Below, piece by piece: positions 1-28,879 of a stretch of DNA of 28,879 bases. The translations under genes were made by a program, and so were the position numbers. Positions within the stretch are counted from its first letter, which is position 1. Every line of letters starts with the position of its first letter. The notes under the pieces are model-generated. The model was not told the origin of the DNA and made no database searches. It saw nothing but the letters and a program-made list of their open reading frames with translations. Source of the DNA: Actinobacteria bacterium casp-actino8 (GTDB lineage: Bacteria; Actinomycetota; Acidimicrobiia; Acidimicrobiales; Ilumatobacteraceae); the NCBI GenBank assembly GCA_001510455.1, contig LFFH01000007.1:1-28879 (forward strand), read 5' to 3'.

Positions 1-239
1 ACTCGACACTCGTCGGATCGGCGACGACATTCCTCGGCCGTCTCGCTGATCGATCCCGACAGGGCGACACCCGCGAGGTCGTCACTTCGTGACGTTCCGT
101 CGAAAGTGGCTCCGCCGTCGACCGAGCGCGCCGTGAGCACGAGGTCGTACCCGCGTGCCGCGAGATCGACGGCCACGGCGCGACCGATACCCCGACTCGC
201 TCCGGTCACCATCACGGTCGTGCGTCTTTCGTCGCCCAT
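1..239 (-). CDS. Short-chain dehydrogenase/reductase, N-terminal part (cut by window edge)
   Basis: Reading leftward from an ATG at 239-237, the frame stays open to the window edge (79 codons). The N-terminus carries the Rossmann NAD(P)-binding motif TGASRGIG at about residues 13-20, followed by a typical beta2 segment (YDLVLTAR). This is the classical SDR pattern. The catalytic Ser, Tyr and Lys would lie beyond the edge, so the substrate cannot be told. The gene is divergent from the SDR at 264, with only 24 bp between the start codons. A TACAGT hexamer ends exactly 7 nt before the ATG and no Shine-Dalgarno sequence fits, so a leaderless transcript is likely. The neighbourhood suggests a role in acyl-CoA or steroid oxidation, but that is inference. 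Confidence 0.8.
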   Translation of the reverse strand, partial: MGDERRTTVMVTGASRGIGRAVAVDLAARGYDLVLTARSVDGGATFDGTSRSDDLAGVALSGSISETAEECRRRSDECR

Positions 240-245
240 ACGAGA

Positions 246-255
246 ACTGTACGGT
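246..255. promoter_or_regulatory. Overlapping back-to-back -10 boxes for two divergent SDR genes
   Basis: On the minus strand TACAGT (251-246) lies at -12 to -7 relative to the ATG at 239. On the plus strand TACGGT (250-255) ends 9 nt before the ATG at 264. Both match the actinobacterial TANNNT -10 element and they share the TA at 250-251. Neither gene has a Shine-Dalgarno sequence, so both mRNAs probably begin at or next to their start codons. Prediction from sequence only. Confidence 0.5.
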
Positions 256-263
256 GTCGACGC

Positions 264-1157
264 ATGAACGACGTTCGCTTCGACGATCGTGTCGCGATCG
301 TGACCGGAGCCGGACGCGGCCTCGGACGCGAGCACGCCCTCCTTCTCGCTTCACGCGGCGCTCGCGTGATCGTCAACGATGTCTCCCGAGAGCATGCCGA
401 CGCAACGGTCGCCGACATCGTGTCGAACGGCGGCACGGCAGTGGCCGACACGCGGTCGGTCGCCGAGGCCGATGACACACGTGCCATCGTCGATTCGGCC
501 ATCGACCAATTCGGCGACCTGCACATCGTTCTCAACAACGCCGGCCGCGGTGGACCCACCGGATCTTTCATCGACACGACCGATCGCCAACTCGAGACCA
601 TCTTGTCGACTCATCTCGTCGGCACGTGGAACATGTGTCGTGCTGCGTGGCCGCATTTCGTCAGTCGCCGATTCGGTCGCATCCTCGTCACCTCGTCGGC
701 CGCCGCCATCGGATCCCTCGGCATGCCGGCGTACTCGGTCGCCAAGGCCGGTCTGATCGGGCTCACCCGTTCGCTGGCGAACGAAGGTGCCGATCTCGGC
801 ATCACGGTCAACTGCCTCATGCCGATCGGCTACACCCGCTCGGCGGCTCTCAACCCCCACGAAGACACCCGTCGCTGGATGGAGGAGAACTTCCCGCCCT
901 CGGCCTGCAGCCCGGCCGCCTGTTGGCTGGTGCACGACGACATCGACGTGACCGGACACGTGGTCACCGCCGGTGCCGGGCGATCCTCCCTGATCTCGAC
1001 CGTCGGCCACCCAGGCTGGTCCGGCGGGCCGGAGGTCACGCTCGAAGACCTGCGCGAGCACTGGCCCCGGGTCCTCGACACCTCGAGGGGCCGCGACCTG
1101 CTCACCAGCCGGGACGATCTGGTGTTCTTCGAGGGTCGAGCGGCCTGGCCCGACTGA
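264..1157 (+). CDS. Short-chain dehydrogenase, 17beta-HSD4/Hsd4A-like
   Basis: A 297-residue SDR, probably an NAD-dependent hydroxyacyl-CoA or hydroxysteroid dehydrogenase. Visible features are the nucleotide motif TGAGRGLG near residue 14, NNAG near residue 92, a Ser-rich strand (TSSAAA) and the catalytic YSVAK with Tyr157 and Lys161, so the active site is complete. The long tail after the core (about residue 240 onward) and the GREHALLLASRGA stretch resemble the dehydrogenase domain of multifunctional enzyme type 2 and mycobacterial Hsd4A, which oxidises side-chain hydroxyacyl-CoA intermediates of cholesterol. It lies just upstream of the sterol side-chain genes, which supports that role. 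The ATG at 264 has no Shine-Dalgarno but a -10-like TACGGT just upstream. The precise substrate is inferred. Confidence 0.75.
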   Translation: MNDVRFDDRVAIVTGAGRGLGREHALLLASRGARVIVNDVSREHADATVADIVSNGGTAVADTRSVAEADDTRAIVDSAIDQFGDLHIVLNNAGRGGPTGSFIDTTDRQLETILSTHLVGTWNMCRAAWPHFVSRRFGRILVTSSAAAIGSLGMPAYSVAKAGLIGLTRSLANEGADLGITVNCLMPIGYTRSAALNPHEDTRRWMEENFPPSACSPAACWLVHDDIDVTGHVVTAGAGRSSLISTVGHPGWSGGPEVTLEDLREHWPRVLDTSRGRDLLTSRDDLVFFEGRAAWPD

Positions 1158-1159
1158 CC

Positions 1160-1214
1160 CGTTCGACGTCCCCCATGGGGGACCCGTTCGACCGACGTCC
1201 CCATGGGGGACGTC
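1160..1214. repeat. Two tandem GC-rich palindromes (terminator- or attenuator-like)
   Basis: Directly after the SDR stop codon there are two related copies that begin CGTTCGA and end CCATGGGGGAC. Copy 1 contains the perfect 16-bp palindrome GTCCCCCATGGGGGAC (1168-1183). Copy 2 contains a 9-bp-arm inverted repeat, GACGTCCCC/GGGGACGTC, around ATG (1194-1214). Both would form strong hairpins in RNA. There is no U-tract, so a classical intrinsic terminator is uncertain. An ATG inside the second palindrome (1203) is in frame with the next gene but is unlikely to be its start. Confidence 0.5.
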
Positions 1215-1220
1215 CCAAGC

Positions 1221-1243
1221 GTTTCTGACAGACTGTCAGAAAC
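1221..1243. promoter_or_regulatory. Operator candidate upstream of the sterol side-chain operon
   Basis: A perfect inverted repeat with 11-bp arms (GTTTCTGACAG and its complement) around a single central base. Its core is TCTGAC-N5-GTCAGA, which recurs at 10070-10084 in front of the ChsE4-like gene. Size and symmetry fit a TetR-family dimer site. The centre contains CAGACT (1229-1234), a plausible -10 element, so a bound repressor would block the promoter. It lies 28 bp upstream of the preferred ATG at 1272. It differs from the known mycobacterial KstR consensus (TNNAACNNGTTNNA). No TetR gene is in the window. Confidence 0.65.
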
Positions 1244-1271
1244 CGTCCAGCCAGGGGAGACAGGCACGCAC

Positions 1272-2480
1272 ATGCACATCGGCGACACACCGGACGAGGC
1301 GACTTTCCGGGTCGAGGCGCGCAGTTGGCTCGGCCAGCACGCCCGCTTGAAGTCGGAGGGAGCCGGCGAACTCGGCGAACACGACTTGGCCGGCCACATC
1401 CAGAAATGCCGGGACTGGCAGCGCGTCCTCTTCGACAACGGCTGGGCCGGAATCACGTGGCCGAAGCAGTTCGGAGGACGGGGCGCGAGCGCGATTCAGG
1501 CGGCGATCTTCGCCGAGGAGATGGCGGCCTTCGACGTGTCCACCGGCGCCTTCGCGGTGTCGATCGGCATGGTGGGCCCGACCCTCATCGCCCATGGCTC
1601 ACCCGAACAACAGGAACGTCACCTCGCCCCGATCCTGCGTGGCGACGAAGTGTGGTGCCAGCTGTTCAGCGAACCCGGCTCGGGCAGTGACCTGGCATCT
1701 CTCGGCACCCGCGCCGTTCGCGACGGCGACGAGTGGGTCGTGAACGGGCAGAAGGTGTGGACGAGTTTCGGCCAGTTCGCCGACTACGCGATTCTTCTGG
1801 CTCGAACCGACACCGAAGCTCCGAAACATGCCGGCATCACCTACTTCATTCTCGACATGAAGAGTCCCGGCCTCGACATCCGCCCCATCACGCAGATCAC
1901 CGGAGTTCAGCACTTCAACGAAGTGTTCCTGAGCGACGTGCGCATTCCGAACGCGAACGTTCTCGGCGAGGTGGACGGCGGCTGGAAGGTCGCTCAGACC
2001 ACCCTCAGCAACGAGCGCAGTCACATCGGATCGGGCGGCGGTGGTTGGACGGTCGCTCAACTCGCCGAGATCGCTCGCGAACGCGGACTCGCCGACGATC
2101 CACGAGTCCGGCAAGGCCTCGCTCAAGCACACATCCGCTCCGAGACCCTTCGTTTCCTGGGTTTCCGTATGCGTACGGCGATGAGTCAGATGCGCATGCC
2201 CGGCCCCGAAATGCTCACCCTGAAACTCGCCTACGCCAATCACTGGCGACTCACGGCCGATCTGGCCGCCGAGATCGTCGGCCCCGGCTTCACTCTGTGG
2301 GGTGACGACGCTCCGCACGACAACCAGTGGGGCCAACACCTTCTCTCGCAATTCGCCATCCGCATTGGCGGCGGCACCGACGAGATCCAACGCAACATCA
2401 TCGCCGAGCGTGGGCTCGGTCTTCCTCGTGAACCCCAGTCCGACAAGGACCGTCCCTGGAGCGCGCTGACGCGCGCCTGA
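1272..2480 (+). CDS. Acyl-CoA dehydrogenase, ChsE2/FadE29-like
   Basis: A 402-residue flavoprotein of the acyl-CoA dehydrogenase superfamily. It shows QLFSEPGSGSDLASL (substrate/FAD loop), WVVNGQKVWTS, the mid-domain FNEVFLSDVRIP and the C-terminal FAD motif IGGGTDEIQRNIIAERGLGLPR. In Mycobacterium tuberculosis such proteins act as alpha2-beta2 heterotetramers; FadE28-FadE29 dehydrogenates the three-carbon steroid side chain. The partner here would be the gene at 3545. The start chosen is ATG 1272, preceded by GGGGAGA at 1254-1260. The upstream in-frame ATG at 1203 would place the operator palindrome inside the coding sequence and adds an unconserved N-terminus. First gene of a run with short gaps or overlaps to 8797. 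Family certain; exact substrate inferred from synteny. Confidence 0.85.
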   Translation: MHIGDTPDEATFRVEARSWLGQHARLKSEGAGELGEHDLAGHIQKCRDWQRVLFDNGWAGITWPKQFGGRGASAIQAAIFAEEMAAFDVSTGAFAVSIGMVGPTLIAHGSPEQQERHLAPILRGDEVWCQLFSEPGSGSDLASLGTRAVRDGDEWVVNGQKVWTSFGQFADYAILLARTDTEAPKHAGITYFILDMKSPGLDIRPITQITGVQHFNEVFLSDVRIPNANVLGEVDGGWKVAQTTLSNERSHIGSGGGGWTVAQLAEIARERGLADDPRVRQGLAQAHIRSETLRFLGFRMRTAMSQMRMPGPEMLTLKLAYANHWRLTADLAAEIVGPGFTLWGDDAPHDNQWGQHLLSQFAIRIGGGTDEIQRNIIAERGLGLPREPQSDKDRPWSALTRA

Positions 2481-2516
2481 CGTCAGCCTCCCTCAGCCAG
2501 AAAGCGTTCGAGACAC

Positions 2517-3548
2517 ATGACTTCCACCGAATCCGCCACCGGCACGATCGTCGACGAGACTCCCGAAGCCAAGGCTGCGTTCTTCGCCGAACTACAGACG
2601 TACGTCGGCCTCGAGATCGGACCTCCCGAACCGGCTCCCGATCTGGTGAACGCTCCGATGATCCGTCACCTCGTCGAAACAGTCGGTGATCGGAACCCCG
2701 TCTACACCGACGCCGAGCTGGCCGCGCAGAGCGTGCACGGGGGCATCGTCGCCCCGCCCACCATGTTGCAGTCGTGGGTGATGGTCGGCATCGAAGGTCC
2801 GAAACGTGACGGCGACGGTCCGTACGAACGCATGAACCAACTGTTGTTCTCGCGCGGATTCACGAGTGTGGTCGGCACCAACAGCGATCAGGTGTATCAC
2901 CGCTATCTCCGACCCGGCGACCGCCTCACCATGCGCACGGTCATCGACACCATCAGCGACGAGAAGACGACCGGCCTCGGCACCGGTCACTTCGTCACCA
3001 CACGTCAGGACTACTACGACGCCGACGAGCAACTGGTCGGTCAGATGATGTTCCGCATCTTCCGATTCCGACCCAAGGCGAAGGCGCCCACCCAGAAGCC
3101 GAAACCACCTCGTCCGCGACCAGCCACCACGTTCGACAACAAATGGTGGTTCGACGGCCTGAACGACGGCCGGCTCCTCGCCCAACGTTGTACCGAGTGC
3201 TCGACTCTTCGCTTCCCCACCGGCCCGATGTGTCCGTCGTGTCACTCGCTCTCGTGGACCGACGTCGACATGCCGATGTCGGGAACGATCCACAGCTTCG
3301 TGATCACGCACTACCCGCAGATCCCGAGCTTCGACTATCCACTCCCCATCCTTCTGGTCGACGTCGACTCGCCAGCCGATGCCCGACCCGATGACATGAC
3401 GGTCCGCATGATCATGAACGTGAAGGGCAACTCGTCCGAGGGCCTCGAGGTCGGCGCGCGCGTCGGCATCGTGATCGAAGCGACTGACCCCGATATGAAA
3501 CTTCCCTTTGCCGTACTCGAGGGAACCGACGCAGGAGGCTCACAGTGA
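2517..3548 (+). CDS. chsH2: MaoC-like / DUF35 OB-fold fusion, ChsH2-like
   Basis: A 343-residue two-domain protein. The N-terminal hotdog (MaoC/FAS1-DH-like) domain spans roughly residues 20-180. A Pro-rich linker leads to a C-terminal DUF35 domain with a zinc ribbon (Cys225, Cys228, Cys239, Cys242) followed by the OB fold. The layout matches M. tuberculosis ChsH2 (Rv3542c). There ChsH1-ChsH2 hydrates the steroid C3 enoyl-CoA, and the DUF35 part binds Ltp2 to make the retro-aldolase. In the hydratase motif Asp58 is kept, but the catalytic His position holds Tyr63 (NPVYTD), so this subunit probably does not catalyse hydration itself. The gene ends in a GTGA overlap with the next start, implying coupled translation. 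Shine-Dalgarno at its own ATG is weak. Confidence 0.85.
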   Translation: MTSTESATGTIVDETPEAKAAFFAELQTYVGLEIGPPEPAPDLVNAPMIRHLVETVGDRNPVYTDAELAAQSVHGGIVAPPTMLQSWVMVGIEGPKRDGDGPYERMNQLLFSRGFTSVVGTNSDQVYHRYLRPGDRLTMRTVIDTISDEKTTGLGTGHFVTTRQDYYDADEQLVGQMMFRIFRFRPKAKAPTQKPKPPRPRPATTFDNKWWFDGLNDGRLLAQRCTECSTLRFPTGPMCPSCHSLSWTDVDMPMSGTIHSFVITHYPQIPSFDYPLPILLVDVDSPADARPDDMTVRMIMNVKGNSSEGLEVGARVGIVIEATDPDMKLPFAVLEGTDAGGSQ

Positions 3549-4669
3549 ACTTCGAACTGAGCGAGGAACAGGAGGTCATTCGCGACCTCGCCGAGCAGGT
3601 CTTCGCCGGGCAATCGACCGTCGATCGAGTGAAGAGCGTCGAAAAGGGTGACGGCTTCGATCGCGAAACTTGGTCCCAACTCGCGGCGAGTGGCGTTCAG
3701 GCTCTTTGCGTGCCCGAGGAGAACGGCGGCAGCGGATTCGGTCCGGTCGAACTCTCACTCGCCCTCATGGCTCAGGGACGGCACGTGGCACTCGTTCCGC
3801 TGTGGACGACTGGCGTGGTCGGTCTCACCGTCGCCGACTACGGAACCACCGAGCAGCGATCACTGCTGAACGCCGTCGCCGACGGCAGCAAGGTCGTCAC
3901 ACTCGGACTGGCCGAATTCGGGGCGAACGACATCGCCCGACCCAACACCACCGCAGTGGTCGACGGCGGCACCGTGAAGGTGACCGGCACCAAGCCGGCC
4001 GTCCCGTTCGCTCAACACGCCGACGTCGCTCTGATCTCGGTTCGGCGTGAGAACGATCGGCCGGCCCTTCTCCTTCTGCCTCTCGATGCACCGGGAGTGA
4101 ACGTCGTCCCGGTCACCACGACCAATCTCGAGCCGCACGCTCACCTCGACATCGACTGCACCCTGCCCGTCACGGCTCTCCTCGGGACCCTGCCCGACGG
4201 TTCGTGCGAGCACGACGGTGGCGAGATGCTGCGCTCAGCCTTCGAACACGCAGTCGTCGCCCTCGCGTCCATTCAAGTAGGGGTCGCCGAAGGCTCGATC
4301 ATCATGACGGCCGCCCACCTGTCGAGCCGCAAGCAGTTCGGAAAACCGCTGTCGGCTTTTCAGGCCACCACCCAACGAGCCGCCGATGGCTACATCACCA
4401 CCGAAGCGATGCGTGTGACGGCTCTCAATGCCGCTTGGCGTCTGGCCGAGGGATTCGATGCGCGCCGTGACGTCGCGGTCGCTGCGTACTGGGGCAGTGA
4501 GGGGGCACAACAGGTCGTCACGGCCTCACAGCATCTCCACGGCGGCATCGGTGCCGACGTCGACTACCCCGTGCACCGTTTCTTCCTGTGGGGGATCCAA
4601 CTCGCCAACCAACTCGGTTCGGCGAGTTCGCATCTCGCCCGCCTCGGCCAACTCATCGCCCGCGCCTGA
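3545..4669 (+). CDS. Acyl-CoA dehydrogenase, ChsE1/FadE28-like
   Basis: A 374-residue acyl-CoA dehydrogenase-fold protein starting at a GTG that overlaps the preceding stop, with a strong AGGAGG at 3533-3538. The N-terminus (NFELSEEQEVIRDLAEQVFA) and middle (SSRKQFGKPLSAFQATTQRAAD) are typical of the family. The C-terminus carries LHGGIGADVDYPVHRFFLW, the form seen in FadE28-type subunits of heteromeric steroid dehydrogenases. It lacks the EPGSGSD loop of its partner at 1272, as expected of the less canonical subunit. Together they would desaturate the steroid C3 side-chain CoA thioester. Its position between ChsH2 and ChsH1 differs from the M. tuberculosis order, where both dehydrogenases precede ChsH2. 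Confidence 0.8.
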   Translation: MNFELSEEQEVIRDLAEQVFAGQSTVDRVKSVEKGDGFDRETWSQLAASGVQALCVPEENGGSGFGPVELSLALMAQGRHVALVPLWTTGVVGLTVADYGTTEQRSLLNAVADGSKVVTLGLAEFGANDIARPNTTAVVDGGTVKVTGTKPAVPFAQHADVALISVRRENDRPALLLLPLDAPGVNVVPVTTTNLEPHAHLDIDCTLPVTALLGTLPDGSCEHDGGEMLRSAFEHAVVALASIQVGVAEGSIIMTAAHLSSRKQFGKPLSAFQATTQRAADGYITTEAMRVTALNAAWRLAEGFDARRDVAVAAYWGSEGAQQVVTASQHLHGGIGADVDYPVHRFFLWGIQLANQLGSASSHLARLGQLIARA

Positions 4670-4685
4670 CGAGACTGGAACATTC

Positions 4686-5114
4686 ATGACCGCCACCAAG
4701 CTTCCCGACACTCGAACGTTCGCATCGGTGAACGTGGGCGACGTGCTTCCGTCGCTCGACCTTCCGCTCACTCGCACCCTCATCGTTTCGACGGCCATTG
4801 CCACTCGCGACTACCAGGTCGTGCATCACGACCCCGACGTGGCCAAGGAGCGCGGGTCGCAGGACATCATCATGAACATCCTCACGTCGAACTCGTTCGT
4901 GGGCCGTTTCGTGACCGACTGGACCGGGCCGAATGCGATCCTCCGTTCGGTCAAGATCCGCCTCGGCGCCCCCAACTACCCCGGCGACACCATGGTGATC
5001 ACCGGTGAGGTCACGTCGGTCGATCCGGGTGAACGTCTGGTGACCGTCGCCGTCAAGGGATCGAATTCACTCGGCGACCACATGAACGCCACGGTCGAAG
5101 TGGTGCTGCCATGA
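4686..5114 (+). CDS. chsH1: MaoC-family enoyl-CoA hydratase, ChsH1-like
   Basis: A 142-residue single hotdog domain. The start is ATG 4686, 16 bp after the previous stop; the frame is open further upstream, but that part lies inside the dehydrogenase gene and is unconserved. The hydratase signature RDYQVVHHDP provides Asp42 and His47, five residues apart as in MaoC-like R-hydratases. It therefore supplies the catalytic residues that its presumed partner ChsH2 lacks (Tyr63 at the His position). The expected role is hydration of the alpha,beta-unsaturated C3 side chain of the steroid CoA ester. The stop overlaps the next start as ATGA, so ChsH1 and Ltp2 are probably translationally coupled. Confidence 0.85.
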   Translation: MTATKLPDTRTFASVNVGDVLPSLDLPLTRTLIVSTAIATRDYQVVHHDPDVAKERGSQDIIMNILTSNSFVGRFVTDWTGPNAILRSVKIRLGAPNYPGDTMVITGEVTSVDPGERLVTVAVKGSNSLGDHMNATVEVVLP

Positions 5115-6304
5115 GCATCACCCGAATCGGCAATCGACTCGGTGGCAAGGCGGCCATCGTCGGCATCGGTGCCACCAAATTCAGCAAGGACTCGGGTCGC
5201 AGTGAGATGAGTTTGGCGAGCGAAGCTGTTGCAGCCGCCATCGCCGACAGTGGTCTGGCTCCGTCCGACATCGACGGCATGGTCACGTACTCCACCGACA
5301 ACAATCCCGACATCGAGATCGCTCGCCACGTCGGCATCGGATCACTGAGGCATTTCAGTCGGGTCCACTACGGCGGTGGCGCAGCGTGTGGAACCATCGT
5401 CATGGCCGCCATGGCCGTGGCCACCGGCGTCGCCGACGCCGTCGTGTGTTACCGCGCGTTCAACGAACGCAGTGGACGCCGCTTCGGTGCCGGAGTGCAA
5501 GACCTCGACGCGTCGGCCACCGCCGAGCGCGCCCAGTTCTCCTGGACCACCCCGGCCGGACTCCTCACGCCCGCCAGCTGGGTGGCCATGGTGGCTCGTC
5601 GCTACATGCACCTGTACGGCGCGACGTCGCTCGACTTCGGTCGGGTCGCCGTGGCCGGACGTCGGCACGCCGCCAACAATCCGGCCGCCTGGTTCCACGA
5701 GCAGCCCATCACCCTCGAGGATCACCAGAACAGCCGTTGGATCGTCGACCCCTTGCACCTCCTCGACTGCTGTCAGGAGACCGACGGCGGACAAGCTCTC
5801 GTCGTCACGAGCGTCGAGCGTGCTCGCGACCTTCCCAACACGCCGGCCGTGGTGCTCGCCGGCGCCCAAGGTGCCGGCGACCAGCAATGGACGATGACGT
5901 CGTTCTACCGCGACGACATCGCGCAGCTCCCCGAGATGAAGGTCGTCGCCGACGAGCTCTGGACATCCTCGGGGTTGTCGCCATCCGACATCCAGACGGC
6001 GATTCTCTACGACCACTTCACGCCCTACGTACTCATGCAGCTCGAGGAATTCGGTTTCTGTGCTCGGGGCGACGCCAAGGACTTCATCGCCGACGGTGCA
6101 CTCGAGATCGGCGGTCGACTGCCGATCAACACCCACGGCGGTCAGCTCGGTGAGGCCTATCTCCACGGCATGAACGGAATCGCCGAGGGTGTCCGCCAGG
6201 TGCGTGGAACCAGCGTGAACCAGGTGGATAGTGTCGAGAACGTGCTGGTGACCGCCGGCACCGGAGTTCCGACCAGCGGATTGATCCTCGGGACCGACCG
6301 CTGA
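5111..6304 (+). CDS. ltp2: Ltp2-like thiolase-fold retro-aldolase
   Basis: A 397-residue thiolase-superfamily protein of the SCP-x/Ltp type: GGGAACGTIVMAAMAVATGVAD in the N-terminal half and NTHGGQLGEAYLHGMNGI in the C-terminal half. In M. tuberculosis and Thermomonospora curvata, Ltp2 with the DUF35 domain of ChsH2 cleaves the 17-hydroxy C3 side-chain CoA ester to a 17-keto steroid and propionyl-CoA. The ChsH2-ChsH1-Ltp2 neighbourhood supports this over a biosynthetic thiolase. ATGA overlap with ChsH1. Length is usual for the family. The typical C-terminal thiolase CxGG motif is absent, as expected for this group. Confidence 0.85.
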   Translation: MSITRIGNRLGGKAAIVGIGATKFSKDSGRSEMSLASEAVAAAIADSGLAPSDIDGMVTYSTDNNPDIEIARHVGIGSLRHFSRVHYGGGAACGTIVMAAMAVATGVADAVVCYRAFNERSGRRFGAGVQDLDASATAERAQFSWTTPAGLLTPASWVAMVARRYMHLYGATSLDFGRVAVAGRRHAANNPAAWFHEQPITLEDHQNSRWIVDPLHLLDCCQETDGGQALVVTSVERARDLPNTPAVVLAGAQGAGDQQWTMTSFYRDDIAQLPEMKVVADELWTSSGLSPSDIQTAILYDHFTPYVLMQLEEFGFCARGDAKDFIADGALEIGGRLPINTHGGQLGEAYLHGMNGIAEGVRQVRGTSVNQVDSVENVLVTAGTGVPTSGLILGTDR

Positions 6305-6332
6305 ACGATCACTTCACGACAACGAGGGGTAG

Positions 6333-7562
6333 ATGATGAAGTACGACCTGAGTTTCGACACACTCGACGTGATCTCGCACGCGTCGTACAAGTTCGGCCC
6401 TCCCTTCGAGTTGTACAAGCAACTTCGAGACGAAGCACCGGTCCTGAAGTGTCGGGGCGTGGAACCCGCCTACACCGAAGAATTCTGGGCCATCACCCGC
6501 CATACCGACGTGGTCGAGGTGAGCCGCAAGTTCCAGACGTTCTCGTCGGCCAAGAAGGGCTCCCTCATGAACGAGGCCCTGACCGAGATCGACAACGACT
6601 CGGCGCGCCTCATGATCGATCTCGATCCACCCGACCACACTCGTCTGCGCACGCTCGTGAGTCGAGGCTTCACGCCAAAAGCCATGCGCATGCTCGAGTC
6701 GCATTTCCGCGATGTCGCCGTACAACTGATCGAGGAGGCCATCGAGGCGGGAAATGTCGACTTCGTCGACAAGGTCTCGGCCGAACTTCCGCTCATCGCC
6801 ATTGCCGAATTGGTGGGTATCCCGGTGGAGGACCGACGCAAGGTGTTCGACTGGTCGAACGCCATGATCGGCGCCAACGACCCCGAATACGGATCCGATC
6901 CCGAAGGTGGCATGGCCGCCGCCACCGAGCTCTACATGTATTCCAATCAGTTGGCTCTCGAACGCAAGGCCAATCCGAAGGACGACATCATCACCACGCT
7001 CATCAGCGAACACGACGGTGACGTGCTCACCGAGCACGAATTCGATCTCTTCATGATGCTGCTGGCCGTGGCGGGCAACGAGACCACACGCAACGGCATC
7101 AGCCACGGTGTGGCGGCGATGATCGAACACCCCGACGAATGGCGTCGCCTGCAGTCCGACCCGTCGCTCGTGACCTCGGCCGTCGAGGAAATCCTCCGCT
7201 GGGCCACCCCGGTCAATTACTTCCGCCGGGCCGCCACGTGCGACGTAGAGCTGCACGGCGTGACGATCGCCGAAGGCGACTCGGTCACCATGTTCTACCC
7301 ATCGGCCAACCGCGACGAGCGAGTGTTCGCCGACCCCGACCGCTTCGACATCGGTCGCACTCCCAACCCGCACGTCACCTTCGGGGGCGGCGGACCGCAC
7401 TTCTGCCTCGGCTCCAACCTCGCTCGCCTCGAGATGCGCATTCTCTTCGAGGAGCTCTCGAAGCGGGTCGCCGGCATCGAACTCACCGGGGAGATCTCGA
7501 GGCTCCAGTCGAGTTTCATCCACGGCATCAAGCACCTTCCCGTTGCGCTCTCGCGACGTTGA
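6333..7562 (+). CDS. Cytochrome P450, CYP125/CYP142-like sterol hydroxylase
   Basis: A 409-residue soluble bacterial P450. It has the I-helix oxygen-activation motif AGNETTRN, the K-helix ExxR in EEILRWATP, and the heme loop FGGGGPHFCLGSNLAR with Cys358 as the iron ligand. The N-terminal FWAITRHTDVVEVSR followed by FSSAKKG is common in the CYP125/CYP142/CYP124 group, which oxidise the terminal carbon of the sterol side chain. Position between Ltp2 and the thiolase parallels cyp125 in the mycobacterial igr region. Two adjacent ATGs (6333, 6336) are possible; GAGGGG at 6324-6329 sits slightly better for the second. Electron-transfer partners are not encoded here. CYP125 and CYP142 cannot be separated by eye. 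Confidence 0.8.
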   Translation: MMKYDLSFDTLDVISHASYKFGPPFELYKQLRDEAPVLKCRGVEPAYTEEFWAITRHTDVVEVSRKFQTFSSAKKGSLMNEALTEIDNDSARLMIDLDPPDHTRLRTLVSRGFTPKAMRMLESHFRDVAVQLIEEAIEAGNVDFVDKVSAELPLIAIAELVGIPVEDRRKVFDWSNAMIGANDPEYGSDPEGGMAAATELYMYSNQLALERKANPKDDIITTLISEHDGDVLTEHEFDLFMMLLAVAGNETTRNGISHGVAAMIEHPDEWRRLQSDPSLVTSAVEEILRWATPVNYFRRAATCDVELHGVTIAEGDSVTMFYPSANRDERVFADPDRFDIGRTPNPHVTFGGGGPHFCLGSNLARLEMRILFEELSKRVAGIELTGEISRLQSSFIHGIKHLPVALSRR

Positions 7563-7594
7563 TCCCCGATCGCTCACTCACCCCACACCACTGA

Positions 7595-8865
<1,271 letters not shown>

Positions 8866-8869
<4 letters not shown>

Positions 8870-10047
8870 CGGGCGCGGGCCAGACCAAGACCAGCCGACG
8901 CGACGAGTTCGCGCTGAATCTCGTTCACACCACCACCGAAGGTGTTGATCTGAGCGGCGCGAGCCGCTCGCTCGACCTCACCGTGGATCACGGCTCCCGG
9001 CGACCCATCGCGCAGGTGGGACACCGGTCCGAGAATTCCCTGCAGGATGCGGTACACCTCGACGGCCCGCTCGGTGCCGAACACCTTCACACCACTCGAC
9101 TCCGCCGGACCGAGCGTGTTGTCAGCCACGCTCTTGGCGAGCTTCCACGTCATCAGCCGGATGGCATCGAGTAGGGCCGCGCACTTGGCGAGGTCGGCCT
9201 GGACCCAGGCAAGATCGATCATCTTCTCGCCGTTCGGACCACCCGATGGCGTCACACGACACCATGTCGTGACGTCGTCGCACAGGCGCTCGGTGAGACC
9301 CGAGAGAGCGGCCAGACCGACGCGCTCGTGATTGAGCTGCATCGTGATGAGCTTCCACCCACCGTTGATCTCGCCGATCACGTTCTCCTTCGGCACACGA
9401 ACGTCGGTGTAGTAGGTCGCGGTGGTGACGACTCCACCCACCGTGGTGATGGGCGTCCATTCGAACCCCGGCGTGTCGGTGGGAACGATGATGATCGTGA
9501 TGCCCTGATGCTTCGGGGCCTCGGTGTCGGTGCGGCAGGCCAACCACACGTAGTCGGACTGATTGGCACCCGACGTGTAGACCTTGTTGCCGTTGATGAC
9601 CCACTCGTCTCCGTCGAGCACGGCGGTGGTGCGCAGACTGGCGAGGTCGGTGCCGGCTTCGGGTTCGGTGTATCCAATGGCGAAATTGACCTCACCCTTC
9701 AGAATTCCGGTGAGGTACTGATCCTTCTGAGCCTGGGTTCCGTGCGCCATGATCGCCGGTCCGACGGTGTTGACGGTGACGAACGGGAACGGAGCGTGCG
9801 CCCGCTGGATCTCGTCGAACATGATGAATTGATCGGTGGCCGGACGGCCCTGACCGCCGAACTCGACCGGCCAACCGAGTCCGAGCCAGCCATCGGACCC
9901 CATCTGACGAATGAGTTCACGGAAAATGGGTTTGCCCTCCCCGGATTCTCCGAGTTCGGCACGAACCTCGGGAGTGAGCATGGCGGCGAAGTACTCGCGC
10001 AGCTCTTTGCGAAGGGCTTGCTGATCGGGTGTCTCGGCCAGATACAT
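8866..10047 (-). CDS. Acyl-CoA dehydrogenase, ChsE4/FadE26-like
   Basis: A 393-residue acyl-CoA dehydrogenase. The N-terminus (ETPDQQALRKELREYFA), GWLGLGWPVEFGGQGR, FAIGYTEPEAGTDLASLRTTA, ATYYTDVRVP and GGWKLITMQLNHERVGL resemble FadE26 (ChsE4) as I recall it. In M. tuberculosis that protein pairs with ChsE5/FadE27 to start beta-oxidation of the C8 side chain. C-terminal FAD motif FGGGVNEIQRELVA is present. No ChsE5-like partner is adjacent; it may lie elsewhere or outside the window. The gene faces the main cluster tail to tail. TAGGGT ends 7 nt before the ATG and no Shine-Dalgarno is seen, suggesting a leaderless mRNA, with the shared operator just upstream. Confidence 0.8.
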
Positions 10048-10053
10048 GCCCCG

Positions 10054-10059
10054 ACCCTA
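10054..10059 (-). promoter_or_regulatory. -10 box of the ChsE4-like gene
   Basis: TAGGGT on the minus strand at -12 to -7 relative to the ATG at 10047. This is the spacing expected if transcription starts at the A of the start codon. The palindromic operator begins only 7 bp upstream of the box, so a bound repressor would cover the -35 side of the promoter. Confidence 0.5.
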
Positions 10060-10065
10060 CCCCAC

Positions 10066-10088
10066 CGATCTGACGCCACGTCAGATCG
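10066..10088. promoter_or_regulatory. Operator candidate upstream of the ChsE4-like gene
   Basis: Perfect inverted repeat with 10-bp arms (CGATCTGACG and its complement) around CCA. Its core, TCTGAC-N5-GTCAGA (10070-10084), is the same as in the palindrome at 1221-1243; both sites are 23 bp long. Occurrence of the same core before two separate sterol transcription units points to one dimeric regulator. The 119-bp gap to the RibD-like gene also contains this site, so that gene might be affected too, but it is about 80 bp away. Confidence 0.65.
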
Positions 10089-10154
10089 AGATCGCCCCCG
10101 ACCACGGCTCTGATCACACGTCACACGAGGGTCTCGGCATCCCCTCCCACCCGG

Positions 10155-10160
10155 TAGACA
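10155..10160 (+). promoter_or_regulatory. -10-like box of the RibD-like gene
   Basis: TAGACA at -12 to -7 before the GTG at 10167, at the same spacing as several other genes in the window. The last base is A rather than T, so support comes mainly from position and from the lack of a Shine-Dalgarno sequence. Confidence 0.35.
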
Positions 10161-10166
10161 CGTGTC

Positions 10167-10784
10167 GTGCACCTTCTCCACCCCCGGGCCGGTCAGGTGA
10201 CGGTCGCCGAGGCCTACGACCTCACCAGTCGCCGCCGGCACCCCGATCGACCCTGGATCGTCATGTCGATGATCGCCACCGGTGACGGAGCCGTGGCGAT
10301 CGAGGGGGCGTCACATCTGCTCGGTGGCCCCACTGATCGTGACGTCTTTCTTCACCTCCATCGCACGGCCCACTGCGTGTTCGTCGGAGCCGAAACCGTG
10401 CGGGCCGATGGTTACTCGCCTCTTCCCGCTCATCAGACCCTCGTCGTCATGTCGTCATCGGGCGACCTCGGCCGTCATCACGACGCGCACGTCTCGGCCG
10501 GCAATACCCGCATCGTTTCCGGCGACGTGCGTGACATCGTGAAGAGCCTCCCGGGCGACGTGTGCGCGCTCGAAGGCGGCCCGTCACTCAACGGTCAGAT
10601 GCTCGGCGCAGATCTCGTCGACGAAGTGTGGTTGACCGTCGCGCCACGATTCGTCGCCGGCCGCAGCGATCGGCTGGCCGAAGGTGCCTGGGCCATGCGC
10701 GAGCCGTGGCATCTCGCCCACGTCGCTCACGACGGTGGTTTCGTGTTCTTGCGTTACTTACGAGACTCCGAACCGGGAGAGTGA
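10167..10784 (+). CDS. RibD C-terminal-domain reductase (DHFR-like fold)
   Basis: A 205-residue protein of the RibD_C/dihydrofolate-reductase superfamily. PWIVMSMIATGDGAVAIEGAS, then GGPTDRDVFLHLHRTAHCVFVGAETVRADGYSPL, and ALEGGPSLNGQML near residue 135 follow the order of RibD reductase domains. No deaminase domain is present. The best-known actinobacterial relative is Rv2671, a RibD-like protein reported to reduce dihydrofolate. Location near folate-related genes (11671, 12423) makes a pterin or flavin reductase role plausible, unproven. GTG start at 10167 with TAGACA at -12 to -7 and no Shine-Dalgarno. Its 3' end overlaps the convergent GpgS gene by 27 bp. Confidence 0.75.
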   Translation: MHLLHPRAGQVTVAEAYDLTSRRRHPDRPWIVMSMIATGDGAVAIEGASHLLGGPTDRDVFLHLHRTAHCVFVGAETVRADGYSPLPAHQTLVVMSSSGDLGRHHDAHVSAGNTRIVSGDVRDIVKSLPGDVCALEGGPSLNGQMLGADLVDEVWLTVAPRFVAGRSDRLAEGAWAMREPWHLAHVAHDGGFVFLRYLRDSEPGE

Positions 10785-11642
10785 CGACACTGGTGGTCGT
10801 ACCATCAAGTTGAGTTCGATCGGATCACCGACCTTGCGAACGAGTCGGGGGGTCACCTCGGCGAACGACGGTGCATCAGGGAGTCGCGACAACAGAGTCG
10901 CCGTGACCTCGGCGGCTTGAATCGCCAGGGTCTCGAGCCGGTGGTGCCGATGCAGTCGCATCCCCAGATCGACCTGGCCCAAGGAGTTGACACCGAACTT
11001 CTCGAACATGTCGACGATCATGCCGATCTCGACTCCCCATCCGGTGGCGAAGGGAATCGACTCGAGCATCGAGCGACGACCGGCGTACTCACCAGCCAAG
11101 GGCTGTTGAAGTTCGGCCAGCTCGGGAAAGAAGAGTGACAACAACGGACGCGCCACGAGTTCGGTCGTTCGACCGCCGCCTCCGAGGTGGGACGGACGCT
11201 GATAACTGGCCTTCACCAGGCCCAACTCGTCATCGATCAACAGCGGCATCACGAGACGCACGATCCACTCCGGGGTCAAACTCGTGATGTCACCGTCGCA
11301 CCACACCACGAAGTCACCGTTGCTGGCAACGAGGCTCGACCAGAGAGCGTTGCCCTTGCCTCGCGCCGATCCGTGAAAGAAATGGACCACATCCACGGGA
11401 ACGACAGTGGCTCCGGCTTCCTCGGCGATGTCGGCCGTGCCGTCGGTCGATCCGTCGTCGAGAACGATCATCTCGTCGACCAGACTGCCGAGAAGGGACT
11501 GATCGATCATGCGCACCAGATCGCCGATGGTCTCGGCTTCGTTGCGACACGGGATGCACACCGACACGGACCGGTCGCCTTTGGCGGCGAGTGCGGTCTC
11601 GAGATTCCAGCCACTCGGATCGAATGTCTTGATTCTGCTCAT
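10758..11642 (-). CDS. gpgS: Glucosyl-3-phosphoglycerate synthase
   Basis: A 294-residue GT-A glycosyltransferase (GT81/GT2-like). VSVCIPCRNEAETIG and VLDDGSTDGT mark the nucleotide-sugar site, WCDGDI is the metal-binding DxD, and the region GLVKASYQRP to GWGVEIGMIVDMF is characteristic of GpgS. The enzyme transfers glucose from UDP-glucose to 3-phosphoglycerate, the first step towards glucosylglycerate and methylglucose lipopolysaccharides. Start ATG 11642 is preferred: it has GAGG eight bases upstream and leaves a 28-bp divergent gap to the DHPS-like gene. An earlier ATG (11672) would overlap that gene. In M. tuberculosis gpgS is also next to a dihydropteroate-synthase homologue (folP2). 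The stop lies inside the 3' end of the RibD-like gene. Confidence 0.88.
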   Translation of the reverse strand: MSRIKTFDPSGWNLETALAAKGDRSVSVCIPCRNEAETIGDLVRMIDQSLLGSLVDEMIVLDDGSTDGTADIAEEAGATVVPVDVVHFFHGSARGKGNALWSSLVASNGDFVVWCDGDITSLTPEWIVRLVMPLLIDDELGLVKASYQRPSHLGGGGRTTELVARPLLSLFFPELAELQQPLAGEYAGRRSMLESIPFATGWGVEIGMIVDMFEKFGVNSLGQVDLGMRLHRHHRLETLAIQAAEVTATLLSRLPDAPSFAEVTPRLVRKVGDPIELNLMVRPPVSSLSRFGVS

Positions 11643-11658
11643 CGATCGATCCTCGTCG

Positions 11659-11664
11659 TAGCCT
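11659..11664 (+). promoter_or_regulatory. -10 box of the DHPS-like gene
   Basis: TAGCCT at -12 to -7 relative to the ATG at 11671, in the 28-bp gap between this gene and divergent gpgS. No Shine-Dalgarno sequence fits the ATG, so transcription probably starts at the start codon. Confidence 0.5.
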
Positions 11665-11670
11665 GACGTC

Positions 11671-12420
11671 ATGTTCCTGTACGGAGTCGTGAACGCGTCG
11701 GGCGATTCACTCAACACCGATTCAATAGCGACCACACCCGAAGCCGCTACTCGACGAGCAAAATATCTGCTCGACCACGGCTGTCAAGGAATCGATCTCG
11801 GGGGCCAGGGATCGACCGACAACGCGACCGTCGTGTCGTGGGAAGAGGAATGGTCGCGACTCGAGGCCATCGTCGACGCTCTTGCTGCCTTCGACGTTCC
11901 GCTGAGCATCGACTCGTGGAAGCCCGAGGTCACGCGTCGCGCACTCGAGCACGGAGCCACCGTGATCAATGCCGCCGACGGCATGCAGACCGACGAGATG
12001 TGGCAGGTGGCGGCCGACTTCCAGGTGCCGATCGTCTTGCCCTTCCTCTCCGGACCCAACCCGCGTCAAATGGAGCTCGTCCGAGCCGACCCGGTTCAGG
12101 TCATGCTCGACTTCTTCGCCGAACAACTGGTCGTTGCCGATCGTTACGGCTTGCGCTCGTCGTGCATTCTCGATCCGGGCACGGGATTCGCGCCGTCGAA
12201 CTGGCCCTGGGAGGAGCGCTATCTGTACCAGAAGCGGGTCTACTCGAATCTCGACGCACTTCGAGTCTTCGATCTTCCGCTCTACATCGCCCTCCCTTGG
12301 AAGGAAACGGCTCAGCACGACGAGTTGCTCGAGATCGTTCTGCGACAACGGCCCGAATTCGGGCGCGTCCACTATCCCGAGAAAGTACGCCGAGTCGAAC
12401 GCGAACTCGGCCTCGTCTGA
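11671..12420 (+). CDS. Divergent dihydropteroate-synthase-like pterin-binding protein
   Basis: A 249-residue TIM-barrel protein that follows the DHPS motif order but with changed key residues. YGVVNASGDSL stands where DHPS has NVTPDSF, DLGGQGST for DxGGEST, SIDSWKPEVTRRALEHGATVIN matches well, ILDPGTGF matches DPGxGF, and a C-terminal RVH is kept. The MHMQG segment and the SRK loop are not recognisable (ALPWKET at the latter). It is therefore unlikely to be a standard sulfonamide-target FolP. Adjacent divergent gpgS recalls the folP2-gpgS pair of mycobacteria, whose FolP2 is reported not to act as DHPS. A pterin- or folate-linked role is possible. Tail to tail with the FolB-FolK fusion, two bases apart. 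Confidence 0.7.
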   Translation: MFLYGVVNASGDSLNTDSIATTPEAATRRAKYLLDHGCQGIDLGGQGSTDNATVVSWEEEWSRLEAIVDALAAFDVPLSIDSWKPEVTRRALEHGATVINAADGMQTDEMWQVAADFQVPIVLPFLSGPNPRQMELVRADPVQVMLDFFAEQLVVADRYGLRSSCILDPGTGFAPSNWPWEERYLYQKRVYSNLDALRVFDLPLYIALPWKETAQHDELLEIVLRQRPEFGRVHYPEKVRRVERELGLV

Positions 12421-12422
12421 CG

Positions 12423-13262
12423 TCAGTTCAACGAACCCCGTGGATACACCGCATCGGGAGGTAGATCGCGCTCCCAACCCTCGGGGCACTTCTCGGGAGC
12501 GACCTCACTGAGGGGGGCGAGCACGAATCGACGTTCGGCGTAACGAGGATGCGGTACCGCCAAGTTGCCACCGGTGATCACCACATCGTCGAAGAAGAGC
12601 AAATCGAGATCGAGAGTACGCGGACCCCAGTGCACCACTCGTTCGCGTCCGGCATCGGCTTCGATGCGGTGCAGCCAACGCAACAGCGCGTAAGGGTCGA
12701 GTTCGGTCTCGAGTTCCACCACCATGTTGAGATACGCACCTTGGTCGTCGGGGCCACCCACCGGGTCGGTTTCGAAAACCTGCGACTGGGCGGTCACGCT
12801 CTCGCCGAGACGTTCGATGGCGAATCGGAGGTGAGTCTCACGATGGCCGAGATTGCTCCCGAGGGCCACGATCGCCCGGTGTCGAGTTGTCGTCGAGACC
12901 TCAGATCGCACGCGTCGGATACGCACGGCAGTCGAGTCGATCTGCTCGGGAATCGGCGGGTTCAACTTCGTGAGTGTCAATTCGACGGCCCGTACGAGCG
13001 GGAACGACAACACCACTTCGGCCATGTGCTGGGCGAGACGTTCGAGCAGTAGGTATTGAGTGTCACGGGCGAGGTTGGCAAGGGCCACGGCGACCTCTCC
13101 GTAATGAACCGTTTGCTCCAGGTCGTCGGACGCACCGGCGTCGTGCAGATCGATCTCCATGTCGACGTCGACACGCAACGGCTGCGGTGCCAGTCGCTCG
13201 TGATCGAGGACACCGATGATGCTCTCGAACCGCAGGTCGTTGATCAGGACGTGATCGATCAC
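12423..13262 (-). CDS. Bifunctional dihydroneopterin aldolase / HPPK (FolB-FolK fusion)
   Basis: A 279-residue fusion. Residues 1 to about 120 are dihydroneopterin aldolase (GVLDHERLAPQPLRVDVDM, TVHYGEV, TLTKLNPPIP with the catalytic Lys). Residues about 128-279 are 6-hydroxymethyl-7,8-dihydropterin pyrophosphokinase (ALGSNLG, VFETDPVGGPDDQGAYLNMVV, GPRTLDLDLLFFDD, VPHPRYAERRFVLAPL). It makes and pyrophosphorylates the pterin that DHPS uses. In mycobacteria these are separate neighbouring genes; here one reading frame carries both. The GTG start lies 4 bp after the gatB stop, so it is probably the last gene of a gatCAB transcript. Confidence 0.9.
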   Translation of the reverse strand: MIDHVLINDLRFESIIGVLDHERLAPQPLRVDVDMEIDLHDAGASDDLEQTVHYGEVAVALANLARDTQYLLLERLAQHMAEVVLSFPLVRAVELTLTKLNPPIPEQIDSTAVRIRRVRSEVSTTTRHRAIVALGSNLGHRETHLRFAIERLGESVTAQSQVFETDPVGGPDDQGAYLNMVVELETELDPYALLRWLHRIEADAGRERVVHWGPRTLDLDLLFFDDVVITGGNLAVPHPRYAERRFVLAPLSEVAPEKCPEGWERDLPPDAVYPRGSLN

Positions 13263-13266
13263 GGAG

Positions 13267-14706
13267 TCACGAACCTCGCTTCGCCTGCAGCAGTGCGGTC
13301 ACGGCCTTGCCATCGGCTTTGCCCTTGCTCGACTTCATGATCGCGCCGACGAGGGCGCCCATCGCCTTGTCTTCTCCACCGCAGTACTTGGCCCATGCAT
13401 CGGCATTCGCAGCGATGGCCTCGTCGACCATGGCTTCGAGTTCCGACGTGTCCATGGCTTCGAATCCCTTGGCGGCCGCGATCGCTGCCGCATCACCTCC
13501 ACCGGCTTCCACGATGTCGGCCAGAACCATCTTGGCCTGCGTGGCCGTGAGCGCGCCCGATGTCTCCATCGTGATGAGACCAGCCAGATCGGACGCCGGA
13601 ACCGCGGGTGACGCACCCTGTTCGGCGTACGCCTCTTTCACGTGCACGAGAGCACGGGCCACGTCGGCCCCCGCCTCGCCGACGGCGATGACGTAGTCGT
13701 CCTGTCCACGCTCGACCACCACCATGACCGCTTCGCCATCGGCCGCCGCACCGGTCGCCGCGGAGAGACGCTGCCGTCTTTCTCGCGGGAGCATCGGTAA
13801 CGACTCCCGAACGGAGTCGATCCACGACGATTCGGGCACCAAGGGAACGAGATCGGGTTCGAGGAAGTACCGGTAGTCGTCGGCGTCCTCTTTCGTTCGC
13901 AGGGTGTGCGTGCGACCGTCGGTCTCGTCCCAGTGACGGGTTTCCTGACGAACCTTTTCTCCACCCTCGATCAGAGCGATCTGACGACGGGCCTCGTACT
14001 CGATGGCCCGACCGAGCGAACGAACCGAGTTGACGTTCTTGATCTCGCAACGCGTACCGAGCGGATCGCCCGGTTTGCGAACGCTCACGTTCGCATCGCA
14101 GCGCATCGAGCCCTCTTCCATCTTGGCATCGGAGGCCCCGATCGCCACGAGAATCTGACGCAGTTCGGTCACGTATTGACGCGCCTCTTCGGGTGAGGTG
14201 ATGTCGGGACGCCCGACGATCTCGACGAGCGGAACGCCGGCTCGGTTGAAGTCGATGAGGGAATGATCGCTGCCGTGAATACGTCCACCCGAGCCGCCGA
14301 TGTGCGTGCTCTTTCCGGTGTCCTCCTCGAGATGAGCACGCTCGACTCCGATGCGCTTCCCGCCCGGCAGTTCGAGCCAGCCGTCCACGTTGAGGGGCTG
14401 GTCGTACTGTGAGATCTGATACGCCTTCGGCATGTCGGGATAGAAGTAGTTCTTGCGGTGGAAAGTGCACGGTTGAACCGTGCAGTTGAGCGCCAGTCCG
14501 ATTCGCATCGCCAACTCGACCGCCCGTCGGTTGAGCACCGGAAGAGCACCCGGCAGACCCAAGGTGACGGGGTCGATGTGCACGTTGGGTTCATCGCCGA
14601 AGCGGTTGGCGCTCGCCGAGAAGAGTTTGGTCGCCGTGGCCAGCTCGACGTGCACCTCGAGACCGCACACGAGTTCGTAGCCGTCGATCATGAACGTCTC
14701 GCTCAT
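13267..14706 (-). CDS. gatB: Aspartyl/glutamyl-tRNA amidotransferase subunit B
   Basis: A 479-residue GatB. Hallmarks are CGLEVHVEL at the N-terminus, KNYFYPDMPKAYQISQYDQPL, HLEEDTGKS, DFNRAGVPLVEIV and MRCDANVSVR, followed by the tail domain with Ala-rich helices near the C-terminus. It binds Glu-tRNA(Gln) or Asp-tRNA(Asn), phosphorylates the misacylated residue and receives ammonia from GatA. Implies an indirect route to Gln-tRNA or Asn-tRNA in this organism. ATGA overlap with gatA; the next gene, folB-folK, starts 4 bp after its stop. Confidence 0.95.
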   Translation of the reverse strand: MSETFMIDGYELVCGLEVHVELATATKLFSASANRFGDEPNVHIDPVTLGLPGALPVLNRRAVELAMRIGLALNCTVQPCTFHRKNYFYPDMPKAYQISQYDQPLNVDGWLELPGGKRIGVERAHLEEDTGKSTHIGGSGGRIHGSDHSLIDFNRAGVPLVEIVGRPDITSPEEARQYVTELRQILVAIGASDAKMEEGSMRCDANVSVRKPGDPLGTRCEIKNVNSVRSLGRAIEYEARRQIALIEGGEKVRQETRHWDETDGRTHTLRTKEDADDYRYFLEPDLVPLVPESSWIDSVRESLPMLPRERRQRLSAATGAAADGEAVMVVVERGQDDYVIAVGEAGADVARALVHVKEAYAEQGASPAVPASDLAGLITMETSGALTATQAKMVLADIVEAGGGDAAAIAAAKGFEAMDTSELEAMVDEAIAANADAWAKYCGGEDKAMGALVGAIMKSSKGKADGKAVTALLQAKRGS

Positions 14707-16133
14707 CGCGCACCCCGTTCGAGTTCGGCCGCCACTCTGAACATGACCTGTTCACCAAGGGTCGGCGCCAGCACCTGCACACCCACGGGAAGACCGTGTG
14801 CTCCGGTGCCGAAGGGAACGCTCATGGCCGGGTGCCCGGCCAGATTGGTGGGAATGGTGAACACGTCGCACAGATACATCGACAGCGGATCGTCGACCTT
14901 CGAACCCACCGGGAAGGCGACGATCGGTGAAGTGGGAGTCAACAGAACGTCGGCCTTCTGATAGGCCCGGGCGAAATCGTCGGAGATGAGACGGCGGACC
15001 TTCAGCGCCTTGCCGTAATAGGCGTCGTAGTAACCCGCCGACAAGGCGTACGTGCCGAGCATGATGCGTCGCTTCACCTCGTCACCGAATCCGGCGGCGC
15101 GAGTTGCCATGTACATGGTGTTGGTGTCGGGCGCATCGACCCGAAGGCCGTACCGAACCCCGTCGTATCGAGCGAGGTTGCTGCTCGCTTCGGCCGGCGC
15201 CACGAGGTAATACGCAGTGAGCCCGTACTTCATCGACGGCAGCTCAACGTCGACGATGGTCGCTCCTGCTCGCGTCAATGCGTCGAAGGCCTCGGCGAGC
15301 CGTTCATCGACCTCGGGTTCGCTTCCACCGGGAAGATCGGTGATGCGGCCGATCCGCAGACCCTGCACACCGCGGTCGAGTTCGGTGAGGAGTTGCAGCG
15401 GTGGCTGCGGAATCGAGGTGCTGTCGAGAGGATCGTGGCCGCTAATCGTCTCGAGAAGAAGAGCCGAGTCTCGAACGTCGTGCGAGAACGGCCCGATCTG
15501 ATCGAGGCTGCTGGCGAAGGCCACCAATCCGTGCCGACTCACCGTGCCGTAGGTCGGCTTCACTCCGACCACTCCGCACAGCGCCGCTGGCTGACGGATG
15601 GAGCCACCGGTGTCGCTGCCGAGCGACACCGATGCGAAGCGCGCTGCGACCGCCGCTGCACTCCCACCACTCGAGCCACCGGACACTCGCGTGATGTCGT
15701 GCGGATTGAGAGTCGGTCCGAAGGCCGAGTTCTCGGTGCTCGATCCCATGGCGAATTCGTCGAGGTTGGTCTTGCCCACGACCACCGCACCCGCCTGGGC
15801 CAAACGTTCGACGACCGTGGCGTCGTAGGGCGGTTTCCAACCGTCGAGGATCTTCGACGAGCACGTGGTGGGCACGCCTCGGGTGCACATGTTGTCCTTC
15901 AGCGCGACCGGAACTCCGGCGAGGGGTCCGGGGTCGCGTCCGGCGGCGACGGCGGCGTCGACCTCGGCGGCGACTCGCCGAGCCTCATCGGCCGTCACCG
16001 TGTTGAACGCGTGGATCTCGGCTTCACGGGCCGAGACGTTGGCCAGGTGGGCCTCCAACACGTCGATGGCACGCAGCCGACCGGATCGAACTTCGGAGGC
16101 GATCTCGAACGCCGAGTTCTCGGTGAGCGACAT
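14703..16133 (-). CDS. gatA: Aspartyl/glutamyl-tRNA amidotransferase subunit A
   Basis: A 476-residue amidase-signature enzyme. The catalytic triad is visible: Lys79 (GVPVALKDN), cis-Ser154 (SGGSSGGS) and nucleophile Ser178 (SDTGGSIRQPAALCG). It hydrolyses glutamine and channels ammonia to GatB for amidation of misacylated tRNA. Length is usual for GatA. The start ATG shares one base with the gatC stop (TGATG), and its own stop overlaps the gatB start (ATGA), so the three subunits are translationally coupled. Confidence 0.96.
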   Translation of the reverse strand: MSLTENSAFEIASEVRSGRLRAIDVLEAHLANVSAREAEIHAFNTVTADEARRVAAEVDAAVAAGRDPGPLAGVPVALKDNMCTRGVPTTCSSKILDGWKPPYDATVVERLAQAGAVVVGKTNLDEFAMGSSTENSAFGPTLNPHDITRVSGGSSGGSAAAVAARFASVSLGSDTGGSIRQPAALCGVVGVKPTYGTVSRHGLVAFASSLDQIGPFSHDVRDSALLLETISGHDPLDSTSIPQPPLQLLTELDRGVQGLRIGRITDLPGGSEPEVDERLAEAFDALTRAGATIVDVELPSMKYGLTAYYLVAPAEASSNLARYDGVRYGLRVDAPDTNTMYMATRAAGFGDEVKRRIMLGTYALSAGYYDAYYGKALKVRRLISDDFARAYQKADVLLTPTSPIVAFPVGSKVDDPLSMYLCDVFTIPTNLAGHPAMSVPFGTGAHGLPVGVQVLAPTLGEQVMFRVAAELERGAR

Positions 16134-16447
16134 CAGCCCTCCAATCCGACGATCGGGGGAACTCGGAAGCGTCCGTCCTCGGCGGACGGAGCGGCACCCA
16201 GCACTTCGTCTCGGTCGAGGCTCGGTGCCACCACGTCGTCACGCATCACGTTGACGAGCGGATACGGCTGCGTCATGGGCTCGACGTCGGCCAGATCGAG
16301 GGCGTCGATGTCGGCGAAGTGCTCGAGCATTCCGTCGAGTTGTGACGTGAGTCGGGAGATCTCGTCGGGTGATACGTCGAGGCGGGCCAGTCGAGCGACC
16401 TTGGCCACGACGTCGGTGGAAATACGAGCAGACGTCGGATCGGACAC
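16133..16447 (-). CDS. gatC: Aspartyl/glutamyl-tRNA amidotransferase subunit C
   Basis: A 104-residue GatC, the small subunit that stabilises GatA on GatB. ISTDVVAKVARLARLDVSPDEISRL followed by QLDGMLEHFADIDALDLADVEP and a C-terminal FRVPPIV are the family pattern. The open frame runs far upstream into the alpha-galactosidase gene, so the start was placed at GTG 16447, which gives the normal family length. A TAGGCT box ends 9 nt upstream and includes the alpha-galactosidase stop codon. This suggests an internal promoter giving gatCAB expression independent of the sugar gene. Confidence 0.88.
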   Translation of the reverse strand: MSDPTSARISTDVVAKVARLARLDVSPDEISRLTSQLDGMLEHFADIDALDLADVEPMTQPYPLVNVMRDDVVAPSLDRDEVLGAAPSAEDGRFRVPPIVGLEG

Positions 16448-16455
16448 GAAGTCCG

Positions 16456-16461
16456 AGCCTA
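16456..16461 (-). promoter_or_regulatory. Possible internal -10 box for gatCAB, overlapping a stop codon
   Basis: TAGGCT on the minus strand, whose TAG is the alpha-galactosidase stop. It ends 9 nt before the gatC GTG. It matches TANNNT and there is no convincing Shine-Dalgarno, but the spacing is 2 nt longer than at most other candidates in the window. Confidence 0.35.
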
Positions 16462-18594
16462 CGAGCAGGACACGTGGAGTACTACGGCCCGCTGGGGGGC
16501 AAGGGTCGGAGCCGGAAGTCCGACCGTGCGCAACACCTCGGCCGACACGTGGAATTCCCCGTCGCGAGACACGCTCTCCCACCACGCGGGCTGTCGACGC
16601 GTCGAACCGATCGAGTCTCGACTCCCCCCTCCCGGCACGAGCGATACGGATCGAATCGTTCGATGCTCGTCGCCACGCAATCCGGGGAGTCGCCAGTGAG
16701 CCGGATCGATGCACGAGTCGATCTGCATCAAACACACCAGCACTTCGCGTCCGTCGTCGCTCTCGACTCCGAAGCACAGGCCCGATGGATCACGATCAAC
16801 ACGGAAGAAGCGACCGGAGTGCACGAGGTCGCGATGGGTCTTGTAGAGATCGATGCCATGCCGGAGTACGGCTCGCTCACGCTCGTCGAGCTTCGTCACG
16901 TCGGCTTCGACACCCATGTGACCGAACAGAGTCAGAGCCACTCGGAACGCCATCGACGTTCGTCGTCCGGTGTTGTGCGCCGGCGAGGGCCCGACATGAG
17001 TTCCGAGCACCTCGGGCGGGAGAAGCATGGTGGCCCCGTGATGAATGCGTGCCCGCTCGGTCGGATCGTTGTTGTCACTGGTCCAGAAACGCTCGACGCG
17101 CCGAAGCATTTCGTGATCGATCCGCCCCCCTCCCGATGCGCACGATTCGAACTCCACACCGGGATGTCGATGGCGAAGTTCGTCGATCAACCGGTAGACG
17201 GCGTGGGTCTGCTGGTGCGATCCAGCCTTGCCGTCGACGCCACTCCCCTGAACCACCCAACGGTTCATGTCCCACTTCACGTAGTCGATGTCGTTCTCGG
17301 CGAGCAAGGTGTCGAGACGGGCCAGTACGTGTTCGAACGCGTCGCGTCGAGCGAGGTCGAGGACCAGCTGACGCCGCCCGAGCGGAGCGTCGTAACCCTC
17401 GGTCGACAGCACCCAGTCGGGATGAGCTCGAAACACGTCACTGTCGGGATTGACCATTTCGGGTTCGACCCAGATTCCGAAGTCCATACCGAGTGAGTGC
17501 ACGTGGTCGATCAGCGGTGTCAAACCCTCGGGATACACGTCCTGTGAGACTTCCCAGTCGCCGAGGCCGGCCCCGTCGTCACGACGCCGACCGAACCATC
17601 CGTCGTCGAGAACGAACCGCTCCACACCGAGATCGGCGGCCGACTCGGCCAATTCCTTCAGACGGACGGGACCGTGATCGAAATACACCGCCTCCCACGT
17701 GTTGAGGTGCACCTTGCGCAGCGATCGCAGGTGCGGGCGTCGACGCCGCGCTTCGCGGTGGAAGCCCTGCGATGCGAGTGACAGGCCCTGTGACGAGTAC
17801 ACCCCGATGACCGTCGGAGTGGTGTACGTCTCGCCGGGATACACGCACATCTCACCCGGATGGAAGAGTTCTCCCGTCTGCACGTAGCGGCGCCCGTCGA
17901 CCAAGCGTTCGGCGTACATCACGTGATTGCCACTCCACGCCAAGTGCACACCCCACACGTGACCGGACCATTCGTCGGCATCTCTCGACAGGGCCCAGAG
18001 ATACGGAGGGTGTTCGTGCGAGGTTCGTCCGGTGCGATTCTCGACACTCCACGCTCCGACCGGCCAGTCGAAACGTTCGTGAGTGAATTCGGCTCCCCAT
18101 CGTCCCGAGTAGGTCCCGAGTCGAACGGCCCGATCGGCGACGGGGACGGCCACCGACAACGCATCGAGCATGTACGGACCATCACCCATGTTGACGAGTG
18201 AGACCGCGATCGACATGACGTCGTCGATCAACGAGACACGTGTGACGACGTCGAGTTCGGCGACTTCGTCACGACCTCGGAGCTCGAGAGTCGACGAACC
18301 GGAATCTCGATCGACCACGTGATCGACGTGACGGAATCGAGGCGACCAATGGCGACCACCGCGCCGATGGCCGGCGAGACCGGGACGTCCGACGAATCCC
18401 TCGGCCGGAACCACCGAGAGGGGGACCACTTCGTCGAGACCTCCGTGCGGCACTCCCGAGGTCGTCGATGTCCAACCGTCGGTCGAGCCGACTCGACTCC
18501 CCCAGTGCTCGATCACGGGTACGCCTCCGGACACCTCGAGAACGACGCTCACCGACTCCCCGACCAGATGTACGACGGGTCGCGACGAATCCAC
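16459..18594 (-). CDS. GH36 alpha-galactosidase
   Basis: A 711-residue glycoside hydrolase family 36 enzyme without a signal peptide, so cytoplasmic. The N-terminal beta-sandwich is followed by a (beta/alpha)8 catalytic domain from about residue 300. Asp442 in YVKWDMNR is the expected nucleophile and Asp507 in FWTSDNNDP the acid/base; EFESCASGGGRID is the conserved substrate loop between them. It removes terminal alpha-1,6-galactose from oligosaccharides such as melibiose or raffinose. Divergent GalT (18667) and nearby GalM (26866) suggest the galactose then enters the Leloir pathway. GTG start with TAGGGA at -12 to -7. The stop is 11 bp before gatC, so read-through into gatCAB is possible. 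Confidence 0.9.
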   Translation of the reverse strand: MDSSRPVVHLVGESVSVVLEVSGGVPVIEHWGSRVGSTDGWTSTTSGVPHGGLDEVVPLSVVPAEGFVGRPGLAGHRRGGRHWSPRFRHVDHVVDRDSGSSTLELRGRDEVAELDVVTRVSLIDDVMSIAVSLVNMGDGPYMLDALSVAVPVADRAVRLGTYSGRWGAEFTHERFDWPVGAWSVENRTGRTSHEHPPYLWALSRDADEWSGHVWGVHLAWSGNHVMYAERLVDGRRYVQTGELFHPGEMCVYPGETYTTPTVIGVYSSQGLSLASQGFHREARRRRPHLRSLRKVHLNTWEAVYFDHGPVRLKELAESAADLGVERFVLDDGWFGRRRDDGAGLGDWEVSQDVYPEGLTPLIDHVHSLGMDFGIWVEPEMVNPDSDVFRAHPDWVLSTEGYDAPLGRRQLVLDLARRDAFEHVLARLDTLLAENDIDYVKWDMNRWVVQGSGVDGKAGSHQQTHAVYRLIDELRHRHPGVEFESCASGGGRIDHEMLRRVERFWTSDNNDPTERARIHHGATMLLPPEVLGTHVGPSPAHNTGRRTSMAFRVALTLFGHMGVEADVTKLDERERAVLRHGIDLYKTHRDLVHSGRFFRVDRDPSGLCFGVESDDGREVLVCLMQIDSCIDPAHWRLPGLRGDEHRTIRSVSLVPGGGSRDSIGSTRRQPAWWESVSRDGEFHVSAEVLRTVGLPAPTLAPQRAVVLHVSCS

Positions 18595-18600
18595 GCCTGT

Positions 18601-18606
18601 TCCCTA
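18601..18606 (-). promoter_or_regulatory. -10-like box of the alpha-galactosidase gene
   Basis: TAGGGA on the minus strand at -12 to -7 before the GTG at 18594. It lacks the final T of TANNNT, but the position is the one shared by other leaderless-looking genes here and no Shine-Dalgarno is seen. Confidence 0.35.
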
Positions 18607-18654
18607 TCGCCGTCGACACCGGGTCGTCAACCGTTCCGCCCCGAGTTCGGCTGG

Positions 18655-18660
18655 CAGACT
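18655..18660 (+). promoter_or_regulatory. -10-like box of galT
   Basis: CAGACT at -12 to -7 before the GTG at 18667. The only purine-rich run, GAGGAG, directly abuts the GTG and is too close to act as a ribosome-binding site, which favours leaderless initiation. Confidence 0.4.
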
Positions 18661-18666
18661 GAGGAG

Positions 18667-19530
18667 GTGACGAACGAACCGGGTCACCACCTCGATCGCC
18701 GCGTCGACCCGACACTCGGAACCGTCGTCCACGTGGTCGGCCATCGCCAGACCCGGCCCAACCTTCCCACCAACGGTGACACTCGCCTCTGCCCCTTCTG
18801 CCCCGGTGGTCTCGAAGCACCTGACACTTACGACGTTCGCTGGTTCGTGAATCGCTGGCCGGCCATGCCCGACGACCGCTGCGAAGTCGTGCTCTACTCC
18901 CCCGATCACGACGCGTCGCTGTCGACGCTCGAGCCGTCGCACGTCACGAGTCTCGTCGACCTCTGGGCCGAACGATCCGAGGCCCTCGGCGCTCGGACCG
19001 ATGTCGAATACGTGCTGATCTTCGAGAATCGAGGTGCGTCGGTCGGCGCGACGATCTCACATCCCCACGGACAGATCTACGCCTACGACCACGTTCCCGA
19101 ACGACTGGGTCGCCAACGTGACCCGGCCCCGTCGACCACCGACGAGCGGACGATCGACAGTGACGATCATTGGATCTCGTTCGTTCCGTTCGCGCCGGTG
19201 TTCCCGACGGCGGTCACCATCGCTCCCCGAGCACCCCGAGCACGACTCGGTGAACTCACGAGCGACGAACGCCGATCACTCGCCGGAATGCTGATCGACA
19301 CCTGTCGTCGACTCGACGCTCTCTTCGACGCCCCACTGCCCTACATGATGTGGATCGACCAACGTCCGTTCGACGACGGCTCGTCCGACGCCATGATGGC
19401 CATCCATTTCGTCTCACCCTGGCGCGAGCGAGATCTACCGCGCTACATCGCAGCCGCCGAAGTGGCGGCCGGCGAGTACTTCAATCCGGTGGTCCCTGAA
19501 GAACTGGCCGAACGGCTACGAGGACTCTGA
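18667..19530 (+). CDS. galT: Galactose-1-phosphate uridylyltransferase
   Basis: A 287-residue HIT-superfamily enzyme exchanging UMP between UDP-glucose and galactose 1-phosphate. It shows RRVDPTLGTVVHVVGHRQTRP at the N-terminus, a metal-type CPFC (Cys42, Cys45), FENRGASVGATISHPHGQIYAY with the HPH nucleophile site (His134), and a second half with WISFVPFAPVFP. It is shorter than the about 350-residue Escherichia coli enzyme, but both halves are present. The frame is open upstream to 18319; that extension overlaps the divergent alpha-galactosidase gene and is rejected in favour of GTG 18667, ten residues before the conserved RRxDP. GalK is not in the window. Confidence 0.87.
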   Translation: MTNEPGHHLDRRVDPTLGTVVHVVGHRQTRPNLPTNGDTRLCPFCPGGLEAPDTYDVRWFVNRWPAMPDDRCEVVLYSPDHDASLSTLEPSHVTSLVDLWAERSEALGARTDVEYVLIFENRGASVGATISHPHGQIYAYDHVPERLGRQRDPAPSTTDERTIDSDDHWISFVPFAPVFPTAVTIAPRAPRARLGELTSDERRSLAGMLIDTCRRLDALFDAPLPYMMWIDQRPFDDGSSDAMMAIHFVSPWRERDLPRYIAAAEVAAGEYFNPVVPEELAERLRGL

Positions 19531-19540
19531 CCGATCCTCG

Positions 19541-20344
19541 TCAGTCACGAACGGGCTGGAAACGCGGCGCTCGTTTGTCGAGATACGACTGAACACCTTC
19601 CTGGAAGTCGTCGCGTAGGAGTGATTCGTTCATGAGGCGAATGGCCGTGGACGTCGCCGTGTCGGCATCGTTCTCCCAGTCGCCGTACACCTGCTTCTTC
19701 ATGACGGCCCAACTCGTCGGACAACAGTTGTCGGCCAGGTCTTGCGCGTAAGCGAGAACGTGAGACATCAGCGCCTCGGCATCGACCACCCCGTTGATCA
19801 CCCCGAGTCGTTCGGCCTCTTCCGACGTGAACACGCGTCCCGACAACAGGAGGTCGAGCGCACGAGCGTTCCCGATGAGCCGCGGGAGCATCCACGACGA
19901 TCCGTACTCGGCGATCAGTCCCCGTCGAGAGAACGCCGTCGTGAACTTGACGCCCGACGCCGCGAAGCGCAGATCGCAGAAGAGCGCCATGACGAGCCCG
20001 ACTCCGGCGACCGCCCCGTTGATCGCGGCGATGATCGGTTTCGGGTACGACAACATGTCACTGAACCGTCCGACCCCGGTGGCCGCACCGGCTCCTCCCG
20101 AAGGATTGGCCCGGATCACATTGAGGGCGTCCATGTCGGCACCCGGACAGAAACCGCGTCCCGACCCGGTGACCACGAGCACTCGAATGTCGTCGTTGGT
20201 TCGCGCCTCCTCGAGTCTCGAGAAGAAAGCCGCCGACATCGCCGCACTCCAGGCGTTCAGGCGATCGGGCTTGTTGAGGGTGATCACACCCACACCGGGT
20301 GAGACGACGTCGAGAAGAACCAGATCGGAAGGCGAGTCACTCAT
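19541..20344 (-). CDS. Enoyl-CoA hydratase/isomerase family protein
   Basis: A 267-residue crotonase. ITLNKPDRLNAWS at the N-terminus, GRGFCPGADMDAL (first oxyanion strand), AINGAVAGVGLVMALFCDLRFAA (second oxyanion Gly) and RGLIAEYGSSWMLPRLIG, with Glu at the position of the second catalytic acid, place it in the hydratase/isomerase family. The first catalytic Glu is not evident in FSRRGL, so the reaction may not be simple hydration. It is the last gene of a leftward operon and overlaps lgt as ATGA. A link to the sterol genes 10 kb away is possible but not shown. Convergent with galT, 10 bp apart. Confidence 0.85.
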   Translation of the reverse strand: MSDSPSDLVLLDVVSPGVGVITLNKPDRLNAWSAAMSAAFFSRLEEARTNDDIRVLVVTGSGRGFCPGADMDALNVIRANPSGGAGAATGVGRFSDMLSYPKPIIAAINGAVAGVGLVMALFCDLRFAASGVKFTTAFSRRGLIAEYGSSWMLPRLIGNARALDLLLSGRVFTSEEAERLGVINGVVDAEALMSHVLAYAQDLADNCCPTSWAVMKKQVYGDWENDADTATSTAIRLMNESLLRDDFQEGVQSYLDKRAPRFQPVRD

Positions 20345-21198
20345 TCCTGCGACGGTACTTCATCGTCATTGATGGACTCCGCCCGAACGACGGGACGCAG
20401 TCGGCAGTAGAGCAGGTACGCAAGACCGCCCACCACGAGCACGATCGCCATCCACTGGTTGAGGCGCAACCCTCCGCCTTCCTTCGCAGCATCGATGCGC
20501 AGACCTTCGATCCAGAAACGTCCGACGCCGTACCCGATGACGTAGAGAGCGAGAAGTCGAATCGGCCTGTCGCTCATCAGCCGTCGCCCCACCACGATCA
20601 GCACCGCCGTGAGAGCGAGATTCCAGAGCGATTCGTAGAGGAACGTCGGGTGGAAGAGCGTCCCCGGATCGAATCCGGCTGCGATCGTCTTGTCGGCGTC
20701 GATCTCGAGACCCCACGGCAGGTCGGTCGGTCGTCCGAAGAGTTCCTGGTTCCACCAATTGCCCCAACGACCGATGGCCTGGGCCAACGGAATCGCCGGA
20801 GCCGCGGCCCAGAGGAAGGGTTGAACGGCGAGACCACGACGACGAGCGAGCACGACGGCCACGATCGTTCCGAGAAGAATTCCGCCCGGAACACCGAGCC
20901 CACCTTTCCACACCTTCAAGATGTCGCCCGGCGCATCGGAGAAACGTTCCCATTCGGTGGCCACGTGATACAGCCGAGCGCCGAGCACGCCGGCCGGCAC
21001 CGCCCACAAGAGAATCGCCGACGAATCCTCGGGGCCACCGACTCCGATCGTCGTCAGTCGTCGTCCGAACAACCAGGCCGCCACCAACACGCCGATGGCG
21101 ATCATGAGTCCGTAAGCGCGCAATTCGAGAGGACCGATGTCGATCGACGAACTACCGGGGCTGGGCAGCGAAGCGAGTACCGAGACGGAGGCGAGCAC
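20341..21198 (-). CDS. lgt: Prolipoprotein diacylglyceryl transferase
   Basis: A 285-residue polytopic membrane enzyme that attaches diacylglycerol from phosphatidylglycerol to the lipobox Cys of prolipoproteins. The signature GRWGNWWNQELFG is present, along with GARLYHV (conserved Arg), KGGLGVPGG and HPTFLYESLWNL. About seven hydrophobic segments are visible, the first after the short Ser/Pro-rich N-terminus. GTG start, with GAGG about nine bases upstream, 11 bp after the hydrolase gene. Substrates in the window include the lipobox sortase at 24228. Confidence 0.94.
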   Translation of the reverse strand: MLASVSVLASLPSPGSSSIDIGPLELRAYGLMIAIGVLVAAWLFGRRLTTIGVGGPEDSSAILLWAVPAGVLGARLYHVATEWERFSDAPGDILKVWKGGLGVPGGILLGTIVAVVLARRRGLAVQPFLWAAAPAIPLAQAIGRWGNWWNQELFGRPTDLPWGLEIDADKTIAAGFDPGTLFHPTFLYESLWNLALTAVLIVVGRRLMSDRPIRLLALYVIGYGVGRFWIEGLRIDAAKEGGGLRLNQWMAIVLVVGGLAYLLYCRLRPVVRAESINDDEVPSQE

Positions 21199-21209
21199 GA
21201 TTCAGGACC

Positions 21210-21986
21210 TCAGGACGTCAACACACGATTCGCGAACGCCACCGACGCTTCGAAGATCGTTTCCTTGTCGAAGTCCTGAGTAGCCACGTGATAACTGCGA
21301 TCGAGCAGCATTCGTTCGACCGGGCCACCCCACTGATCGGCCAACTGATCGCTCTGGATCGGATCGACGACATGGTCGTTCTTCGACGTGATGAGCAGCA
21401 TGGGCACTTTGCTCGCTCCGTACTTCGGAAGCATGGGAGTGACGCCGTCCTTCACGAGCGACAGGAGTGCACGCAATGGGGTCTCGGGATACGCGCTCTC
21501 GACGACGTCGGGATCGGCGATGTCGGATCCGATTCCGGGCATCATGTCGACACCGTCGGCGATCATGCCTTCGACCATCTCGACCACTTCTGGTGCCTGC
21601 GGCTGTCCGACCGGATTCACGCACACGATCCCGGCCACCTCGGGATGTTGGAGAGCGGTCCAGAGAGTGAGCGAGCCACCCATCGACAAGCCGGCCACGA
21701 CGACCCGGTCGCAACGCTTGGTCAGTCGGCGATACGCGGCTTCGACTTCGGCCGTCCAGTGTTCCCAACGCGTGTCGAGCATGTCGGACACCGCAGTTCC
21801 GTGACCGGGAAGACGCGGCAGCTCGACGTGATAGCCGGCACCGGCGAATGCCTCGGCCACACCGCGCATCGACGACGGATTGCCGGTGAATCCGTGAATG
21901 CACAGGGCACCGTGGGACGAGGTTCCGGCATGGCTCCAGGGCTCGGCACCGGGCAGCACCGGTGACTGGTCGACGTGTTCGCTCAT
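21210..21986 (-). CDS. Alpha/beta-hydrolase, carboxylesterase/monoacylglycerol-lipase type
   Basis: A 258-residue serine hydrolase. GALCIHGFTGNPSSMRG gives the oxyanion HGF, GLSMGGSL the nucleophilic Ser, SKNDHVVDP the Asp, and SYHVATQDFDKE the His. The size and the HGFTG and GLSMGG forms resemble bacterial Est30-type carboxylesterases and monoacylglycerol lipases. No signal peptide, so it acts in the cytoplasm. The start is ATG 21986 with a GAGAAG just upstream; it lies 9 bp after the TPR gene and 11 bp before lgt, in the same transcript. Substrate unknown; short acyl esters or monoglycerides are likely. Confidence 0.85.
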   Translation of the reverse strand: MSEHVDQSPVLPGAEPWSHAGTSSHGALCIHGFTGNPSSMRGVAEAFAGAGYHVELPRLPGHGTAVSDMLDTRWEHWTAEVEAAYRRLTKRCDRVVVAGLSMGGSLTLWTALQHPEVAGIVCVNPVGQPQAPEVVEMVEGMIADGVDMMPGIGSDIADPDVVESAYPETPLRALLSLVKDGVTPMLPKYGASKVPMLLITSKNDHVVDPIQSDQLADQWGGPVERMLLDRSYHVATQDFDKETIFEASVAFANRVLTS

Positions 21987-21995
21987 CTTCTCGTT

Positions 21996-23156
21996 CTATC
22001 GCACGATCGATGGACTCGCCGGAAGTTCACCACGCTGCTGGAGTCGAAGACGGAGGATCTCGGAGTGATGTCGGGCTTGATCTGCCTCGTGAGCCAACTG
22101 GAGGGTGCGAAGTCGCACTTTCGTCGCTTCGGCATGAATGCTGTCGAACACGTCGAAGCGCGCCTCCAGATGACGGACGGCTTCCTCGAATCGGCCCGCT
22201 GACTTGTAAGCAGCTGCCAGATCGGTGTGAACCTCGAGCAACTGCGGGCGTGCATCCATGATCACGGCGTGCTCCAGTGCTCGTTCCAGATGCCCGATGG
22301 CACCCTCGATGTCACCGGCTTCCATTTCGACCCGACCGAAGGTCGCTTCGATTCGACTACGCGACACGTCGTCGAACACCACCGACGACGTGTCGAGAGA
22401 GTCGAGGGCATCGATCAGGAGTTCTCGAGCGCGCTCGAGGTCACCAGCGTGGTTCCGCCGTGCCAACGCTCGTGCCATCGCCGTGTACACGTCGGGCATG
22501 AAAGCCGGAGCGCTGATGCGGCACACGTCGAGCGCCCGCTCGGCGATCTCGATCGCCTGATCGTGTTCACCGCGTTCCGAGCGAAGCGAGGCGACGTTGG
22601 CCAGAATCAGCGCGTCGATGTCGTGCCGATCGAACGGTTCGTTGGCTGCCAGTGCCGCCTCGTAGTTGACGATGGCTCGGTCGGCATCCCCCGATTCGTG
22701 GTGGATGGTGGCGATCGTGTTCAAGATGTTGCCCTCGTCGACTCTGTGGTCGGTCGTTCGGTAGAGCGACAGGGCGCGTAGACAGTACGTCAACGCCTCG
22801 GAGTGATTCCCTGAATCGGAGTGAATGAGACCGACGAGGTGAAGACTCCATGCACTCACCAATGGCAGACGATGATGATCAGCGAATTCGTCGGCTTCCA
22901 TCGCAAGGACGTACGCGTCACCGGGTTCACCGTCGTAGTGAGATAGTGCAGCGAGTCGATAGAGGCTCTCCCCTTCCTCGTCGAGCCGACCGTCGCGTCG
23001 AGCGAGGAGTCGAGCCTCCTGAACGAGACGGCGAGCTCGACTCGGTTCGGTTGCTTCGAGAACTCGGGCCTGATCGAGGAGCGAGCGCGCCGAGACAGCG
23101 TCAACCCTCGACGCCTCGTTCCCGAACTTCTTCGTGACGCGCTTCACGTCCTTCAC
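21996..23156 (-). CDS. Tetratricopeptide-repeat protein
   Basis: A 386-residue soluble helical protein made of degenerate TPR units. Examples are SLLDQARVLEATEPSRARRLVQEA, HSEALTYCLRALSLYRTTDHRVDEGNILNTIATIHHESGDADRAIVNYEAALAAN split over two repeats, QAIEIAERALDVC, GAIGHLERALEHA and FEEAVRHLEARFDVF. No DNA-binding, kinase or catalytic domain was recognised, so a protein-interaction role is all that can be said. The start was set at GTG 23156; an upstream ATG (23372) would run through the divergent protease promoter. It is the first gene of the TPR-hydrolase-lgt-crotonase operon. Confidence 0.75.
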   Translation of the reverse strand: MKDVKRVTKKFGNEASRVDAVSARSLLDQARVLEATEPSRARRLVQEARLLARRDGRLDEEGESLYRLAALSHYDGEPGDAYVLAMEADEFADHHRLPLVSAWSLHLVGLIHSDSGNHSEALTYCLRALSLYRTTDHRVDEGNILNTIATIHHESGDADRAIVNYEAALAANEPFDRHDIDALILANVASLRSERGEHDQAIEIAERALDVCRISAPAFMPDVYTAMARALARRNHAGDLERARELLIDALDSLDTSSVVFDDVSRSRIEATFGRVEMEAGDIEGAIGHLERALEHAVIMDARPQLLEVHTDLAAAYKSAGRFEEAVRHLEARFDVFDSIHAEATKVRLRTLQLAHEADQARHHSEILRLRLQQRGELPASPSIVR

Positions 23157-23247
23157 GAACCCTGTATCGCCCCACCGGGGCCCGAACTTGAGAGAAAACC
23201 CACGGAGAATTCGGGTTCGATCCACGAATGTCGGGCCCGAGCGCGAC

Positions 23248-23253
23248 CACAAT
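23248..23253 (+). promoter_or_regulatory. -10-like box of the M48 protease gene
   Basis: CACAAT at -12 to -7 before GTG 23260, in the divergent region 23157-23259. It supports GTG 23260 over the upstream GTG at 23134 as the start. Confidence 0.35.
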
Positions 23254-23259
23254 CGCACT

Positions 23260-24135
23260 GTGGGACACGACAACGGGCGACGAATCGATGGAGCGGCTTT
23301 TGCCGGACTCGTTCCGTTGATCGCCGTGATTCCCGTATTTCTCCTGGCCATGCTCCCTTTTTGGTGGCTCATCGACCTCTTCTGGTCCGCCGGTTACTGG
23401 TGGACCACCGCCCTGTACGCCGTGGCCGGCACCTCGTTGTTCGTCCCCGTGGTGCAGCGGACCGTGCTCACCCGGCTCATCGGCGCCCGGCGGCCCCTCC
23501 CCGACGAAAGCCCACGCCTCCGGGCCGCTTTCGACGAGGTCACTCAGGCTCTTCACATCCGTGATCAGCGATTCGCAGTCGGCGTGGTGGACGACGATCA
23601 TCTGAACGCCTTCGCGTGTGGCGGTCACCTCGTCGTGGTCACCTCATACGCCGTACGCGAACTCGATCACGACGCTTTGTGCGGAGTCCTGGCCCATGAG
23701 TTCTGCCACCATCTCGGCTCCCACACGATCGCCTTGACGATGCAGCAGTGGCTGCTCATTCCCGTGGACGGTCTGGCACGAATCGGACGCTTTCTCGACA
23801 ACGTGGCGACAGCGGCGGCCACGACCTTCGGTCGGCGTTCTCGCCCCGTGGAAGTGGTCGGACTCCTCATCGCCCCCGTGTTCCGAGCCCTCGCATGGTT
23901 CTTCGGTGTCGGACGGACGGTGTCGCAGATCGTGGCCAATCTGGTGGGTCGAAGCGCCGAATACCGAGCCGACCGACGAGTGATCGCCATGGGCTACGGC
24001 CGCCAATTGGCTTCGGCATTGCGTCGGACGATTCCGTCCTCACAACGACCGCGAAGTCGTTGGGCCCGCCTTCTCGAGACGCATCCTCCGGCACGCACAC
24101 GAGTCGCTCGACTCGAGGCGCGCCTGCGTCGTTGA
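23260..24135 (+). CDS. Membrane-bound M48 family metalloprotease
   Basis: A 291-residue HtpX/Ste24-like protease. Two hydrophobic segments lie near the N-terminus (about residues 12-34 and 38-62). The zinc motif is HEFCH (His146, Glu147, His150), and Glu234 in AEYRAD is the probable third ligand. A further hydrophobic stretch between them (VVGLLIAPVFRALAWFFGVG) may be membrane-associated. Such proteases degrade misfolded membrane or envelope proteins. The GTG at 23260 is preferred because it directly precedes the conserved part and has a -10-like box. It is followed at 92 bp by the lipoprotein sortase. Specific substrate unknown. Confidence 0.82.
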   Translation: MGHDNGRRIDGAAFAGLVPLIAVIPVFLLAMLPFWWLIDLFWSAGYWWTTALYAVAGTSLFVPVVQRTVLTRLIGARRPLPDESPRLRAAFDEVTQALHIRDQRFAVGVVDDDHLNAFACGGHLVVVTSYAVRELDHDALCGVLAHEFCHHLGSHTIALTMQQWLLIPVDGLARIGRFLDNVATAAATTFGRRSRPVEVVGLLIAPVFRALAWFFGVGRTVSQIVANLVGRSAEYRADRRVIAMGYGRQLASALRRTIPSSQRPRSRWARLLETHPPARTRVARLEARLRR

Positions 24136-24215
24136 GAATTGCCCTCTAATCCTCGATGATTCTCACTCTCGACAGACCGATCTCCCACTCCCGACCGCCC
24201 GGTCGAAACTTCGGC

Positions 24216-24221
24216 CAGAAT
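24216..24221 (+). promoter_or_regulatory. -10-like box of the sortase gene
   Basis: CAGAAT at -12 to -7 before GTG 24228. It supports that start, which also gives a well-formed lipoprotein signal peptide. A GGTGGG run directly before the GTG is too close to be a normal Shine-Dalgarno. Confidence 0.4.
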
Positions 24222-24227
24222 GGTGGG

Positions 24228-24911
24228 GTGAGCCCGACCACTCCGCGACGAATCGTCACGTTGCTCGTGACGCTGACTGCCGCCGGCACTTTCGCGGCGT
24301 GCTCCGATTCGTCCGGTTCGCGCGAGGCGGCGGCCGCTCCTTCCACCACCATCGATCGAACCTCGACCACGAGCACTACGTCGACGTCCACCACGAGCAC
24401 GTCCACCAGCTCGACCACCACCACGACCGTCTACGCCGGGCCACCGACCCTCGCTCCTGGCGCAACTTTGCCGGTTCCGGTGTACCCGCCCGGCCCGGGC
24501 GAGGTCGACCCCGAGATCTACATCGGCGAGATGGAGATCCCGGCCATCATGTTGAAGTCGCCGATCAACTTCGGCATCACCGATGCGACGTTCGACCGCG
24601 GGGTGGGTTGGTGGCCCGACACCGCCCGCCCCGGTGAAGTGGGCAACGTCGTCCTCGGTGGACATCGCACGTCGTGGCCCCGGCCGTTCCGCTACGTCGA
24701 CCAACTCGAACCCGGTGACGAGATCGTGTTCACCACCGACACCGGTCGCTTCGTCTACGCAGTGTCACGCACCGAAGTCGTGTACCCCGACGCGATCTGG
24801 ATCGTCGATCAGACAGAAGCGGCCACCGTCACGCTCTTCGCCTGCCATCCGGTCGGATCAACTGCCCAACGCATCGTGATCTTCGCCGACTACGTGCGCC
24901 AGGAAGTCTGA
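24228..24911 (+). CDS. Class E-like sortase with lipoprotein signal
   Basis: A 227-residue sortase. Residues 1-25 form a signal peptide (two Arg, hydrophobic core LLVTLTAAG) ending in FAAC with Cys25 as probable lipidation site; Phe at -3 is unusual. A Ser/Thr-rich linker follows (about residues 37-68). The catalytic domain has His146 (GGHRTSWP), Cys206 (TLFACHP) and Arg215 (AQRIVIFADY), with the RYVDQLEPGDEIVF segment typical of class E/F actinobacterial sortases. It would anchor cell-wall proteins by transpeptidation. Most sortases are held by a transmembrane helix; a lipid anchor is atypical. No LPxTG or LAxTG substrate was found in the window. Lnt-like gene starts two bases downstream. 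Confidence 0.85.
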   Translation: MSPTTPRRIVTLLVTLTAAGTFAACSDSSGSREAAAAPSTTIDRTSTTSTTSTSTTSTSTSSTTTTTVYAGPPTLAPGATLPVPVYPPGPGEVDPEIYIGEMEIPAIMLKSPINFGITDATFDRGVGWWPDTARPGEVGNVVLGGHRTSWPRPFRYVDQLEPGDEIVFTTDTGRFVYAVSRTEVVYPDAIWIVDQTEAATVTLFACHPVGSTAQRIVIFADYVRQEV

Positions 24912-24913
24912 CT

Positions 24914-26407
24914 TTGTCGGCGCTGACGAGACGGCCACTTCTCACCGCGCTCGTCGCCGGGGGTTGCGTCGCCGCATCGATGCCGCCGTGGGGCTGGTGG
25001 CCGCTTACGTTCGTCGGAATCGCACTCTTCACTCACGTCGAGTCCCGACGTCGAACCGCGCGTCGACGTGCTTTCACCACGGGAGTCGTCTTCGGTGTCG
25101 GCTGGTTCCTGCCCGCAATGGCCTGGATGTGGTTCCTGACCGCCCCCGGCTATCTCATCGCCGTTGCGGTGTTCGCCGTACTGCACGGTGTCGCGTCCGC
25201 GATCGTCAGTCGCACCACCCGCGAACTCGCTCTCGTGGTGGCACCAGCGGTTCACACTCTCGTCGAGGCCTTACGACTCTCGTTCCCTTTCGGCGGAGTC
25301 CCACTCGCGACCATCGGTATCGCTCAGGTGTCGGGCCCCCTGCAGTCGACGGCACGACTCGGCGGTGTGATCCTCCTCACCTGGATCACCTGGCAGATCA
25401 CCGTACTGATTTCCACCTGGCGCCACCCGGCCCAGTTCCGACGAACCGTTCTCGTCGCATCGACTCTCGTCGTCGTCATCGGCATCGTTGCGCCGCGCGG
25501 CTCAGAGACCGGTGTGGTCCTCGACGTGGTAGCCGTCCAAGGTGGCGGGCCTCAAGGAACTCGCGCTGTCGACACCGATCCCCGGGAGGTGTTCGATCGA
25601 CATCTCGAAGCCACCACCACCATCGTCGATACACCCGACCTGGTCGTGTGGCCCGAGAACGTGATCGACGTCGCGTCGTTCGAGAACAGCCCCGAATTCA
25701 CCGAGTTGGTCGTCGAATCGCGACGTCTCGATTCACCGTTCCTCGTCGGCATCACCGAGGACGTCGACTCCGAATCGTTCACCAACGCACAGGTCGTGGT
25801 CACGCCCGACGGCTCGATCGTCGATCGCTACGACAAGGTTCGTCGAGTCCCCTTCGGTGAGTACATGCCCCTCCGCGGACTACTCGATTCCCTCGGCGCG
25901 CCGGTCGATCTCGTACCGCGCGACGCGGTGGCGGGCACGGGTCCGGCCCGGCTCGACGTTCCGGCCACCGATGATCGCAGCATCCGCGCCGCGGTCGTCA
26001 TCTCGTGGGAGGTGTTCTTCGGCGGACGGGCGCGGGAGGGCGTTCGTGAGGACGGAGGTCTCCTCGTCAATCCGACCAACGGCTCGAGTTACACCTGGAC
26101 GATTCTGCAGTCACAGCAGATCGCGTCGTCGCGCTTGCGCGCCCTCGAGACCGGTCGTTGGGTCGTTCAGGTCTCACCCACCGGCTTCAGTGCCTTCGTC
26201 TCACCTTCGGGTGAGGTCACACAACGAACCGGGGTGAGCGAAACCGCTGTGATCCGGGCCGACGTTCCGGTGCGCACCGGTCGAACGTGGTACGTCGCAC
26301 TCGGTGATCGCCCGTGGATCATCGCCGTCGGTGCAGTGGCCCTCGCTGCTCTCGCGTCACAGCCGATTCTCAGATCTCGATCAGCACGGTCGATGGTCCG
26401 TCGTTGA
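24914..26407 (+). CDS. lnt: Apolipoprotein N-acyltransferase-like protein, catalytic Cys replaced by Ser
   Basis: A 497-residue polytopic membrane protein with five or six N-terminal hydrophobic segments, a nitrilase-type domain (about residues 200-470) and a final C-terminal segment. Lnt acylates the N-terminal Cys of lipoproteins using Glu-Lys-Cys. Here Glu248 (VVWPEN) and Lys308 (DKVRRVPFGEYMPL) are present, but the Cys position reads Ser364 (VVISWEVFF, TCG at 26003-26005). The only Cys in the protein is residue 18. The enzyme may use Ser, have another function or be inactive; the rest of the domain looks intact. TTG start, with AGGAAG eight bases upstream, coupled to the sortase. Its 3' end overlaps convergent dtd by 38 bp. 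Confidence 0.85.
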   Translation: MSALTRRPLLTALVAGGCVAASMPPWGWWPLTFVGIALFTHVESRRRTARRRAFTTGVVFGVGWFLPAMAWMWFLTAPGYLIAVAVFAVLHGVASAIVSRTTRELALVVAPAVHTLVEALRLSFPFGGVPLATIGIAQVSGPLQSTARLGGVILLTWITWQITVLISTWRHPAQFRRTVLVASTLVVVIGIVAPRGSETGVVLDVVAVQGGGPQGTRAVDTDPREVFDRHLEATTTIVDTPDLVVWPENVIDVASFENSPEFTELVVESRRLDSPFLVGITEDVDSESFTNAQVVVTPDGSIVDRYDKVRRVPFGEYMPLRGLLDSLGAPVDLVPRDAVAGTGPARLDVPATDDRSIRAAVVISWEVFFGGRAREGVREDGGLLVNPTNGSSYTWTILQSQQIASSRLRALETGRWVVQVSPTGFSAFVSPSGEVTQRTGVSETAVIRADVPVRTGRTWYVALGDRPWIIAVGAVALAALASQPILRSRSARSMVRR

Positions 26408-26819
26408 CGAGCGACACCTTCATCTCGGTCCGGAAGCGACCCGTTTCGACGTGGGCCCCCAATCGACGTAGTTCCTCGACCAACTCGGTGACGAGCGGTT
26501 CGGCGACCTCGGGTCTGGCGGCTGCGATCCAACTCGGACGTCGTCCGGCACTCGTGTCTCCGTACAGGGTGAACTGACTCACCACGAGTATCGACTTGGA
26601 CGTCTCGCGGACGGCGAGGTTCATCACGCCGTTCTCGTCGTCCATGATCCGCAGGTTCCACAACTTGTCGGCCATCTTGCGAGCCGTGGCGTCGTCGTCG
26701 CTGTGCGTGACGCCGACGAGCACCATCAGACCCGAACCGATTCGGCCGGTGGTCGTCGAGACGCCGTCGACGATCGACACCACCGATGCTTCATCGACCC
26801 GTTGAACGAGAGCCCGCAC
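26370..26819 (-). CDS. dtd: D-aminoacyl-tRNA deacylase
   Basis: A 149-residue Dtd, which hydrolyses D-amino acids from mischarged tRNA. RALVQRVDEASV at the N-terminus, VGVTHSDD, the catalytic-site SQFTLYGDT and the C-terminal NDGPSTVLIEI match the family; the usual Gly-cisPro-Val-Thr reads GPST here. The frame is open upstream to 26930, but GTG 26819 starts exactly at the conserved first strand, gives family length and has CACCAT at -12 to -7. Divergent from galM with 46 bp between starts; tail overlaps lnt. Confidence 0.92.
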   Translation of the reverse strand: MRALVQRVDEASVVSIVDGVSTTTGRIGSGLMVLVGVTHSDDDATARKMADKLWNLRIMDDENGVMNLAVRETSKSILVVSQFTLYGDTSAGRRPSWIAAARPEVAEPLVTELVEELRRLGAHVETGRFRTEMKVSLVNDGPSTVLIEI

Positions 26820-26825
26820 ACGACG

Positions 26826-26831
26826 ATGGTG
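26826..26831 (-). promoter_or_regulatory. -10-like box of dtd
   Basis: CACCAT on the minus strand at -12 to -7 before GTG 26819. It is weak alone, but at the same position as the boxes of other genes that lack a Shine-Dalgarno. Confidence 0.3.
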
Positions 26832-26853
26832 CCACACGTGCACCGGCACATGG

Positions 26854-26859
26854 AATGAT
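26854..26859 (+). promoter_or_regulatory. -10-like box of the aldose epimerase gene
   Basis: AATGAT at -12 to -7 before GTG 26866. No Shine-Dalgarno sequence is present between it and the start codon. Confidence 0.4.
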
Positions 26860-26865
26860 GCCGAC

Positions 26866-27645
26866 GTGATCGAACTCACGACTCCGCGAGCGAGGGTGGA
26901 AATCGATCCTTCTCTCGGCGGTCGGATCACACGACTGGTGGTCGATCACGTCGACATAATCGTCAGCGCACAGTCACCGCACGACGACCCTCTCGACTGG
27001 GGCTTGTACCCCATGGCTCCGTTCGCCGGTCGATTGCGAAACGGAGTACTCGGATGGCGGGACAGGACTCACACGTTCCCTCGCCTTCGACCACCCCACG
27101 CCCTGCACGGAACGGTGCACGACACCCAGTGGGAACTCGATCACGTCGACGACTCGACGTGCAGCATGTCGACAGCACTCGTCGATCCATGGCCGTTTCC
27201 CGGACGAGTGACTCATCGGATCACACTTCACCGAGATCACCTCGCTCTTCGACTCACTCTCGACGCCAACGTCGACATGCCCGCACAGTTGGGTTGGCAT
27301 CCGTGGTTCAACAAGCCCGAAAGAGTCGATCTCACTGCGAACGCGATACATCCACGAGATGCAGACGGAATCGCTTCCGCTCGTCCCGAACCGATCGAAC
27401 AACTGTCGTGGGGTGACCTCGACGACTGCTTCACCGAGGTTGACGAGAACTTGACGATCACCATCGGTGGTCGACGACTACGCCTTCGGAGTTCGTGTCG
27501 CCAGTGGGTCGTCTACGACCGACCCACCCATGCGACCTGCATAGAGCCACAATCCGGACCACCAAATGCTCTCAACGACGATCCGGTGATCGTGTCGGCC
27601 GGTACGTCGACCAGCGAGTGGTTCACCCTGTCGTGGGAAGAGTGA
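26866..27645 (+). CDS. galM: Aldose 1-epimerase (mutarotase), GalM-like
   Basis: A 259-residue galactose-mutarotase-fold protein. PMAPFAGRLRNGVLGW, His81 (ALHGTVHDT), His145 (GWHPWF) and Glu227 (CIEPQSGPPNAL) are the sugar-binding and catalytic positions, so the active site is complete. It interconverts alpha and beta anomers of aldoses. With GalT and the alpha-galactosidase it fits galactose use, though it is 7 kb from them and could act on other hexoses. GTG start; divergent from dtd. Confidence 0.88.
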   Translation: MIELTTPRARVEIDPSLGGRITRLVVDHVDIIVSAQSPHDDPLDWGLYPMAPFAGRLRNGVLGWRDRTHTFPRLRPPHALHGTVHDTQWELDHVDDSTCSMSTALVDPWPFPGRVTHRITLHRDHLALRLTLDANVDMPAQLGWHPWFNKPERVDLTANAIHPRDADGIASARPEPIEQLSWGDLDDCFTEVDENLTITIGGRRLRLRSSCRQWVVYDRPTHATCIEPQSGPPNALNDDPVIVSAGTSTSEWFTLSWEE

Positions 27646-27730
27646 GACCGACGACACGGCGATCTTCGGGCAAACTTTCTGTCAGATCACGGCGGTTCGG
27701 TCCTCTCGAACCCCGTGGAGGCCGAAACCC

Positions 27731-28879
27731 ATGACCACTCTCACGACCGACGCCCGTCTCGTCACCGACTTCTTGGCCGGCGACAAGAGCGCGCTCGCTG
27801 CGATCTACGACCGCTACGCCCCCGGTTTGTACGACACGGCGGCCGCGATGTTGTCGGATCGTCACGATGCGGCCGACATGGTGCAGGACGTTTTCTGTAT
27901 CGCAGCCGAACGGCTCGGACAATTACGCGAGCCCGATCGATTGAAGCCATGGCTCTATTCGGTCCTGCGTCACGAGGTGTATCGACGAACCAAGAAGCGG
28001 AAGCGGGCCGTTCCGGTCGACTTCCAGGACGAGGGGACGCCTGACGTGGCGAGCGGATACGACCCCCACGAGGCCGGTGAGGCCATCGCACACGACGAGT
28101 TGGCAACTCTCGTTCGATCGGCCGCCTCCGGACTCGACGAACGTGATCGTCTCGTTCTCGAACTCTCGGTTCGCCAAGGTCTGGCCGGCGCCGATCTGGC
28201 CGACGCGCTCGGCGTGACACCCGAGCAGAGCTATTCCCTGGTTCATCGCATGCGCGACCGAGTCGAGAAGAGCTTGGGTGCTCTCACCGTGGCCAAGGCC
28301 GGTCGGCGCGAGTGTTCGCAACTCGACCAGATCCTGTCGGGATGGGACGGGGAGCTCACGATCCTTCTGCGCAAGCGCGTGAATCGACACATCGAGGAGT
28401 GCGCGACCTGCGATCGCACACGCAAGAAGTACGCCCCGCTCGCTCTGTTCGGTGCCGCACCCGTGTTCGCCATGCCGTTCGGCCTTCGCGAGCGTGTCTT
28501 GGCGGCGGCGATTCCGGGTGGAACGGGCACGGGTTCCGATGGGAGTTCCGGAAGCGATGGCGCCTCCGGTGCCTGGTCGAGCCCGACGACCCGGAACATC
28601 CGTTTCGATGCCCACAAAGGCTTCCCACGCGCCGCTCGAGCCGGACGCCACGTGGTGGCCTGGGCCGCGGCAGCCACGGCGGTCGCGGTCCTGGGCGGCG
28701 CGGTTCTCGTGGCTACCGCCGGTGACGACACCGACGGATCGAGCGGCGCATCGGCATCGGTCGAGGCCGACTCGTCCGGATTCGGTGCACCAGTCACCAG
28801 TGACGAACTCTCGTCGAGTGACGATCGACAGATCGTGTCGGGTGGCGGATCGGTGATCCAGATCTTCGGTGACGACGAC
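27731..28879 (+). CDS. ECF-like sigma factor fused to zinc anti-sigma motif and membrane segment (partial)
   Basis: The frame is open to the window end (383 residues seen). Residues about 27-90 are sigma region 2 (YDRYAPGLYDTAAAMLSDRHDAADMVQDVF split across helices). Residues about 135-185 are region 4 with a helix-turn-helix (GLDERDRLVLELSVRQG, ADALGVTPEQSYSLV). Then comes His220-x3-Cys224-x2-Cys227 (HIEECATC), the zinc anti-sigma signature. A Gly/Ser-rich linker follows, then a hydrophobic span of about residues 309-331 and an acidic, Ser-rich outer part cut by the edge. Such fusions occur in some actinobacterial ECF groups; the sigma part would be held at the membrane until released. GGAGG lies nine bases before ATG 27731. 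Targets unknown. Confidence 0.82.
   Translation, partial: MTTLTTDARLVTDFLAGDKSALAAIYDRYAPGLYDTAAAMLSDRHDAADMVQDVFCIAAERLGQLREPDRLKPWLYSVLRHEVYRRTKKRKRAVPVDFQDEGTPDVASGYDPHEAGEAIAHDELATLVRSAASGLDERDRLVLELSVRQGLAGADLADALGVTPEQSYSLVHRMRDRVEKSLGALTVAKAGRRECSQLDQILSGWDGELTILLRKRVNRHIEECATCDRTRKKYAPLALFGAAPVFAMPFGLRERVLAAAIPGGTGTGSDGSSGSDGASGAWSSPTTRNIRFDAHKGFPRAARAGRHVVAWAAAATAVAVLGGAVLVATAGDDTDGSSGASASVEADSSGFGAPVTSDELSSSDDRQIVSGGGSVIQIFGDDD

What the first reader, a model, noticed from the sequence alone, without database searches (positions are those of the whole stretch)
1221..10088. Same palindromic core, TCTGAC-N5-GTCAGA, before two sterol-catabolic transcription units
The sites at 1221-1243 and 10066-10088 are both 23 bp, both perfect inverted repeats, and share six-base half-sites with identical spacing, although the flanks differ. 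Each sits at the promoter of a side-chain-degradation gene: one over a possible -10 box, one just upstream of a -10 box. Chance identity of two 12-base patterns at just these two promoters is improbable. The motif differs from the KstR and KstR2 consensus known from mycobacteria. An undescribed sterol regulon in this lineage is a reasonable inference.
Basis: partly seen in the sequence, partly recalled or inferred. Interest (0 to 1): 0.75.

Follow-up and report, generated by a model that had tools for sequence, protein, structure and literature searches.

The report
New sterol-gene switch in freshwater bacteria
Two matching DNA palindromes in front of sterol-breakdown genes belong to a set of such sites in freshwater bacteria and their relatives, probably bound by one so-far undescribed repressor protein that does the job done in mycobacteria by two other proteins.

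Summary
TCTGAC-N5-GTCAGA occurs exactly twice in the window (0.001 expected): before a ChsH/Ltp2/CYP125/FadA5 side-chain operon and before an acyl-CoA dehydrogenase gene. Orthologous genes keep it: 7 of 7 (site 1, exact) and 24 of 25 (site 2, at most one mismatch). Five related genomes hold 7-15 exact sites each, none of the reversed control. In three of them plus the window, 39 of 40 sites lie near a called gene start. Targets include orthologues of genes that KstR and KstR2 control in mycobacteria, but their KstR2 box is missing.

The likely regulator is a TetR protein with a TetR_C_38 domain. Of 247 genomes of the class, 40 of 62 with a strong match have three or more sites, against 0 of 185 without. 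A site lies upstream of its gene cluster in 10 of 10 family genomes with upstream sequence. It is neither KstR nor KstR2.

Inferred, not shown: binding, repression, relief by a steroid- or ring-CoA ester, and presence of the regulator in the window's own genome, which is not held. I judge this a lineage-specific steroid regulon with a replaced regulator.

The parts
1221..1243 (.). Operator site 1, 23-bp perfect palindrome, core 1224-1240, before the side-chain operon
   Evidence: exact and 48-51 bp from the start codon in 7 of 7 orthologues at 74% identity or more, spacer AGACT in all seven
10066..10088 (.). Operator site 2, 23 bp, 10 of 11 pairs, core 10069-10085, between divergent acyl-CoA dehydrogenase and RibD_C genes
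   Evidence: kept with at most one mismatch in 24 of 25 orthologues at 74% or more, 12 exact and 12 with one mismatch
1272..2480 (+). Acyl-CoA dehydrogenase (ChsE-type by context), first gene of the side-chain operon
   Evidence: Pfam; start
2517..3548 (+). Fused hydratase, ChsH1/ChsH2-like (MaoC-type plus DUF35)
   Evidence: PDB sequences: Hydratase ChsH2 6e-33, ChsH1 9e-33, ChsH2(DUF35) 8e-23
3545..4669 (+). Second acyl-CoA dehydrogenase (ChsE-type by context)
   Evidence: Pfam
4428..5114 (+). MaoC-like hydratase; true start uncertain, the ORF overlaps the previous gene
   Evidence: Pfam MaoC_dehydratas at residues 108-210
5111..6304 (+). Ltp2-type lipid-transfer protein/thiolase
   Evidence: NCBIfam PRK07855 682.6 bits over cut-off 469; that this is Ltp2 is recalled
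6333..7562 (+). Cytochrome P450 of the CYP125 (steroid C26-monooxygenase) type
   Evidence: PDB sequences: CYP125MRCA 3e-139, CYP125 about 1e-98
7613..8797 (+). FadA5-type steroid 3-ketoacyl-CoA thiolase
   Evidence: NCBIfam NF005889 611 bits over cut-off 515
8866..10047 (-). Acyl-CoA dehydrogenase downstream of site 2
   Evidence: Pfam; 21 bp from the site
10167..10784 (+). RibD_C-domain gene divergent from site 2; membership in the regulon open
   Evidence: Pfam; pairing kept in G003 and G005

Best explanation
The sites are operators, consensus W-TCTGAC-R-NNN-Y-GTCAGA-W, of a dedicated steroid-catabolism regulon in Ilumatobacteraceae and other members of its class. The regulator is a TetR-family protein with a TetR_C_38 C-terminal domain, in the family genomes encoded at the far end of a gene cluster that itself starts with a site. 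By analogy with KstR, KstR2 and other TetR regulators of acyl-CoA metabolism it binds as a dimer (or dimer pair) in the absence of substrate, blocks transcription both ways from divergent promoters, and lets go when a steroid- or ring-derived CoA thioester builds up. Shown by computation: the motif, its conservation, its genome-wide placement, its target genes, its co-occurrence with the TetR gene and its place upstream of that gene. Inferred: physical binding, repression, the effector, and that the window's own genome encodes the regulator.
For: Motif: 12, 7, 15, 14 and 11 exact sites in five related genomes, 0 of the reversed pattern. Placement: 39 of 40 exact sites in G001, G003, G005 and the window lie within 260 bp of a called start (up to 60 bp overlap allowed), 30 of them with two or more called starts in that range. 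Conservation: 7 of 7 and 24 of 25 orthologous promoters. Regulator: in 61 genomes of the family the 11 with a strong TetR_C_38 match are exactly the 11 with three or more sites; in 247 genomes of the class 40 of 62 with a strong match against 0 of 185 without have three or more. Autoregulation: a site with at most one mismatch lies 1.0-6.2 kb upstream of the TetR gene in 10 of 10 family genomes with upstream sequence, 7 exact; in 20 more distant loci 7 have a site with at most two mismatches just upstream of the gene, against 0.6% of shuffled windows. Recognition helix near-invariant in 31 of 31 strong members examined and different in both weak ones. Targets: CYP125, ChsH, Ltp2, FadA5 types; EchA20-type hydratase, IpdA, IpdC-type reductase, FadD3, FadE30/31 orthologues.
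Against: No binding or expression data. The window's own genome is not held, so the TetR gene is not shown there. 22 of 62 TetR_C_38 genomes have fewer than three exact sites and 9 have none; 35 of 185 genomes without it have one or two. 13 of 20 distant TetR loci have no site of two mismatches or fewer directly upstream. Genome sampling is not corrected for kinship, so the Fisher P (about 2e-30) is not a true probability. In G030 and G047 the genes between site and TetR were not resolved, and in G045 only in part. One of 40 sites is inside a gene (G003, L097:5982). Gene calls in G013 were poor. The steroid-thiolase profile passes its cut-off in 31 of 50 family genomes without the motif too; only scores above 600 bits are confined to motif genomes, 9 of 11. 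Three of 31 related FadA5 loci (L003, L024, L026) have no site even with one mismatch.
Confidence: 0.86

Rival explanations
1. The operator is real but is bound by a different transcription factor that merely occurs in the same genomes.
For: No binding data exist; co-occurrence can come from shared ancestry. Other transcription-factor families were not surveyed.
Against: A site lies upstream of the TetR gene cluster in 10 of 10 family genomes and just upstream of the gene in 7 of 20 distant loci; the recognition helix is nearly invariant in the strong members; short palindromes are typical TetR operators (PMC4482099, passages).
Confidence: 0.09
2. The sites are KstR or KstR2 operators that have drifted, bound by orthologues of those regulators.
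For: The same target genes and even orthologous promoters carry the sites.
Against: KstR2 box: 0 hits in 634 kb of relatives' loci and the window and 2 in 504 kb of relatives' FadA5 loci, about chance. The TetR is 23% identical to M. litorale KstR2 and has neither KstR nor KstR2 among its 15 PDB sequence hits. TetR_C_20, recalled as the KstR-type domain, matched over cut-off in 1 of 11 motif genomes.
Confidence: 0.03
3. A broad acyl-CoA or fatty-acid regulon of the FadR kind rather than a steroid regulon; steroid genes are only part of it.
For: Many annotated targets are acyl-CoA dehydrogenases, hydratases, SDRs and ligases; two motif genomes (G031, G043) lack a thiolase scoring above 600 bits; the TetR model resembles EthR, FasR and FadR.
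Against: Recurrent targets across genomes include steroid-specific orthologues (IpdA, EchA20 type, FadD3, FadE30, FadE31, CYP125, ChsH, Ltp2, FadA5), also in G031 (FadE31 type) and G043 (FadE30 type, Rv3549c-type SDR).
Confidence: 0.12
4. Chance or a repeat element without regulatory function.
For: Palindromes can be mobile repeats or terminators.
Against: About 0.09 expected per 2.5 Mb at the window's composition against 7-15 seen per genome; position before orthologous start codons is kept.
Confidence: 0.01

Closest known systems
KstR2 (Rv3557c type) regulon of mycobacteria and rhodococci
   Same: TetR regulator near the C/D-ring genes, palindromic operator between divergent genes, autoregulated; orthologous promoters (SDR/EchA20, FadE30, FadD3) carry the operator (PMC3068626 passages)
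   Different: Operator is TCTGAC-N5-GTCAGA, not AnCAAGnnCTTGnT; regulator 23% identical with another C-terminal domain; regulon also takes in side-chain genes
KstR (Rv3574) regulon of mycobacteria
   Same: Covers CYP125, igr-type genes and FadA5 (recalled); large dispersed regulon
   Different: KstR box (consensus recalled) only at chance level in relatives, 7 in 504 kb, while all 33 mycobacterial loci given have one; regulator lacks the TetR_C_20 domain recalled for KstR
EthR of M. tuberculosis (fold only)
   Different: 20% identity; operator and ligand not compared; only the fold was compared
FasR, FadR, DesT and other acyl-CoA-responsive TetR proteins
   Different: Targets are steroid catabolism rather than fatty acid synthesis or ordinary beta-oxidation

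Membership tests
TetR family | TetR_N helix-turn-helix | tested here: met
   PF00440, 34.5 bits over cut-off 24
TetR family | All-helical fold with TetR-like C-terminal domain | tested here: met
   AlphaFold model pLDDT 91.8; the 50 rows shown of the structural list are TetR-type regulators; PF19352 82.4 bits
TetR family | Binds a palindromic operator as dimer, released by a ligand | not testable with these tools
   Palindromic sites and their place upstream of the gene are shown; binding and ligand untested
KstR2 | Sequence orthology to KstR2 | tested here: not met
   23% identity to M. litorale KstR2, whose own identity was checked against 4w97, 1.5e-99; KstR2 not among the regulator's 15 PDB sequence hits
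KstR2 | Operator AnCAAGnnCTTGnT | tested here: not met
   0 hits in 634 kb of relatives' loci and window, 2 in 28 kb of M. litorale at the expected promoters; 2 in 504 kb of relatives' FadA5 loci
KstR2 | Operator at C/D-ring gene promoters | tested here: met
   Orthologous SDR/EchA20-IpdAB, FadE30-IpdF and FadD3 promoters carry the new site; control itself is inferred
KstR | KstR-type C-terminal domain (TetR_C_20; assignment recalled, no mycobacterial control run) | tested here: not met
   Candidate has TetR_C_38; TetR_C_20 over cut-off in 1 of 11 motif genomes
KstR | KstR box before FadA5 and igr genes (consensus recalled) | tested here: not met
   Absent from the window; 7 in 504 kb of relatives, near chance, against 33 of 33 mycobacterial loci given (L031 left out)
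EthR | EthR operator and ethA-type target | not tested
   Only fold similarity seen

The most novel reading that the evidence does not exclude
One EthR-fold TetR protein has replaced both KstR and KstR2 across much of the class, and in the freshwater Ilumatobacteraceae its regulon maps an unknown route for the A/B rings. These genomes keep side-chain and C/D-ring modules but mostly lack recognisable KshA and HsaC, while the regulon holds F420-dependent luciferase-like oxidoreductases, TauD dioxygenases and amidohydrolases that could do that chemistry, or the cells live on ring remnants left by others.
Probability: 0.25. Interest if true: 0.8.

Novelty: new variant of a known kind. Interest (0 to 1): 0.62.

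Why it matters
KstR and KstR2 are the described regulators of actinobacterial sterol breakdown. Here a different TetR family appears to sit at orthologous promoters with a different operator, a clear case of a regulator being swapped while the regulated pathway stays. The operator is a cheap genomic tag: it lists, genome by genome, which genes of uncultured freshwater bacteria belong to steroid use, including enzymes with no assigned step. That makes the apparently missing A/B-ring chemistry of these bacteria directly testable.

Tried and rejected
The TIGR03213 profile was meant as an HsaC test; no genome passed its cut-off, so it is weak evidence only. PF17932 matched 10 of 12 genomes and 7 of 14 control genomes, so it is too broad to test for KstR2; the M. 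litorale KstR2 protein was used instead. L174:11090-12808 was tried as a possible KstD; no NCBIfam family at 1e-40 and no structure at 1e-30 matched. L205 was fetched hoping for KstR and HsaC; I recognised neither from ORF lengths and first residues and searched it no further. TANNNT near the sites is not enriched, so the -10 box claim is left out. The two-mismatch hits in the window (10109, 16440) are at chance level. EthR ranks first in the structural list, but a shared fold is not taken as membership.

Literature: searches were made in the open PMC library. None of the listed papers was on this motif or this regulator, but several lists were capped: 15 of 1,004, 15 of 35, 12 of 21, 12 of 29, 5 of 5, 12 of 44; 0 papers for KstR2, KstR and Acidimicrobi together and 0 for Ilumatobacter with steroid degradation. 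Subscription papers and preprints are not covered. Passages only were seen of PMC3068626, PMC5790920, PMC4482099, PMC7807495 and PMC3388012; a term search of PMC10398937 found none of the terms.

Full report
What the window is. The FadA5-type thiolase of the window is 82-90% identical to proteins of twelve records titled Actinomycetota, Actinomycetes, acIV, Ilumatobacteraceae and the like (L001-L012). The window's own genome is not held, so every genome-wide test below was run in relatives. From site 1 the window reads: acyl-CoA dehydrogenase, fused ChsH1/ChsH2-type hydratase, acyl-CoA dehydrogenase, MaoC protein, PRK07855 lipid-transfer protein (recalled to be Ltp2), CYP125-type P450 and FadA5-type steroid thiolase over its curated cut-off. 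This resembles the gene content of the mycobacterial igr region plus fadA5 (recalled). An acyl-CoA dehydrogenase gene in the opposite orientation follows, with site 2 before it.

The observation. Both cores are exact and are the only exact ones in the window. Site 1 is a perfect 23-bp palindrome; site 2 has one unpaired position next to the centre. About 0.001 exact hits were expected in the window by composition.

Conservation at orthologous genes. Orthologues of the first dehydrogenase at 74% identity or more with upstream sequence: 7 of 7 have an exact site 48-51 bp before the start, always with spacer AGACT; one further row (L007) was a partial alignment and is not counted. Orthologues of the second dehydrogenase at 74% or more with upstream sequence: 24 of 25 have a site with at most one mismatch, 12 exact and 12 with one mismatch (L024 has none; L009 had no upstream sequence). 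Of 31 related FadA5 loci (L001-L030, L040) 22 hold an exact site and 28 one with at most one mismatch; L003, L024 and L026 have none. Of 33 mycobacterial FadA5 loci none holds an exact site.

Genome-wide placement. Five related genomes hold 12, 7, 15, 14 and 11 exact sites and none of the reversed control. In the wider sets the reversed control occurs once in 1 of 61 and in 3 of 247 genomes. Of 40 exact sites in G001, G003, G005 and the window, 39 lie within 260 bp of a called start (up to 60 bp overlap allowed), nearest start at a median of 31 bp, and 30 have two or more called starts in that range. The exception, inside a 613-residue ORF of G003 (L097:5982), has a spacer that does not follow the common R-NNN-Y pattern. 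From 61 exact sites the consensus is W-TCTGAC-R-NNN-Y-GTCAGA-W; the outer spacer pair is complementary in 42 of 61. At one transporter-like promoter sites repeat every 21 bp, two DNA turns.

What the sites precede. Target genes were grouped across genomes and representatives named by profiles; not every target was annotated. They include a divergent PRK07856 SDR / PRK07938 hydratase pair (EchA20 by recall and by position) followed by IpdA (3e-98 to PDB 6con; that 6con is IpdAB is recalled), an IpdB orthologue and a FabK/IpdC-type reductase; FadE30 and IpdF types; FadD3 over its cut-off; FadE31; an alcohol dehydrogenase-ligase-SDR-SDR-TetR cluster; P450, TauD, amidohydrolases, aldehyde dehydrogenase, F420-dependent luciferase-like oxidoreductases and a binding-protein/ABC-MFS gene pair. 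Tested against Mycolicibacterium litorale, ten of these (SDR, EchA20, IpdA, IpdB, IpdC, FadE30, IpdF, FadD3, FadE31 types and the SDR before the TetR gene) are 49-68% identical to genes of its KstR2 region. In M. litorale the KstR2 box stands in the SDR/EchA20 and FadE30/FadD3 intergenic regions, where Kendall et al. place it in other mycobacteria (PMC3068626, passages). In the relatives of the window the orthologous promoters carry TCTGAC-N5-GTCAGA and no KstR2 box: 0 in 634 kb of loci and window and 2 in 504 kb of FadA5 loci, about chance. The KstR consensus (recalled) is present in 33 of 33 mycobacterial loci given and near chance, 7 in 504 kb, in the relatives.

The regulator. TetR genes were listed in three genomes. 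One lies at the end of a gene cluster that starts with a site and carries Pfam TetR_N plus TetR_C_38. In 61 genomes of the family the 11 with a strong match to TetR_C_38 are exactly the 11 with three or more sites; two more with weak matches (G055, G061) have none, and six of the other genomes have one. In 247 genomes of the class, 40 of 62 with a strong match and 0 of 185 without have three or more sites. Against a perfect link: 9 of the 62 have no exact site, and 35 of the 185 have one or two. Kinship is not corrected for. In 10 of 10 family genomes with upstream sequence a site with at most one mismatch lies 1.0-6.2 kb upstream of the TetR gene (7 exact, 3 with one mismatch). A run of same-strand genes joins site and TetR gene in seven of them, with a gap in G045, and the genes in between were not resolved in G030 and G047; in G026 and G005 the contig ends too early. 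In 20 more distant loci of the class, 7 have a site with at most two mismatches within 330 bp upstream of the first helix (0.6% of shuffled windows) and 13 do not. The recognition helix reads [SA][PS]A[TA]FY[QH]YF in 31 of 31 strong members examined and differs in both weak ones. Of the nine genomes with the TetR but no exact site, the three whose loci I held (G151, G096, G291) have a one- or two-mismatch site just before the TetR gene; the other six were not looked at.

How it most likely works. The protein occupies the operator, which lies typically 10-120 bp before start codons and often between divergent genes, and shuts both directions. A CoA thioester from sterol side-chain or ring breakdown releases it. 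It also limits its own gene cluster. These steps are inferred from the TetR family and from KstR2; only the genomic anatomy is shown.

Against and open. The steroid-thiolase profile passes its cut-off in 42 of 61 family genomes, 31 of them without the motif, so that profile alone does not mark the regulon; scores above 600 bits occur only in motif genomes, 9 of the 11. Searches for KshA and an HsaC-like profile gave a strong match in only one of the 11 family motif genomes each: G013 (KshA_C, 104.6 bits) and G059 (HsaC-like, 339 bits, below cut-off). Weak partial KshA_C matches just over Pfam's low cut-off occur in G003, G043 and G059. In three further close relatives (G002, G004, G005) nothing passed it, whereas 23 of 35 other motif genomes of the class have a strong KshA_C match and M. 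litorale as control has five. So the freshwater branch may lack the usual A/B-ring enzymes or have replaced them; MAG gaps are an alternative. Several regulon enzymes have no step assigned and are candidates.

Novelty. A steroid regulon run by a TetR regulator is a known kind. The regulator family, the operator and the union of side-chain and C/D-ring genes under it were not seen in the papers listed by the searches made (open PMC papers only, several lists capped).

Noticed in passing
G001, G003, G013, G026, G030, G031, G043, G045, G047, G059, G060 (genome handles): Motif genomes of the family carry C/D-ring genes, and 9 of 11 the high-scoring FadA5, but mostly no strong KshA_C (1 of 11) or HsaC-like match (1 of 11), while three genomes with both (G015, G017, G056) have neither TetR_C_38 nor the motif.
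   Followed up: partly
L110:15952 and 15973 (G001); L100:8852, 8873 and a one-mismatch third copy (G003): Tandem operators spaced 21 bp apart, two helical turns, between a periplasmic-binding-protein-like gene and an MFS-ABC fusion gene; possible cooperative binding at a steroid uptake system.
   Followed up: partly
window 1168-1183 and 1197-1211: Two near-identical palindromes GTCCCC(C)ATGGGGGAC just upstream of site 1; not present in any other locus held.
   Followed up: partly
L009, L010, L016: Public MAG records titled Bifidobacterium breve hold a thiolase 77-84% identical to the window's and the operator; the titles look wrong.
   Followed up: no
L110:13669-15831: A 720-residue protein fusing an MFS domain with a LivF-type ABC ATPase, preceded by operators; an unusual transporter architecture.
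   Followed up: no
   Followed up: no
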